A DNA stretch of 64,000 bases, from NCBI GenBank assembly GCA_040218145.1, contig JAVJQK010000021.1, positions 1 through 64,000 of the forward strand. Direction: 5' to 3'. This document shows, one piece after another, positions 1 through 64,000 of the stretch. Within the stretch, counting starts at the first letter, position 1; each line of letters starts with the position of its first letter. The notes under the pieces were generated by a model. It was not told the DNA's origin, made no database searches, and worked only from the letters and a program-made list of their open reading frames with translations. Source of the DNA: Sandaracinaceae bacterium. GTDB taxonomy: Bacteria > Myxococcota_A > Polyangia > Polyangiales > Sandaracinaceae. Both the position numbers and the translations under genes were made by a program.

Positions 1-135
1 TCGTCTCTCGGGCGGGACGACCCGTCTCTCGGCCCGTGTCTCCTCGAAAATGCTGAAGCATTTCCTCGTCGCCCCGAACCGAGAACCGGGCCGTCGCGCT
101 CCGAGATCCTTCGGGCTCGGTACTTCAACGGCCTG
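1..135. other. left-edge segment, no gene called
   Basis: A minus-strand frame beginning ATG at 61 is open to the window edge but is only 20 codons long and cannot be judged. Bases about 53-150 resemble bases about 1690-1800, the stretch between the second and third PilZ genes: both share a TTCCTCGTCG block, a CGTCGCGCTC block and the TCGTCGTAGAA that encodes the FYD tail. This suggests the PilZ array continues to the left or once did. Confidence 0.3.
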
Positions 136-897
136 CTAGTCGTCGTAGAAGATCGGGGACCGCGCCTGGAGGAAGGCGTTGATGGCCTCCTCGTCCTCGG
201 GGAGCAGCTGCTTGAACTGCACGCCCATGCCGGGGCGGATCTCCGGGTTGTCGTCGCGGAGCTGGCGCATCCAGCGGACCTCTCCGGTCGTCTTGACGAT
301 GTGGCCGGTGGGCAGCGTGAACTCGATGTCCATCGTGGTGCCCACGGGCTGCAGGTCGTAGGTCGCGACGAACACGCCGCCGTCGCTCAGGTCCTCGGAG
401 AAGCCCTGGTAGAAGTTGCTGTCGGACGTGAAGCTGATCTCCGTCTCGACCTCGGCGCGCGGGGAGGAGCGCCGATCGGCCCAGCTGTCGGGCGGCAGGC
501 CGCTCGTCCGCTCGGGCATGGGCTCCGGCAGGGGCGGCGGCGCGTCGATCCCGTGGTCGCGGGCGACCGGGTAGAGGATGCGCTGCGCGTTGGCGAGCGT
601 CTCCAGGCACTGCTGTCCGCGGCCCTCGAGCGTGCCGTGGATGGCGCGTCCGATGGCGAGCGTGTGAGCCAGCGCGTGGTGCGTGGCGCCCACCGCCGTG
701 TCGAAGCCCTCGGGCGAGTGGTCGATGGAGAGCGCGCGCGCGACGCGGCCGAGCCGCTCCACCGCCCGGGCCATCGCGCCGTCTTGCGCCACCTCCTCGC
801 GCAGGACCGCCACCGCGGTCTCGACCAGCTCACCGGCGCGGCGCGCCTGGCGAACTTCTTCTGTCTCGGACTGGATGACTGCTGCGGTCGCTCCCAT
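136..897 (-). CDS. PilZ-domain protein, paralogue 1
   Basis: 253 residues. An alpha-helical N-terminal part (about 1-115) and a Pro-rich linker precede a PilZ-like domain at about 142-248. Both halves of the classical cyclic-di-GMP site are visible: RxxxR as R143-SSP-R147, and DxSxxG as D169-LSDGG. This is the PilZ type multiplied in Myxococcus xanthus (TIGR02266-like). Family knowledge makes it a cyclic-di-GMP-responsive adaptor without enzymatic activity of its own; the output is unknown. It ends in FYDD, a tail shared in variant form by the next two genes, so the three are tandem duplicates transcribed together on the minus strand. It starts at ATG 897. Confidence 0.85.
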   Translation of the reverse strand: MGATAAVIQSETEEVRQARRAGELVETAVAVLREEVAQDGAMARAVERLGRVARALSIDHSPEGFDTAVGATHHALAHTLAIGRAIHGTLEGRGQQCLETLANAQRILYPVARDHGIDAPPPLPEPMPERTSGLPPDSWADRRSSPRAEVETEISFTSDSNFYQGFSEDLSDGGVFVATYDLQPVGTTMDIEFTLPTGHIVKTTGEVRWMRQLRDDNPEIRPGMGVQFKQLLPEDEEAINAFLQARSPIFYDD

Positions 898-955
898 GAG
901 GCCTCCTGTACGTGGGCATCAACGGACGACGACTGGCCCGGCTTTAGGGGGCGCC

Positions 956-1693
956 TCAATCTCCGTAGTGAAAGGCGGGCCGCTCCTCGAGGTAGTGCGC
1001 GATGGCGCGCTCGTCTTCACCGCTCAGGCGGTCGAAGCGGATGCCCATGCCGGCCGGGAGCTCGTGCGGGCGGTAACGAGGGACGCGCACCCACGCGACC
1101 TCGGCCCGCGCGCTGACGCGGTACCCATCGGGGAGCACGAACGAGAGCCGCAGCTCGGTGCCCACCTGGAGCGGATCGTCGGTGGCGACGAACAGCCCGC
1201 CCCGAGAGAGATCGTCGGTGGTGCCGGTGTAGAAGCGGTTGTCCCCCTCGAGGCCGATCGGCACCTCGAGCTCCATCCGGCTCGCGTCTCGCTGCTCGGG
1301 CTCGCCCTCGGGCGGCGCGCTCGGCTTGACGCGGCTCGAGGTGAGCAGGAACGGCGCCGTGCCCTCGCGCTGCGTCTCGAGCCCCAGGGACCGCGCGAGC
1401 ACCGCCCGCGCGGGGTGGAGCTGCGCCATCGCGCGGCTGAGCGCCTGCGCCGCGAGCGGCCGGGTCTGCGCGGCCTGACCGTCGAGGAGCGCGCGCACCG
1501 AGCGCATCGCGTCGTCGAGCACGCCGTGCAGGGCGCGCGCGTCCGCCAGCTCCGCCGCGAAGAGCGTCCCGACGATCGGCGTCAGCGAGCTCGAGAGGGG
1601 ATCGTCCTCCAGCTGCTCCACGAGCGCGGCGAGCAGCGCGCGGGCTTCGCGAGCGGCCTCCTTGCCGGAGCGCTCGAGGTCTCGCGGGCTCAT
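956..1693 (-). CDS. PilZ-domain protein, paralogue 2
   Basis: 245 residues with the same plan as its neighbours: a helical N-terminal region with several Arg/Ala-rich segments, then a C-terminal PilZ-like domain (about 137-240). The cyclic-di-GMP motifs are intact: RxxxR in RDASR, and DLSRGG. The tail is FHYGD. It lies 58 bp upstream of paralogue 1 and 88 bp downstream of paralogue 3. The helical N-terminal half may be an interaction domain; that is inference. Start at ATG 1693 is the first in-frame ATG. Confidence 0.85.
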   Translation of the reverse strand: MSPRDLERSGKEAAREARALLAALVEQLEDDPLSSSLTPIVGTLFAAELADARALHGVLDDAMRSVRALLDGQAAQTRPLAAQALSRAMAQLHPARAVLARSLGLETQREGTAPFLLTSSRVKPSAPPEGEPEQRDASRMELEVPIGLEGDNRFYTGTTDDLSRGGLFVATDDPLQVGTELRLSFVLPDGYRVSARAEVAWVRVPRYRPHELPAGMGIRFDRLSGEDERAIAHYLEERPAFHYGD

Positions 1694-1781
1694 GCTCCGG
1701 CAGTTCCTCGTCGCGCCCCACCACGGCTGGGACCCGTCGCGCTCGGCCGTGCGCGGTCCGAGGTTCTGGGATGCGCGCTGA

Positions 1782-2627
1782 TCACTCGTCGTAGAACATG
1801 GGCGGGCGCTTGCGGATGAACCGCAAGATCAGCTCGCGTGACTCTTTGGGCAGGCCGTCGAAGGCCACGCCCATGCCCGGCTCGCTGTCGGAGCTCATGT
1901 CCATCGGGTCCCGCACGAAGCGCACGTGCCCGTCGACCTCGGTCGAGAGGTTTCCGGGCAGCGTCACGAAGAGGCGGACCGGGCTGCCCTTGGGGAGGAT
2001 GTTGTAGGTGGCGATGAAGACGCCGCCCTGGCTGATCTCGCCGCTGAAGCCGACGTAGAAGTTCGACTCGGTGGTCGCGCCGAGGTTCGCCTCGACCTGC
2101 TCACGCTCGGCCGCGCCTCGGTAGGGGCCCTCGTCGGGCACCGTCCTGTCGGCCGCCGTCCGGTCGGCAGCGTCGGGAGCGGGCGCGGCGGGGGGAGGCT
2201 TGACGCTGCCAGGCTTCGCCTCCGACGGGGCCTTCGGCGCCTTGGGCACGCTGAGCGGCATCGGCGCCTCCGACTGAGAGGTCTTGGGCGGGGGATGACG
2301 CGTCGGCTGGGTGGTCAGCGGGAACAGGACGCTCATCGCCTTCGCGAGCGTCTCGGTCGCGGTCTGGATGCCGGCGTGCTCCTCACGCACGTCCTGCAGC
2401 AACGCCATCGTCTGGCTCAGGGATCCGAGCGCGTTCTTCACGCAGCTCTTGCCGTCCGGCTCCGAGCTCGCGCGCTCCGCCTCGAAGAGCGCGCCGACCG
2501 CCTGCGCGATGTTCTGCGCCACGGCGAGCACGTCCGACGGGATGTTCGGATCTTCCTGTAGCGCGGCGAGCGCCTTGCCGAGGCTCTCGCGTGCTTCCTT
2601 CGCCTTCGCTGCGCCCGAGTAGCTCAT
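1782..2627 (-). CDS. PilZ-like protein, paralogue 3, with degenerate ligand motif
   Basis: 281 residues from ATG 2627, chosen because the helical region begins there (MSYSGAAKAKEA) and a GGAGAGG lies about 12 bases upstream; an in-frame ATG at 2714 would add 29 low-complexity residues. The N-terminal helical part is followed by a long Pro/Ala/Lys linker and a PilZ-like domain. Unlike the paralogues, the first motif reads RGAAER (RxxxxR rather than RxxxR) and the second reads EISQGG, with Glu in place of Asp/Asn. Cyclic-di-GMP binding is therefore doubtful. It ends FYDE. First PilZ gene of the run in transcription order. Confidence 0.8.
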   Translation of the reverse strand: MSYSGAAKAKEARESLGKALAALQEDPNIPSDVLAVAQNIAQAVGALFEAERASSEPDGKSCVKNALGSLSQTMALLQDVREEHAGIQTATETLAKAMSVLFPLTTQPTRHPPPKTSQSEAPMPLSVPKAPKAPSEAKPGSVKPPPAAPAPDAADRTAADRTVPDEGPYRGAAEREQVEANLGATTESNFYVGFSGEISQGGVFIATYNILPKGSPVRLFVTLPGNLSTEVDGHVRFVRDPMDMSSDSEPGMGVAFDGLPKESRELILRFIRKRPPMFYDE

Positions 2628-2688
2628 GAATGAATCGATCCTCTCCAGTTGCCTTGGACCACGCGCGGACGGGCCGCGCGAGGCGGCA

Positions 2689-3126
2689 TCATAAGTCCTT
2701 CGTGAAGACCACACGAGACCGGCGTGGGCCGGCGTAGTGGGCGACCTCTTCCACCGAGAAACCGAGCGCCTCGTGGAAGCGGATCGAGCCGTCGTTGCCC
2801 ACCGTCGTGATCGCCTTGATGCGCGCCGCGCTCGACGCCTTCGCGCGCTCGATGAAGCGCTCGTACAGCTTCTTGCCCACCCCGCGTCGGCGGTGCTCGG
2901 GGTGGATGCCCACCAGGTGCACGTACGCCACGGGCGGCTGCTGCGGCGTCACGAAGCCGAGGAGGAAGCCGATGACCTCGCCTTCTTCCTCCGCGATCAA
3001 GGCTTGCTCGCCGAGCTCGTGAAAGAAGACCGGGTGGGCGCGCTCGCTGGAGGGTCCCCCCCACCAGCGGTCGAGCACCGACACGATGTAGTCGAAGTCG
3101 CTCTTTTCGATACCGCGGATGTGCAT
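2689..3126 (-). CDS. GNAT-family N-acetyltransferase
   Basis: 145 residues from ATG 3126 (MHIRGIEKSD); an upstream ATG at 3159 would add 11 residues. The sequence runs through the whole GNAT fold: beta-strand VAYVHLVGIHP, then the acetyl-CoA pyrophosphate-binding RxxGxG as R79-RRGVG, then a helix, then NDGSIRFHEALGF, the usual C-terminal motif. It transfers an acetyl group from acetyl-CoA to an amine. The substrate cannot be read from sequence; the closest class is the RimI-like/uncharacterised GNATs. It lies 61 bp upstream of PilZ paralogue 3 and may be cotranscribed with it. Confidence 0.85.
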   Translation of the reverse strand: MHIRGIEKSDFDYIVSVLDRWWGGPSSERAHPVFFHELGEQALIAEEEGEVIGFLLGFVTPQQPPVAYVHLVGIHPEHRRRGVGKKLYERFIERAKASSAARIKAITTVGNDGSIRFHEALGFSVEEVAHYAGPRRSRVVFTKDL

Positions 3127-3197
3127 GGTCCCGCTCGCGGGGCCGGACCATAGCATCACAGCGCCCTCTTGCGTCGAGTGTCGCTGAACAGGGACGC

Positions 3198-4139
3198 TCA
3201 GGGGCGCGGATCCCGGCCCAGCACCACGTTGTCGATGAGGCGCGTCTCGCCCAGGTGCGCGGCCCCGGCGAGCAGGGCGCGCTCGGGGAGGTGGGCGTCG
3301 TCGGCGGCGGGCGCGAGGGTGTCGGGATCGGCGAGCGCGACGTAGTCGACCCGATCGAAGCGCGCGGCGACGCCGTCCCGCGCGAGCGGCAGCAGGACCT
3401 CCGGGTCGCGCTCACCGGCGGCGAAGGCGTCCCAGGCCGCGCGCAGGCCCTCCACGAGCGCGAGGGCCCGCTGGCGCTCGTCGGTGCTCAGGTAGCGGTT
3501 TCGCGAGCTCAGCGCGAGGCCGTCGGCTTCACGCACGATGGGCGCGCCGACCACCTCGATCGGCATGTCCAGGTCGAGCGCCATCCGGGCGAGCGTGCGC
3601 CACTGCTGGTAGTCCTTGCGTCCGAAGACCGCGGTGCACGGCCCGGCGAGCATGAAGAGCTTGGTGACCACGGTGGTCACGCCCCGGAAATGCCCCGCGC
3701 GGAACCGGCCCTCGAGCGGCTGCGTCACGCCCTCGACCTCGACGTGGGTCGAGAACCCGGGCGGGTACATGGACTCCATCGTGGGCGCGAAGACGGTCTG
3801 GACGCCGGCGCTCCGGCAGCGCGCGACGTCGTCCTCGAGCGTGCGCGGGTAGCGGTCGAAGTCGTCGGTAGGCGCGAACTGCAGCGGGTTGACGAAGATG
3901 GTCACGGCCACGTGGTCACAGCCGCGGCGCCGCGCTTCTTCGACGAGGCTCAGGTGACCCGCGTGCAGCGCCCCCATCGTCGGGACCAGCCCGACGCGTG
4001 CCCCCGCGGCGCGCGCCTCGTCGCAGCGCGCGCGGAAGGCGTCCTTGTCGTGAACGACCTGCGGGCCACCGTCGGACACTGCACCTTCAGACACTGCACC
4101 TTCAGACACTGCACCCTCGGACACTGCACCCTCCGACAC
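3198..4139 (-). CDS. panC: pantothenate synthetase PanC
   Basis: Condenses pantoate with beta-alanine using ATP to give pantothenate, the last step before coenzyme A synthesis proper. Class-I-synthetase-like motifs are present: VPTMGALHAGH near the N-terminus, VFGRKDYQQ, and the KMSKS-equivalent LSSRNRYLS. Cytosolic. The gene starts 5 bases after panB on the same strand, so the two form an operon. The start is ambiguous: five in-frame GTG codons at 4139, 4124, 4109, 4094 and 4079 lie in a 15-bp tandem repeat, giving 313 down to 293 residues. The family is usually about 280 residues, favouring the later ones. The first GTG has no clear ribosome site, while each later one has GAGGG or GAAGG 4 bases upstream. 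Confidence 0.95.
   Translation of the reverse strand: MSEGAVSEGAVSEGAVSEGAVSDGGPQVVHDKDAFRARCDEARAAGARVGLVPTMGALHAGHLSLVEEARRRGCDHVAVTIFVNPLQFAPTDDFDRYPRTLEDDVARCRSAGVQTVFAPTMESMYPPGFSTHVEVEGVTQPLEGRFRAGHFRGVTTVVTKLFMLAGPCTAVFGRKDYQQWRTLARMALDLDMPIEVVGAPIVREADGLALSSRNRYLSTDERQRALALVEGLRAAWDAFAAGERDPEVLLPLARDGVAARFDRVDYVALADPDTLAPAADDAHLPERALLAGAAHLGETRLIDNVVLGRDPRP
4065..4139 (-). repeat. 15-bp tandem repeat carrying ribosome site and GTG start
   Basis: Five units on the minus strand, GTGTCYGARGGTGCA, the last diverging after GTGTCCGA. Each unit encodes VSEGA in the panC frame. Each also contains GAGGG or GAAGG four bases before the GTG of the following unit. The repeat therefore duplicates a complete translation-initiation site in frame. 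Unit length is a multiple of three, so gain or loss of a unit keeps the panC frame. Confidence 0.9.
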
Positions 4140-4144
4140 GGGCG

Positions 4145-5089
4145 CTACTCGGCGGGTCCGTAGACCGGTCGAAGCTGCACGACGTTGTCGGCGCCGCCCG
4201 CGCTGGCGCTCGCCGACTCGGCCGCGCGCTCCGTCTTCTTCAGGCCGAAGCTGTGGTCCACGCCCGGGAAGGCGCCGCCGCGCACCTCGTCCGCGTAGCG
4301 TCGCGCCGCGCCCACGCCCTCGTCGAACATCTCGGCGTAGCGCTTGACGAACTTCGGCTTGAGGTCGGGGGTCAGGCCGAGCAGGTCGTAGCAGACCAGC
4401 ACCTGGCCGTCGCAGTCCACGCCCGCGCCGATCCCGATGGTGGGGATCTCCAGCTCCGCCGTGATGCGCGCGGCGAGCGGCGCCGGGATGCCCTCGAGCA
4501 CGAGCGCGAAGGCGCCCGCCTCCTGGACCGCGCGCGCGTCCTCGAGGATGCGCTCGGCCTGCTCTTCGGTCTTGCCCTGCACGCGGAAGCCGCCCATCGC
4601 GTGCACGCTCTGCGGCGTGAGCCCGACGTGGGCCATGACGGGGATGCCCGCGTCGACGATGCGCCGGATGGTGGGCGCGACCGAGACCCCGCCCTCGAGC
4701 TTGACCGCGTGCGCGCCGCCCTCGCTGAGGAAGCGCCCCGCGTTGCGCAGCGCCTCGGTGGCGTCGATCTGGTAGCTCATGAAGGGCATGTCGCCGACGA
4801 TGAGGCACGTCTGGCAGCCCCGGGCGACCGCGCGGCAGTGGTAGATGATCTCGTCCACCGTCACCGGCAGGGTCGAGTCCTGGCCCTGGACCACCATGCC
4901 CAGCGAGTCGCCCACGAGGAGGAGGTCGATGTCGGCCTCCTCGAACATGCGCGCGAACGTCGCGTCGTAGGCGGTCAACATCGTGATGCGCTCGCCGCGC
5001 TCCTTCATGCGACGGAGCTTCGGGACGGTGACGCGGGCGGTGCGCTTCGAGCCGCTCGGGGGTGTGCCCCCGTGACGATGGTCGGTCAT
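4145..5089 (-). CDS. panB: 3-methyl-2-oxobutanoate hydroxymethyltransferase PanB
   Basis: 314 residues. Transfers a hydroxymethyl group from methylene-tetrahydrofolate to alpha-ketoisovalerate, giving ketopantoate. Visible family motifs: [11 protein letters not shown], the metal-binding [24 protein letters not shown], and AHVGLTPQS. Conserved EGIP and IGIGAG follow. A basic N-terminal extension of about 20 residues precedes the core and an Ala/Ser-rich tail of about 40 residues follows it. First gene of a panB-panC pair; the next genes upstream are on the other strand. Confidence 0.96.
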
Positions 5090-5247
5090 GTCTGCTGCGC
5101 CTCTTCAGGTCGCGGCCGGGTCCACTCCCGGTCCACGCCCGTCCAGACGCCCGCGGTATAGCATCCGATCCGCCTCCGTGAAACCCGCGGGACACCTCGG
5201 AGAAACGCGCCGTTTGGATCGCGGTCGCTTCGACACCAGGACGGCGC

Positions 5248-5670
5248 ATGGGGATCACGCTCCACCGCGCCGGCGCCGACTGGTTCCTGCGCCTCGACGG
5301 CGAGGCTCGGGGACCGTTCGCGCCGCGCAAGGTGCTGCGGCTCGCGCGCGTGGCGCCGGATCGCGGTCTCGGAGACGCGCCGGTGGTGTCGCTGCCGCCC
5401 GACGCGGTCCAGGTGCCCCTCTCCGACGCGCCGCTCGGCGCCACCCGGTACGAGCTGCACGGAGCTCCCGAGTCCATCCCCGTCGACTGGACCGATCTCC
5501 CGCCCGACGCGCGCCGGGAGGCCTGCCGGATCGCGGGCTTCGATCCCGACGACCCGGGGCTCCCGACCGGGCGCCTCGAGCGCGCCTGGAACCTTCACCC
5601 CGCGGGCAGCCCGGTGGTGGCGACCTTCGTCGTGCAGGGCCACGGCTTCGTCGTCATCGACGAGCCCTGA
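5248..5670 (+). CDS. hypothetical protein, 140 residues
   Basis: I do not recognise it. It begins GITLHRAGADWFLRLDG and ends in VVIDEP, and looks like a small soluble alpha/beta protein without a signal peptide or membrane segment. It has coding character (strong G/C third-position bias) and lies between divergent panB and the convergent RDD gene; its end is 6 bases from that gene's stop. Start ATG 5248 follows AGGACGGCGC, a weak ribosome site. Confidence 0.6.
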   Translation: MGITLHRAGADWFLRLDGEARGPFAPRKVLRLARVAPDRGLGDAPVVSLPPDAVQVPLSDAPLGATRYELHGAPESIPVDWTDLPPDARREACRIAGFDPDDPGLPTGRLERAWNLHPAGSPVVATFVVQGHGFVVIDEP

Positions 5671-5676
5671 AGCGCC

Positions 5677-6150
5677 TCAGGGCGCCTCGCGCCTCAGATC
5701 GACGACGATCGTGTCCGCGAAGCGGTCGTGGATCGTCTGACGGTCGCTCCCGAAGATCATCAGCGCGTCGACCACGAAGAAGAGGGTGCCGAGCAGCGGG
5801 ATGCTCTCCACGAGGCCGGGGAAGAACATGCGCAGGAAGAACACGCGGCCGAGGCCCACGCGCTCGCCGGAGGCGCGCACGATGCGCAGGCCCAGCATGC
5901 GCTTGCCCACGCTCTGGCCGTAGCGATGCAGCCAGAACAGGTTGAGCGCGAACAGGAACACCGTCACGAGCAGATAGGCGCCGACGCCGGCGTGAATCGC
6001 GGTGGGGGCGCCGAGGAGCAGCCCGCCGCCCACGAAGAGCACGTGCGGTGCCACCACGAGCGAGACGTCGATGGTGCGGGCGGCGAGCCGCATGCCCGGA
6101 TCGGCCAGGGGCGAGGCGGCGTCGCGCGGGGCGTCGGCGGCGCGGGTCAC
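5677..6150 (-). CDS. RDD-family membrane protein
   Basis: 157 residues. The R-D-D signature of the family is seen as RLAARTIDVSL near residue 20, then VGKRMLGLRIV and the final DRFADTIVV. Three or four hydrophobic segments lie between. Starts at GTG 6150, inside the TGA stop of the signal peptidase gene (GTGA overlap), so translation is probably coupled. RDD proteins are inner-membrane proteins, some implicated in ion transport; the specific role is unknown. A second RDD gene lies at 35650. Confidence 0.85.
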   Translation of the reverse strand: MTRAADAPRDAASPLADPGMRLAARTIDVSLVVAPHVLFVGGGLLLGAPTAIHAGVGAYLLVTVFLFALNLFWLHRYGQSVGKRMLGLRIVRASGERVGLGRVFFLRMFFPGLVESIPLLGTLFFVVDALMIFGSDRQTIHDRFADTIVVDLRREAP

Positions 6151-6887
6151 GGGCTCACCGCCGTCCCGATCCGATCCCAGCGCACCCCCTCGTCGGAGGA
6201 CCAGTAGATCCACGTGACGCGGCCCTTGAAGCGCGCGTGGGGGATGGGGCCGACGTGCGGGTTGCGGCTGTCGTTGCTGCGGTTTCGGTGATCGCCGAGC
6301 ACGAACGCGTGTCCTTCGGGCACGCGCAGCGGCGGCATCGAGTCGGGCATCTGGTAGCTCGCGGTGGAGGTGAGCCAGGCGCGGTCGCCGACGCGCTCTT
6401 CGTGGACCACGCACTCCTCGTTCGGATCGTGGGGGCAGGGGCGCGGCCCGCTGCGGACGAGGGGCGCGCCGTCGACGTAGACCTGGTCGTCGCGGATCTC
6501 CACGGTCTGGCCTCCGAGCGCCACCACGCGCTTGATGATGTCGATGTTGTCGGCGGGGCTGCGGATCACGGCCAGGTCGCCCACCTCGGGCGCGGCCCAG
6601 CCGGTCATGGCCTCGTCGGCGAACGGCAGAAAGACGCCGTACGCGGCCTTGTCGACCACGACCCGATCCCCGTGCAGCAAGGTCGGCTCGATGGAGGGGC
6701 CGTCCACCTCGAACGCCTCGTAGGCGAAGACCCGGATCATCAGGGCGCTGGCCGTGGGCGCGGCGAAGAACGGCACCACCAGCGCCACGATCAAGCCCCA
6801 GCGCGTGGGCATCGCGCCGCGGGAGGCGGCGCTCGTTTTCCGTTCTTCCTCGGCGCCTTCGCGCTCGGCGCCATCGCGCTCGGTCAT
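6147..6887 (-). CDS. lepB: signal peptidase I
   Basis: 246 residues. Cleaves signal peptides from exported proteins on the periplasmic face of the inner membrane. A charged N-terminus of 29 residues is followed by one membrane anchor (about 31-51). The Ser/Lys dyad is Ser65 in GPSIEPTL and Lys118 in DIIKRVVALGGQ. The late signature reads GDHRNRSNDSR where GDN is usual. Only one anchor is evident, unlike the two of E. coli LepB. It heads a two-gene operon with the RDD gene. Confidence 0.95.
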   Translation of the reverse strand: MTERDGAEREGAEEERKTSAASRGAMPTRWGLIVALVVPFFAAPTASALMIRVFAYEAFEVDGPSIEPTLLHGDRVVVDKAAYGVFLPFADEAMTGWAAPEVGDLAVIRSPADNIDIIKRVVALGGQTVEIRDDQVYVDGAPLVRSGPRPCPHDPNEECVVHEERVGDRAWLTSTASYQMPDSMPPLRVPEGHAFVLGDHRNRSNDSRNPHVGPIPHARFKGRVTWIYWSSDEGVRWDRIGTAVSP

Positions 6888-6962
6888 GCCGGTGGACTAC
6901 CACGACGGCGCACCGAGCGCGCAACCTTCGTTCTCCACGCTCGCCGTGCCATCCTCGGGCGC

Positions 6963-7817
6963 GTGTCGCCGCTCGAGCAGATCGAGATCCGGGTCGGGGC
7001 GGAGCGCTTCGCCGCGCTGGCCACCGGCGAGGGCCCGCTGGTCCTCTTGCTGCACGGCTTCCCCGACGTGCCTCGATCGTGGGCGCCCGTGATGGAGCAG
7101 CTCGCGGGGTCGCACCGCTGCGTGGCGCCGTGGACCCGCGGCTACGCGCCCTCCACGCTCGACGGCCCCTTCGACGCCGACCGGCTCGCGGCCGACGCCA
7201 TCGGCTTCGCCGACGCGCTCTCGCCGGACGCGCCCGTGCTCCTCGTCGGCCACGACTGGGGCGCGGCCACGGCCTACGTCGCGTGCATGCGCGCCCCGGA
7301 GCGCTTCGCCGGCTGCGTGGCGATCAGCGTGCCGCACCCGCTCGCGTTCTTCGCCTACATGGCGCGCCACCCGGGGCAGCTGCGGCGGAGCGCCTACATG
7401 GGCTTCTTCCAGCTTCCCGTCCTCCCCGAGCGCGCGATCCGCCGCGGCGACCTCGTGGAGCGGCTCTGGAGGGCGTGGTCCCCCCGGCTCACGCCGCCGC
7501 AGGGACACCTCGCAGAGGTCGTCGAGACCGTCCGACGAAGCCTGCCCGGACCGCTCGCCTACTACCGCGCCATGGCGCGCCCGCCGCGCGAGGCGCTGGC
7601 GCGGGTGGTGGACGCGCGCGGCGAGCGGATCTCGGTGCCCACGGCGTACCTTCACGGGGCCGACGACCGCTGCGTCCGGCCCGGGGCGGCGCGCGGACAG
7701 GAGCGCTACTTCCAGGAGCCGCTCTCGAGCGAGGTCGTCGAGGGCGCGGGCCACTTCCTGCCGCTCGAGCGCCCCGACGCCGTGGCGCGCGCGGTGCGGC
7801 GCCTTCAGCGCGCCTGA
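6963..7817 (+). CDS. alpha/beta-hydrolase, epoxide-hydrolase/dehalogenase type
   Basis: 284 residues from GTG 6963 (VSPLEQIEIRVG); the frame is open further upstream but that part is antisense to lepB. The oxyanion-hole motif HGFPDVPRSW, nucleophile Asp98 in GHDWGA and catalytic His264 in GAGHFLPLE are clear. An Asp nucleophile in this context marks epoxide hydrolases and haloalkane dehalogenases rather than esterases. HGFP plus a Tyr pair in the lid (LAYYRAM) favours epoxide hydrolase. Cytosolic; the substrate is unknown. It overlaps the end of the next, convergent gene by 13 bp. Confidence 0.85.
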   Translation: MSPLEQIEIRVGAERFAALATGEGPLVLLLHGFPDVPRSWAPVMEQLAGSHRCVAPWTRGYAPSTLDGPFDADRLAADAIGFADALSPDAPVLLVGHDWGAATAYVACMRAPERFAGCVAISVPHPLAFFAYMARHPGQLRRSAYMGFFQLPVLPERAIRRGDLVERLWRAWSPRLTPPQGHLAEVVETVRRSLPGPLAYYRAMARPPREALARVVDARGERISVPTAYLHGADDRCVRPGAARGQERYFQEPLSSEVVEGAGHFLPLERPDAVARAVRRLQRA

Positions 7818-8206
7818 CGCCCGCGGCGCAGCCAGAGCACGATCACCCCTCCGAAGAAGGCGAGGTAGGCGATGGCCCAGCGCGGCACGACCATCGCCCG
7901 GGCCAGCTCGATCTGCTCCAGCCCCACCGCGTCGGCGCGCGTCGCCATCTCGTTCAGCCCCGTCCAGGTGAGCGGCACGCTCAGGGCCAGGAACCCGAGC
8001 GTGAAGCCGAGGGCGAAGCGGAAGAAGCTCGTCAGCCCGTCGCCGTCCTTCTCCAGCACGGCGCCGGCCGAGAGGATGACCGAGAGCGCGACGAACCCGA
8101 GCGCGCCGCCCCAGCTCATCAGCCACGGGCCGGCGGCGATCGCGACAGCGGCCCCGAGGCCGATGCCGAAACCCCACGCGAGCGGGACGAGGGTGGCGCG
8201 TCTCAC
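7805..8206 (-). CDS. small integral membrane protein
   Basis: 133 residues with four hydrophobic stretches and a basic C-terminus (WLRRGRQAR). It matches no family I recognise. Starts at GTG 8206, overlapping the TGA stop of the TPR gene by four bases (GTGA), so it is translationally coupled to it. The shared operon suggests that the pair works together, but function is unknown. Confidence 0.7.
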   Translation of the reverse strand: MRRATLVPLAWGFGIGLGAAVAIAAGPWLMSWGGALGFVALSVILSAGAVLEKDGDGLTSFFRFALGFTLGFLALSVPLTWTGLNEMATRADAVGLEQIELARAMVVPRWAIAYLAFFGGVIVLWLRRGRQAR

Positions 8207-9480
8207 CCTTCGAGCTCGGCCAGCTGCGCTTCGATCTCGCCCTTCACCGCCTCGTCGTCTTCGGCGAGCGCGAGCGCGCGCGTGAGCATGCGCCGGGCCT
8301 CCTCGTCGAGGCCGAGCTCCCGCACGAGGCGCGCGGTCTCGCGGTGGTAGAGCAGGTGGTTCGCCTTGTCGCCGCCCGAGGAGAGCCCGCGCCACAGATC
8401 GGCGGCCTTCTCGAGCCGACCTTGCGCCTCGAAGATCTCCGCGCGCGCGACCGCGGTGGCGGGCGGGTAGTCGATGGACTGGTCGGCGCGACGGCGGCTG
8501 ACGAAGAAGGAGATGACCTGGTCGAGGTACACGCCCGCCTCGTCGTCCCGCCCCGCGTCGTGCAGGGCGAGGCCCAGCGCCTCGAGGAAGGTCCAGTCGG
8601 GCCGGTCGTCGTCGAGGAGCGGCAGCGCCGCCTCGAGCACCTCGACCGCCTCGGACGGCGCGCCCGTCTCGCGCAGGTAGCGCCCCATCAGCAGGAAGGG
8701 CCGCGGGTCGTCCGGGAAGGCCTCCATCGCCGCCCCGTACTCCTCCATCGCGCCCTCCTCGTCGTCGGCGCGATCGCGCAGCAACGCGAGGTTGGCGTGG
8801 GCCGCCAGCCGCGACTCCCCTCCCTCTTCGTCCTCGAGCTGGTCGATGAACGAACGGAAGGCCTCCTCCGCGCTCTCCCACTGCTCGTTCAGCATCCGGG
8901 CGCGCCCGACCTCGAGCCACAGGTAGAGGGGCTCCTCCTCCGCCGCGAGGATCGCCTCGAGCTGATCGCGCCCCGACTCCACGTCGCCGTCGTGCAGGGT
9001 GAGCAAGGCCTGACGCATCGGCTCGCCGTACTCCTCGTACTCGTCGAGCTGCTCGTCCTCCCAGGTGCCCGCGAGGATGGCCCAGCGATCCTCGTCGCTC
9101 AGCTCCTCGGGCGCCTCGGCCTGGCGGACCGCGTCCTCCTTCTCCAGGGTCTCGAGCCGCCGCCGGGCGCGCTTGACGACCTCGTCGCTCGAGCCGAGCT
9201 CCATCGCGTGACGCAGCTCCTCCTCCGCGAGGTCCAGGTCGCCCACCTCGACGAGCCGCTCCGCCTCCTCGATGTGCAGCTCGGCCATCCGGTCGAGGCA
9301 GACCGCCATGCGCTCTTCGCAGTGCGCGATCTCGTCGGGCGTCGCGCCCTTCTTGCGATCGAGCGCGCGCTCGAAGGACGCGCGCGCGGTCTGGAAGTCG
9401 CCCGCGTCGAACGCGGAGTCGCCCTCGGCGCGCTCGTCCTGGAAGGAGCTGCCGCCGAACATCTTCTTGAAGAAGCCCAT
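8203..9480 (-). CDS. TPR-repeat protein
   Basis: 425 residues, acidic, made almost entirely of tetratricopeptide-like helix pairs. It begins with a hydrophobic/aromatic MGFFKKMFGG and then repeats such as GDSAFDAGDFQTARASFERAL and ADDEEGAMEEYGAAMEAFPDDPRPFLLMGRYL motifs (quoted in parts). No signal peptide, so cytosolic or membrane-associated through the following gene. TPR proteins are scaffolds; the partner is not identifiable. It is preceded by 5 bases from the next upstream gene and followed by the coupled membrane protein. Confidence 0.85.
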   Translation of the reverse strand: MGFFKKMFGGSSFQDERAEGDSAFDAGDFQTARASFERALDRKKGATPDEIAHCEERMAVCLDRMAELHIEEAERLVEVGDLDLAEEELRHAMELGSSDEVVKRARRRLETLEKEDAVRQAEAPEELSDEDRWAILAGTWEDEQLDEYEEYGEPMRQALLTLHDGDVESGRDQLEAILAAEEEPLYLWLEVGRARMLNEQWESAEEAFRSFIDQLEDEEGGESRLAAHANLALLRDRADDEEGAMEEYGAAMEAFPDDPRPFLLMGRYLRETGAPSEAVEVLEAALPLLDDDRPDWTFLEALGLALHDAGRDDEAGVYLDQVISFFVSRRRADQSIDYPPATAVARAEIFEAQGRLEKAADLWRGLSSGGDKANHLLYHRETARLVRELGLDEEARRMLTRALALAEDDEAVKGEIEAQLAELEG

Positions 9481-9485
9481 GTGAG

Positions 9486-10592
9486 TCAGGCCCGTTTCTT
9501 CTTGTTGAGCCGCTGGGTCGCGGCGGTGCGCAGCGAGGCGGGGATGCCCTTGCTGCGAGAGAGCGACTTCAGGTCGTTGGCGCGGAGATGGGAGAGGAAC
9601 TTCATGGAGACGCCCATCGGCGTCTTCGGGTTGAAGACGAGGTTGCGCTTCACCTCGTAGTTGCCGAGCCAGTCACGGCGGTTGCCGATGTAGCGCAGCA
9701 CGTCCTCGGAGATCTGCTTGCTGATGGCGATGCGCGCGGCCTCGCCGTCGGTCATCGCGGGGGAGCTGATCGCGGCCATGCACACGGTCTTGTTGGAGTC
9801 TCGCACGAGCAGGCTGCGCGCGGCCGCGTTGCCCACCAGCGTCATGCGGATCTTCTTCGGGATGGGCCAGTTCTTGATCTTCTGCGCCAGCGGCAGGTGG
9901 GTGTCCTTGACCTCCTCGGTGCCGTCGACCTTGTCCCTCGAGACCGCGTCGTCGTCCGCGTCCAGCTCGACCGCCTCCTTGAAGTCGATGTCGTCGGGGA
10001 GCGGCTCGTCGAGCGGCTCGTCGATGATGAGCTGGCCCTGGATGGCCTGGACGTGGGCCTCGAAGGTGGCGACGCCGGTCAGCTCCACCCCGTTGCGCGC
10101 GCACAGCTCGACCAGCCGGTCGACGGTGCTCATGCGCGTGTTCTTGTTGAGGTAGAGCGCCTCGATGATCTTCGGGTTCTCCAGCAGGCGCACCTGATCG
10201 GTCGCGATGCGCTCGCAGGTCAGCTCGTCCGCCCAGCGGGCCACTCTGGCTACCGTCTCGGGAGGGGTGGTGCGGTTGGCGACGAGCTCCTGGAGGATCG
10301 CCACCTTCCCGCGGACGTGCTCGACGAGGCCGTCCAGGATCAGCGGGTGCAGCTCCGCCCCCGCCGCGGCGGCCAGCACCCCCTCGGGGACCCCCGAGAG
10401 CGTCTCGGAGGCCGCGTCCGCGACCTGCTCGTTCGGATCCGCCGCGAGCTGGACCAGGAGCGTGACCAGATCGCCGCCCTTGACCGGGACGAGGCCCTTG
10501 GCGGCCATGGTCTTCGCGGCGACCGGCGCGTCGGGGTCGCCGAAGCGCGCGACCTTCTCCGGGAGCTCATCCTTCGGCAGCGGCAGGGACAT
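9486..10592 (-). CDS. HEAT-like-repeat hypothetical protein
   Basis: 368 residues. The N-terminal third reads as short helical repeats of HEAT type (ADPNEQVADAASETL, then a helix with EGVLAAAAG). A middle acidic segment (about 195-225) follows, and a basic C-terminus ends LNKKKRA. The block IPKKIRMTLVGNAAARSLLV and DWLGNYEVKRNLVFNPKTP look like conserved surface motifs. I know similar unnamed myxobacterial proteins but no function. First gene of the minus-strand run 10592 to 7805, 5 bases upstream of the TPR gene. Confidence 0.7.
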   Translation of the reverse strand: MSLPLPKDELPEKVARFGDPDAPVAAKTMAAKGLVPVKGGDLVTLLVQLAADPNEQVADAASETLSGVPEGVLAAAAGAELHPLILDGLVEHVRGKVAILQELVANRTTPPETVARVARWADELTCERIATDQVRLLENPKIIEALYLNKNTRMSTVDRLVELCARNGVELTGVATFEAHVQAIQGQLIIDEPLDEPLPDDIDFKEAVELDADDDAVSRDKVDGTEEVKDTHLPLAQKIKNWPIPKKIRMTLVGNAAARSLLVRDSNKTVCMAAISSPAMTDGEAARIAISKQISEDVLRYIGNRRDWLGNYEVKRNLVFNPKTPMGVSMKFLSHLRANDLKSLSRSKGIPASLRTAATQRLNKKKRA

Positions 10593-10786
10593 GCCGGTCC
10601 TGGCTACTGATTCGGCGCGCCGCCGTCAATGCTGGTCACCTGGACATGGCGTGTGGGAAGGGGTAGGTCAGACTGTCGCAGAGGGCCGGCGCCGCGTGCT
10701 CCGGCCACCCGCTTCGGCCTCGCTTTGGACCGTTGCTTTGGATGGGGGGCGCGAACGGGGCGCGTCCCGAGAGGATGGACCCTTCG

Positions 10787-12865
10787 ATGACTTCGCTTCG
10801 GCTGCCCGCGCGCGCGGGAATGCTCGCTCTGACCACGCTCTGGCTGCTGGCCGCCTGTGACGGCGGGGGGGACGGAGACGGAGGCGTCGACGGGGGCGCG
10901 ATGGACACCGGCGTCATCGACGCCTTCGTGCCGCGGCGGGATGGGGACCTGCCGCGCTGCGAGCGCGACGAGGAGTGCGACGACGGCGTGGCCTGCACGC
11001 GCGACTCCTGCGGGATGAACGGCCTCTGCCGCAACCAGGTCGACATCGCGAGCTGCGACGACGGCATCTTCTGCAACGGCGTCGAGCAGTGCGACACGGA
11101 GCTCGGCTGCGTGCCCGGCCGCCGTCAGACCTGCAACGACGACGACGTCTGCACGATCGATCGCTGCAGCGAGGAGGAGAAGCTCTGCGAGCACTTCCCG
11201 CGCGATCTCGACGAGGACGGCGACCCCGACTGGTTCTGCTCGGGCGGCGGCGACTGCGACGACACCAACTCGCTCGTCAGCTCGCTGATCAACGAGGTCT
11301 GCGACGACGGCATCGACAACGACTGCGACGAGATGGTCGACGAGTCCGAGTGCGGCCGCCCCCGCTACGACGAGTGCTCCGACCCCCTCGACGTCTCGGC
11401 CGGCGGCTTCTTCGAGCTCAACACCGACGGCGCCTCGCCCGACTACACCCTGGGCTGTCGGAGCACGACGCGCGATCTCGTCGCGACCTTCACGCTCGCC
11501 GAGGCGCGCAGCGTGACGATCGAGGCGGAGGGTGACTTCTTCACCGTGGCGGCCTCGCTGCGCACCACGTGCGAGGACCGCACGACGGAGATCGCCTGCG
11601 AGAGCGGCTTCCCGGGCCTCATCCGGCGTCGCTCGCTCGACGCGGGCACCTACTTCATCGTGGTCGCGGCCAGCTCGACCGGGACCATCGGCCTCGACGT
11701 CGAGTTCGGCCCGCCGATCCCGCCGTCGCCCAACCAGACCTGCGCCACGGCCATCGACGTCAGCGCGGGCGGCCGCTTCAACGGCAGCTTCGTCGAGGTG
11801 AGCGATGACGTGATGATGACGGGCTGCGGCTTCACCGGCTCGCCCGACCTCGTCTACACGTTCACGACCACGGCCGAGCAGGACGTCACCATCAGCGCGC
11901 AGGCGACCACGGGGGAGAGCGTCTCGTACGCCGTGCGCAGCGCCTGCGACATGGCCTCCACGCAGGTCCGCTGTGACTACGGCAACCCCGCGGCGGGCGT
12001 GCTGCACCAGCTCCCCGCCGGGACCTACTTCATCATCGTGGAGGGCCCGACCTTCCGGGCCGTCGACTTCACGCTCGACGTGGCGTACGGACCGCCCACC
12101 CCGCCCGCCCCGGGCGACACGTGCACCAACGCCATCGCCCTCGTCGAGGGCGTGGCGGTCATGGACACCTTCCTCGACAAGCAGAACGACGTCGACGTCT
12201 CTTGCGGTTTCCGGAACCGCGACGCGGTCTACACGTTCGAGCTGACCGAGACGCGCGACGTGCTCGTCGAGCTCGACGCGGGCTCGTTCGCCAACGCCTC
12301 GATCCGCACGAGCTGCGACGACGCGATGACGGAGCTGCGGTGCACGAGCGGCAACCCGCTCCGGCAGCGCATCCGCAATCTCGGGGCTGGCACCTACTAC
12401 GTCATCGCGGAGTCCTCACGCGCCGGCACCTTCGAGCTCACCTACTCGAGCTCGGCCCCCACCATCCCGACCGCGGTGTCCGGCAATGACAACTGCGCGT
12501 CCGCGCACGTGATCCCCGCGACCGGTGGGCTCTTCAGCGGCAGCACCGCGACCCTCCTGCCCGACCTCGGCGCGCGCTGCGGTTCCGGCGCCACCTCCAA
12601 CGACGCGGCCTTCGTGCTCACCTTGACCAGCCGCAGCCGGGTGGTCGCGTCGACCGACGGCTCCTCGTTCGACACGGTGCTCCACCTGCACGGCGCCACC
12701 TGCACCGACCGCGGCGAGCTCTTCTGCGACGACGACGGCGGCGAGGGGGCGACGAGCCTCATCGACCAGACGCTCGACCCCGGCACCTACCACATCGTGG
12801 TGGACGGCTTCAGCTCGGGCTCGGCGGGGAACTACCTCCTCGAGGTCATGGTCACCGCCCCTTGA
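10787..12865 (+). CDS. cysteine-rich multidomain lipoprotein, copy 1
   Basis: 692 residues from ATG 10787 (MTSLRLPARAG); ATG 10775 is an alternative. A type II signal peptide ends at the lipobox LAAC, so the mature protein is lipid-anchored. Then come a Cys-rich part with repeated CDDG...C units (about 45-135) and a MopE-like metal-binding segment at about 140-188 with DxDxDG- and CDD-type motifs. Four repeated beta-rich modules follow, at about 195-305, 317-430, 444-555 and 565-692, each with two Cys pairs and a GTY[FYH][IV]V strand, joined by PPxPPxP linkers; they resemble pre-peptidase C-terminal domains. No catalytic domain is seen. Probably a cell-surface protein. Its paralogue follows 11 bases downstream. 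Confidence 0.85.
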   Translation: MTSLRLPARAGMLALTTLWLLAACDGGGDGDGGVDGGAMDTGVIDAFVPRRDGDLPRCERDEECDDGVACTRDSCGMNGLCRNQVDIASCDDGIFCNGVEQCDTELGCVPGRRQTCNDDDVCTIDRCSEEEKLCEHFPRDLDEDGDPDWFCSGGGDCDDTNSLVSSLINEVCDDGIDNDCDEMVDESECGRPRYDECSDPLDVSAGGFFELNTDGASPDYTLGCRSTTRDLVATFTLAEARSVTIEAEGDFFTVAASLRTTCEDRTTEIACESGFPGLIRRRSLDAGTYFIVVAASSTGTIGLDVEFGPPIPPSPNQTCATAIDVSAGGRFNGSFVEVSDDVMMTGCGFTGSPDLVYTFTTTAEQDVTISAQATTGESVSYAVRSACDMASTQVRCDYGNPAAGVLHQLPAGTYFIIVEGPTFRAVDFTLDVAYGPPTPPAPGDTCTNAIALVEGVAVMDTFLDKQNDVDVSCGFRNRDAVYTFELTETRDVLVELDAGSFANASIRTSCDDAMTELRCTSGNPLRQRIRNLGAGTYYVIAESSRAGTFELTYSSSAPTIPTAVSGNDNCASAHVIPATGGLFSGSTATLLPDLGARCGSGATSNDAAFVLTLTSRSRVVASTDGSSFDTVLHLHGATCTDRGELFCDDDGGEGATSLIDQTLDPGTYHIVVDGFSSGSAGNYLLEVMVTAP

Positions 12866-12876
12866 AGAGCTGAACC

Positions 12877-14718
12877 ATGCGCGTCCTGCCCCTCGTCGCC
12901 TCGCTCTCGGTCCTCACGTTGGGCGGCTCGATCGCCGCGTGCACCATCGAGACCGTGCCTCCTCCTCCGGACGCAGGCGAGGGACTCGACGCGGGGGCGG
13001 GCGATGGCGGCGGCTCCGTCGACGCCTTCATGTTCCCTCCTCCCACCGAGGACACCTGCACCGAGGCGTCGCGCGACGCCACGCTCGGGGAGCGCTGCGC
13101 GGCGGCGGCGGAGTGCGACGACGGCTGCTTCTGCAACGGCGTCGAGGCGTGCGAGGGCGGCGTCTGTGTCGCGGGCGAGGACCCCTGCCCGGACGAGATC
13201 GAGTGCACGGCCGACGTCTGTCTCGAGGAGACGAACCGCTGCTTCCACGACCCGCAGCCGGAGCTGTGCAGCGACGGCGACGCGTGCAACGGGGCCGAGA
13301 TCTGCGACCTGTTCTTCGGCTGCACGGCCGCGGCGCCGCTCTACTGCAACGACGAGAGCAGCTGCACCGTCGACTCCTGCGACCCGGCGTCGGGCTGCGT
13401 CTTCAGCCCCCGGGACCTGGACGGCGACGGCTTCACGGACGGGCGCTGCGGCGGTGACGACTGCGACGACGATCCGCGCTTCGGCAGGGACATCTACCCG
13501 GGCGCGCCCGAGGACTGCGAGAACCGTCGCGACGACGACTGCGACGGCTCGCGGGACTACAACGACGAAGACTGCGTCCCCACGAACGACACCTGCGACG
13601 CGCCGACGCTCATCGCCGGTCCGGGGACCTACAGCGGCGCGACCCGCGGGCTGCGCGCCGACTACACCCTGGGGTGCCGCACGAGCATGGGCGCCGACGC
13701 GGTCTTCCGGCTCACCCTGACCGAGGCGCAGAACGCGACGATCACCGTCGCCGGCGGCGGCGCGGGGGCGGGCGTCACGCTCCGACGCTGGGCCGACTGC
13801 GCCACGGGCCCCGAGATCCGCTGCAACGCGGGCTCGCCCCCGATGGTGATCGCGCGGGAGCTCCCCGCGGGCGACTACGCGATCCTCGTGCAGTCCTCGA
13901 GCCCGGGCGCCTTCGATCTCAACGTGCGCTTCGAGCCGCCCTCGCCGGATCCGCCCGGCGACACCTGCACCAGCGCCATCGACGTGACGAGCGCGCCGGG
14001 GTCGGCGGTCACCGCGGACATGCTGCAAGATACATTGCCGAGCTGCACCAGCTCGTTCGGGAGCTACGTCGACGCCTTCTACTACTTCGACCTCGCGGCG
14101 ACGCAGGACGTCACGGTGACGACCGAGGACGGAGCCTTCCACCACGCGTCGCTCTCGACGACGTGCGGGGATCTGGCGAGTGAGCTGCGCTGCTGGAGCG
14201 GAAGCGGGACGCACATGGAGACGTGGCGCAGCCTCGCGCCGGGTCGCTACTACATCGCGATCGGCTCGCAGACGCGCAGCCCCAGCATCGACGCGCGGGT
14301 GGAGATCCGGCCGCCGACCCCCATCCCCCCGAACGACCGCTGCGCGGGCGCGATCGTGCTCAGCGACGGGACGAGCCGACGCGACACGACGGTCGGCTTC
14401 GCGGACGACGAGCGGGGCGGGAGCTGCGCGGGCTTCGGGCAGCCCGACGCGTACTACACCTTCACGCTGGCCACGCGGCAGCGGATCATCGCGAGCGTGA
14501 CCGACGGGGACGGGGGCAGCACGCGCTACTACCTGACCCTCAAGGACGGCTGCGCGGGCGCCGAGGTGCAGTGCACGACGGCCAGCACGTTCCCCGCGCC
14601 GTCGAGCGGCACCATCGCGCGAAACCTCGACGCAGGGACCTATGTGCTGATGGTCGAGACGGACGCGAGCGACACGAGCGACTACTTCATCGACTTCTCG
14701 GTTCGGCCGCCCATCTGA
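12877..14718 (+). CDS. cysteine-rich multidomain lipoprotein, copy 2
   Basis: 613 residues. A signal peptide ends in the lipobox IAAC. It has the same architecture as the preceding gene: Cys-rich region with FCNGVE motifs, MopE-like Asp-rich segment at about 178-231, then three (rather than four) pre-peptidase-C-like modules joined by PPxPxPP linkers. The two genes are a tandem duplication, 11 bp apart and surely cotranscribed. The Asp-rich part is predicted from the family to bind calcium or copper. Surface adhesion or scaffolding is an inference. Confidence 0.85.
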   Translation: MRVLPLVASLSVLTLGGSIAACTIETVPPPPDAGEGLDAGAGDGGGSVDAFMFPPPTEDTCTEASRDATLGERCAAAAECDDGCFCNGVEACEGGVCVAGEDPCPDEIECTADVCLEETNRCFHDPQPELCSDGDACNGAEICDLFFGCTAAAPLYCNDESSCTVDSCDPASGCVFSPRDLDGDGFTDGRCGGDDCDDDPRFGRDIYPGAPEDCENRRDDDCDGSRDYNDEDCVPTNDTCDAPTLIAGPGTYSGATRGLRADYTLGCRTSMGADAVFRLTLTEAQNATITVAGGGAGAGVTLRRWADCATGPEIRCNAGSPPMVIARELPAGDYAILVQSSSPGAFDLNVRFEPPSPDPPGDTCTSAIDVTSAPGSAVTADMLQDTLPSCTSSFGSYVDAFYYFDLAATQDVTVTTEDGAFHHASLSTTCGDLASELRCWSGSGTHMETWRSLAPGRYYIAIGSQTRSPSIDARVEIRPPTPIPPNDRCAGAIVLSDGTSRRDTTVGFADDERGGSCAGFGQPDAYYTFTLATRQRIIASVTDGDGGSTRYYLTLKDGCAGAEVQCTTASTFPAPSSGTIARNLDAGTYVLMVETDASDTSDYFIDFSVRPPI

Positions 14719-14765
14719 ACCGCGCTTGCGGCGGAGGGGCGCGCCTGCCAGCCTGCCGCGTCGCG

Positions 14766-15950
14766 ATGCGTTGGCTGTACCTCTTCGTCGTTCTCGCGGT
14801 CGCTCTCGCGGTGGCCGCCCCGGCGTCCGCGCAGCATCGGCTCCCCCCCGGCACCGACGGCTGGCGCGCCGCGGGCTACGACGGCGTACGTGGGATCACC
14901 ATCGGTCCCATCGAGAGCTCGCTCTACCCGGGCCGCGGCTACGGCACGGCGCACACCGCCGCGCTGCTGGACTTCCTGGCGCGACGCGGCGCGAACTGGG
15001 TCTCGATCACGCCCTTCGGTCGGATCTGGAGCCTCGAGAGCACCGACATCGCGATGGACTTCGAGGCGCCCTACGCCGACAACCGCGATGCGGTGCGCGA
15101 GGTGATCCGTCAGGCGCACGCGCGAGGGCTTCGGGTCCTGGTGATCCCCCATCTCTGGGTCGAGACGAGCGGCTGGCGCGGGGAGATCGATCCCGGCAGC
15201 CCCGAGGGCTGGGCCGAGTACCAACAGAGCTACCGGCGCTTCGTCACCGCCTGGGCCACGGACGCGGCCGCCGCCGGCGCGGACGCCTTCAGCATCGGCG
15301 TCGAGTGCAAGAGCTGGTCGGGGCGGTTCGGCGGCTACTGGACGGATCTGATCGCGGAGGTCCGCGGGATCTTCCCGGGCTTGCTGACCTACAGCGCGAA
15401 CTGGGACGAAGCGGAGGACGTGCTCTTCTGGGACCAGCTCGACCTGATCGGCATCAACGCTTTCTATCCCCTCGCCGACCACGACGGCGCCGCCTTCGCC
15501 GAGTATGTCGAGGGCGCGATGCGGGCGCGGGACTCGGTGGCGGATCTGGCCGGGGTGCTCGACATGCCCGTGCTCTTCGTCGAGGTCGGCTACACCACCC
15601 GCGCCGACGCGGCGGTGCAGCCGTGGCTCTGGCCCGATGACATGGAGGAGGTCGTCATCGACGAGCGCGAGCAGGCGAGGGCGCTGCTGGCGTCCTTCCG
15701 CGCGTTCCTCCCCGAGCCCTGGTTCGTGGGCTTCTTCGTCTGGCGCTACTACGCCGACCTCGACGACGTGAGCCAGGAGGCCATCTGGGGCTTCAGCCCG
15801 CACGCCAAGCGCGCCGAGGCGCTGCTGGACCGGGTCTTCGCGTCGCCGTGGGGGGTCGACCCCGATCCCCCGATCGCGCGCGATGGGAGCTGGGCGAGCG
15901 TGATCGCCGAGACCGAGATCTTGCTCCGCTCGACCGTGCTGCCGAGGTAG
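14766..15950 (+). CDS. secreted GH113-like glycoside hydrolase
   Basis: 394 residues with a signal peptide ending APASAQ. The TIM-barrel sequence fits the GH113/mannanase-like group: GANWVSITPFG, then LRVLVIPHLWVET and WRGEIDPGS, SIGVECKSW with likely acid/base Glu180, and LFVEVGYTT with likely nucleophile Glu273. The usual T before the first Glu is V here. Expected action is hydrolysis of a beta-mannan-like or other beta-glycan outside the cytoplasm; the substrate is uncertain. It lies 47 bp after the lipoprotein pair and 47 bp before ftsE, on the same strand. Confidence 0.8.
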   Translation: MRWLYLFVVLAVALAVAAPASAQHRLPPGTDGWRAAGYDGVRGITIGPIESSLYPGRGYGTAHTAALLDFLARRGANWVSITPFGRIWSLESTDIAMDFEAPYADNRDAVREVIRQAHARGLRVLVIPHLWVETSGWRGEIDPGSPEGWAEYQQSYRRFVTAWATDAAAAGADAFSIGVECKSWSGRFGGYWTDLIAEVRGIFPGLLTYSANWDEAEDVLFWDQLDLIGINAFYPLADHDGAAFAEYVEGAMRARDSVADLAGVLDMPVLFVEVGYTTRADAAVQPWLWPDDMEEVVIDEREQARALLASFRAFLPEPWFVGFFVWRYYADLDDVSQEAIWGFSPHAKRAEALLDRVFASPWGVDPDPPIARDGSWASVIAETEILLRSTVLPR

Positions 15951-15997
15951 TAGCCGAAAAGTTGCCCCACCCGCCCGCGGCACGGTAGCGGGTTGAT

Positions 15998-16786
15998 ATG
16001 GCGAAGCGCGATCCTGGTGGCAAGATCGTTCGGCCGTTCGCGTTCTTCCGCGCCGGCAACTCGGCGCACGCGAACCCGAACCAGCGGCCGATCCTCGTCC
16101 TCGAGGATGTCTACAAGTACTTCCGTCCCGACGTGCCCACGCTGCGGGGCGTGAACCTGACGGTCGAGCGGGGAGAGTTCCTCTTCGTCACCGGCCCGAG
16201 CGGCGCGGGAAAGAGCACGCTGCTGCAGCTCATCTATCGGGCGCAGACGGTGGACGAGGGGCGGCTGCTGTTCTGCGGCCGGGACATCGCGCGGCTCACG
16301 TCGTCGTCGGTCCCCTACCTCCGGCGCAACCTCGGGATCGTCTTCCAGGACTTCAAGATCATCCCGCACTGGACGGTCTTCGAGAACGTCGCGGTGGCGC
16401 TCGAGATCCTGTCGATGCCGAAGCGCCTGGTCCGCTCTCGCGTGAGCGAGGCGCTCGAGCGCGTGGGCCTCGCGGGGCGCGGCGGCGATCTGACCGGGAA
16501 CCTCTCGGGCGGCGAGCAGCAGCGCGTCGCCGTGGCGCGCGCGATCGTGCCCGAGCCGGCGCTGATCCTCGCGGACGAGCCGACGGGCAACCTCGATCCG
16601 ACGCTCGCGCTCGACATCCTGACGCTGTTCGAAGAGATCCACGAGACGGGCACCACGGTGCTCTTCGCGACCCATGACCACTCGCTGCTCGAGGCGCGCA
16701 GCCACCGCATCGTCTACATCGACGAGGGGCGCGTGGTGGAGGCCCGCAAGGGCCTTGGCGCCTGGGCAGACCGCCAGACGGCTTGA
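15998..16786 (+). CDS. ftsE: cell-division ATPase FtsE
   Basis: 262 residues. ABC ATPase with Walker A GPSGAGKST (66-74), Q-loop VFQDF, signature LSGGEQQR (169-176) and Walker B LILADEP (189-195), followed by the H-loop THDHSL. FtsE couples ATP turnover through FtsX to peptidoglycan hydrolase activation at the division site. It has a 30-residue N-terminal extension compared with E. coli FtsE (222 residues). It is followed 13 bases later by ftsX. Confidence 0.95.
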   Translation: MAKRDPGGKIVRPFAFFRAGNSAHANPNQRPILVLEDVYKYFRPDVPTLRGVNLTVERGEFLFVTGPSGAGKSTLLQLIYRAQTVDEGRLLFCGRDIARLTSSSVPYLRRNLGIVFQDFKIIPHWTVFENVAVALEILSMPKRLVRSRVSEALERVGLAGRGGDLTGNLSGGEQQRVAVARAIVPEPALILADEPTGNLDPTLALDILTLFEEIHETGTTVLFATHDHSLLEARSHRIVYIDEGRVVEARKGLGAWADRQTA

Positions 16787-16799
16787 CGGGGAGAGGACG

Positions 16800-17675
16800 A
16801 TGCATTTGAAGACGGCCTTCACGCGGGCGGCGCGGGCGATGCGCGAGGATGCGAAGCTGCACCTCGTCGCGGTCTCGAGCTTGACGGTGGCGTTCCTCTG
16901 CCTGGCCACGGCGCTCCTCGGCATGGCGAACCTCGGCGAGGTCGCCGAGGCGTGGGGGCGCACCGCCCGCATGAGCATCTACCTGCAGGACGGCGCGAGC
17001 GGCGACGACGTCGCGCAGCTTCGCTTGCTCCTCGAGGGGCTCCCCGAGGTGCGGCGGGTCGAGCACCACACGGGCGCCGACGCGCGGGCCGAGCTGGCGC
17101 AGGACGAGATGAGCGAGCTGTCGGGGCTCCCGGCCGACGTCTTCCCGGCGTCGCTGGAGGTCGAGCTCGCGGGCGGCACGGACACCGCGCGCATCGGCGC
17201 GGTCGCGGAGCGCATCTCGCGCTTCGAGGTCGTCGAGGACGTCGAGACCTACCATGGCTGGTTCGAGCAGCTCGCCACCCTGGTCTCGGCGGGGAAGATC
17301 ACCGCGGTGGCGCTGGCGGGCCTCGTGCTCCTGTGCGTGCTCTTCGTGGTGGGCAACACCATCCGCCTGGCCATCGCCGGTCGCCAGGGCGAGATCGAGG
17401 TGCTGAAGCTCTGCGGCGCGAGCGACGGCTTCGTGCGCGGACCCTTCCTGGTGGAGGGCGCGGTGCAAGGCTTCGTCGGGGCGTTGATGGCGGTCCTCCT
17501 GCTGTTCATCACTTTCCTCTCGCTGCGCACGCACATCGACGCCACCATCGCGGGCCTCGCGGGCATCCACACGGTGTTCCTCCAGCCCGGTGTGTCGCTC
17601 GCGCTCATCCTCGGCGGCGCGTTCATCGGGGCGGCGGGGAGCGCGATCTCGCTTCGTCGCTACATGGCGGTCTGA
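16800..17675 (+). CDS. ftsX: cell-division membrane protein FtsX
   Basis: 291 residues from ATG 16800, preceded by GGGGAGAGGACG. A cytosolic N-terminus, first membrane segment (about 23-43), an extracytoplasmic domain (about 45-160) rich in DxARxxLAQDE-type helices, then three more membrane segments separated by the conserved loop RQGEIEVLKLCGAS. This is the FtsX/MacB permease fold. The extracytoplasmic domain is expected to bind the EnvC-type activator encoded next; the ftsX TGA overlaps that gene's ATG. Confidence 0.95.
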   Translation: MHLKTAFTRAARAMREDAKLHLVAVSSLTVAFLCLATALLGMANLGEVAEAWGRTARMSIYLQDGASGDDVAQLRLLLEGLPEVRRVEHHTGADARAELAQDEMSELSGLPADVFPASLEVELAGGTDTARIGAVAERISRFEVVEDVETYHGWFEQLATLVSAGKITAVALAGLVLLCVLFVVGNTIRLAIAGRQGEIEVLKLCGASDGFVRGPFLVEGAVQGFVGALMAVLLLFITFLSLRTHIDATIAGLAGIHTVFLQPGVSLALILGGAFIGAAGSAISLRRYMAV

Positions 17676-18553
17676 TGCGTGCGCTCGGACTCTGCCTCGC
17701 GCTGACGCTCCTCCTCCCCGTGGGCGCCTCGGCGCAAGACGAGCTCGCCGACGCGCTCGGCACACTCGAGCGCGCGAGCGCCGAGCAGGCACGCGTCCAG
17801 GCGGAGATGCAGGCCCTGGTCGGCCAGCGCGGCGCGTCCCGTCGTCGACTGCGCGAGCGGGTGCGCGCGCTCCACCGCATGCGTCGCGCGGGCGCCCTGC
17901 CTCTCTCGGGCGGCTTCGATGCGCTGCTCCGGCACCAGTCGCGCCTCAACCGCCTCGAGCAGCTCGTGCGTCGAGACGTCGAGGGGCTGCACGGCATGGA
18001 GCGTCGCGTGGCGGCGCTGCGCGACGAGAGCGTCCGGCTGGCCGCCGAGGTGGAGGAGGGCGAGCGGCGCGCGGCCGCGCTCCGCGAGGCGGAGGAGTCA
18101 CAGCTCGCGCTGCTCTCGCAGATGATGGAGGACCCGGCCTCGTACTCGGACGGCTTCGGGCTCCGGCTCAGCGACGGAAGCGCGCCGGCGGGGCTCGCCT
18201 CGCAGCGCGGAAACCTCCCGCTGCCCGTCGGCGGCTCCGCGCGGATCGCGACGGCCGAGCGCGAGGGCGGCGCGGGGCTCGAGCTCGCCGCGACGGCCGG
18301 CGTCAGCGTGCGCGCGGTGCACACCGGACGCGTCGCGTACGCCTCCCAGCACCCCGCCTACGGGAGCCTCGTCATCCTCGACCACGGCGACGGCCACTAT
18401 ACGGTCTACGGCGGGCTCGGAGCCGTGGCGGTGCAGGTGGGGCAGCAGGTGCCGGCGAACACGCCGCTCGGCACGGTGGGCGGGCAGCCGCTCTTCTTCC
18501 AGGTTCGCCGGGGGACCCGCGCGCTCGACGCTCGGGCTTGGCTGGGGCTTTAG
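17675..18553 (+). CDS. EnvC-like peptidoglycan hydrolase activator with degenerate LytM domain
   Basis: 292 residues. Signal peptide ending ASAQ, a long coiled coil (about 22-150) and a C-terminal M23/LytM-type domain (about 180-292). The zinc ligands of active M23 enzymes are absent: the HxxxD region reads GLELAATAG, the YGHL region reads VYGGLG, and the HLHFE motif reads PLFFQVRRG. By family logic it is a non-enzymatic EnvC-type activator of amidases, recruited by FtsEX to split septal peptidoglycan. The start overlaps ftsX (TGATG), which strongly supports the FtsEX-EnvC assignment. A repeat element begins on its stop codon. Confidence 0.9.
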   Translation: MRALGLCLALTLLLPVGASAQDELADALGTLERASAEQARVQAEMQALVGQRGASRRRLRERVRALHRMRRAGALPLSGGFDALLRHQSRLNRLEQLVRRDVEGLHGMERRVAALRDESVRLAAEVEEGERRAAALREAEESQLALLSQMMEDPASYSDGFGLRLSDGSAPAGLASQRGNLPLPVGGSARIATAEREGGAGLELAATAGVSVRAVHTGRVAYASQHPAYGSLVILDHGDGHYTVYGGLGAVAVQVGQQVPANTPLGTVGGQPLFFQVRRGTRALDARAWLGL

Positions 18554-18785
18554 TTGTTGGGAGGGGCTTTTCAAGCCCCTCCCCCCCGCGGCGCCGGCGC
18601 GACGGTCCATCGCTCCGGTGCTCCGCACCTCCGCGAGGGACCGCCGCGCCGGCTCTGCGGGGCCCCCCCACCCAAGTCGGGCGGCTGCGCCGCCCGTGTC
18701 CCGCGCTCCGCGCGTGAGCCACGCGGCTCGCGCTTTCGCTTCGCGAAAGCTGGCCGCCCGCTGCCGCGGGTCAGCCGCTTGGGGG
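18550..18785 (+). repeat. structured repeat element, copy A
   Basis: About 236 bp, nearly identical to 37245-37485. It begins on the stop codon of the EnvC-like gene (TTAGTTGTTGGG). Stems in order: 18559-18583 (GGGAGGGGCTT/AAGCCCCTCCC, loop TTC); 18593-18608 with 18638-18653 (16 positions, one mismatch) enclosing GGTGC/GCACC; 18679-18685 with 18689-18695 (loop TGC); 18711-18716 with 18720-18725 (loop AGC); 18732-18739 with 18743-18750 (loop TTC). No credible coding frame. The first hairpin could act as a terminator, though no T-run follows it. Confidence 0.85.
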
Positions 18786-18972
18786 CGCGACTTCGCTTCG
18801 CTCGTCGCTGACGGCGGTCGCGACTTCGCTTCGCTCGTCGCTGACGGCGGTCGCGACTTCGCTTCGCTCGTCGTTGACGGCGGCCGCGACTTCGCTTCGC
18901 TCGTGCTGACGGCGGCCGCGACTTCGCTTCGCTCGTCGTTGACGGCGGCCGCGACTTCGCTTCGCTCGTGGC
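18786..18972 (+). repeat. 33-bp tandem array after element copy A
   Basis: Six units, the last cut short, of about 33 bp with core CGACTTCGCTTCGCTCGTCG followed by a spacer close to YTGACGGCGGY. Each core starts CGAC and ends GTCG, so every unit can form a small hairpin. One unit is a base shorter. The frames through it are Arg/Ser/Glu-poor junk without start signals. The core CGCTTCGCTCGTCG is shared with the array at 37486. Confidence 0.85.
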
Positions 18973-19055
18973 TTGGAGGATCGCGGCACGGCACGAGTTC
19001 GCTTCCCGTTTCCATGGCTTCGCGATGGATTCGGGTCCGGATCTGGGCGGCGCGC

Positions 19056-19426
19056 CCGCCTCCGCCTCCGCCTCCGCTCCCGCTTCCGTTGCCGCCTCCG
19101 CTCCCGCTCCCGTTGCCGCCTCCGCTCCCGCTCCCGTTGCCGCCTCCGCTGCCGCTCCCGTTGCCGCCTCCGCTGCCGCTCCCGTTGCCGCCTCCGCTCC
19201 CGCTCCCGCTCCCGCTGCCGCTCCCGCTCCCGCTCCCGCTCCCGCTCCCGCTGCCGCTGCCGCTCTCGCTGCCGCGCCCGCTCTCGCTGCCGCTCCCGCT
19301 CTCGCTGCCGCGCCCGCTCTCGCTGCCGCTCTCGCTGCCGCTGCCGCTGCCGCTCTCGCTGCCGCTCTCGCTGCCGCTCCCGCTGCCGCTCCCGCTCCCG
19401 CAGCCGCAGCCGCTCCCGCTCCCGCC
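19056..19426. repeat. hexamer-based low-complexity array 1
   Basis: About 370 bp of CCGCTC, CCGCCT, CCGTTG and CCGCTG hexamers in mixed order, with higher-order units such as CCGCCTCCGCTCCCGTTG. All frames stay open because of the composition, giving Ala/Pro/Ser or Arg-only polypeptides, so I call no gene. It follows the 33-bp array by about 85 bp; together 18554-19490 holds only repeat DNA. Confidence 0.85.
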
Positions 19427-19490
19427 GCGCGCGGGTCTCTAGCCGAGATCGGCCGCAACCTCCGCGCGCCATCGGCGATGGGAGCGCGTC

Positions 19491-19625
19491 ATGCCCAACA
19501 CGCCTCTCCTCGCGCTCGTCGATCAGGGCCTCCGGCTCGGCACCTTCGTCGGCGTCGTCGTCAGCGCCACCCTCGCGCTGACGTTCTTCGCCCTCGTCGC
19601 CTGCGCCCGCGGCGCCCCGGAGTGA
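19491..19625 (+). CDS. small single-span membrane protein
   Basis: 44 residues, MPNTPLLALVDQGLRLGTF followed by a hydrophobic stretch of about 22 residues and a short ARGAPE tail. Its TGA is immediately followed by the stop of the convergent PEBP-type gene, with no base between. The clean hydrophobic span and tidy end support a real gene; no strong ribosome site is seen (GGGAGCG 5-6 bases before the ATG is a fair match). Function unknown. Confidence 0.45.
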   Translation: MPNTPLLALVDQGLRLGTFVGVVVSATLALTFFALVACARGAPE

Positions 19626-20255
19626 TCAGTAGATGCCGGTGAACGAAGCCGACGCGATCGAGATCGACTCGACCAGCGCGGCGACGTCGTTCTCGGGCGT
19701 GCCCCGGTCCACGTCGGGCAGGCTCGCGACGTCGAGCGCGTGCACGGTCCACGCGTAGGTGTTCCCGCGTCCGCCCGAGCAGGGGCCGAAGTAACCGAAG
19801 TAGCCGCTGCCCTGGATCTCCGCCTGCTTGGCGCCGGCGGGGAAGGGCGGCTCGTAGCCGCTCGGCACGCCCTCGTCGACGGCGGTCGTGGAGCCGGGGA
19901 TGTCGTAGATGACCCAGTGCACCAACCCTCCCGCCGAGCGGTCTCGCACGATCACGGCGTACGACGCGGCTTCGGGGCCGCCGGACCACGAGAGCGCGGG
20001 CGTGACGTCTTCGCCCACACCATCGGGGACGAGCGGCGGTCCACACTGGTGGCGCTGCGGGACGGCCTCGCCATCGCCGAACGCCGTGGTGGCGAGCGCG
20101 AGCGGCGGCGGGGGCCCGGCGTCCGGAGGGCCGGTGTCCTCTCGGATCCCCGCGTCGGGCTCGCCCGCGTCGAGCTCGGTCACCGCGTCGCTGCAGCCCA
20201 TGAGCCCGAGGAAGACGAGCCCGTTCATCGCGAGTCGGAGCGCCGGTCCACGCAT
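19626..20255 (-). CDS. PEBP-family (YbhB/YbcL-like) lipoprotein
   Basis: 209 residues. Lipobox LMGC with Cys21, so lipid-anchored. A short Asp/Pro-rich spacer precedes a phosphatidylethanolamine-binding-protein fold: ALSWSGGPEAASYAVIVRDR, then LVHWVIYDIP and GYFGPCSGG, then YAWTVHALD. These match YbhB/YbcL proteins, whose ligand is unclear. The Asp/Glu just before DVDRGT is as expected. Transcribed alone, convergent with the 44-residue gene. Confidence 0.85.
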   Translation of the reverse strand: MRGPALRLAMNGLVFLGLMGCSDAVTELDAGEPDAGIREDTGPPDAGPPPPLALATTAFGDGEAVPQRHQCGPPLVPDGVGEDVTPALSWSGGPEAASYAVIVRDRSAGGLVHWVIYDIPGSTTAVDEGVPSGYEPPFPAGAKQAEIQGSGYFGYFGPCSGGRGNTYAWTVHALDVASLPDVDRGTPENDVAALVESISIASASFTGIY

Positions 20256-20490
20256 GCCCCGAGCCTATCACCGCCCCCGCGGCGGCCCACCGAGCCGTGT
20301 CGCCGCGCGGCGGTTCCTGGAGGTCTCGCGGGTCGAAGCTTCGTGGCCACGAATGGCGGGCAGCGTCGTGCAGCCCCGACTCCCGCTCGTCGCGCCGCTG
20401 CCACCGCTCGTCGCCCGCCGCCGCGCGTGACGCAAGCGTGGGGCCAGTCTCCGCCCGCAGCTCACCTCGGAGCTCGCAGGAGGAACAACG

Positions 20491-21108
20491 ATGACTCGCC
20501 GATTCAACCGCCCCCTCGCTCGCATCGCGAGCGCCGCCCCTCTCGTGCTCGTGCTCCTGGCGCTCGCACCCGCCGCGCAGGCCCAGGACCGCTTCGCGAG
20601 ACGGGCGCACATGGAGCTCTCCTTCGCGCCTGGTTGGGGCTTCTCGCTGGGTGAGCCGTCGGACTCCTCGTCCGGCTCCTGTGGCTCGCTCTACTGTGGG
20701 TTCGGGAGCGCGCCGCCGCCGACGGACGCGGGGCTGTCTCTGACCACCGACCTGCGCGTTCTCGCTCCGGAGGGCGTGGGCTTCGCCCTGCGGGTCGGCG
20801 TCGAGTGGGGCGTCATCGTGCTCGAGCCGGGCGCCGCCTACACGCTCGACCTGCACGCGGGCACCGAGGGCGGCGTGGCGTTGCAGCTCGCCGGCGGAGT
20901 CGCCATCGCGGCGGCGTTCGCGGACGTGGGGCCCGACGCGACCCGCGACGCGCTCGGGGGATGGACACAGGTCGGCGTGGACTTCCGCCACGGCAGCTTC
21001 TTCGCCGGGGTGGCGCTCGACGCGCGCGCGATGGTGCGGCCCGGCGACGGGGTCGGGTACGGCGTCGTCACACCGACGCTTCGAATCGGTGGCGAGTGGG
21101 GCCTCTGA
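20491..21108 (+). CDS. secreted hypothetical protein, probable outer-membrane or periplasmic beta protein
   Basis: 205 residues. A long signal peptide ends APAAQAQD. The mature part alternates hydrophobic and polar residues, is Gly-rich, and ends with an aromatic-flanked strand (TLRIGGEWGL), the pattern of a small outer-membrane beta barrel. A Cys pair lies in SGSCGSLYCGFG. Ribosome site AGGAGGAACAACG before ATG is excellent. I recognise no family. Confidence 0.65.
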   Translation: MTRRFNRPLARIASAAPLVLVLLALAPAAQAQDRFARRAHMELSFAPGWGFSLGEPSDSSSGSCGSLYCGFGSAPPPTDAGLSLTTDLRVLAPEGVGFALRVGVEWGVIVLEPGAAYTLDLHAGTEGGVALQLAGGVAIAAAFADVGPDATRDALGGWTQVGVDFRHGSFFAGVALDARAMVRPGDGVGYGVVTPTLRIGGEWGL

Positions 21109-21237
21109 CGCGCCGCCTCCTGGAGGTCCAGGGGGCGGTGTGGGGGAGCGCCGTCCTGGGCAGCGGGCGGCGCGTCGCCTATCCTGCGCGCGCTGCGCGT
21201 CTTGGCGGAGGCGTGGCGGTGGTGGATTGGAGAGGTG

Positions 21238-23463
21238 ATGACCCGAACGTTCGTATCGCTCCTGGCGCTGGGCGCCTGCTTGCTCATCGCGGGCCCCGCG
21301 CTCGCGCAGACGATCCCAGCCGGCCAACGCGCGCGGGTCGAGACGCTCGCGCAGGCGCCGGCCGCGCGCGTGCTGCGGGACGAGGCGGGGCGCGTGCGTC
21401 GCGCGTGGGGGCTCGAGATCCCGGCCGCGGGGATGGACGCGACGTCGCGCGCCCGCGACTTCCTCGGGCGGTTCGGGCACGAGCTGGCGATGCCCGCGGA
21501 CGCCCGGCTGGTGCCGCTGTCGGTGCACGAGGCGCACGGATTCACCGTCGTCCGCTTCGCGAGACACGCCCACGGTGGCCCCGTGCTCGGCGGGACGGTC
21601 GTGGTGCGGCTCCGCGGCGAGCGAGTCGACTACGTCGCGGCGCATCGCGTCGCGGCCCCCGAGGCGCGGTCCCCCGACGCACGGGCGACGCGCTCCATCG
21701 ACGAAGCGACCGCCGCCCGACTCGCCCTCGCCGAGACCCAGCTCGAGCGCGTGCTCGAGGCCGAGGCCGCCGCGCTCGAGCAGGATGGTTTGCTGTACCC
21801 GGTCTGGCGTGTCGACGTGGCCGGCGCCCACCTGCATCAGCGCGAGCGCGTGATCCTGGGCGGCGACGGCGCGCTCCTCGCCCGGCATCCGCTCTCGCTC
21901 GACGCGCTCGGGCGCGTCTTCCCCCGCGACCCGACGAGCGACGAGGACATGACGAGCGACGTGGAGCTCGGGTTCCTCACGAGCCGCGAGCGGCTCACCG
22001 GGCGCTACTTCCGGGTCGAGAGCTGCAACGCGGGCACGCGCGGCTGCGAGCCGACGCAGCTCGCCACCGCGGACGCGGCCGGGGACTTCCTCTTCGATCC
22101 CATGGAGCCCGCCTTCGACGACGCCTTCGCCGAGGTGCACACCTACCACCACGCCAACCGCGCGGCGGCCTACTTCCGCGACACGCACGACTTCACCTGG
22201 ACGTGCGGCGGAGACAGCTTGATGCGCGTCTTCGTCAACTACACCGAAGGCCCGGATGTCCCGTACGACAACGCGGCGTACTCACCTTCGAGCGGGTCCG
22301 ACTGCGGGTTCATGCTCTTCGGGCAGGGCGCCTCACACGACTTCTCCTACGACTCGGACGTCGTCTACCACGAGTTCACCCACGGCATCGTCGACGGGAT
22401 CGCGGGCCTCGGGTTCTTCCTCGTCGACGCGCTCGGCGTCTCGTACGACCCCGGCGCGGTCAACGAGGGCACCGCGGACTACTTCGCGGCCACGCTGAGC
22501 GGGGACCCGTTCATGGCCGAGTACTTCATGGGCGCCTCGGCGAGCGGGGAGGGCGCGCTGAGGCGACTCGACAACGACCTCGTCTGCCCCGACGACCTGG
22601 CCGGTGAGTCGCACTTCGACGGGCGCATCTGGGCCGGCTTCGGCTGGGAGGTGCGCGAGATCCTCGGGGCGGAGAAGACCGACGCGCTCATCTTCACGAC
22701 CGTCGCGTCGCTCGAGATGATCCCGTCGCTCGCGGAGCTGGCCGAGGTGACGATGGCCACCGCCGACGCGATGCAGGCGGCGGGGACCCTCGACGCCGAC
22801 GATCGCGCCGTCATCCAGGCTTCGCTCGAGGGCCGCGGGCTCGTCGGCTGCGAGCGCGTCGCGCCGCTCGACGGCGGCTTCACCCGCATCGGCTTCTCCG
22901 GCAACGGGTCGCTCACGTCGAGCGCGGGGGGCTCGATCGCGCCCGTCCACTACCGCGTCGACGTGCCGGCGGACGCGACGCGGCTGGTGATCACGATCGA
23001 GTCGGCGACGTTCGGAGAGCCCGACTTCCTCCTCCACACGCGCGTGGGCGCGCCGGTCCGCTTCGTCCCCAGCCGCACGCCGCCGGTGGTCGCCAACGGC
23101 TCGCTCGACCCGGACGCGCGTGGACGCGTGGTCCTGACGCGGGAGACGGAGACGCCGCTCGCCCGCTGCGAGACGCTCTACATCGCGGTGGTCACGGAGA
23201 ATCTGCGCACGGTCAACGCGGCGCTGTACCGCATCCAGGCGACGCTCGAGCAGAGCGGCCTCGACGAGAGCTGCGAGGATCCGCCGACCGAGGAGGACGC
23301 CTCCGCGCCGGTCGTGGACGCTGGCGTCTCCGCCGACGGTGGCGTGACCAGCCCCTCCGGCGGAGGCTGCGGCTGTCGCGCGTCGGGCGCCTCGCCGCTG
23401 CCGCTCGGCGCGCTGGGCCTCTTCGTCACGTTCTTGGCATTTCGCAGGCGGCGCCCTAGGTAA
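21238..23463 (+). CDS. secreted gluzincin metallopeptidase with MYXO-CTERM-like tail
   Basis: 741 residues from ATG 21238 (GGAGAGGTG upstream). Signal peptide ending PALAQ; an FTP-like propeptide (about 30-190, HGFTVVRFARHAHGG); then the catalytic region with HEFTH (His378, Glu379, His382) and the third ligand Glu410 in NEGTADYF. The 28-residue spacing from HExxH to Glu is closer to M36 fungalysins than to thermolysin. A beta-sandwich follows, then an acidic stretch and a C-terminal GGGCGC, hydrophobic helix and RRRR end. That tail is the MYXO-CTERM sorting pattern, expected to be processed for surface anchoring. Probably a digestive protease. Confidence 0.9.
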   Translation: MTRTFVSLLALGACLLIAGPALAQTIPAGQRARVETLAQAPAARVLRDEAGRVRRAWGLEIPAAGMDATSRARDFLGRFGHELAMPADARLVPLSVHEAHGFTVVRFARHAHGGPVLGGTVVVRLRGERVDYVAAHRVAAPEARSPDARATRSIDEATAARLALAETQLERVLEAEAAALEQDGLLYPVWRVDVAGAHLHQRERVILGGDGALLARHPLSLDALGRVFPRDPTSDEDMTSDVELGFLTSRERLTGRYFRVESCNAGTRGCEPTQLATADAAGDFLFDPMEPAFDDAFAEVHTYHHANRAAAYFRDTHDFTWTCGGDSLMRVFVNYTEGPDVPYDNAAYSPSSGSDCGFMLFGQGASHDFSYDSDVVYHEFTHGIVDGIAGLGFFLVDALGVSYDPGAVNEGTADYFAATLSGDPFMAEYFMGASASGEGALRRLDNDLVCPDDLAGESHFDGRIWAGFGWEVREILGAEKTDALIFTTVASLEMIPSLAELAEVTMATADAMQAAGTLDADDRAVIQASLEGRGLVGCERVAPLDGGFTRIGFSGNGSLTSSAGGSIAPVHYRVDVPADATRLVITIESATFGEPDFLLHTRVGAPVRFVPSRTPPVVANGSLDPDARGRVVLTRETETPLARCETLYIAVVTENLRTVNAALYRIQATLEQSGLDESCEDPPTEEDASAPVVDAGVSADGGVTSPSGGGCGCRASGASPLPLGALGLFVTFLAFRRRRPR

Positions 23464-23471
23464 CTCGGGTG

Positions 23472-23735
23472 ATGCCGAAGGTCGAGATCTACACCACGCG
23501 CTGGTGCCCCTACTGCCACGCCGCCAAGGCGCTCCTCGACGCGAAGGGCGTCGCGTACGAGGAGATCGCGGTCGACGGTGATCAGCAGAAGCGCGCCTGG
23601 CTCATGGAGGCGTCCGGTCAGCGCACGGTCCCGCAGGTGTTCATCGACGGAAAGCCCTACGGCGGCTTCACCGACATCGCGAAGCTGGATCGGCAGGGGC
23701 GGCTCGAGGCGCTACTCGCCGGCGACGCGGCGTAG
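23472..23735 (+). CDS. glutaredoxin
   Basis: 87 residues from ATG 23472. Dithiol active site C12-PY-C15 in TTRWCPYCHAA, cis-proline loop RTVPQVFIDG, and GG-F glutathione-binding turn YGGFTDI. A GrxC-type cytosolic thiol-disulphide oxidoreductase that uses glutathione. Its last 24 bases overlap the end of the convergent lipoprotein gene. Confidence 0.93.
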   Translation: MPKVEIYTTRWCPYCHAAKALLDAKGVAYEEIAVDGDQQKRAWLMEASGQRTVPQVFIDGKPYGGFTDIAKLDRQGRLEALLAGDAA

Positions 23736-24074
23736 CTGCAGGTCCACGCGCCGCTGCGGCGTGTCGAAGAAGACCGTCTCTTCTTTCGTCCGGAAGCCCT
23801 CGGCCTCGGCGCGGACCTGCCCGAAGGGGACATCGGTCAGGACGCGCATTCGATAGCGCCCGGACTCGTCGGTCGTCGTCTCGCTGAGGATGCGAGTGTC
23901 CGAGCTGAACACGACGCGAGCGTTGGCGATGCCGTCCCCCGCGTCGCCGCCCTCGAGCAGCGCGGTCACGCGGCCGGAGAGCTCGAAGGCGTCCGTCGGC
24001 GCGGCACCATCGCAGCTCACCGCGAGCAGCAGCCCGAGCGTGAGCGGAACCAGGACCAGGGCGCGTTGTCCCAT
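23712..24074 (-). CDS. lipoprotein with carboxypeptidase-regulatory-like domain
   Basis: 120 residues from ATG 24074; in-frame ATGs at 24092 and 24113 would lengthen the signal region. A hydrophobic signal ends AVSC, a weak lipobox. The rest is one beta-sandwich of CarboxypepD_reg type: ELSGRVTALL, then IANARVVFSS and TTTDESGRYRMRVL, ending in FDTPQRRVDLQLR. These domains are usually extracellular structural modules. Divergent from the next gene with 16 bp between the start codons. Confidence 0.75.
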   Translation of the reverse strand: MGQRALVLVPLTLGLLLAVSCDGAAPTDAFELSGRVTALLEGGDAGDGIANARVVFSSDTRILSETTTDESGRYRMRVLTDVPFGQVRAEAEGFRTKEETVFFDTPQRRVDLQLRRVAGE

Positions 24075-24090
24075 GCGGCGGGAGGATACC

Positions 24091-24897
24091 ATGTCCGAGC
24101 CCTTGCCCGTCATCGCAGCCGAGCCCTACGCTGCGCCGCCCATGAGCGCGGAGCCTCCCTCGTCCCTGACGCGACACGCCCTGATCCCCACGTCGATCGC
24201 GGTGTGCTTCACGCTCGTCTACGGGGTGGAGGCGGCGCCCTGGTGGGTGATCGTCATCGGCGCGCCCGCCCTCCTGCTCTACCTCGGCGCACCCACCATC
24301 GGGCGGCGCTCCCTCGCGCGCTTCGATCGGGACGCGGTCCGGCTGCTCTCGGGTGGCCAGCGTCGCCGGCTCCCACGCCGCTACGCGCGCGCGCTCGGCA
24401 TGCGTCTGTTCGCTCCGCCCGCCCTCGTCGCCGAGCGTCGCGGTCTGGTCCACGCCGAGACAGGCGCGCCCGGGCCCGCGCGCGCCGCCTACCGCGAGGC
24501 CCTCGACGGCTATCCAGAGGACGCGGCGCCGATCGGCGTGATGCTCGGCCTCGCGCACGCGAGCTTCGCCCTCGGCGACTCCGCCGACGCGATCGCGCGC
24601 TACCGCGCCGTGTGGCGCCGCTCGAAGACCTTCCCGCGCGTGGCCAAGAACCTCGCTCACGCGCTCGCCCGGAAGGGCGAAGACCTCGCGGAGGCGGAGA
24701 CCCTCGCGGAGCGCGCGCTCGCAGACGCGCCCGAGCCACCTCCCGCGGAGCTCTCGCTCGTCCGCGCCCTGGTGCACGCCAAGCGCGGCCAGCGCGGGCC
24801 GGCCCGGAAGCTCCTGAAGCGGGCGCGTGCCCACGAGGACGCGGCCCGGCTCGAGGAGCTGGTCGAAGAGGTCGAGACGGCGCTCGAGGAGCTCTGA
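24091..24897 (+). CDS. TPR membrane protein
   Basis: 268 residues from ATG 24091, with a strong GGGAGGATACC ribosome site. A short Pro-rich N-terminus, two adjacent membrane segments (about 27-70), then three or four TPR-like helix pairs (AAYREALDGYPEDAAP, ADAIARYRAVWRRSKTF) to the C-terminus. Probably a membrane-anchored scaffold facing the cytoplasm. It ends 3 bases before the stop of convergent mglA. Confidence 0.8.
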   Translation: MSEPLPVIAAEPYAAPPMSAEPPSSLTRHALIPTSIAVCFTLVYGVEAAPWWVIVIGAPALLLYLGAPTIGRRSLARFDRDAVRLLSGGQRRRLPRRYARALGMRLFAPPALVAERRGLVHAETGAPGPARAAYREALDGYPEDAAPIGVMLGLAHASFALGDSADAIARYRAVWRRSKTFPRVAKNLAHALARKGEDLAEAETLAERALADAPEPPPAELSLVRALVHAKRGQRGPARKLLKRARAHEDAARLEELVEEVETALEEL

Positions 24898-24900
24898 GGC

Positions 24901-25491
24901 TCAGCCGCCCGAGCGCTTGAGCTCGGTCAGGACCAGCTTGGCGATCGCCTTGAGCGTCTCGAAGACGCCCTGACCGCTCACCGCCACCGCGTCGAAGTCG
25001 GGGACGCCGTTCGGGTTCAGCATCGAGCGGAGCTCCTCGGACGGCGCGATCGCCGGCATGTCCCGCTTGTTGTACTGAATCACGTACGGAAGCTTGTCGA
25101 GGCTGTAGCCCTGCTCCGCGAGGTTCGAGCGGAGGTTGTCGAGCGACTCGAGGTTGGCCTCCATGCGGGCGATCTGCGAGTCGGCGACGAAGACGACTCC
25201 GTCGACGCCCTTCAGGATCAGCTTCCGGCTCGCGTCGTAGAAGACCTGACCCGGCACCGTGTAGAGGTGGAAGCGCGTCTTGAAGCCGCGGATCTCACCG
25301 AGCGCGAGCGGGAGGAAGTCGAAGAAGAGCGTCCGCTCGGTCTCCGTGGCGAGGGAGATCATCTTCCCCTTCGCCTCGGGATTGGTCTTGTTGTAGATGA
25401 ACTGCAGGTTGGTCGTCTTCCCGCACAGGCCGGGCCCGTAGTAGACGATCTTGCAGTTGATCTCGCGCGAGAGGTAGTTGATGAACGACAT
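24901..25491 (-). CDS. mglA: gliding-motility polarity GTPase MglA
   Basis: 196 residues, as in Myxococcus (195). Ras-like GTPase with P-loop GPGLCGKT (19-26), and the MglA-specific replacement of the DxxG aspartate by Thr78 in YTVPGQ, and NKRD (141-144). In Myxococcus it marks the leading cell pole and recruits the motility machineries; GTP hydrolysis is stimulated by MglB. It follows mglB with 8 bases between, the standard mglBA order. Some non-gliding bacteria carry MglA homologues, so motility itself is inferred. Confidence 0.96.
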
Positions 25492-25499
25492 CGGCTAGC

Positions 25500-25982
25500 T
25501 CAATCGTTGAACAGGTTGTCGATGTCTTCGTCGGTGATCTCGGCGAAGGGTGTCTCGCGCGCGGGGTCCTGCACCTTCTGGAGCAGGATCTCGAAGATCC
25601 CGTTCAGCTCCTCCGAGGACTTCTTCACGCGCAGTCGGACCAGGCCGAGGCTGGTCTTGTTGTCGAAGATGACCACGAGGATCACCCGGTTGCCGACCAG
25701 CTGGATGTGGATGTTGGACTGCTCGCCCTCGTGGAACTGAGTCGTGAACTCGTTCTCCCGAAGCAGCTTCGCCATCCCTCCGGTCGCGGCGATGTTGCCG
25801 GCCGTCAGGGAGGCGAGCGACGTCGTGTCGAGTTGCTCGGTTTCACCGCTCGCGGCGATGAGCTGTCCGTTCTTGTCGATGATGAAGACGACTCTGGCGT
25901 TCGCTTCCTTCACCAGGCGATCGACGATCGCCTGGATCTGGTTGAACTCCTCTTCGTACATCACCATCTGCGGGTTCGTCAT
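25500..25982 (-). CDS. mglB: MglB, roadblock/LC7 GTPase-activating protein for MglA
   Basis: 160 residues from ATG 25982 (MTNPQMVMYEEEF), with GGAGGAG upstream; ATG 25997 would add five. A single roadblock/LC7 domain: helix VDRLVKEANARVVFIIDKNGQLIAASGE (quoted in part as VVFIIDKNGQ), then a second helix and strands ending in an acidic ITDEDIDNLFND tail. MglB homodimers act as the GAP for MglA and mark the lagging pole in Myxococcus. First gene of the mglBA pair. Confidence 0.95.
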   Translation of the reverse strand: MTNPQMVMYEEEFNQIQAIVDRLVKEANARVVFIIDKNGQLIAASGETEQLDTTSLASLTAGNIAATGGMAKLLRENEFTTQFHEGEQSNIHIQLVGNRVILVVIFDNKTSLGLVRLRVKKSSEELNGIFEILLQKVQDPARETPFAEITDEDIDNLFND

Positions 25983-26081
25983 CAGGCTCCTCCGCACGTC
26001 ACCGCCCGGGGGGCGGTCGGCTGGACCCGTTGGTATCAGAGGGCCCGGCGTAGGTAAAGGCTGGATCTATCCGCCGGGCTC

Positions 26082-28889
26082 TCACCGCGGCGCCGCCGCC
26101 CCGCGCGTTGCGCGCAAGACGACCTTGATCACCTCGAAGATGGGGATCGGCAAGAAGGCCAAGCCGAGCACCACCGCCCACTCCATCGGCGCGAGGAAGT
26201 AGGTCTTGAATACGGGGTGCAGGCCCGGGACGAGGATCGTCACCGCGTGCACCGAGAAGCTGATCGCGATCGCGAGCCAGAGGGCGCGGTTCGAGAACGG
26301 CCGCGTGAAGGCGCTGCGAGAGCGGCTGCGGCAGTTGAAGGCGTGGAACAGCGGCGAGACCGCGAGCAGCGTGAAGGCCATCGCGCGGCAGCGCTCGAGC
26401 TGGTGGTCGTGGCTGCCCCCGGCGAGCAGATCAGGCGCCCAGGTGGGCAGCCAGTAGAGCGAGAGCGCGGCGCCGCCCATCACGATACCGACCAGCAGCA
26501 TGCCGAAGAAGTCGTTCCAGCCGACGATCCCCTCGCCGGGGTCACGCGGCGGGTCGCTCATCTGCCCCGGATCGGGCGGATCGACGCCGAGCGCGAGCGC
26601 GGGCAGGCCGTTGGTGACCAGGTTCACCCAGAGGAGCTGCAGCGGCGTCAGCTGGGGCATCCACTCGAAGAACGAGCCGGCGATGACCGCCACCACCAGG
26701 CCGGCGTTGCTGCTGTTCAGGAAGAAGATGAACTTCTGGATGTTCCGGAAGATCGCGCGGCCCTCGCGCACGGCCTCGACGATGGTCGCGAAGTTGTCGT
26801 CAGCGAGCACCATCTCGGCCGCCTCGCGCGCGACGTCGGTCCCGCCGAGGCCCATCGCGACGCCGATCTGCGCCTCTCGCAGCGCGGGCGCGTCGTTCAC
26901 GCCGTCGCCGGTCATCGCCACGACCTGGCCGAGCCGCTTCAGGCTCCGCACCAGCCGCAGCTTCTGCTCGGCCGTGGTACGGGCGAAGACCGAGACGTTC
27001 TCGATCTTCGACAGCAGGCGCTGCTCGTCGGTCTCCTGGATCTCGCCGCCGGTCATCGCGACCGAGCCCTCGCGCCAGATGCCGAGCTCCTTCGCGATGG
27101 CGACCGCGGTGAGCTTGTGGTCACCCGTGATCATCACCACGCGGATGCCGGCGCGGTGACACTCCTCGACCGCCGTGCGCACCTCGGGGCGCGGCGGATC
27201 GAGCATGGCGGCGAAGCCCACGAAGACCAGATCTCGCTCGACGTCCTCGTCGGGCTCGGGGCGGATCGCCAGGGCCAAGACGCGGAGCGCGCGCACCGCG
27301 TAGGCCTCGTTCCGGCTGCCGAGCTCCGCGCGCGTCTCCTCGTCCATCGGCACGATCTCGCCGTCCCGCAGGACGCGATCGCAGAGCGTCAGGAGCTGAT
27401 CTGGCGAGCCCTTCACGAACGCGACGCGGCTGCCGTCGGGGCGGCGCGCCACCACGCTCATGCGCTTGCGGTCGCTGTCGAACGGGAGCTCCTTCTCGAC
27501 CTCGAGCGTCTCGAGCAGCGCGGCGCGCTCGACGCCGAGCTTCTTGGCGAGCACGAGCAGCGCCGCCTCGGTCGGATCCCCGACCGGCCTGCGCTGTCCG
27601 TCCTTCTCCTCGAACGTCGCGCTGTTGCAGAGGGCCGCGACCTCGGCCAGCGCCCGCAGCGTCGTCGTGTCGCGATCGACCGGCTCGCCGTCGCGCTGCA
27701 CCTCGCCGCCGTCCGCGTAGCCCTCGCCCGTGACGTCGAAGGCGCCGTCGGCCGTCTCGACCGCCCGCACCGTCATGGCGTTCTGGGTGAGCGTGCCGGT
27801 CTTGTCGCTGCAGATGACCGTCGCGCTCCCGAGCGTCTCGACGGCGGGCAGCTTCCGCACGATGGCGCCGCGCTGGGCCATGCGCTGCATGCCGAGGGCC
27901 AGGGTGATCGTCGTGATGGCCGGCAGCCCCTCCGGGATCGCCGCCACCGCGAGGCTCACCGCGGTCAGGAGCAAGATCGTCCAGCTGCGGTCCCCCTGGA
28001 CGACGCCGAGCACGAAGAGCAGGACGCTCAGCCCGAGACAGATCAGCAGGATGATGTTGCCGAGCCTCGCCAGGCGCTGCTCGAGCGGCGTGTCCTGCTG
28101 CTCGGCGCCTCGGATCAGAGTGCCGATCCGCCCGAGCTCCGTGTACGCCCCCGTCTGGACGACCAGCCCGCGCGCGCGCCCGCGCACGGACGTGGTGCCC
28201 ATGTAGACCATGTTCACCCGCTCCGGCAGCGGCGCGTCGGCGCGGAGCGTGGCCGCCGCGTCCTTCGAGACCACCGTCGATTCGCCGGTGAGCGCCGCCT
28301 CCTCCGTGCCGAAGTCCTGGCTGCTCAGGAGCCGCAGGTCGGCCGGCACCGCGTCGCCCGCGGCCAGCTCCACGAGGTCGCCGGGCACGAGCGCCCGCGC
28401 CGGCAGCACCGCCACCGCGCCCTCGCGCACCACCTTGGCGTTCGGCGCCGCCATCTTCTGGAGCGCGTCGAGCGCCTGCTCGGCGCGCCGCTCCTGGAAG
28501 AAGCCGAGGAGCGCGTTGACGATGACGATCAGCAGGATGGCGAGGGTGTCGCTGAAGCGGGCGAGCCAGCTCTCGTCGCCGCCCTGAAAGATCGCCACGC
28601 CCATCGAGACCATGGCCGCGACGAGCAGCGCGCCGACGAGGGGGTCGGCCAGCTGCGCGAAGAGCTGCTTCCACGCGCTGGGGCGCGGCGGCGCGGGGAG
28701 GGCGTTCTCGCCCATGCGCGCGCGCCGCTCCGAGACCTCGGCGCCGGTCAGGCCCCGCTCGCCGTCGGCGTCCCAGTACGCGACCGCGGCTGGCGCGTCG
28801 AGGACGTGCCAGTCCACCTGCCCTCGCTTGGGGGGAGGCGCGGTCTCGCGAGGCGCGCGTCGAACCGGTGCTTGGTCGCTCTCCGCCAC
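26082..28889 (-). CDS. cation P-type ATPase, Ca2+-transporter type
   Basis: 935 residues from GTG 28889; the frame stays open to 29189 but that part is antisense to the start of sppA. Domains: cation-ATPase N domain (VDWHVLD...), M1-M2, actuator with TGES, M3-M4 with AIPEGLPA, phosphorylation DKTGTLT (Asp362), KGSPD in the nucleotide domain, TGDGVNDAPALR hinge, then about six C-terminal membrane helices. PEGL in M4 and the full C-terminal half are typical of type II pumps (SERCA/PMR1-like). Expected to export Ca2+ or Mn2+ across the inner membrane. Divergent from sppA. Confidence 0.92.
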   Translation of the reverse strand: MAESDQAPVRRAPRETAPPPKRGQVDWHVLDAPAAVAYWDADGERGLTGAEVSERRARMGENALPAPPRPSAWKQLFAQLADPLVGALLVAAMVSMGVAIFQGGDESWLARFSDTLAILLIVIVNALLGFFQERRAEQALDALQKMAAPNAKVVREGAVAVLPARALVPGDLVELAAGDAVPADLRLLSSQDFGTEEAALTGESTVVSKDAAATLRADAPLPERVNMVYMGTTSVRGRARGLVVQTGAYTELGRIGTLIRGAEQQDTPLEQRLARLGNIILLICLGLSVLLFVLGVVQGDRSWTILLLTAVSLAVAAIPEGLPAITTITLALGMQRMAQRGAIVRKLPAVETLGSATVICSDKTGTLTQNAMTVRAVETADGAFDVTGEGYADGGEVQRDGEPVDRDTTTLRALAEVAALCNSATFEEKDGQRRPVGDPTEAALLVLAKKLGVERAALLETLEVEKELPFDSDRKRMSVVARRPDGSRVAFVKGSPDQLLTLCDRVLRDGEIVPMDEETRAELGSRNEAYAVRALRVLALAIRPEPDEDVERDLVFVGFAAMLDPPRPEVRTAVEECHRAGIRVVMITGDHKLTAVAIAKELGIWREGSVAMTGGEIQETDEQRLLSKIENVSVFARTTAEQKLRLVRSLKRLGQVVAMTGDGVNDAPALREAQIGVAMGLGGTDVAREAAEMVLADDNFATIVEAVREGRAIFRNIQKFIFFLNSSNAGLVVAVIAGSFFEWMPQLTPLQLLWVNLVTNGLPALALGVDPPDPGQMSDPPRDPGEGIVGWNDFFGMLLVGIVMGGAALSLYWLPTWAPDLLAGGSHDHQLERCRAMAFTLLAVSPLFHAFNCRSRSRSAFTRPFSNRALWLAIAISFSVHAVTILVPGLHPVFKTYFLAPMEWAVVLGLAFLPIPIFEVIKVVLRATRGAAAPR

Positions 28890-29081
28890 GTGGTCTCTCT
28901 TCCCCCGAGGTCCGTCCCCATAACCGCGCGCTCGCCCCCCCGCAATGAGCACCGCTCTCCCACCGACACGGAGGGCGCGGGGTGGTGTGCGTTCTCGCCT
29001 CCGCCCCCGAACGGACTTACCCTGGAGCGAGCGCTTCCGAGTCAGCCATCGCGCCCTACATCGGAAGAGAGAACCCGCCAC

Positions 29082-30812
29082 GTGCTCCCCATCCTTCTCC
29101 GACTCCTGACGAACGTCTTCCGCCTCCTGACGGCGCCGCTGTGGTGGCTCGGCCACAAGGCGATGCGCCCCCGCTCCCGCTGGGTGCACATCCGGCTGAG
29201 ACCGCGGATCGTCGAGATCGAGAAGGACCTGCCGTTCTTCGTGGAGTGGATCCCAGGCCTCACCGAGCGCCGACCTACGTCGCTGACCACCCTTCGAGAG
29301 CTGGCGGACCAGGTCCTCGACGACGACCGCATCGTGGGCGTGGTCTTCGACATCCCGCCGCTCGTGGCCGGCTGGGCCACCTGTCAGTCGCTTCGCGATC
29401 TGATGGTGCGGCTGCGCGAGGGAGACAAGCGGGTCGTCGCCTACCTCTCGCGCGGCGGAGGCAACCGGGAGCTCTACGTGGCGAGCGCGGCCGACCGCAT
29501 CGTCGCGAGCCCGCCGTCGCAGCTATCCCCCCTCGGCCTGGCCGCCACGGTCACCTACTTCAAGGGCTTGCTGGACAAGGTCGGGGTCGAGGTGGAGGTG
29601 CACCGCCGCGCCGAGTACAAGACGGCGGTCGAGCCGGCCACGCGCTCGGAGATGAGCGACGAGCAGCGGGAGCAGACCGACGCCCTCCTGGCCACGATCG
29701 ACGACGCCTTGCGGGAGGCGCTCGCGGCGCGCCCCAACACCGACGCGGCGGCGGTCGAGAAATTCTTCGAAGACGCCATCCTGTCGGCCCCACAAGCGGT
29801 GGAGCGAGGGCTGATCGACGCGGTCGGCTACGAGGACGAGCTGCCGACCTGGCTCGGAGAGGACCGCACCGTCACGCCCGTGGTGCGCGGCCCGCGTTAT
29901 TACCACTGGCGCAAGCGGCGGTTCCTGAAGCGGATCGCGCCCGAGCGGTTCATCGCCGTCGTGCCCGTGCACGGCTCGATCGCGGGCGGCGGTCCGGCCA
30001 CCCGGGGCGGGATGCAGCTCGGCTCGACCATCGCCACGCTGCGCTCCGCGCGGCGCAACCCGATGGTCGCCGGCGTCGTGCTCCACGTGAACTCGCCCGG
30101 CGGCTCGGCGCTCGCGAGCGACCTGATTCACCGAGAGGTGCTCCGCCTCAAGGAGCTGAAGCCGGTCGTCGCGTGCTTCGGCGACGTCGCCGCGAGCGGC
30201 GGCTATTACGTCTCCGCGAGCGCCGACGCGGTGGTGGCGCAGCCGATGACCATCACCGGGTCGATCGGCGTCGTCTCGGCCCGCCTCATCACCGAGCCGC
30301 TCATGGAGCGCTTCGGCGTGAAGGTGGACACCATCCGCAAGGCGCCGCACGCCGACCTCTTGCGTCGGCCCGGCAAGCTCGGGGAGCGCGCCACGGAGAT
30401 CATCGAGCGCGAGATCGACAGCTTCTACCGCACCTTCGTGCGGCTGGTGGCCGACGGGCGAGGCAAGGGCTTCGACGAGATCGAGCCGGTCGCGCGGGGC
30501 CGCGTCTGGTCGGGCCTGGACGCCAAGGCCCGTGGGCTCGTGGACGCCCTCGGCGGCCTCGACGTGGCGCTCGACGAGGTCCGGAAGCGCCTCGAGGGTC
30601 GGATGAGCGAGAAGGCCCGCGCGGCGCTGCGCCCTCGCTACACCGTCGTGCGGCGCCTCGAGATCCCGCCCGCGGAGCCGCGCAAGGTCGGTGAGGCGGC
30701 GGCGCTGGCGCTGCTCGAAGGCGTGCACCCGCAGGCGGCCGAGCTGTGGACGCTGACCCGCGGCGGTGAGCGCGTCCTGGCGTACGCGCCCGGCATCCCG
30801 AGCATCGAGTAG
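29082..30812 (+). CDS. sppA: signal peptide peptidase SppA, long (67K) form
   Basis: 576 residues from GTG 29082. An N-terminal hydrophobic anchor (about 1-25) is followed by two tandem S49 domains. The catalytic pair is split between them as in E. coli SppA: general-base Lys180 in AEYKTAVEP, and nucleophile Ser372 in AASGGYYVS. HVNSPGGSALAS and TITGSIGVVSA are further S49 signatures. It degrades released signal peptides in the inner membrane. Divergent from the P-type ATPase with a 192-bp gap. Confidence 0.93.
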   Translation: MLPILLRLLTNVFRLLTAPLWWLGHKAMRPRSRWVHIRLRPRIVEIEKDLPFFVEWIPGLTERRPTSLTTLRELADQVLDDDRIVGVVFDIPPLVAGWATCQSLRDLMVRLREGDKRVVAYLSRGGGNRELYVASAADRIVASPPSQLSPLGLAATVTYFKGLLDKVGVEVEVHRRAEYKTAVEPATRSEMSDEQREQTDALLATIDDALREALAARPNTDAAAVEKFFEDAILSAPQAVERGLIDAVGYEDELPTWLGEDRTVTPVVRGPRYYHWRKRRFLKRIAPERFIAVVPVHGSIAGGGPATRGGMQLGSTIATLRSARRNPMVAGVVLHVNSPGGSALASDLIHREVLRLKELKPVVACFGDVAASGGYYVSASADAVVAQPMTITGSIGVVSARLITEPLMERFGVKVDTIRKAPHADLLRRPGKLGERATEIIEREIDSFYRTFVRLVADGRGKGFDEIEPVARGRVWSGLDAKARGLVDALGGLDVALDEVRKRLEGRMSEKARAALRPRYTVVRRLEIPPAEPRKVGEAAALALLEGVHPQAAELWTLTRGGERVLAYAPGIPSIE

Positions 30813-30904
30813 CCCCTCCGCGAACCATGCCCTCCGCGAACCACGACGGTTGTCTCCGCGGGGCTGCACGCACTATCGTCGGCGCGACCGAGCACAAGGA
30901 GACG

Positions 30905-31504
30905 ATGTCGATGCGCGTGAGCTCTGCGATCCCGTTCCTCGCCCTGGGCGCCTGCCTCTCTCTCTCTTCCGTCGGCTGCGGCGGGGGGGGCGTCAACGTC
31001 CCCGAGGGGCCGATGCCACAAGGCGGCACCTTCAGCGGCGTCTGGCATTCGCCACAGTACGGCGAGATGCACATGGTGCAGACCGGGCAGCAGGTGATCG
31101 GCGAGTACACCAAGGACGAGCGGAGCGGCCGCATCCAGGGCACCGTGCGCGGCAACGTCATGCGCTTCGAGTGGAGCGAGCAGCGCGAGATGGTCTCCGG
31201 CGTGGCCCAGACCACCCGCGGCCGCGGCTACTTCCGCTACGCCATCGGCGACGACGGCGACCACTACATCCAGGGCGAGTGGGGCCACGACGACAACATC
31301 GCCGGCGGCGGCCCCTGGAACGCGGTGCGCGATCGCCGCGCCCAGCCCGAGGTGAGCGTCCGCGGGGAGGGTGACTCGGCCGGCGGGGAGAACTTCGAGG
31401 AGTTCGACACCGCCGGAGACGGCGGCGGCGGGGGCGGCGGGGGCGGCGCGGGCGGCGGAGACTCCGGCGGCGGCGGCGACGACCTCGACCTCGGCGATCT
31501 CTGA
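30905..31504 (+). CDS. predicted lipoprotein with Gly-rich tail
   Basis: 199 residues from ATG 30905 (AAGGAGACG upstream); ATG 30911 is equally possible. The signal peptide ends SSVGC. The folded part (about 35-135) is rich in short strands: GTFSGVWHSPQYGEMHMVQ, then QQVIGEYTKDE and RGRGYFRYAI, resembling an eight-stranded lipocalin-like sheet. The last 60 residues are acidic and then almost only Gly, ending DDLDLGDL. Function unknown. Confidence 0.7.
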   Translation: MSMRVSSAIPFLALGACLSLSSVGCGGGGVNVPEGPMPQGGTFSGVWHSPQYGEMHMVQTGQQVIGEYTKDERSGRIQGTVRGNVMRFEWSEQREMVSGVAQTTRGRGYFRYAIGDDGDHYIQGEWGHDDNIAGGGPWNAVRDRRAQPEVSVRGEGDSAGGENFEEFDTAGDGGGGGGGGGAGGGDSGGGGDDLDLGDL

Positions 31505-31519
31505 GCCGGGCGAGGCGGA

Positions 31520-32362
31520 TCAGCGCCCTCGCGGCACGAGCGCGTCGAGCGGGGGCGGAGGCGTCTGCACCTGGACCGTGCCGATGGCCACCTTGGAGGG
31601 CTGCTTCGGGCCCTCCGTCGGCGCGGCCGGCGCCGCCGCGAGCGCGCCGAGCACGAAGGCCAGCGCGGCCATGAACAGCCCCGCGCGAAGGCTCGCCGCG
31701 GCGCCGATGGCGTAGAGCGGTCGCGCGCTGCGGTGATCGGCGGCGTGCCGGAGCGCGGCGTCACATCGCTCGAGCGCGTCCTCGGCCCGCCGTTCCGTCC
31801 ACTCGCCCAGCTCCGCGATCGAGCCGTGCACCCGGATCTGTGCGCGCTCGAGATCGGTCATCGGCGCGGGCGGCGGGGTCGACGGCTGGCGCGCGGCGGC
31901 CATCCAAGCGGCGTCGAACGCGTCGTCCTCGAGCCCCTCCACGAGGGTGTCGTCGTCCGGCTCCTCGGCCAGCGCGGACGGAGCCGGGGGCGGCGGCGCG
32001 AATCGGGGACGCTCGGGCAGCACGCCGCGAGGCGGCGCGACCAGTGACATGCGCGGGGGAGGCGGCGGCGCGGAGCGGCCGAGGCGCGCCTTCGACGGGA
32101 GCGGAGAGGCGCTCTTCGGTGGGACAGGCGGGGGCGTCGACGGCTTCGCCCGCCCGGGGCTCGCGGCCGGGCTGGCGACGCGCAGCCGGACGCCGCTCGG
32201 CGTGGCGTCGCGGCGGATCGACCCCGGGACGGGTGGCGGCTTCGGCAGCCGCGGGCCGGCGACCGCCTTCGGGACCGGGCCCGACCGGGGCGGGGCCGGG
32301 CGCTCGGAGCGCCGCGCGGCGATGGGCGGGGGAGGGGGGACGACGGCGGCCGAGCGAGGCAT
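31520..32362 (-). CDS. proline-rich protein with C-terminal membrane segment
   Basis: 280 residues if it starts at ATG 32362; the frame also has ATG 32413. Neither has a clear ribosome site. Residues 1-170 are disordered Pro/Arg/Ala-rich sequence; an acidic helix follows (EPDDDTLVEGLEDDAFDAAW in part), then a helical stretch, one membrane segment (about residue 230-250) and a Pro-rich end. No family recognised. Divergent from the TSP3 lipoprotein, convergent with the preceding gene (15 bp apart). Confidence 0.55.
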   Translation of the reverse strand: MPRSAAVVPPPPPIAARRSERPAPPRSGPVPKAVAGPRLPKPPPVPGSIRRDATPSGVRLRVASPAASPGRAKPSTPPPVPPKSASPLPSKARLGRSAPPPPPRMSLVAPPRGVLPERPRFAPPPPAPSALAEEPDDDTLVEGLEDDAFDAAWMAAARQPSTPPPAPMTDLERAQIRVHGSIAELGEWTERRAEDALERCDAALRHAADHRSARPLYAIGAAASLRAGLFMAALAFVLGALAAAPAAPTEGPKQPSKVAIGTVQVQTPPPPLDALVPRGR

Positions 32363-32550
32363 GCCGGGAAGGGAGCAAGGCTCGTGCCCAGGCGAGTCAG
32401 GCGTGATCCGCATGAGACGCGCGGTCGAAACGGAGCGCGGAGTGCTCCGCGCGGGGCCCGCGCACCCCTGTGGCTCCGATGTTTCGTCGCCCCCGGAAAA
32501 TTCGCGCGCCTGCCATCGTCAACGCCGGTCGCTTTCGCTACTCTTGCCGA

Positions 32551-34545
32551 ATGCTGCGTCGAATCCATGGTTGCGCGCTCTGCCTCCTCCTGGCCATCGC
32601 GTGTGATCCCGCCACCGTGCGCCCCGTTCGAGACGGAGGAGGTGACTCCGGGCGCGACCCGGGCGCCGACACGGACGGAGACGGCATCTCCGACGCGGAC
32701 GAAGGCATCGACACACGCCGCGACACCGACGGCGACGGGACGCCGGACTACCAGGACAGCGACAGCGATGGCGACGGCATCCCGGACTCGGTCGAGGCCG
32801 GCGACAGCGACCCCGCTACGCCGCCGCGGGACGCCGACGGAGACGCAACCCCGGACTACATCGACCTCGACTCGGACGACAACGGGATCCCGGACGCCGA
32901 CGAGACCGACGGGGACGTCGACGGCGACGGGCTGCCGGACTTCGCCGACACCGACGACGACAACGACTTGATCAGCGACGCGCAAGAGCTCGCGAGAGGC
33001 GCCTCGCCGCCGAACGACAACGACGGTGACGGGATCCCGGACTACCAGGACAACGACAGCGACAACGACTTCATCCTGGACGGGCACGAGCGCGATCTCG
33101 ACACCGACGGCGACGGCATCCCGGACGTCTTCGATCTCGACAGCGACGACGACGGGATCCCGGACGAGACCGAGGCGGGCGACCTCGACGTCGCGACCCA
33201 GCCGGTCGACACCGACATGGACGGCACGCCCGACTTCCGCGACTTCGACAGCGACAACGACGGGCTGAGCGACGCGGACGAGGTGACCATCCACGGCACC
33301 TCGCCGACGGCCGAGGACTCCGACGGCGACGGCGTCAGCGATCTCATCGAGGTGAGCGCCGGCACCGATCCCGGAGACGGGATGGACAGCCCGCGCACCC
33401 GCGGCAACTTCGTCTTCGTCGTGCCCTTCGAGGAGCCGCCGATGCCGGAGCGGGACACGCTCAACTTCAGCACCAGCATCCAGTTCGCGGACATCTACTT
33501 CCTCTTCGACCAGTCGGGCTCGATGGGCGGGGAGATCAACGCGCTGCGCACCGCGGTGACCACGGTCATGGGCAACCTGCAGTGCACCGACACGGGGACC
33601 GCCTGCATGCGTGACTCGGAGTGCGGCGCGGCCGAGATCTGCAGCCCGTTCTCCAACACGTGCATCGAGGATCCGGGCATGAGCTCGTGCATCCTCAGCC
33701 CCTGGACCGGCACCGGCTTCTACGAGGCCTACTACGAGAACCGACTCTCGCTGCAGGCCGACCCGGCGATGACGAGCGCGCGGATCCGGACGTCGACCTT
33801 CGGCGGCACCGAGGAGCTCTACGAGGCGCTGCACGGCGTGGTCGACCCCACGCGCTCCGGGACGGACGCGCGCGGCTGCACGGGCCCGATGCCGCCCGGG
33901 TTCATCGGCTGCCCGTCGTTCCGCGCCGAGGCGGTGAAGATCCTCGTCGCGTTCACCGACGAGGACAGCGACGGCGGCTTCACCGCGTCCGACACGGGGG
34001 CGGCGCTGGCTGGCGCTGGGATCTCCATGATCGGCGTCTGGAGCGGCTCGCCGGGCTCGTCCGCCCGGAACGAGCTCCGCGACGTGGTCCGCGAGTCGGG
34101 CTCGCTCGACCGCACGGGTCAGCCGCTCCTCTTCGAGGGCCAGGACTCCTCGGTCGTGCCCGCGGTCACCATGGCCATCAACGAGATCGTCGAGGGCGTG
34201 CCGCTGCGCGTGACCATCGACGCGGTCGACGAGCCGGACGACGCCGGGGACTCGCTGCAGTTCATCGACCGGCTCGAGACGAACACCACGGGCGCGGGCT
34301 GCACGGCCATCATGACCGAGGACAGCGACGGCGACGGCGTGCACGAGACCTTCCCGGAGGTCACGCCCGGCACGCCGGTCTGCTTCGACGTGGTGGCCCG
34401 GCAGAACGACTTCGTGATGCCGACCTCCACCCCGCAGATCTTCATCGCGCGGCTCACGGTCTACGGAGACGGCTCGCCGCTGGACAGCCGCCTCGTCTAC
34501 TTCCTCGTCCCGCCGGAGATCATGGGTCCCGGCGGCCCGATGTGA
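32551..34545 (+). CDS. TSP3-repeat and VWA-like lipoprotein
   Basis: 664 residues from ATG 32551 (MLRRIHGCALCL). Signal ends LAIAC. Residues about 35-280 are thrombospondin type 3 calcium-binding repeats (DTDGDGxPDxxDxDSD type, around a dozen). A von Willebrand A-like domain follows, with a MIDAS DxSxS at Asp320-Gln-Ser-Gly-Ser, Thr in FGGTEEL and Asp in FTDEDSDGG. A beta domain ends the protein. Calcium-stiffened stalk carrying a VWA head is the natural reading; surface adhesion is an inference. Confidence 0.85.
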   Translation: MLRRIHGCALCLLLAIACDPATVRPVRDGGGDSGRDPGADTDGDGISDADEGIDTRRDTDGDGTPDYQDSDSDGDGIPDSVEAGDSDPATPPRDADGDATPDYIDLDSDDNGIPDADETDGDVDGDGLPDFADTDDDNDLISDAQELARGASPPNDNDGDGIPDYQDNDSDNDFILDGHERDLDTDGDGIPDVFDLDSDDDGIPDETEAGDLDVATQPVDTDMDGTPDFRDFDSDNDGLSDADEVTIHGTSPTAEDSDGDGVSDLIEVSAGTDPGDGMDSPRTRGNFVFVVPFEEPPMPERDTLNFSTSIQFADIYFLFDQSGSMGGEINALRTAVTTVMGNLQCTDTGTACMRDSECGAAEICSPFSNTCIEDPGMSSCILSPWTGTGFYEAYYENRLSLQADPAMTSARIRTSTFGGTEELYEALHGVVDPTRSGTDARGCTGPMPPGFIGCPSFRAEAVKILVAFTDEDSDGGFTASDTGAALAGAGISMIGVWSGSPGSSARNELRDVVRESGSLDRTGQPLLFEGQDSSVVPAVTMAINEIVEGVPLRVTIDAVDEPDDAGDSLQFIDRLETNTTGAGCTAIMTEDSDGDGVHETFPEVTPGTPVCFDVVARQNDFVMPTSTPQIFIARLTVYGDGSPLDSRLVYFLVPPEIMGPGGPM

Positions 34546-34561
34546 TCAGCGGGCCGGCCGA

Positions 34562-35551
34562 TCAGGCTGGCCGCTCTCGCCCCGCGACGAGCAGCCACGC
34601 GTAGAGCCCGGCGCCGACGATGACCGCGAAGGCGAGCTTCGCCACGTAAGGGATCGTCGGCTCGTGGATCTGGCTGATGGTGCCCTCGATCAGCCCCGCG
34701 AGGACGAGCACGGGCATGGTGCCCACCACCAGCCTTGCCGCGCGCCGGCCCTCGACCACGAGCGCGTCCCGTCGGCGTCGACGGCCGGGCAGCAACAGGC
34801 CGCGCGCGACCACGAGGCCCGCGCCGCCCGCGATGAAGATGCTCGTCAGCTCGGGCACGCCGTGCGGGAGGATCCAGGCCCAGAAGAACAGCCCCTCGCC
34901 CTCCTGGTGGTACTGCATGGCGAGCGCCCCGAGCGGGACCCCGTTGTAGAACAGGAGGCTCGCCGTTCCGACGCCGAAGGTGATCCCCGCCGCGAAGACG
35001 AGGAAGGTCACCTGGATGTTGTGGGTGAACAGGAAGCTCGAGAAGGCGGCGGCCTGATCCCCCGCCGCGGCGCCCCGGTCGGCGTCGCGGGCGATGCGCT
35101 CGCCGGGCGTGAACGCCTGGTGGTCCTCGGGGATGAGCACGCCGAGGGCGTCGCTGTCGATGGCGACGGCGCCCGCGCCGACCGCGCCACCCCCCAGCAA
35201 GAGGAGCGCCGAGAGGGCGATCACCTTCCACTCCGCGCGCACGAGCCGGGGGTAGCCGCGGAGGAAGAACCCCAGCAGCTCCTTGCCCCGCTGGCCGCTC
35301 CCGGCGTGGATCTGCGCGTACGCGCGCGCCACGAGGTCGTTGAGGTAGTCGGTGATGGACGCGTCCACCAGCTCCGTGCGGGAGCGGATGAGATCGCTCG
35401 ACACGCTGCGGTAGAGCTTGCCGAAGCGGCGCGCGCCGTCGATGCCGAGCGACTTCAGCCCGGACGACTCCGCCTGGGCGAGGAGGTCCTCGAGCTCCTC
35501 CCACTCTCCCTGGCGCTCCCCGAGGAAGCGGTTGACGTCGAAGCCGCGCAC
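34562..35551 (-). CDS. stage II sporulation protein M-like membrane protein
   Basis: 329 residues. An N-terminal helical domain with a conserved Arg/Tyr-rich segment (FGKLYRSVSSDLIRSRT), then five or six membrane helices containing NIQVTFLVFAAGITFGVGT and PHGVPELTSIFIAGGAGL, the hallmark of the SpoIIM/DUF95 family. Outside sporulating Firmicutes the role is unknown; in many bacteria the gene neighbours an RDD gene, as here (divergent, 98 bp between starts). Confidence 0.9.
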   Translation of the reverse strand: MRGFDVNRFLGERQGEWEELEDLLAQAESSGLKSLGIDGARRFGKLYRSVSSDLIRSRTELVDASITDYLNDLVARAYAQIHAGSGQRGKELLGFFLRGYPRLVRAEWKVIALSALLLLGGGAVGAGAVAIDSDALGVLIPEDHQAFTPGERIARDADRGAAAGDQAAAFSSFLFTHNIQVTFLVFAAGITFGVGTASLLFYNGVPLGALAMQYHQEGEGLFFWAWILPHGVPELTSIFIAGGAGLVVARGLLLPGRRRRRDALVVEGRRAARLVVGTMPVLVLAGLIEGTISQIHEPTIPYVAKLAFAVIVGAGLYAWLLVAGRERPA

Positions 35552-35649
35552 GATGGGCGCAGGATAGCAGTCGGTGAACGCAGCGAGCCCGAAAGGCGAG
35601 GCGCGAAGTTGTTCGAGCGGAGCCTGAGCCGGCTGATAGGCTGACGTCC

Positions 35650-36423
35650 GTGGCCTACGTCATCCGGACCCCGGAGAACGTCACCTTCGAGTTCGAGCTG
35701 GCCGGCGTCGCCGCGCGCGCGCTCGCCTGGTTCGTGGACGTCCTGGTCATGCTGGTGCTCATCGTCGCGGCCGTGAAGCTGATCTCCACCTTCAGCGCGC
35801 TCGCCGGGGGGTTCGCCTCCGCGCTCCAGTTCATGGCCGTCTTCGTGGTGCAATGGTGGTACGCCGCGCTCCTCGAGTGGTGGTGGGGTGGTCAGACGGT
35901 GGGCAAGCGGCTGGTTGGCCTGCGCACCCTCTCGCGCGACGGCGTCCGGATGAGCTTCGTCCAGTCGGTGGTGCGCAACCTCGTCCGGATCGTCGACCTG
36001 CTCCCCGGGCTCTACTTCGTCGGCGGTGTCAGCGCGTTCCTGGACCGCGACGGCCGCCGCCTCGGCGACCTCGCGGCCGGCACCATCGTCGTCCGAGAGC
36101 GTCGCGCGCCGGCGCCCTCGGCCGTCGTGCCGCCATCCGAGCGCTACAACAGCTTCGTCGACGACCCGGCGGTGTCGCTCGCGGTGCGACGCATCACCGC
36201 GCCCGAGCGAGACGCGATGGTCGGGCTGAGCCTGCGCCGGGAAGAGCTGCCGCTCGCGGTCCGGAGGGAGCTCTTCGCGGAGCTGGCCGCGCACCTCGAG
36301 GCGCGCCTGGGCGTCGCGAGGCCGTCCTTCTTCTCGGAGGAGAAGTTCGTGCTCAACCTGACGGCCGTGGTGCTCGGCCAGACGCCCCTCGATCGCCGCT
36401 CGCTCCTGCCGACGCGGCCCTAG
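35650..36423 (+). CDS. RDD-family membrane protein
   Basis: 257 residues from GTG 35650 (VAYVIRTPENVTF); no earlier start fits. RDD motif as VAARALAWFVDVLVML (Arg, Asp), VGKRLVGLRTL, and late Asp in DRDGRRLGDLAAGTIVV. Three membrane segments, then a soluble C-terminus of about 100 residues. Pairs with the divergent SpoIIM-like gene, a neighbourhood conserved in many bacteria, sometimes with MoxR and DUF58 genes that are absent here. Confidence 0.88.
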   Translation: MAYVIRTPENVTFEFELAGVAARALAWFVDVLVMLVLIVAAVKLISTFSALAGGFASALQFMAVFVVQWWYAALLEWWWGGQTVGKRLVGLRTLSRDGVRMSFVQSVVRNLVRIVDLLPGLYFVGGVSAFLDRDGRRLGDLAAGTIVVRERRAPAPSAVVPPSERYNSFVDDPAVSLAVRRITAPERDAMVGLSLRREELPLAVRRELFAELAAHLEARLGVARPSFFSEEKFVLNLTAVVLGQTPLDRRSLLPTRP

Positions 36424-36978
36424 CCGGCTTCTCATCCCACGCAAGCGTCGGGGTGAGCCCCCACACCTCGACCCTTGCCGTTGGCGTGGCGCGTCGCATG
36501 TTGAGCGCCGTCCGGCCCTTCGAGGCTCGCTCCGAACCCGCGTGCTGCCCGCTCCCCAAATGGTGACGGTCAGGTGACGCGGGGGCTTGCGCGACCGCCC
36601 CGAGTCGGGGAGACTGGGACCGTCCAAACGGCACCCGTCACGGACATTCGAACGCTTTTCATCTCGACGTATGGCTTATCGGAACCTCTGACGGAGCGAG
36701 CGCGGCAGGCGCCGCCTCGGTCCGCAGAGACGGCTGAAGATCCTGCGAATGACATCCGACTTCGCCAGGAAGTTGACCCAGTCGGATCCGACCCGTACGG
36801 GTCGGTATGGGAGCCGGTCCACCAAAGGGCCGGGACGAGAGCTGCCATGGGCCTCCTCAATAGCTGGTCACCTCGTGCGTTTTTACGGGATCCTGCCTCG
36901 TTCTGGGGCGCAGCCCATCCTGCGGACAGACACGCTCCGGACGGGTCATCCCTTCCTGGAAGTAGCTGGGAGACGCCG
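36424..36978. other. 555-bp stretch without a convincing gene
   Basis: The frame of the next small gene is open leftwards from 36574, but that extension has no ribosome site, mixed composition and no recognisable motif. The segment 36630-36920 is visibly less GC-rich than its surroundings, with runs such as CTTTTCATCTCGACGTATG and CGTGCGTTTTTACGGG. It may hold the promoter of the small gene or an untranslated RNA; nothing decisive is seen. Confidence 0.4.
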
Positions 36979-37248
36979 ATGGAACGCATGAGCTGGGACG
37001 ACATCTGTCACCGCGACGAGTTCCGCGGCCGCTGGGTGGCGCTCGACGAGGCGCGCTACGACGAGGACTCCGGTCGGGCGACCGAGGGCTCGGTGGTGGA
37101 CGTCGACGACGACCTCGTGGAGCTGTGCACCCGGATCCGTGAGTCGGAGCACAAGAACTGCGCGATCCTGTTCTGCGGGGAAGACGGTGCGCAGGAGCCG
37201 CCGGGCGCCACGAGCGACGAAGACCCGTTCCAGCACACGGCGCATTAG
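36979..37248 (+). CDS. small acidic protein, 89 residues
   Basis: Starts at ATG 36979 (MERMSWDDICHRDEF) with GGGAGACGCCG upstream. The sequence has a compact, apparently folded middle: FRGRWVALDEARYDE, then GSVVDVDDDLVELC and HKNCAILFCG, followed by a short disordered tail. It looks like one small alpha/beta domain with three Cys. I cannot name a family. Repeat element copy B begins on its TAG stop codon. Confidence 0.6.
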   Translation: MERMSWDDICHRDEFRGRWVALDEARYDEDSGRATEGSVVDVDDDLVELCTRIRESEHKNCAILFCGEDGAQEPPGATSDEDPFQHTAH

Positions 37249-37485
37249 TTTTTGGGCGGGGCTTTTCAAGCCCCTCCCCCCCGTTGCGCCGGCTCGACGG
37301 TCCATCGCTCCGGTGCTCCGCACCTCCGCGAGGGACCGCCGAGCCGGCTCCACGGGGCCCCCCCAACCCAAGTCGGGCGACTTCGTCGCCCGTGTCCCGC
37401 GCTCCGCGCGTGAGCCACGCGGCTCGCGCTTTCGCTTCGCGAAAGCTGGCCGCCCGCTGCCGCGGAGGATCCGCTCGGGGGCGCG
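37245..37485 (+). repeat. structured repeat element, copy B
   Basis: About 240 bp, nearly identical to 18550-18785, same strand, again beginning on the stop codon of the preceding gene (TTAGTTTTTGGG). Equivalent stems: 37254-37278 (one mismatch); 37288-37303 with 37333-37348; 37375-37381 with 37385-37391; and the two later hairpins. Relative to copy A a G-C pair became T-A in the long stem (37294/37342) and a G-C pair became A-T in the third (37380/37386). A few loop and linker bases also differ. Confidence 0.85.
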
Positions 37486-37880
37486 ACGTCGCTTCGCTCG
37501 TCGCGGGGGGCGACCTCGCTTCGCTCGTCGCGGGGGGCGACCTCGCTTCGCTCGTCGCGGGGGGCGACCTCGCTTCGCTCGTCGCGGGCGACCTCGCTCT
37601 GCTCGTCGCGGGGCGCGACGTCGCTTCGCTCGTCGCGGGGCGCGACGTCGCTTCGCTCGTCGCGGGCGACCTCGCCTTGCTCGTCGCGGGGCGCAACGTA
37701 GCTTCGCTCGTCGGCGACCTCGCCTCGTTCGTCGGGGGCGACCTCGCCTCGTTCGTCGGGGGGCGCCCTCGCATCGCTCGGCGGGGGGCGACCTCGCTTT
37801 GCTCGTCGCGGGGCCTCGCTTGCGGGCGGCGACCTCGCTTTGCTCGTCGCGTCGCTCGTCGCGGGGCCAGGCGTGGCGCG
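37486..37880 (+). repeat. degenerate tandem array after element copy B
   Basis: Roughly 14 degenerate units of 18-29 bp built on CGACCTCGCTTCGCTCGTCG with G-rich spacers (CGGGGGG, CGGGG). The units are more variable than those after copy A, with T and A substitutions (CTTTGCTCG, CTCGTTCG), and several are shortened. Frames through it are open by composition only. It ends a few bases before the stop of the Ser/Thr kinase gene. Confidence 0.8.
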
Positions 37881-37903
37881 CTAGGCGGTGGGACTGGAGG
37901 GCG

Positions 37904-39868
<1,965 letters not shown>

Positions 39869-40005
39869 GAGCTCCCTTGGGGCGTTCGGTACGGCGGTGG
39901 GACCCGGAGTCTACCTTCAGCCTTGGAGAGCACAAAGCCCTCTCCGTTGCCGCGTCCGCTCCCCCGTGCGAATCTGAGCCACGGCCCGTGGCCCTTTACT
40001 TCGAC

Positions 40006-42174
40006 ATGCGCTGCCGAGACGGACGAGAGGCCGTCCGCATTTCCTCCCTCGCCTCGCTGCTCGCCTTCGCCGCGCTCTTCGGCTGCGACGGGGACATGCC
40101 GCGCGTGGACGACGCCGGCGTCTTCGTGCCGGCGCGCGTCACGCCGCGCTTCGAGCCGAGCGACGGGCCCATGGCCTTCGGCGCGATCGCCTGGCCGGAC
40201 GACCTCTACCTGGACGCGGATGGACACCCCGAGCTGTCCAGCCTCCCGAGCGAGGAGATGGCCCTCCCGGAGGAGTTCCCGGACGCGATGCGCGCGACGC
40301 TCTCGGACCTCGACGGCTTCTCGGTCGGCGCGCCCGTGTTCTTCTACCTCCAGGGCGAGATCGATCCGGCGTCGCTGCCCCAGAGCCCCAGCGCGTCGAC
40401 GCGGGAAGACAGCTCGGTCTTTCTGCTCGACGTCGACCCCGCCTCGCCCACCGCCTTCCGGCGGGTGCCGGTGTCCGTGAGCTGGAACGCCGGGCTGCGG
40501 CAGCTCGCGATGCGTCCCTGGGATGGGCACCCGCTCACGCCCGGGCGTCGCTACGCGGCGGTGCTGACCGACTCCGTCCTCGACGATCTCGGCGACCCGA
40601 TCGGTCCCGCGCCGCGCTTCGCCGCCATCCGTGACGCCGCGATGCGGCCCGAGGGCGCCGACGCCGCGGCCTACGATCACTACACGCCCGTGCTCTCCAG
40701 CCTGGCCTCCAACGGCCTCCCGAGGGCGCGGGTCGCGGGCCTCGCGGCGTTCACGGTGCAGACCGTCGCGCCCGACATGCGGGACGCCCGCGCCACCGTC
40801 TGGGCGCGCAGCCCCGCGCTGACGATCGACGAGATGGTCGCGGCGGGCCCGGCGCTCGACGCGCTGCTCGGCGAGCCGGTCGAGGACGCGCCCGGGCTCG
40901 ACGTCGAGGGCGGCGTCGTGCACCGACGGATCGGCTGGCTCGTGCAAGGCAGCATGGCGTCGCCTTGGCTGCTCTCGGACGATCCTCAGGTCCACGGCCG
41001 CTTCCGGCGCGACGGGGAAGGGCGGCTGATCGTCGAGCGCGACGTGGAGGTCCCCTTCACGCTGACCATTCCGGCGGGGGAGGTGGAGCGGCTGCGGCTC
41101 GTCATCTACCAGCACGGCCTGGGCTCCGAGCGCTCCACCGTGATGGGCATCGCCGACGCGCTCGCGGGCGCGGGGTTCGCGGTCCTCGCCATCGACATCC
41201 CATTCCATGGCTCGCGGGCCACCGGGGCCGGTGACGTCAACCACAACTACGGCCCGACGCCGGGGCCGGACGGCTTCGGAGATCGCACCGGGCAGGAGAT
41301 CCAGCTCGACTTCCTCGGCGTGGTGGACGAGGCGGGGGAGCTGCCCGGATTCCATCCCGCGTACCCCCGCGACATCTTCCGGCAGTCCGTGGTCGACCTG
41401 ATGACCTCGGTGCACGCGGTGCGGGAGGGCGACTGGAGCGCGCTGGCCGCGTCGCCCGGGCTGGAGACCTTCGGCTTCGCGGACGCTCCGATCGGGTTCG
41501 TGGGGGTGTCCCTCGGCGGGATCCTCGGCACGGTCTTCGTGGCGCACGAGCCCGAGATCGGAGCCGCGGTGCTCAATGTCACGGGCGGTGACCTGATCCG
41601 GCTCGTCGAGCGCAGCGGCAGCTTCTCCGAGCTGTTCCTGAGCATCCTCTTCACCAAGGTCGGGCTCGACGCCCGCGCGCTCGACCCGCTGGGTTACCCA
41701 GCGAGCTTTCACCCCGAGATCGCGGTCGTGCAGACGTTGTTGGATCGCGGCGACGCGATCGCGCACGCGCCCCTGCTCGCGACGCAGCCGAAGCACCTCC
41801 TCTTCCAGCTCGCGCGCGAGGACGAGACCGTGCCCAACTCCGCCACCGAGGCGCTCGCCCGCGCGACCGGGGCGGCGATCGTCGGCGCCGATCCCGTGCA
41901 CACCGACCTCGAGCGGGCCGAGGCGCCGTTGCGCGACAACGTCGAGGTGGACGGGACGCGCGTGACGCGCGGGCTCACCGTATTCGCCCCCGCGACGCAT
42001 GGTCTGCTCACCCAGCGCACCTCGAGCGCCCGTTTCGAGGCGCCTGTGGAGCCTCCTTTTCGGCCGACCGCGCCGCGGCCGGTGATGAACCCCGTGGACG
42101 CTGCGGTGGGCCAGCTGGTGCATTTCTTCGAGTCCTGGCGCAGCGGTTCGGCCGAGATCGAAGCCGCCCCCTGA
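40006..42174 (+). CDS. lipoprotein alpha/beta-hydrolase (esterase/lipase-like)
   Basis: 722 residues from ATG 40006 (MRCRDGREAV). Signal ends at lipobox LFGC. Residues about 90-200 form an Ig-like/Big_5-type domain. The hydrolase part begins near 340: VIYQHGLGSER oxyanion motif, then IDIPFHG, nucleophile Ser502 in GVSLGG, and late His in ATHGLL. A Ser nucleophile and secretion suggest a surface lipase or esterase. The large segment between the two (about 200-340) is of the kind seen in similar myxobacterial lipases. Confidence 0.85.
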   Translation: MRCRDGREAVRISSLASLLAFAALFGCDGDMPRVDDAGVFVPARVTPRFEPSDGPMAFGAIAWPDDLYLDADGHPELSSLPSEEMALPEEFPDAMRATLSDLDGFSVGAPVFFYLQGEIDPASLPQSPSASTREDSSVFLLDVDPASPTAFRRVPVSVSWNAGLRQLAMRPWDGHPLTPGRRYAAVLTDSVLDDLGDPIGPAPRFAAIRDAAMRPEGADAAAYDHYTPVLSSLASNGLPRARVAGLAAFTVQTVAPDMRDARATVWARSPALTIDEMVAAGPALDALLGEPVEDAPGLDVEGGVVHRRIGWLVQGSMASPWLLSDDPQVHGRFRRDGEGRLIVERDVEVPFTLTIPAGEVERLRLVIYQHGLGSERSTVMGIADALAGAGFAVLAIDIPFHGSRATGAGDVNHNYGPTPGPDGFGDRTGQEIQLDFLGVVDEAGELPGFHPAYPRDIFRQSVVDLMTSVHAVREGDWSALAASPGLETFGFADAPIGFVGVSLGGILGTVFVAHEPEIGAAVLNVTGGDLIRLVERSGSFSELFLSILFTKVGLDARALDPLGYPASFHPEIAVVQTLLDRGDAIAHAPLLATQPKHLLFQLAREDETVPNSATEALARATGAAIVGADPVHTDLERAEAPLRDNVEVDGTRVTRGLTVFAPATHGLLTQRTSSARFEAPVEPPFRPTAPRPVMNPVDAAVGQLVHFFESWRSGSAEIEAAP

Positions 42175-42206
42175 GGGCGTTCGGCAGGGAAGCCCCATCA
42201 CGACCG

Positions 42207-42328
42207 TTGATCTCCCAATCCTGCCCCGGTATTCTCGCGACGCCTCCGGGGGGGAAACTCGAGGAGGCCCGAGGGGTGGGAGCGCCCCGGAACCTGGTTA
42301 CGGCGCAGGAGCGCCGAGGAGGAACTAG
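42207..42328 (+). promoter_or_regulatory. promoter and structured leader of the DUF4234 gene
   Basis: TTGATC (42207-42212) and TATTCT (42230-42235) are separated by 17 bases, a fair vegetative promoter. The leader of about 90 bases contains CGGCGC-AGGA-GCGCCG (42301-42316), a six-pair hairpin that abuts the ribosome site GAGGAGGAA. This may tune translation initiation. Position and spacing are seen; activity is inferred. Confidence 0.45.
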
Positions 42329-42694
42329 ATGAAGGGCGAGGTCCGAAACCCGACGACGGTCTGGATTTTGTGTCTGGTCACCTGCGGCATTTACCCGCTG
42401 TATTGGTGGTACACCGTCGGCAACGAGCTGAAGAATTACCTGGGCAAAGAAGACCTGAACCCGACGATGGACATCGTCATATGTTTCGTCTGCTTTGCCT
42501 ACATGTACTACCTGCCGATCAAGTACGGAAAGTTGATCCAGGAGGCACAGCAGCGGGCAGGGATGCCCAACGCGGAAGACCAGGGCATGAGCTTCCTCAT
42601 TTGGATGTTCCTCTGCGCCATGGGCTACAAGAACATGCAGGAAGAGCTGAACAAGATCTGGGAGAGCGGCGGCGGCGCGCCGGCGACTTTCTGA
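42329..42694 (+). CDS. DUF4234-family membrane protein
   Basis: 121 residues with a very good ribosome site (GAGGAGGAACTAG). Starts with the family signature: VRNPTTVWILCLVTCGIYPLYWWY. Two further hydrophobic segments, Met/Cys-rich, and a short hydrophilic tail. Codon use is less GC-biased than its neighbours (ATTTTG, ATATGT), which may reflect high expression or a different origin. DUF4234 proteins have no known function. Followed 31 bp later by the DUF2752 gene. Confidence 0.85.
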   Translation: MKGEVRNPTTVWILCLVTCGIYPLYWWYTVGNELKNYLGKEDLNPTMDIVICFVCFAYMYYLPIKYGKLIQEAQQRAGMPNAEDQGMSFLIWMFLCAMGYKNMQEELNKIWESGGGAPATF

Positions 42695-42725
42695 GGTCCA
42701 GCATGACTGCTATCCCCTGGTAGCG

Positions 42726-43274
42726 ATGCCTGGGGATGCCAATGCCGAGACGCCCGCGACTCCGTCGTCAGCCATGCTGGGGACGGGGACCGCGGGCGTT
42801 TCTGCGTCCAGCCCCACGCCAGATCGCTTCTCTCTCCGCCGTCTGCTGCTCGCGGCGTCCCCGCTCGGGCTGCTCGGAGCCCTCGTGGCGCTGGAGCTGC
42901 CGATCTGCCCGTCGCGCATCATGCTCGGCATCCCTTGCCCGGGCTGCGGTCTGACGCGCGCGACCGAGGCGCTCGTTCACGGCGATCTGCTCGCGATGCT
43001 GGTCTATCACCCGCTCGCGCCCATCATCGCGCCCGTCGCGATCTTCGCGGTCCTGCGCACGGTCCTCGTCTACGGCGGCGTGCTGCGGAGTGACCAGGCG
43101 GACTGGCTCAATCGCGTCCCTCGCAACGTCTGGACGACGATCGGCTTCGCCCTGGTGGGTCTCTGGTCGGCGCGCGCCCTGGGGCTGCTCGGTGGCCTGC
43201 CCGATCCGCTCGACCCCACGCGCGGCCTGATCTGGCGCGCCTTCGCCTGGCTCGCGACCCTGGCCGGCCTCTAG
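42726..43274 (+). CDS. DUF2752-family membrane protein
   Basis: 182 residues. An N-terminal Ala/Thr/Ser-rich segment of about 40 residues precedes the DUF2752 core: hydrophobic helix, then the signature IPCPGCGLTRA, a His-containing segment (LVYHPLAPI), and two further membrane helices. The family is small, membrane-bound and without assigned function; the CPxCG motif could bind a metal. Its TAG lies within the palindromic terminator at 43269. Confidence 0.88.
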   Translation: MPGDANAETPATPSSAMLGTGTAGVSASSPTPDRFSLRRLLLAASPLGLLGALVALELPICPSRIMLGIPCPGCGLTRATEALVHGDLLAMLVYHPLAPIIAPVAIFAVLRTVLVYGGVLRSDQADWLNRVPRNVWTTIGFALVGLWSARALGLLGGLPDPLDPTRGLIWRAFAWLATLAGL

Positions 43275-43293
43275 CAGCCCGTTGAACGGGCTG

Positions 43294-43299
<6 letters not shown>
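43269..43299. terminator. palindromic bidirectional terminator containing both stop codons
   Basis: A perfect 31-base inverted repeat (15-base arms around a single G): CTCTAGCAGCCCGTT, then G, then its complement. The TAG of the DUF2752 gene (43272-43274) lies in the left arm and the TAG of the convergent carboxylase gene (complement of 43294-43296) in the right arm, in mirror positions. No T-run follows on either strand, so termination would depend on the very stable stem. Confidence 0.7.
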
Positions 43300-44859
<1,560 letters not shown>

Positions 44860-44898
44860 GCCGGGACGTCTACCACACCGGGCCCGCTCCGCGACGGG

Positions 44899-46251
44899 TC
44901 AGACGCTCTGCAGCGCCTCGACCAGGCGGTCGAGCGACGCGCGGTCGTGCCGCTCGGTCACCGCGACGAGGAACTCCTGATCGCGCTCCGGATAGAAGCG
45001 ACCCAGGTCGACGCCGGCGAGGATGCCCTTGGCCGCGAGCGCGGCGAGCAGCGGCGCGGCCTTGCCCTCTTCGCGCCGCACCACGAACTCGTTGAACGTG
45101 GGCGCGCCGCCCGGGACGCTGAAGCGCTCCAGGCCGTCGATCTTCTGCTTGAGGTACTCGGCGCGACTCAGGCAGAGGCGGCCGACCTGCTCGAAGCCCT
45201 TGCGGCCGAGCATCGCCGTCCGGATGGTGAACGCCAGCGCCACGAGGCCGTGGTTGGTGCAGATGTTCGAGGTCGCGCGCTCGCGGCGGATGTGCTGCTC
45301 GCGGGTGCTGAGCGTCAGCACGTAGCCGCGCTCGCCGTCGGAGTCGACCGTCTCGCCGACCAGGCGCCCGGGCATCTGCCGGACGTACTCGTCGCGGGTC
45401 GCGAACAGGCCCACGCCTGGCCCACCGAGCTGCGGCGGGATGGCGAGGGGCTGGCCTTCGCCCACGGCGATGTCCGCGCCGAGCTCGCCCGGCGACTTCA
45501 CCAGGCTGAGCGCGTAGGGCTCGGCCGTCGCGGTGACGAGCAGCGCGCCCTTGGCCTTGCAGATCGCCTTGACCGCGGCGAGGTCCTCGACGCGTCCGAG
45601 GAAGTTCGGGTAGCCGACCACCACCGCCGCGGTGTCGTCGGTGACGAGCTCCTCGAGCGCCGCGAGATCCGTCACGCCCGCGTCGGTCATCGGCGCCACG
45701 TCGATGCCCGGGCCCGCCTCGTCGACGTTCTCGAGGTAGGTGCGCGTCGTCTCCTGGTACTCCGGGTGGAGCGCGCGGGAGAGCACGCAGCGCGAGCGCT
45801 TGGTGACCCGGCGGGCCATCAGGATGGCCTCCGCGGTCGCGCTCGCCCCGTCGTACATCGACGCGTTGGCCACCTGCAGGCCGAAGAGCTCGCAGACCAT
45901 GGTCTGGAACTCGAAGATCGACTGGAGCGTGCCCTGCGAGACCTCCGCCTGGTACGGCGTGTAGGCGGTGTAGAACTCGCTCCGCAAGAGGAGCTGGTCC
46001 ACCGCCGGGGGCACGTGGTGGTCGTAGAGGCCCGCGCCCAGGAACGACAGCGCGCGCGCCGACTCGTTCTGGTTGGACAGCTGCTCGAGGTGCGCCATCA
46101 GCGACGCCTCGTCGAGCGACGGCTCGAGCTTCAGCGCGCCCTGGACGCGGTGCGACTCGGGGATGGGCGCGAACAGGTCGTCGATGGACCCGACGCCGAT
46201 CGCCTCGAGCATCGCGCGGATCTCTTCTTCGGTGTGCGGCAGGTAACGCAT
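44899..46251 (-). CDS. gcvPA: glycine dehydrogenase (decarboxylating) subunit 1
   Basis: 450 residues, the alpha half of the split P-protein. Begins MRYLPHTEEEIRAML, then FLGAGLYDHHVPPAVDQLL and TAYTPYQAEVSQGTLQ, and YDGASATAEA, all family signatures. With the beta half it decarboxylates glycine through PLP and loads the aminomethyl group on GcvH; the PLP lysine is on the beta half. gcvPB, usually next, is replaced here by pccB and must be elsewhere. Confidence 0.96.
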   Translation of the reverse strand: MRYLPHTEEEIRAMLEAIGVGSIDDLFAPIPESHRVQGALKLEPSLDEASLMAHLEQLSNQNESARALSFLGAGLYDHHVPPAVDQLLLRSEFYTAYTPYQAEVSQGTLQSIFEFQTMVCELFGLQVANASMYDGASATAEAILMARRVTKRSRCVLSRALHPEYQETTRTYLENVDEAGPGIDVAPMTDAGVTDLAALEELVTDDTAAVVVGYPNFLGRVEDLAAVKAICKAKGALLVTATAEPYALSLVKSPGELGADIAVGEGQPLAIPPQLGGPGVGLFATRDEYVRQMPGRLVGETVDSDGERGYVLTLSTREQHIRRERATSNICTNHGLVALAFTIRTAMLGRKGFEQVGRLCLSRAEYLKQKIDGLERFSVPGGAPTFNEFVVRREEGKAAPLLAALAAKGILAGVDLGRFYPERDQEFLVAVTERHDRASLDRLVEALQSV

Positions 46252-46341
46252 GGAACATCGCCTCCGTGGGCTGCGGCCGGGTTAGCAGCCCGAGCTACGC
46301 TCGGCCAACAGGCGGCGTGCGTTCCGGGCGCCTTCTCGGGG

Positions 46342-46734
46342 TCAGTCCAGGCTCCCGAGGTAGGTCTCGTAGGCCGCCGCGTCCATGAGATCCCCCAGCT
46401 CGTCCGGGGAGCTCACCTTCAGCACGATCATCCAGCCCTGGTCGTAGGGCGAGTCGTTGACGAGCTCGGGCTGATCCTCGAGCTCCTCGTTGACCTCGAC
46501 GATCTCACCGGCCACCGGCGCGAACAGCTCGCTGACGGTCTTGACCGACTCGATGTCGCCGAAGTGGTCGTGCGCGCCGACCTCCGAGCCCGCCTTGGGC
46601 AGGTCGATGAGCGTCACGTCGCCGAGCTGCTCGACGGCGTAGGCGGTGACGCCGATGCGCACCTTGCCGTCGCCCTCGTCGCGCGCCCACTCGTGGTCCT
46701 TGGTGTACTTCAGATCGGTCGGGTACTGGGCCAT
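46342..46734 (-). CDS. gcvH: glycine cleavage system H protein
   Basis: 130 residues. Lipoyl domain with the attachment lysine Lys65 in DIESVKTVSEL, preceded by GDVTLIDLPK and followed by PVAGEIVEVNEEL. Lipoylated shuttle that carries the aminomethyl group from the P-protein to GcvT. Lies 16 bp downstream of gcvT and 90 bp upstream of gcvPA. Confidence 0.97.
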   Translation of the reverse strand: MAQYPTDLKYTKDHEWARDEGDGKVRIGVTAYAVEQLGDVTLIDLPKAGSEVGAHDHFGDIESVKTVSELFAPVAGEIVEVNEELEDQPELVNDSPYDQGWMIVLKVSSPDELGDLMDAAAYETYLGSLD

Positions 46735-46750
46735 CGCAGAATCCTCGGAA

Positions 46751-47857
46751 TCACTGCCTCTTGTAGAACGGGGTCGGCGCCACCACGGCGTCCACGACCT
46801 TGCCCCGGATCTCGACGCCGAGCTTGGTGCCCGGCTCGGCCAGCGCCACCGGGACGTAGCCCAGGCCGATGTTCTTGCCCACCGTCGGGCCGGGGGATCC
46901 GCTCGTCACCTCGCCGACCTTCTCGCCGGACGCGTCGACGATGGGGTAGCCGTGCCGGGCGATGCCGCGGCCGGTCATCTCGATCCCCACGAGCTTGCGG
47001 GTCGGACCGTCGGCGATGACCTTCTCGAGCGCGGCGCGGCCGATGAAGTCGCTCTTGTCGGGCTTCACCACCCAGCCGAGGCCCGCCTCGATGGGGTTGG
47101 TCGTCTCGTCGATGTCGTTGCCGTAGAGCGAGAGGCACGCCTCGAGCCGGAGGGTGTCCCGGGCGCCGAGGCCGGCCGGGGCGATCCCGTGCGGCGCGCC
47201 GACCTTCATCAGGTGGCTCCACAGCGCGGGCGCGTCCGCGTTGGCGCAGAACAGCTCGAAGCCGTCCTCGCCCGTGTAGCCCGTGCGCGCGACGGTCACC
47301 TTCACGCCGCCGACGTCGACGCCCGTCAGCAGCGAGAACGGCCTGAGCGAGAGCATCTCCTCCGGCGCGCCCGCGTCCTTCGCGATGGCGACGGCCTTCG
47401 GGCCCTGGAGCGCGATGAGCGCGGTCTCGTCGCTGCGATCTTCGAAGCCGCAGCGCCCGTCCGCGTGCTTCGCGAAGTGGGGCGCCATCTTGGACCGGTT
47501 GCTCGCGTTGCAGACGACGAGCACCTCCTCCTCCGCCAGGCGGTAGACGATGAGGTCGTCGAGGATGGTGCCCTGCTCGTTGCACGAGGCGGTGTACTTC
47601 GCGCGGCCCACCTTCAGGTTGCCCACGTAGTTGGTCACCACGGAGTCGGCGACGGCGAGCGCCTCCGGCCCCGTCAGGTGCAGCTCGCCCATGTGCGAGA
47701 CGTCGAAGAGCCCCGCCGCGGTGCGCACGGCGTGATGCTCCTTGACGACGCCTGCGTACTGGACGGGCATCTCGTAGCCAGCGAAGGGGACCATGCGTCC
47801 GCCGAGCTCCACGTGCTGGGCGTGGAGCGGCGTCTTGGCGAGGGGGGCGTCGGTCAC
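46751..47857 (-). CDS. gcvT: aminomethyltransferase GcvT
   Basis: 368 residues. Releases ammonia and passes the methylene group to tetrahydrofolate. Motifs: FAGYEMPVQY, LFDVSHMGE, NYVGNLKVGRAKYT, ARTGYTGEDGFELF, RLEACLSLYGNDIDE. First gene of gcvT-gcvH-gcvPA(-pccB). The sequence upstream (47858-47997) shows no sign of a glycine riboswitch. Confidence 0.97.
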   Translation of the reverse strand: MTDAPLAKTPLHAQHVELGGRMVPFAGYEMPVQYAGVVKEHHAVRTAAGLFDVSHMGELHLTGPEALAVADSVVTNYVGNLKVGRAKYTASCNEQGTILDDLIVYRLAEEEVLVVCNASNRSKMAPHFAKHADGRCGFEDRSDETALIALQGPKAVAIAKDAGAPEEMLSLRPFSLLTGVDVGGVKVTVARTGYTGEDGFELFCANADAPALWSHLMKVGAPHGIAPAGLGARDTLRLEACLSLYGNDIDETTNPIEAGLGWVVKPDKSDFIGRAALEKVIADGPTRKLVGIEMTGRGIARHGYPIVDASGEKVGEVTSGSPGPTVGKNIGLGYVPVALAEPGTKLGVEIRGKVVDAVVAPTPFYKRQ

Positions 47858-47997
47858 GGCGCCGGACAGTAGCCGTGAGGCACAATGACTTCAATCCCCG
47901 TCGACCCATGACACGGACGTCGCAGCCGATGCGCGGGGGTGGGTCCGTAGACGGCTGTGTGAGCGGGGGCACGCATCATGCTTCGGCTACGGACGTC

Positions 47998-48138
47998 ATG
48001 CTCTGGATCAAGGCGCTGCTCTGGCTCGCGGTGGTCCTTCTCCCGGGGGGGATCCTGCTTCTGCCGCTGCTCTACGGCCTGCACCGTCGTCGTGCCGAGG
48101 CCGAAGAGCGCGCGCTCGCGACCTCTCGCGTCGAGTGA
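47998..48138 (+). CDS. small membrane peptide, 46 residues
   Basis: MLWIKALLWLAVVLLPGG followed by more hydrophobic residues and then a charged tail HRRRAEAEERALATSRVE. The hydrophobic span followed by a basic/acidic cytosolic tail is a credible single-pass membrane protein. The frame opens earlier (47875) but the earlier part has no membrane-protein character. No clear ribosome site. Divergent from gcvT. Confidence 0.4.
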   Translation: MLWIKALLWLAVVLLPGGILLLPLLYGLHRRRAEAEERALATSRVE

Positions 48139-48204
48139 GGCGCGTCGACCGATCGGCGCGATTAGGCGTGAAGCATTTTCACGGGCCGCGTACGCAACGT
48201 CGCA

Positions 48205-48243
48205 CCCCCGAGGCCGATGCAACCGGGTTTGCGCATCCGGGGG
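48205..48243 (+). other. inverted repeat upstream of the FHA-sigma54 gene
   Basis: CCCCCG (48205-48210) pairs with CGGGGG (48238-48243), and inside it GATGC pairs with GCATC around an AACCGGGTTTGC loop. The AACCGGGTT core of the loop is itself palindromic. It lies about 120 bases before the start codon and could be an operator or part of a leader. Only the symmetry is seen. Confidence 0.35.
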
Positions 48244-48364
48244 CCGCGGGGCTCATCCCACATTTTCTCACTTTAGATCACCCCGATCACGCAACGGCGA
48301 CGGATCGCCCGCGATAGCCCCTCTCGTCCACGGAGACGGAGTCTTCGAGAAGGAGGGAGCGATC

Positions 48365-49921
48365 ATGGAGGTGCTGGTGTTGAGGTATCGCGGGGAGCCG
48401 CTCCGCGAGTTTCCGCTGGGGAGTCGGCCGCTGGAGGTCGGGAGCGGCGCGGGGTGCGACATCGTCGTGCACGACGCGCGGGTGCGCGAGAGACATCTGC
48501 TCGTCAGCGCCATCGGGGGCTCGGTGATGCTCCACGAGCTGCGGCCGGGGGGCAAACGCGCGCCCCTCCGCGCCCTCGAGCTGGGCTTCCCGGTCCGGAT
48601 CGGCCTGCACCACTCCATCGAGCGCGTGCGGAGCGAGCGGGTGCGACTGGGCCCCGCCACCAGCCGGACCGAGCCGCTCGGGGTGGAGCTCGGCAGCGCG
48701 TCCGAGATCAGCCTCCTCGTCGGGAGCGGCACCGAGGCGCGCCGGATCCCGCTCGACGCGCTGCCGCTCACCATCGGCTCGGGCTCCCGCAACGACGTCG
48801 TGATTCACGATCGCACGGTGAGCGGTCGCCACTGTCGCCTCGAGCCGAGCGCGGACGGGCTGTGGCTCCGTGATCTCGGCAGCCGGAACGGCACGCACGT
48901 GGACGGCGTCGCGATCGAGCTCGCCCGGGTGCTGCCCGGGTCGGTCATCCGCGTGGGCCGCACGAACCTTCGGCTCGTCTCGCGGGGTCGACCGGGTGAC
49001 GCCCGCGAGGACGGGCTCGTGGCGGAGTCGCCGAAGATGCGCGCCGTGCTGGAGCTCGTCGAGCGCTACGCGCAGGTCCGCGAGACGGTGCTCATCCACG
49101 GCGAGAGCGGCGCGGGCAAGGAGGGAATCGCGCGGGCGCTGCACTCCCGTGGTCCGCGCGCGTCCGGCCCGTTCGTCGCGGTGAACGCGGGCGGCATGAC
49201 GAGCACGCTCGTCGAGAGCACCCTCTTCGGGCACGAGCGTGGGGCCTTCACCGGCGCGGCGGCGAGCCGGCGCGGGCTCTTCGAGCAGGCGGACGGAGGC
49301 ACGCTCTTCCTCGACGAGATCGGGGAGCTGCCGCTCGAGATGCAGAAGCGGCTCCTGCGCGTGCTCGACAGCTGGGAGGTGCGCCGCGTCGGGGCCGAGC
49401 ACAGCCAGAAGGTCGACGTGCGCCTGCTCTGCGCCACGCACCGCGATCTGCGCGCGATGGTCCGGGAGGGGACGTTCCGGGACGATCTCTACTGGCGCGT
49501 CGCGCAGCTCGAGGTCCGCGTCGCGCCGCTGCGAGAGCGGGCCAAGGACGTGATGGCGCTCGCGGAGCACTTCCTGGCCCAGAGCGCAGAGGGAGGGCGG
49601 CGGCTCTCCGCCGAGGCCGTCCAGCTCCTGCTGACGCACGACTGGCCGGGCAACGCGCGCGAGCTGCGCAACGTGATGGGGCGGTGCGCCAACCGGGCGA
49701 CGGGCTCGCTCATCGCGCTGAGCGACGTCGAGGCCGTGTTCGACGAGATGGGCGTCGAGACGCGCTCGTCGGGCGTCTGGGCCATCGAGGAGGTGGTCGA
49801 CCAGTACGGCGGCAACCTCACCGCCGCCGCACGAGCGCTGGGCATCCCCCGCTCGACGCTCCGGGACCGCTACCGCAGAGCGCAGCGCCGTCGCCGCGCA
49901 AAGGAGCGCAAGCTGGGTTGA
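48365..49921 (+). CDS. sigma54-dependent activator with two FHA domains
   Basis: 518 residues, excellent ribosome site (GAAGGAGGGAG). FHA-like domain 1 (about 1-100) lacks a clear RxxS/H core; FHA domain 2 (about 125-215) has SGRHCRL and LGSRNGTHV, the phosphothreonine-binding signature. The AAA+ domain has Walker A GESGAGKE, intact GAFTGA (293-298) for sigma54 contact and Walker B LFLDEIGE. The C-terminus has a Fis-type helix-turn-helix (NLTAAARALGIPRSTLRDRY). Such proteins link Ser/Thr kinases to sigma54 promoters; the target is unknown. Confidence 0.93.
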   Translation: MEVLVLRYRGEPLREFPLGSRPLEVGSGAGCDIVVHDARVRERHLLVSAIGGSVMLHELRPGGKRAPLRALELGFPVRIGLHHSIERVRSERVRLGPATSRTEPLGVELGSASEISLLVGSGTEARRIPLDALPLTIGSGSRNDVVIHDRTVSGRHCRLEPSADGLWLRDLGSRNGTHVDGVAIELARVLPGSVIRVGRTNLRLVSRGRPGDAREDGLVAESPKMRAVLELVERYAQVRETVLIHGESGAGKEGIARALHSRGPRASGPFVAVNAGGMTSTLVESTLFGHERGAFTGAAASRRGLFEQADGGTLFLDEIGELPLEMQKRLLRVLDSWEVRRVGAEHSQKVDVRLLCATHRDLRAMVREGTFRDDLYWRVAQLEVRVAPLRERAKDVMALAEHFLAQSAEGGRRLSAEAVQLLLTHDWPGNARELRNVMGRCANRATGSLIALSDVEAVFDEMGVETRSSGVWAIEEVVDQYGGNLTAAARALGIPRSTLRDRYRRAQRRRRAKERKLG

Positions 49922-49934
49922 ATCTCTTCTTCGC

Positions 49935-50648
49935 TCAGCGTCCGCCGCGCAAGATCGTCCACGCCCGACGGAGGCGGCGGCGGCGCAGGTCGGCCAGGTC
50001 CTTGGCCACCGACGCGATGCGGGCGAGGCCCGTCGACTTCGACTGGCCGGCGCGCCGTGGGCGGCAGGCGATGGTGACCGTGCGGGCGCGGATCCCGGCC
50101 GCGAGCGCGCGGATGGGCAGCTCGAAGTTCAGGAAGAAGCTGTCCGGGGGCAGCTCCTCCGGGACGAAGATCCGCCGTCGGAAGAGGTAGGGGCCGTCGC
50201 TGCGCAGGCGCACGCCGTGCACGAGCCAGATCAGGCCGCGCACGCCCGCGGACAGGACCGTGCGGTCGAGCCCGTCGTCGCGGTGGTCGTAGACGCTGAG
50301 CACGAGATCGACGGCGTCGTCTTCGGCCGCGTCGAGCAGGGTGCCGACCGCCTCGGGCTCGATCTGCCCATCCGCCGGCATGAAGGTGACCCAGTCGCCG
50401 CGCGCGAGGCGCACCCCCGTCTTGAGGGCGGCGCCGATGCCGCCGTTGACCTCGTGGCGCGCGGTGCGGTGCGGGAAGCCGGCGAGGGCGCGCTCGGCCG
50501 CCTCGAGGGTGGCGTCCCGCGAGCCGTCGTCGACGAAGACGATCTCGGCCGGCGGTGCGTTCTGACGCAGCCACGCGATCAGCTCGCCGAGCACGGCCTC
50601 GACGTTCTCCTCCTCGTCGAAGGCGAAGACGATGATCGACAGCCTCAC
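49935..50648 (-). CDS. GT2 glycosyltransferase (dolichyl-phosphate mannosyltransferase-like)
   Basis: 237 residues from GTG 50648, overlapping the upstream acyltransferase stop (GTGA). N-terminal SIIVFAFDEEENV, metal/nucleotide-binding VDDGS and FMPADGQ in GT-A order. Aspartates for UDP/GDP-sugar and metal are present. No membrane segment except a possible amphipathic hydrophobic helix (VRGLIWLVHG). Probably transfers a sugar to a polyprenyl-phosphate or glycan in envelope assembly; last gene of the minus-strand cluster. Confidence 0.88.
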   Translation of the reverse strand: MRLSIIVFAFDEEENVEAVLGELIAWLRQNAPPAEIVFVDDGSRDATLEAAERALAGFPHRTARHEVNGGIGAALKTGVRLARGDWVTFMPADGQIEPEAVGTLLDAAEDDAVDLVLSVYDHRDDGLDRTVLSAGVRGLIWLVHGVRLRSDGPYLFRRRIFVPEELPPDSFFLNFELPIRALAAGIRARTVTIACRPRRAGQSKSTGLARIASVAKDLADLRRRRLRRAWTILRGGR

Positions 50649-51157
50649 CGGGACCTCAGCACGCGCGCGGGGTTGCCGGCCACGACGGCGTAGGCGGGCA
50701 CGTCCCTGGTCACCACCGCGCCCGCGCCGACCTGCGCGCCGCGGCCCACCGTCACGCCGGGGAGCAGGATGGCCCCGACCCCGAGGTCTGCGTCCGCTTC
50801 GACGACGACGGGGGCGAAGTCGAGCGGCGCGTGGAGGATGGGCGTCTCGCGCCCGGCCTCGCGGTGCGCGGAGGTGAGGATGCGGACCCCCGGGCCCACG
50901 CCGACGTTCTCGCCGATCGTCAGGTCGCCCGCAGCATGAAAGAAACATTGCTGGCCGATCCACGCGCCGTCGCCGATGCGCATCACGCCCGCGTGGTAGC
51001 CCTTGAGGATGGTCTGGTGGCCGACGTAGACGTCGCGCCCGACGTGCACGTTCTCCGGGTGGAAGACGAGCACGCCTTCCTCGAAGACGCAGCCTTCGCC
51101 GCACGAGGCGAGCGCCTCGCGGGTAGAGGCGCCAGAGCCGTGGCTGCGTCGTTGCAT
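50645..51157 (-). CDS. left-handed beta-helix acyltransferase (maltose/sugar O-acetyltransferase type)
   Basis: 170 residues from ATG 51157 (MQRRSHGSG); a TTG at 51193 is a possible earlier start; neither has a ribosome site. Hexapeptide repeats dominate: IGDGAWIGQQCFF, then LTIGENVGVGPGVRI and VGVGAILLPGVTVGRGAQVGAGAVVT in part, ending with AVVAGNPARVL. The His of TSAHREAG is the expected catalytic residue. Acetylates a sugar, likely the one handled by the neighbouring glycosyltransferase. Confidence 0.85.
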   Translation of the reverse strand: MQRRSHGSGASTREALASCGEGCVFEEGVLVFHPENVHVGRDVYVGHQTILKGYHAGVMRIGDGAWIGQQCFFHAAGDLTIGENVGVGPGVRILTSAHREAGRETPILHAPLDFAPVVVEADADLGVGAILLPGVTVGRGAQVGAGAVVTRDVPAYAVVAGNPARVLRSR

Positions 51158-51203
51158 CGGGGCGAGCGAAGCGCGTCGGGGAGGGGCGGTCAAGCCGCGG
51201 GTC

Positions 51204-54845
<3,642 letters not shown>

Positions 54846-57035
54846 TCACTGGAGCGTGATCGCCCGGCGCACCGTCTGCCCGGGCGGGATGTCGATGCTG
54901 ACGCGGCGGCTGCCCGCCTCGGGGTTCGTGCAGACGACCGTGTGCCGCCCCGGCGGCAGCTGGAAGTTCACCACCGGCGTCTGCCCAGCGTTCCGCCCGT
55001 CGATCGTGACGTTGCACCACGGGTTGCTGTTGAACGTGAGTCGGCCCGGCTCGTTCGACGTCGGCGCGGCGACCTCCTGCGAGCCACGCGAGCGGCCCCC
55101 GCCACCGCGGCGCTCCCGGAGCTCCACGGTGATCTCGGTCGCCTCTCCGCTCGTCAGCTCCACCGTGCGCTCGTCGCTCCGGTGCCCGCTGCGCGAGACG
55201 GTGATGGGGTAGTTGCGCGTGGGGACGCGGAACTCGTAGGGCGAGCCGCCGTCGTGCCACTCCCCGTCGAAGCGCACGCGCGCGTCCGTTGGCTCGGTCG
55301 TGATCCGCAGGATGCTCTCGCCTTCGGAGAGGGGCGTGCGTTCGAGCTCGAAGCTCAGCTCCGCGACTTGCCCCGCCTGCAGACTGAGGGTTTCGTTGCG
55401 GGTGACGTAGCCGTCCAGCGCGAGGGCCAGCGTGTGCGTCTCCCCGGGCGTGATCTCGGGCACGGTGGCGGGGGAGACCAGCTCCGTGTCGCGGCCGTCG
55501 AGCAGGACCCGCGCGCCCGCGGGGATGGTCCTCACCCGCACCACGCCGAAGTCGCTCGCGCTCGGGCGCTCGAGCGTGATGCTCAGGTCGGCCCGCGGAT
55601 CGCCTTCGGTCAGGGACACGCGCTCGGTGTGCGGCGCGAAGCCCTCGTGCGTGAGCTTGACGCTGTAGGCCGCGCCCACCGGCAGCTGCTCGAGCACGGC
55701 CGGGGTGCGCTCGCTGCGCCGGTCCCCGTCGATCCAGATCGCCGCGCCCGCGGGTGTGCTCTCGATGGCCAGCACGCCCGGTCCCGTCGGCACGCTGGGC
55801 TCGGGCGGCGGGCGCGTCAGGAACCAGCCGACGCCGCCGATCGCCGCGAGAACGACCACCGCGAGCATGATCCACGGCGCCTTGCTCGGCGGCTTGCTGC
55901 GGACGAACGAGCCGTAGCTGCCGCCCGGGAGCGAGTGCTCCATCGAGTCGGCCTCTTCGGCCGCCTGGGCGGCGAGGACCTCGGCGAGCTGCCGGCCCTC
56001 GGCCATCATCTGCTTCTGCGCGTCGAGCTTGTCCTGGAAGAGGTCCTGCATCCATGCGCCGAGCGAGATCGCGCTGACCTTCAGCTGCTCGGAGCGGATG
56101 TAGTCCTCGAGATCCGCCTGCATCTCGCTCGCCGTCTGGTAGCGGCGCGAGGTGTCCTTCTCGAGGCTGCGGAGGATGATCTCCTCGAGGCGCGGGCTCA
56201 GGTTCGGGTTGAGCTGGCGCGGCTGCGGGTACTCGTCCTCCACGATCTTGCGGAGGGTCTCCATCTCGTTCTTGCCGCGGAAGAGGCGCCGCCCCGTGCA
56301 CAGCTCGAAGAGCATGATGCCGAGGGAGAAGATGTCGCTGCGCTTGTCGAGGTCGAGGCCCTGAGCCTGCTCGGGGCTCATGTACGGGACCTTGCCCTTG
56401 AGCTGGCCGCTGCCCGTGTCCTCCATGCCGCCTCGGCCCGCCTTCGCGATGCCGAAGTCGACGAGCTTCACGTCGCCGGTGAAGGTCACGAGGATGTTCT
56501 GCGGGCTGACGTCGCGGTGCACGATGCCCATCGCCTCGCCGTCGAGGTCGCGCTTCTCGTGCGCGTAGGCGAGGCCGGCGCAGCAGCCCATCACGATCGC
56601 GAGCGCGTGCTCGAGCGGGAAGGACGTGACGCCCTTCTTCTTCATCTGGCGGACGAGCGAGCGCAGATCCTCGCCGTGGACGTGCTCCATCGCGATGTAG
56701 AACTGCCCGTCGACCCGGCCGACGTCGTAGATGTGCGCGACGTTCGGGTGGTTCAGGGTCGCGGCGATCCGCGCCTCCGCGAGCAGCATCTCGATGAAGC
56801 TCTCGTCCTTCACCAGGTGGGGCAGGACGCGCTTGACGACGATGAGCTTCTCGAACCCCGCGACCGACTTCTGCAGAGCCAGGAACAGCTCCGCCATGCC
56901 GCCCACCGCGAGCTTGCGCATGAGCGTGTACTTGCCGAATCGCATCGGCATGGCCGGGCCTTCGCTCTCGGGCGTGGGCCCTTGGGGCGCGCTGCCGGGC
57001 GGAGGGGGCGGCGCCTGCGCGGGTGCTTCAGACAC
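54846..57035 (-). CDS. Ser/Thr protein kinase with PEGA repeats
   Basis: 729 residues. Kinase domain about 32-305: AVGGMAEL loop, Lys68 in VVKR, HRDVSPQN (173-180), DFGIAK (193-198). The HRD Asp is present, but the catalytic-loop Lys is Ser, a variation common in myxobacterial kinases. A linker, then a membrane helix about 386-406 and four PEGA-like beta repeats to the end (IESTPAGAAIWIDG, VRTIPAGARVLLDG, ITTEPTDARVRFDG, FNSNPWCNVTIDG). PEGA repeats are extracytoplasmic and bind peptidoglycan-like or surface partners. The start overlaps the end of the preceding gene by 8 bases. Confidence 0.92.
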   Translation of the reverse strand: MSEAPAQAPPPPPGSAPQGPTPESEGPAMPMRFGKYTLMRKLAVGGMAELFLALQKSVAGFEKLIVVKRVLPHLVKDESFIEMLLAEARIAATLNHPNVAHIYDVGRVDGQFYIAMEHVHGEDLRSLVRQMKKKGVTSFPLEHALAIVMGCCAGLAYAHEKRDLDGEAMGIVHRDVSPQNILVTFTGDVKLVDFGIAKAGRGGMEDTGSGQLKGKVPYMSPEQAQGLDLDKRSDIFSLGIMLFELCTGRRLFRGKNEMETLRKIVEDEYPQPRQLNPNLSPRLEEIILRSLEKDTSRRYQTASEMQADLEDYIRSEQLKVSAISLGAWMQDLFQDKLDAQKQMMAEGRQLAEVLAAQAAEEADSMEHSLPGGSYGSFVRSKPPSKAPWIMLAVVVLAAIGGVGWFLTRPPPEPSVPTGPGVLAIESTPAGAAIWIDGDRRSERTPAVLEQLPVGAAYSVKLTHEGFAPHTERVSLTEGDPRADLSITLERPSASDFGVVRVRTIPAGARVLLDGRDTELVSPATVPEITPGETHTLALALDGYVTRNETLSLQAGQVAELSFELERTPLSEGESILRITTEPTDARVRFDGEWHDGGSPYEFRVPTRNYPITVSRSGHRSDERTVELTSGEATEITVELRERRGGGGRSRGSQEVAAPTSNEPGRLTFNSNPWCNVTIDGRNAGQTPVVNFQLPPGRHTVVCTNPEAGSRRVSIDIPPGQTVRRAITLQ

Positions 57036-57747
57036 TCTCGGGGTCCTCGGGAGAGGGAGACGCGGTCACGGAGGACACGTTGGGCCCCCCGAGTATGGCA
57101 CGCCGATGCCGCACCGTGTCAACCGCGTCCAGCCCGTGCCGTAGCTCGTCACAGAGCGCCTCGGTGCGCTCCTCGAGCTCGTCTCGGGTCTGGGTGAGCC
57201 AGGCGGTGATGGTGGGCAGCTCCTCGTCGCGGATGGCGAGGCGAGGGCGGCGCGAGAGGATGCGCTCCAGCCGGCGCGCGACCTCCTTGGGGTCGCGATA
57301 GCCCTCGGGCAGGCCGTGGTCCTGCAGTCGGGACTGGAGCTGCTCGAACGGCTCGGGCCCGCCGTGGAACGCGAGACCCAGGGGGGCGGCCGGCAGCTGG
57401 ATCGCTTCGAGGTACAGCGCCCGCGCCTCGGGGTGGCGCTCGAGCAGGACCCCGTCGAGCAGCAGCTCGGTCCCCACGTGGGCCACCGCGCGCGAGGCCC
57501 CTCGGCCGACACCCCGCGCCTCGAGCACCTCGGCGCCGCCGTTGCACCAGTAGAGGAAGGTGGGGAGGCCGTGGAACACGAGGTCGGCGGCGTGGTGATG
57601 GTCCACGCCCGCCGACACGACGTCGTCCGCGGCCTCGCGGAAGCGCGTGCCGCACATGGAGGCGAAGTCGGGCATCATCGCGCCGAGCACCCAGCGGGGA
57701 TCGTCGTGCTCCCAGAGCGCCGCCACCGCATGCCCGAAGAAGTTCAC
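57028..57747 (-). CDS. ACP-phosphodiesterase-like (HD-like) protein
   Basis: 239 residues starting MNFFGHAVAALW, which, with GAMMPDFASMCG and VSAGVDHHHAAD, resembles acyl-carrier-protein phosphodiesterase AcpH and related HD-type hydrolases. The His/Asp residues could form a metal centre. The C-terminal half is helical and acidic without further signature. Assignment to the fold is likely; activity on ACP is uncertain. Its stop overlaps the kinase start (ATGA type), so the kinase is translationally coupled to it. Confidence 0.6.
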   Translation of the reverse strand: MNFFGHAVAALWEHDDPRWVLGAMMPDFASMCGTRFREAADDVVSAGVDHHHAADLVFHGLPTFLYWCNGGAEVLEARGVGRGASRAVAHVGTELLLDGVLLERHPEARALYLEAIQLPAAPLGLAFHGGPEPFEQLQSRLQDHGLPEGYRDPKEVARRLERILSRRPRLAIRDEELPTITAWLTQTRDELEERTEALCDELRHGLDAVDTVRHRRAILGGPNVSSVTASPSPEDPESV

Positions 57748-57813
57748 GCGCGAAACCTATCGCGCGCTCGACCCTCTTGCACTCCAGCCGCGTCCTCGGC
57801 CATAGTTCGCGCC

Positions 57814-58200
57814 ATGGAGAACGCCCACACGCAGGTGTACCGCCGCTTTTTCGCGATCACGCTGTCCGTCATCCCCGGGGTGAACCTGGTGTTGGGTCTC
57901 GCGGCGCTGGTCCTGTGGCTGCTCGCGGACCTGGCCGGGATGGAGTGGGGCTGGGCGCTGGGCGTCGCGGCCATCGTGCTCTGCCTGACCTTCGTCGGCT
58001 GGATCTTCGTGGGTCTCGGCCTGCAGAAGTGGGCCGAGGACAAGAGCGCCGGCATGCTCTTCGGGCTCAACGCGCCGTTCATGCTCGTCGACTTCGCGTT
58101 CCTCGCCTGGCTCTTCTGGCACACCGTGGTCGGCTTCCTCATGGGCGGCCATGAAGAAGAGGCGCGGGTCGTGGTCGAGACGCTCAGCCGGCTCGTCTGA
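57814..58200 (+). CDS. small membrane protein, 128 residues
   Basis: Starts MENAHTQVYRRFFAITLSV with three or four hydrophobic segments and a charged loop (LQKWAEDKSAG); ends GGHEEEARVVVETLSRLV. No family recognised. Its end overlaps the end of convergent miaA by 17 bp; divergent from the ACP-phosphodiesterase-like gene (66 bp). Confidence 0.7.
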   Translation: MENAHTQVYRRFFAITLSVIPGVNLVLGLAALVLWLLADLAGMEWGWALGVAAIVLCLTFVGWIFVGLGLQKWAEDKSAGMLFGLNAPFMLVDFAFLAWLFWHTVVGFLMGGHEEEARVVVETLSRLV

Positions 58201-59125
58201 GCCAGCCCTCGATCTCCTGCGAGAGCGCCGACGCATCCGTGAGGGCGTCGGCGTTCGTCCATGTGAGCGACTCGCCTTCGCCGAGGCGCCCTTCGCCCCG
58301 AAACCAGGTGCGCTGCCGCCGCGTGTAGACGCGGGTGGCCTTGTACGCGAGCCGCTCGGTCTCCTCGATCGGGACGGCCTGCTGCAGGTGCTCGACGATC
58401 TGGGCGTAGCCGACGCTCTTGAGCGGCGGGACGTGCCCGTGCCGCGCGAGGACGCCGCGGACCTCGTCGACCCAGCCGGCGTCGAGCATCGCTCGGATGC
58501 GCGCCTTCAGCTTCGGGTAGAGGCGCTCGCGCGGCAGGTCGAGCACGTAGAAGCGCAGCGGGTAGCGCGGCCCGCCCTGCGCGTGGCGCGCGTGGTGCGC
58601 GCTCAGCGGCTCTCCGGTCTGGGTGTAGACCTCGAGCGCGCGCACGATGCGGAGCGCGTCGTTGGGGTGGATGCGGCTCGCGGCTTCGGGATCGATCTGC
58701 CCGAGCCGCGCGTGGAGCGCGGGCAGATCCGCGGCCGCCTCCGCCTCGAGGGCGGCGCGGATGGCGGGATCCGGCGCGGGGAGCGGCGCGAGGCCGCGGG
58801 TCAGCGCGCGCAGCCAGAGCCCGGTGCCGCCGACGACGATCGGCAGGTGGCCGCGCGCGGCGATGTCCTCGATGGCCGCGTCCGCGAGCGCCGCGTACCG
58901 CGCCGCGTCGATCGTCTCCGTCGGCGCCAGGAGATCGATGAGGTGGTGGCGCACGCCGCCCAGCTCGTCCGGGCGCGGCTTGGCGGATCCGACGTCGAGC
59001 TCGGTGTGGATCTGCACGCTGTCGGCCCCGACGAGCTCGCCTCCGAAGCGCCTCGCGAGCGCGATCGCCGCCGCCGTCTTGCCCGCCGCGGTCACCCCGC
59101 CGACGACGAGGATCTTCGGCTTCAA
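58184..59125 (-). CDS. miaA: tRNA dimethylallyltransferase MiaA
   Basis: 313 residues from TTG 59125, overlapping the mutL stop (TTGA). P-loop GGVTAAGKTAAA, ADSVQIHTELDVGSAKP (usually DS.Q.Y), HHLIDLL, VVGGTGLWLRALTRGL, and SVGYAQI with the conserved YKATRVYTRRQRTWFR end. Adds a dimethylallyl group to A37 of tRNAs reading UNN codons. mutL-miaA is a widespread pairing. An upstream extension of the open frame is antisense noise. Confidence 0.95.
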   Translation of the reverse strand: MKPKILVVGGVTAAGKTAAAIALARRFGGELVGADSVQIHTELDVGSAKPRPDELGGVRHHLIDLLAPTETIDAARYAALADAAIEDIAARGHLPIVVGGTGLWLRALTRGLAPLPAPDPAIRAALEAEAAADLPALHARLGQIDPEAASRIHPNDALRIVRALEVYTQTGEPLSAHHARHAQGGPRYPLRFYVLDLPRERLYPKLKARIRAMLDAGWVDEVRGVLARHGHVPPLKSVGYAQIVEHLQQAVPIEETERLAYKATRVYTRRQRTWFRGEGRLGEGESLTWTNADALTDASALSQEIEGWLRRAG

Positions 59126-60933
59126 CGGCCCAGCCTCCGCTCGAGGTCGCCGAAGCTCACCGAGAAGACGACCGGGCGGCCGTGGGGGCAGTGACCGCCG
59201 AAGTCCTCCACCCGATCCATCTTCGCGAGCAGGGCGCGGCACTCCTCGACCGAGAGCGGGTCGCCGGCGCGGATCGAGCCGTGACAGGCCATCGTCGCGA
59301 GCGCCATGTCCACCCGGTCGCCGAACGCGCGCTCTCCGCTCCTCGAGAGCTCCGCCAGGACGTCCCGCATGAGCGTCTCCGGCGAGGCGCGCTTCACCAG
59401 CGCGGGCACCGCGTGCACCGCGACGCTGCGCTCGCCGAGCGGGACCACGTCGAGCCCGACCGCGAGCAGGGCCTCGCGCTGCTCCTCGCAGATCACGACC
59501 TCCTCTTCGCTCAGCTCGACGCGCTCCGGCATCAGCAGCCGCTGGGTCGCCACCGCGCGGTCCCGGTGGGTGCGCCGCAGCTGGTCGTAGCGGACGCGCT
59601 CGTCGGCGGCGTGCTGGTCGATGATGTGCAGCCCGTCCTGCCCTTCGCAGACGATCAGCATCTTGCGCATCTGCCCGAGCACCCGCAGCGAAGCGAAGAA
59701 GCCGGTCTCGCCCAGGAGGTCCGGCGGAAGCGTGGGGGGCTCGAAGGGGACGGCGCCCTCGAAGAGGTCCGGCGCGTAGGGCCTGGGCTCGTGGCTCGCG
59801 TTCTCGAACGCGGCCGGGCCATCCGCCGCGCCGGAGAGGCCCCACGGATCGGGCTCGCTGGTGGTGCTCGGAGACGGAGGCGGGGAGGGCGGCGCGCCGC
59901 CCAGGCGCTGGTTCCAGAACCCGCCGCCGCGCGCGCCGGGGCCCGCCCACGCGCTGGTGCCGAGCCCGGAGGCGAGCGTCCGGGTGATCGCGTCGAGCAC
60001 CTCGCGGCCGCGCGCGAAGCGCACCTCGGCCTTCTGCGGATGCACGTTCACGTCGACCTCGTTCGGGTCGAGCTCCACGTAGACGACGCCGACCGGGTAG
60101 CGACCCGGCGGGAGCACGGAGCCGTAGGCGAACGAGACCGCGCGCGAGAGCGCCCGATCCTTGACCGGGCGGCGGTTGACGAAGAGGTGCAGGCCCCCCG
60201 CGCCGGCCCGGGCTCGCTCGGGGGCGCCGAGCAGCGCGAGCACCGACACGCCATCGCGGGAGCCCTCGACGGTGTTCAGCCGCTCGTTGCCGAACACCAT
60301 CGTCGCGCGCTGGGCCGCGCTCTCGCTCGGGAGCAGCTCGAGGTTGCGGCGCCCGTCCCGGAAGAGCAGCAGCCGCACGTCGGGGTGGGCCAGGGCGGCG
60401 CGCTTGCAGACCTCGGTGATCCGCGCCGACTCGGTGCCGATCGACTTCAGGAATTTTCGTCGCGCGGGCACGTTGTAGAAGAGCTCGCGCACCGAGACGG
60501 TCGTGCCGGGCGCGCAGCCGACCTCGCGGATCTCCGCGTCCGCCCCGCCGTCGACGCGCACCCGCGTGCCCGCCACCGCGTCGCGCGGCCGGGTCAACAG
60601 CTCGAAGCGGCTCACCGACGCGATCGACGGCAGCGCCTCGCCGCGAAACCCGAGCGTGCCGATCGCGTTCAGGTCCTCCAGCCGGGCGATCTTGCTCGTG
60701 GCGTGCCGGCGCACGGCGAGCGCCGCGTCCTCGGGATCCATGCCCGTGCCGTCGTCCGTGATGCGGATCTCGCGGGTCCCACCCGCCGCGATCTCGATGC
60801 GGATCGTGGTGGCCTCGGCGTCGATCGCGTTCTCGAGCAACTCCTTCACGACCGAGGCCGGTCGCTCCACGACCTCGCCGGCCGCGATCTGGTCGGCCAG
60901 GGCGTCGTCGAGGACTCGGATGCGGCCGCCCAT
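59122..60933 (-). CDS. mutL: DNA mismatch repair protein MutL
   Basis: 603 residues. N-terminal GHKL ATPase with ENAIDAEATTI, DDGTGMDPED, ATSKI and TLGFRGEALPSI. The C-terminal region carries endonuclease motifs of non-E. coli type MutLs: DQHAADERVRYD (family consensus DQHA-x2-E-x4-E, here ending in Asp), ACHGSIRAGD, and CPHGRP. It therefore probably nicks DNA, as in MutS-MutL systems without MutH. A Pro-rich linker of about 90 residues separates the parts. First gene of a pair with miaA. Confidence 0.96.
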   Translation of the reverse strand: MGGRIRVLDDALADQIAAGEVVERPASVVKELLENAIDAEATTIRIEIAAGGTREIRITDDGTGMDPEDAALAVRRHATSKIARLEDLNAIGTLGFRGEALPSIASVSRFELLTRPRDAVAGTRVRVDGGADAEIREVGCAPGTTVSVRELFYNVPARRKFLKSIGTESARITEVCKRAALAHPDVRLLLFRDGRRNLELLPSESAAQRATMVFGNERLNTVEGSRDGVSVLALLGAPERARAGAGGLHLFVNRRPVKDRALSRAVSFAYGSVLPPGRYPVGVVYVELDPNEVDVNVHPQKAEVRFARGREVLDAITRTLASGLGTSAWAGPGARGGGFWNQRLGGAPPSPPPSPSTTSEPDPWGLSGAADGPAAFENASHEPRPYAPDLFEGAVPFEPPTLPPDLLGETGFFASLRVLGQMRKMLIVCEGQDGLHIIDQHAADERVRYDQLRRTHRDRAVATQRLLMPERVELSEEEVVICEEQREALLAVGLDVVPLGERSVAVHAVPALVKRASPETLMRDVLAELSRSGERAFGDRVDMALATMACHGSIRAGDPLSVEECRALLAKMDRVEDFGGHCPHGRPVVFSVSFGDLERRLGR

Positions 60934-61130
60934 CGAGGGACGGTTATCATCGGGCCCGATCGGCGTCGAGCCTCCTCACGGGCTCAGCACGCTTGCCGCT
61001 CGTGGCGGCGGCCCGTTAGGATCCCACCCAAGCCCGCCTCGGCGGCGCGGTCCGTCTCCACTGAGGCGGAAGAGCCTGTGATTCCCACTTCCTTCCCACC
61101 CATGCCGCGCCCGTCCTCGCGATTCGAGTC

Positions 61131-62789
<1,659 letters not shown>

Positions 62790-62874
62790 CGTCGCTGGGT
62801 GATCGTCGGCGGCTGCGTCGGGCTTCCGGGGCGCGCGGCAGCCGCGGCCGGTACTTCTCTCCGCTCCGCAGCAG

Positions 62875-63280
62875 CCTCCGAGTCGGCTTCCGCGACGGCC
62901 TCCGCGACCGAGTCCGGATCCGCTTCCGAGTCCGCGCCCGCTTCCGAGTCCGCGCCCGCTTCCGAGTCCGCGCCCGCTTCCGAGTCCGCGCCCGCTTCCG
63001 AGTCCGCGCCCGCTTCCGAGTCCGCGCCCGCTTCCGAGTCCGCGCCCGCTTCCGAGTCCGCGTCCGCTTCCGCATCCGCGCCCGCCACCGAGTCCGCATC
63101 CGCGCCCGCTTCCGAGTCCGCTTCCGCGACCGAGTCCGCGCCCGCATCCGCGCCCGCATCCGCGCCCGCTTCCGAGTCCGCGCCCGCTTCCGAGTCCGCG
63201 CCCGCTTCGAGTCCGCGCCCGCTTCCGAGTCCGCGCCCGCTTCCGAGTCTGCGCCCGCTTCCGAGTCTGCGCCCGAGCTC
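62875..63280. repeat. hexamer array 3, intergenic
   Basis: About 400 bp of TCCGAG, TCCGCG, CCCGCT and TCCGCT hexamers, mostly as an 18-bp unit TCCGAGTCCGCGCCCGCT repeated about fifteen times with variants. All frames remain open for compositional reasons (Ala-Ser-Glu, Arg-rich or Gly-Ala-Asp). It fills the gap between convergent kinase and antiporter genes; the rest of 62790-63345 shows nothing else. Confidence 0.9.
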
Positions 63281-63345
63281 GGGTTCGGGGACGATCCTAC
63301 CCATCTACCCGGACTGCGCGAGTGGCTCTCGGGGCGCGCGGGCGA

Positions 63346-64000
63346 TCAGCCGGGGGGCCACGCGAAGGAGAGGTAGATCACCATCGCGATGTAGATCGGG
63401 ACCAGCACCAAGAGGGCGCGCAGGGCGAAGCCGAAGAAGGAAGGCATCTTGTAGCCGACCTCCTCCGCGATGGCCTTCACCATGAAGTTCGGGCCGTTGC
63501 CGATGTAGGTGTTGGCGCCCATGAAGACGGCCGCCGTGCTGATGGCGACGAGGAAGGTCTCGGGGACGGTGCCCTCGGTGAGCTGGAGCATCACCGCGCC
63601 GTCCTGCTGGATGTGCAGGCCGATCGCCGTGGCCAGGAAGGTCAGGTAGGTCGGGGCGTTGTCGAGCATGGAGCTCAGGCCGCCCGTGACGAGGAAGAAT
63701 TGCCAGGGCGCGTCCAGGCCGAGCTCGCCGCCGCGCGCTTCGAGGAGGGCGAGGGCAGGCACCATGGTCACGAAGATGCCGGCGAAGAGGATCGCTACCT
63801 CGAGGATGGGGCCGTAGGTGAAGCCGTTGGCCTTGCGCGCCGGGCGGGGGCCCGCGAAGACGCTGACGAGGGTGAGCGCCACCATCGCGCCCTCGCGCCA
63901 CGGGGTCGGCAGGAAGATGGCGACGATCACGCCCAGGAGGAGCGGGACGTTCAGCCAGCCCTGGAGGCTCAGGGGAACGCGCTCGACCTCGTCGCGCGCG
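63346..64000 (-). CDS. Na+/H+ antiporter-like membrane protein, C-terminal part
   Basis: The frame is open to the window edge, so the 5' end is missing; about 218 residues are visible. Membrane helices carry the family signature SSMLDNAPTYLTF and the late motif ANTYIGNGPNFMVKAIAEE, characteristic of NhaD/ArsB-CitM-superfamily sodium:proton antiporters. The upstream residues LSLQGWLNVPLLLGV also fit. Moves Na+ out against H+. The transport half seen here includes the Asn/Gly pair of the last discontinuous helix. Confidence 0.88.
   Translation of the reverse strand, partial: ARDEVERVPLSLQGWLNVPLLLGVIVAIFLPTPWREGAMVALTLVSVFAGPRPARKANGFTYGPILEVAILFAGIFVTMVPALALLEARGGELGLDAPWQFFLVTGGLSSMLDNAPTYLTFLATAIGLHIQQDGAVMLQLTEGTVPETFLVAISTAAVFMGANTYIGNGPNFMVKAIAEEVGYKMPSFFGFALRALLVLVPIYIAMVIYLSFAWPPG

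Follow-up and report, generated by a model that had tools for sequence, protein, structure and literature searches.

The two copies in the window

The first 64 000 nucleotides of contig JAVJQK010000021.1 from a Sandaracinaceae bacterium (hereafter the window) contain two nearly identical, hairpin-rich, non-coding stretches. What kind of element do they represent, and what keeps their arms complementary? A sequence-only reading had described them as a two-copy feature in which two independent, pair-keeping changes suggest that the fold is selected. Their near-identity on the same strand holds: copy A (18550–18785) and copy B (37245–37481) share 220 identities over 236 aligned positions, with one gap (93%). 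The reported pair differences are also present, G18599–C18647 in copy A against T37294–A37342 in copy B, and G18684–C18690 in copy A against A37380–T37386 in copy B, and the predicted fold contains all of these pairs. The majority of the hairpins have three-base loops, as had been described, and copy A folds much better than shuffled sequences do (z-score −9.3 as RNA and −8.7 as DNA; 0 of 200 shuffles fold equally well). No known RNA family had been recognised in the two stretches, and a scan of the window with the Rfam 15 covariance models at gathering thresholds likewise gave 0 matches.

A same-strand TAG lies 5 nt upstream of the start of both copies, and a tandem array lies directly downstream of each; all features described here are on the forward strand. 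The TAG at 18551–18553 ends the gene 16952–18553, which encodes an M23 peptidase domain (ORF list, gene finder and Pfam PF01551). Copy A is a full-length type-1 element at 18554–18780, delimited by comparison of the genome copies and by a 16-copy alignment (A2). Its predicted fold begins with hairpin A at 18559–18583 (GGGAGGGGCTT-TTC-AAGCCCCTCCC), followed by hairpin B at 18584–18662, whose long, variable stem includes 18599/18647 and whose outer CCCC...GGGG is conserved class-wide. The C-rich tail CCCCCCCACCC occupies 18663–18673 (alignments A1 and A2). The third predicted stem, CGGGCGGC-TGC-GCCGCCCG at 18678–18696, contains 18684/18690, and a last hairpin, GCGGC...GCCGC at 18723–18757, carries a G–C/C–G swap in 5 of the 16 aligned copies. 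The array at 18786–18973, detected with TRF, has a 33-nt unit, CGCGACTTCGCTTCGCTCGTCGCTGACGGCGGC.

The second TAG (37246–37248) ends a 224-codon gene at 36574–37248, found in the ORF list and by the gene finder, for which a Pfam search gave 0 matches. Copy B, delimited from the genome copies and the 16-copy alignment, extends over 37249–37475, with hairpin A at 37254–37278, hairpin B at 37279–37357 and the third stem, containing 37380/37386, at 37374–37392; hairpin A and the third stem are those of the predicted fold. The array that follows (37476–37820; TRF) is built of a 27-nt unit and its multiples. Tandem arrays near the copies occur at 18786–18973, 19051–19426 and 37476–37820, with units such as GCGAC-TTCGCTTCGCTC-GTCGC, and many other copies in the same genome are followed by similar TTCGCTTCGC arrays. 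Further tandem arrays, with 18-nt units or as long hexanucleotide runs (TCCGCC, CCGTTC), lie in the window at 52573–53140 and 62908–63275.

Size and distribution of the family

The feature is not limited to two copies, and the host genome and its relatives show that the sequence is not unique to these two loci. In the window's own genome (G000, 11.06 Mb), about 16 copies are nearly full-length, and there are partial copies in tandem besides. The element is short, multi-copy and non-coding, about 230 nt long in the window's species and about 120 nt in Sandaracinus. Comparison across genera defines its core as hairpin A (GGAGGGG...CCCCTCC) abutting hairpin B (CCCC...GGC-AAA-GCC...GGGG), then a C-rich tail (CCCCCC[A/T]CCC).

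A covariance model of this core, for which E-values are rough, has 77 matches at E ≤ 0.001 in G000 and 24 in G057, a second genome of the window's species. At the same threshold it has 30 and 64 matches in G001 and G006, two closed Sandaracinus genomes; G001, a single contig of 10 327 335 bases, is presumed to be Sandaracinus amylolyticus DSM 53668. The relative G004, presumed to be the MAG ACE_MYX11, gives 62 matches at E ≤ 0.01; a parallel element of the same layout is present there about 50 times. Closely similar elements are present on contigs of the Sandaracinaceae MAG MED-G138, which match G057 at the compared loci. In total, 35 of the 290 genomes of the class, in several families, match the core. 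Since the other 255 genomes, many of them large, have no match, composition alone does not produce it.

In G007 the core lies within a composite repeat (L360–L366), nearly identical among copies, between two other palindromes, CTACACATGA...TCATGTGTAG and AACAGAATCGCC...GGCGATTCTGTT. A pattern match in a Neomarinimicrobiota contig (L128) proved not to be the element. Literature searches found no published description of the repeat, and it is not mentioned in the searched passages of the S. amylolyticus genome paper.

Position behind stop codons

Genes around the 67 copies in the two closed genomes G001 and G006 were called with a simple, home-made gene finder based on codon usage. Of these copies, 49 start between −3 and +12 nt from a same-strand stop codon, and the distances have a sharp mode at 6–7 nt. 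Were insertion into non-coding DNA uniform, 3.4 per cent of copies would fall in this interval, which gives p of about 1e-56 under an assumption of independence that the copies do not fully satisfy. Of the other copies, many occur in tandem or are inverted, with the far end pointing to the stop codon of a reverse-strand gene. The same position recurs in G004, where 17 of 20 copies lie at most 20 nt from a stop, and in G000, where nearly all type-1 copies are 4–14 nt behind a stop and one follows a tRNA gene instead; many core copies of G000 are away from stops, mostly in tandem. In G007 and in the remote families represented by G034, G041 and G237, the anchoring is weaker, different or beyond the gene finder.

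The stop codons next to elements are of the same types as the background (TGA in 41 of 49 cases versus 255 of 292). The TGA sequence itself is therefore not what is preferred, and its recognition as a DNA sequence was rejected. The orientation of the next gene also follows the background, with 33 co-directional to 17 convergent neighbours versus 183 to 92. Copies are found inside operons as well, for example in G001 between atpD and atpC (genes recognised by eye), and at position 2431718 of G006 the element sits at an ATGA/GTGA stop–start overlap.

Filled and empty sites

Among 50 stop-adjacent copies, only one pair of carrier genes is common to G001 and G006, so that a conserved function at particular genes was rejected. 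For 28 carrier genes of G006 the G001 ortholog was located: 24 orthologs are without the element, their coding end being otherwise intact, two have the element (one degenerate) and two have other hairpin-rich DNA. At one G001 locus (L323) the stop codon of the G006:694484 ortholog is followed by hairpin-rich DNA of another kind. This stretch terminates in CCCCCTTGCTCTTGCTC, a sequence similar to the 3′ terminus of the Sandaracinus element, and is possibly a second, related repeat family. Between the two genomes of the window's species, synteny breaks exactly at the stop codon next to one G000 copy (L005 versus L409 in G057), which leaves no insertion junction to compare at this locus; the gene at this break is 99 per cent identical.

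Target duplications of variable length are clear at three G006 sites and were not seen at most others. They are CGGTAACT around a TAA stop (site 10191446), (C)GGGCGCGCAGCG just before the stop (site 8196486) and a longer, diverged duplication (site 10187024). At two further filled sites a TGA-containing motif is repeated on the right side. The element does not end in perfect inverted repeats; close to each end there is a directly repeated GCTTGC.

These data bear on a reading in which the element forms structured RNA 3′ ends, as U-tract-less terminators or mRNA stabilisers, under RNA-level selection. A place right behind stops in gene orientation would suit that role, as would a conserved, very stable fold, a class-wide occurrence and a C-rich tail that might act as a Rho-type signal. 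It fits less well with the mostly non-orthologous carriers in two species of one genus, with the empty state of most orthologous sites, with the lack of preference for operon ends and with the near absence of G–U pairs (see below). Furthermore, a U-tailed hairpin is present downstream of the gene at 6 of 26 G001 sites, and at several such sites in G006 the element lies between the stop codon and the U-tailed hairpin. An operon-end terminator was rejected, because the orientation of neighbours equals the background and native terminators persist downstream at several sites. The core itself lacks the form of an intrinsic terminator, its hairpins being followed by C6[A/T]C3 and no U-tract, and a terminator scan detected none at the core. 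On balance, we consider selection for RNA 3′ ends to be unlikely.

We conclude instead that the element is a mobile repeat of a MITE-like, non-autonomous kind with its anchor at stop codons, because most sites in the sister species are empty, some filled sites carry duplications and native terminators persist downstream.

Conservation of the fold and exchange of hairpins

The proposal that the fold is selected was examined by covariation on 95 distinct cores from several families, in an alignment (A3) fitted to the covariance model and hence leaning towards structure. Standard pairs make up 96.4 per cent of the pair cells, and there are 337 double-sided changes versus 111 expected in shuffles, against 13 one-sided ones; sliding controls of the pairing collapse. 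Only 20 of 1887 cells are G–U pairs. Among the 16 full copies of G000, 20 of 70 pairs show double-sided changes. Conservation of the fold across lineages is thus borne out.

The argument from two independent compensations does not stand, because the swaps can be whole-hairpin exchanges between copies. The stem containing 18684/18690 has two alleles, and each is found repeatedly in the set of 16 copies, stem and loop together as one block. At the copy B locus, the 500 nt upstream match between G057 and the window at 498 positions, and the sequenced part of the G057 ortholog (L411) departs from copy B at two places only: a single additional G next to hairpin A, and hairpin B, both arms of which are entirely changed. 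The unusual hairpin B of copy B is common to both window copies. As the G057 copy differs precisely in the hairpin that the window copies share, the aligned sequences indicate that whole hairpins are exchanged as blocks between copies, with ectopic conversion as the putative route. The two pair swaps in the window are best interpreted as alleles exchanged in this way and not as independent point events. Double-sided changes almost without G–U pairs also fit selection on RNA alone less well than maintenance at the DNA level, templated by the hairpin.

Candidate mobilising enzymes

The search for a mobilising enzyme covered Y1 transposases and reverse transcriptases, and neither tracks the element. 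Mobilisation as a REP-like repeat, by a RAYT-type or IS200/IS605-type Y1 (HUH) transposase, would explain a palindromic, extragenic and oriented element. Y1_Tnp genes are present in G000, G004, G007, G034 and G041, and in G004 one of them lies about 700 nt away from an element. No Y1_Tnp match was obtained in the closed genomes G001 and G006, with their 30 and 64 core copies, and on this ground a Y1 mobiliser was rejected. Target duplications, which are not expected of the Y1 class, are seen here at some sites. A GTAG REP often provides the stop codon of an adjacent ORF (PMC3733652), which would suit a repeat at gene ends, but the present element has no fixed GTAG tag and its stop-codon types are those of the background. 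Mobilisation by a Y1 enzyme is accordingly improbable.

Retroposition, that is, copying through RNA by a reverse transcriptase of the group II intron type from elements transcribed at mRNA 3′ ends, would account for an orientation that follows transcription and for duplications of varying length, and G001 has 14 RVT_1 matches, eight of them strong and similar. RVT_1 is nevertheless missing from G004 and G034, both rich in the element, and G003, where the core model has no match, possesses it. A reverse transcriptase was rejected as the mobiliser for this lack of co-occurrence, and we regard retroposition as highly improbable. G001 also contains near-identical reverse-transcriptase elements of about 2.08 kb (L422, L430, L436, L439 and L441), which are probably mobile group II introns; the repeat core was not found in their fetched flanks.

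Proposed mechanism

The element is called MITE-like and not a strict MITE since perfect inverted ends are missing and no transposase was found in the searches for Y1 and reverse transcriptase. We propose that an as yet unnamed enzyme inserts it into DNA just behind the end of translation, where the insert would be tolerated because the genes stay intact; the hairpins may be what this enzyme recognises. The complementarity of the arms would be kept at the DNA level, by block exchange between copies or by hairpin-templated repair, possibly helped by additional selection on the form recognised by the mobilising machinery. Transcribed together with the gene, the element would give the mRNA a structured 3′ end, which may slow 3′-to-5′ decay. 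It is probably not the main terminator of the gene, because a native U-tailed terminator lies downstream at several sites. Taken as a whole, this account of a mobile repeat behind stops, inserted by an enzyme, maintained in its arms as DNA and transcribed as a structured mRNA 3′ end, seems to us probable.

A bolder version, which we put forward only tentatively, holds that the target is found through gene expression and not through DNA sequence, so that the element inserts where translation ends. The target could be, for example, the DNA past the stop codon, a stretch free of ribosomes in which the non-template strand can lie open. The gene orientation and the use of any stop codon would then follow from an enzyme not yet described, with hairpins block-copied among family members.

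Comparison with known repeats

Mobile repeats behind stop codons have several partial parallels. The element works most like YPAL/RU-2 of Yersinia, a repeat of about 168 bp with internal inverted repeats, not A+T-rich and without TA ends, whose target duplications vary from 3 to 26 bp (PMC2229807). YPAL/RU-2 also has filled and empty sites between relatives, is linked to upstream genes and is suspected of affecting their mRNA (PMC2229807). It differs in fold and sequence; the literature searched gave no stop-codon anchoring at fixed spacing for it, and the present element is anchored and has a core common to the whole class.

The MIRU of mycobacteria target DTGA. Their insertion sites are start codons, and they contain an ORF that is translationally coupled to the neighbouring gene (PMC12548453). 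Like MIRU, the element is short, apparently mobile and placed at gene junctions in gene orientation, occurs in tandem and leaves its neighbours intact (PMC12548453). The G006 copy at the ATGA/GTGA overlap is a further likeness. Unlike MIRU, it is hairpin-rich and also lies at convergent gene ends, which have no start codon to couple to. Because 17 of the 50 stop-adjacent copies face a convergent gene, translational coupling cannot be general.

REPs are 20–40 bp long and bear GTAG or CGTC tags (PMC3733652). The element resembles REP/BIME in being palindromic, extragenic, near gene ends and in groups, with termini that may supply a stop codon (PMC3733652), but its unit of about 120–230 nt has no GTAG/CGTC tag and no Y1 transposase accompanies it in the two closed, element-rich genomes. 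The ERIC and NEMIS/Correia MITEs have terminal inverted repeats and TA ends (PMC2229807); like the element, they are hairpin-forming and non-autonomous, measure about 100–170 bp and can affect mRNA stability (PMC2229807). They are not reported as anchored behind stops in that work, in contrast to the present repeat. We therefore file the element as a new family, a variant of the small non-autonomous mobile repeats that is set apart by its stop-codon anchoring and class-wide core.

The block exchange of hairpins is a warning for the discovery of RNAs by covariation, since double changes that keep pairing can arise in this way without selection on RNA. The family appears undescribed and occurs in 35 of the 290 sampled genomes of the class containing Sandaracinaceae. 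A precise anchor a few nucleotides behind the stop codon is not reported for related repeat families in the literature consulted, and dozens of filled and empty sites are available for asking how a mobile sequence recognises the ends of genes.

Follow-up and report, generated by a model that had tools for sequence, protein, structure and literature searches.

The closest described systems are REPs, which in their classical form are defined by a GTAG or CGTC tag together with a flanking RAYT, according to the accessible part of PMC3733652. The same text places conv-REPs, such as GTAG-1 of P. entomophila and CGTC-1 of S. wittichii, mostly less than 20 bp from an ORF 3′ end. In E. coli, 446 of 4,072 predicted REPs and 260 of the 496 in an earlier set are 15-20 nt or less from the 3′ end of an ORF, as given in the accessible part of PMC12306157. 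It is difficult to establish why REP-like repeats cluster at stop codons, because the effects of insertion preference and of selection can rarely be separated. Insertion of IS200/IS605 elements takes place on the 3′ side of a short motif, with a fixed orientation and a hairpin close by, and group IIC introns prefer sites behind terminators.

We analysed a window (the whole stretch of DNA under study, 64,000 nt) from a Sandaracinaceae genome, termed G000, which comprises 11.06 Mb in 148 contigs. No description of repeats of the kind reported here was found for Sandaracinaceae in the open-licence literature searched, including the accessible parts of PMC12306157, PMC3733652, PMC2267715, PMC2817692 and PMC2229807. 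The window carries two copies, A (18550-18789) and B (37245-37485), of a family that we call E1, and these are 92-93% identical. As the earlier note on this DNA had observed, the ungapped homology begins at TTAG, which contains the TAG stop of an EnvC-like gene in one place and of an 89-codon gene in the other. Both host frames have coding-type codon use, and the remaining frames upstream of A and B are without it. The 89-codon gene gave no match in a Pfam search and is conserved in G039, a MAG of the same species that is approximately 99% identical to G000. The features of the two copies are as follows.

17675-18553, + strand: EnvC-like gene (Peptidase M23; Pfam PF01551, E 2.5e-17), host of copy A
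18551-18553, + strand: TAG stop of the EnvC-like gene
18554-18558, + strand: T-rich tract (TTGTT) of copy A
18559-18583, + strand: first hairpin (M1) of copy A
18559-18772, + strand: multi-hairpin core of copy A
18780-18970, + strand: locus-specific tandem hairpins behind copy A, of the CGCGACTTCGCTTCGCTCGTCGC type
36979-37248, + strand: 89-codon gene, host of copy B (coding score of this frame +0.30, other frames negative)
37246-37248, + strand: TAG stop of the 89-codon gene
37249-37253, + strand: T-rich tract (TTTTT) of copy B
37254-37278, + strand: first hairpin (M1) of copy B
37279-37357, + strand: long variable hairpin (M2) of copy B, with many compensatory changes among copies
37373-37391, + strand: third hairpin (M3) of copy B
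37429-37445, + strand: fourth hairpin (M4) of copy B, common to the sibling family E1b
37480-37866, + strand: locus-specific tandem hairpins behind copy B

A scan of G000 for the first hairpin of E1, with up to three mismatches allowed, returned 28 places. Four of these belong to E2, an element with a GGGGCTGTCCCAGCCCC hairpin that was initially taken as an E1 copy. E2, which carries terminal inverted repeats, proved to be an element in its own right and was excluded from the counts, which leaves 24 E1 hairpins. Two contig ends of one locus with identical sequence across the stop (C4 and C136) were merged, and five secondary tandem copies (C33b, C104b, C104c, C108b and C141b) were excluded, so that 18 leading independent copies were counted. 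Gene calls in all counts derive from a codon-usage model, not from annotation. When all copies were tabulated against the nearest upstream stop, as the earlier note had proposed, the GGGGC hairpin core was found to start 8-18 nt past the stop of a same-strand gene of coding type in 17 of the 18; the lone exception, C102b, lies 208 nt from the stop. For comparison, 5.1% of random intergenic position/strand pairs fall no more than 18 nt after a same-strand stop, and the chance of the E1 placement relative to random intergenic sites is about 1e-21. The stop is TGA at ten of the 17 sites, TAG at six and TAA at one, and E1 copies take one fixed orientation to the gene in front. The host genes are ordinary ones; from reading their translations, we take them to include those for AhcY, IF-2, CarD-like and NtrC-like proteins. 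For most copies other than A and B, homology starts a few nucleotides later, at the T-rich tract. The observation is confirmed and extends across G000, and the near-constant placement at stops points to a precise rule of insertion or retention at gene ends.

It had also been suggested that the stop might be provided by the repeat as a 3′ tail, and that orthologues with and without the element should be compared. In other genomes of the family, orthologues without it end at the equivalent residue (EnvC at seven loci, AhcY at six and IF-2 at seven), and E1 therefore sits just past a native stop and the C-terminus is not its product. The EnvC stop is TGA in relatives and TAG in G000; the last bases are therefore changeable, a point in favour of a stop contributed by the element. 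Pointing the same way, tandem units begin with CTGAG, like the first copy, in G007 (one of three genomes from other Sandaracinaceae genera considered here, with G004 and G003), and TGAGCTGAG stands ahead of the hairpin at three G004 loci (L281, L291 and L316). With a CTGAG of its own in the G007 tandem units and at a few G004 loci, the repeat can overlap or duplicate a stop, but the creation of C-termini is not supported. Three different stops occur among the 17 sites and the secondary copies in G000 come without the stop, both of which argue against a stop-supplying module. We consider such a module very unlikely overall, and for G000 it is already mostly refuted.

The E1 sites have the motif [A/T][C/T]T-R-R, in which TRR comes from the stop. 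The two letters [A/T][C/T] precede the stop at 16 of 17 E1 sites vs 143 of 665 called genes, and the last codon is NAY at 13 of 17 vs 62 of 665; the control genes were called in 829 kb of G000 and end in TGA (553), TAG (101) or TAA (11). T makes up 78% of the 106 nt that lie between stop and hairpin, compared with 13% of the first 7 nt after 283 control stops with a free flank. The earlier idea of a precise target or a 3′-UTR module is supported by the placement of 17 of 18 copies at stops, from this target-like motif and from replication in other families and genera. The motif combined with loss of intragenic copies is insufficient to explain 16 of 17 insertions, because stops account for only 66 of the 158 extragenic sites that bear the motif (P about 9e-6).

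Read in order, an E1 locus consists of the stop, the T-rich tract, the first hairpin GGG[A/C]GGGGCTTTTCAAGCCCCTCCC, a C-run, M2, M3, M4 and tandem hairpins. The homologous part comprises the tract (about 4-14 nt) and an approximately 215-nt core of four hairpins. Tandem hairpins, often found behind the core with spacers that vary by locus, obscure its right end. The core of copy B folds with a z value of -7.5 relative to shuffles, and among 19 aligned E1 copies 17 of 50 consensus pairs are changed on both sides with pairing kept. Rfam gave no match at gathering scores in the window, and around the element it returned two matches at chance level; no match was found in the plasmid and phage collections searched. 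E1 is best explained as a non-coding, REP-like composite palindromic repeat.

The earlier note had remarked that the first hairpin occupies the place expected of a terminator, and both this 3′-end position and the strength of the hairpin would suit ordinary intrinsic terminators that are repeated by chance. The position fits, but the anatomy does not. An intrinsic terminator is a hairpin rich in G+C with a run of T behind it, whereas E1 has its T-tract ahead of the hairpin on the + strand and a C-tract after it; a terminator scan makes no call there on either strand. Moreover, at several loci of the sibling family (L233, L242, L250 and L258) a separate terminator-like hairpin already lies ahead of the element. 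Chance repetition of terminators is, on these grounds, highly improbable.

RNA made from the reverse strand was considered on the basis of raw G-U counts in M2 (43 pairs on the reverse strand vs two on the forward), and was rejected when shuffles did not support it. The same count would suit retroposition, in which DNA copies of an antisense RNA, bearing an A-rich heteropolymeric 3′ tail, are made at gene ends. The tract is an A-rich tail when read on the opposite strand, G000 has one RVT_1 gene, and 5′ truncation would explain why a truncated first copy, with its far end missing, opens arrays C33, C104 and C141 of E1 and L101, L252 and L255 of E1b. These truncations can, on the other hand, be explained by slippage between GGCCC repeats. 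When folding is corrected for composition, four families show no consistent preference for either strand; the G-U excess is due mainly to a small number of shared columns, and no target duplication was seen. Retroposition is hardly credible given these results.

E1b, the sibling family, also resides in G000; it joins GGAGGGYCTGAACGCAGRCCCTCC to the same fourth hairpin as E1 and occurs in 62 non-identical contexts. It forms 44 chain heads, of which 38 were kept; one is at a contig edge, and five with an element body of their own in front (L096:3211, L100:3027, L104:2601, L244:64 and L253:348) were removed by eye. Eighteen of the 38 heads lie no more than 20 nt after a stop, eight lie behind a terminator-like stem with a T-tract (as called by a simple scan for stems that had no control), and two are behind tRNAs called by ARAGORN, tRNA-Ala and tRNA-Met. 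The other ten are mixed: one is 5 nt behind an SRP RNA, one follows a tRNA-His-like sequence recognised by eye only (L257), two come after stops at 28 and 37 nt, one adjoins the 5′ side of a tRNA-Pro, and five are without explanation. Altogether eight of 38 heads are not directly after a recognised 3′ end, and the NAY motif is not shared by E1b sites. Because E1b also follows the 3′ ends of tRNA and SRP RNA genes and terminators, the common factor is the gene 3′ end and not translation alone.

A sequence search in 37 relatives gave matches in five, all of them short (no more than 75 nt). The family genomes were scanned with a degenerate hairpin, GGAGGGnC...GnCCCTCCCC, with the reversed pattern as control. 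This hairpin occurs 25 times in G004, 21 times in G007, six times in G003 and 25 times in G039, while the five remaining family genomes have 0-4 each; the reversed pattern is found 0-1 times per strand. Of the 23 G004 hairpins fetched (from 25), 21 start 5-11 nt after a stop, one is 7 nt behind a truncated copy and one is 157 nt away. All 21 G004 sites have C or T before the stop, vs 21 of 60 other genes. In G007, where 18 of 21 hairpins were fetched in 16 regions, 12 lie 6-12 nt after a stop, two of these behind host genes with a low coding score; the other six are two secondary copies and four located behind another repeat. The one region fetched from G003 holds two hairpins, the first of them 7 nt behind SRP RNA. 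In other genera the hairpin skeleton thus recurs with other loops and bodies and behaves in the same way. Three G007 loci (L298, L304 and L306) carry a different repeat, starting GAGAGGGAGAAAGAATCG or similar, at or a few bases from stops. We also note that the SRP RNA genes at L237 1407-1524 and L317 2018-2114, from two genera, have hairpins of differing sequence 5-7 nt behind them.

Selection for a 3′-end hairpin is the main rival to targeted insertion, and the two may act jointly. If retention acted on its own, insertion would be loose and selection would keep those hairpins that tune the host gene, through ribosome stalling, 3′ protection or insulation. The share of copies at stops exceeds the prediction from motif and gene avoidance, an NtrC-like orthologue (77% identity) bears elements of different families in G000 and G004, and the SRP RNA gene bears an element in both G000 and G003, all of which favour retention. 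So does the finding that E. coli REPs no more than 15 nt from a stop stall ribosomes and lower translation (accessible part of PMC12306157). Stalling is possible at stops but not behind tRNA and SRP RNA genes, where a hairpin is unable to work via ribosomes. In addition, the 4-11 nt spacing, the shared motif and the foreign T-tract require precise insertion too, and native 3′ UTR is absent between stop and tract. Retention by itself is thus possible but not probable.

We lean modestly towards mobile, REP-like palindromic repeats with a short target motif, probably inserted by a trans-acting transposase and retained at gene 3′ ends. The transposase would attach the end that carries the T-rich tract and hairpin to the 3′ side of a short YTRR-type target. 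Copies inserted at other positions would be lost, and those at gene 3′ ends would be kept as harmless or useful hairpins, which might protect the mRNA 3′ end or block antisense or read-through transcription. Tandem amplification and exchange of hairpins by recombination would follow. Two Y1 transposase matches were found in G000, in a 148-contig assembly in which a gene could have been missed. One is an IS200-like TnpA gene and one a RAYT-like gene (L112, C113:225027-225389, and L113, C3:8482-8637), and neither is beside the repeats studied here. An IS200/IS605 or RAYT-type enzyme would fit insertion 3′ of a motif in fixed orientation, but none of 78 hairpin matches, E1 or E1b, is on either contig. 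A rather unlikely alternative is machinery that recognises gene 3′ ends as such (stops, tRNA and SRP RNA ends, terminator T-tracts) and leaves a non-templated T-rich junction, possibly via an RNA or R-loop intermediate, with a skeleton that has diversified across several Sandaracinaceae genera.

Comparison of G000 with G039 bears on present mobility. Twenty G039 regions were fetched, and 19 match a stretch of G000. The sole difference among these 19 is an E2 insertion of approximately 197 nt, filled at L318 1946-2142 (G039:C1) and empty at L180 19174-19176 (G000:C76), with TCC on both sides. E1 or E1b shows no difference in presence or absence at 18 comparable loci, so that the comparison gives no sign of present mobility. 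At the copy-B locus of G039, M2 is replaced by a different hairpin relative to G000, although the strains are 99% alike; this suggests that copies have exchanged hairpins, with due caution since chimeric joins within repeats can arise in assemblies of short reads. E2 copies have AGTAC-type inverted-repeat ends, and some overlap a TAG stop by that end (L092-L095).

With REPs, E1 and E1b share a short, numerous and intergenic character (24 E1 hairpins and 62 E1b contexts; those leading sites that were examined are intergenic), palindromes near ORF 3′ ends, tandem and mosaic arrays, and compensatory changes in stems. A location no more than 15-20 nt from the ORF 3′ end is likewise common to REPs, E1 (17 of 18) and the G004 hairpins (21 of 23). 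Unlike REPs of 20-40 nt, the E1 unit is far longer, with its multi-hairpin core and T-rich tract; it keeps a single orientation to the gene and, in 17 of 18 cases, a place at the stop, and sibling E1b copies also lie behind RNA genes and terminators. E1 heads read T-tract-GGG and lack the GTAG/CGTC tag, the only first hairpins with GTAG belonging to individual E1b copies, among them L108, L230 and L241, and no RAYT gene between two inverted REPs was found in G000. MITEs, of which E2 is an example, are likewise short, non-coding and dispersed, but for E2 there are inverted repeats at the termini and a filled/empty site pair showing a repeat of 3 nt, neither of which was seen for E1. The likeness to group IIC introns is in site preference; no Rfam intron match occurs in the element or window, and the element contains no RT frame. 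E1 is a relative in kind of the known stop-proximal REPs that is longer, differently built and more strictly placed. Its near-absolute position, readable motif and foreign junction tract, its recurrence across families and genera, and the copies behind non-coding RNA genes separate a role based on translation from one based on transcript ends, and make the question testable.

Other repeats are present in the window. A long CCGCTCCCG/CCGCTGCCG array (19040-19440) adjoins the tandem hairpins of copy A, and a stretch that resembles it extends from 52521 onward. Positions 32721-33282 hold tandem coding repeats rich in D-x-D-x-D, which by eye are calcium-binding-like.
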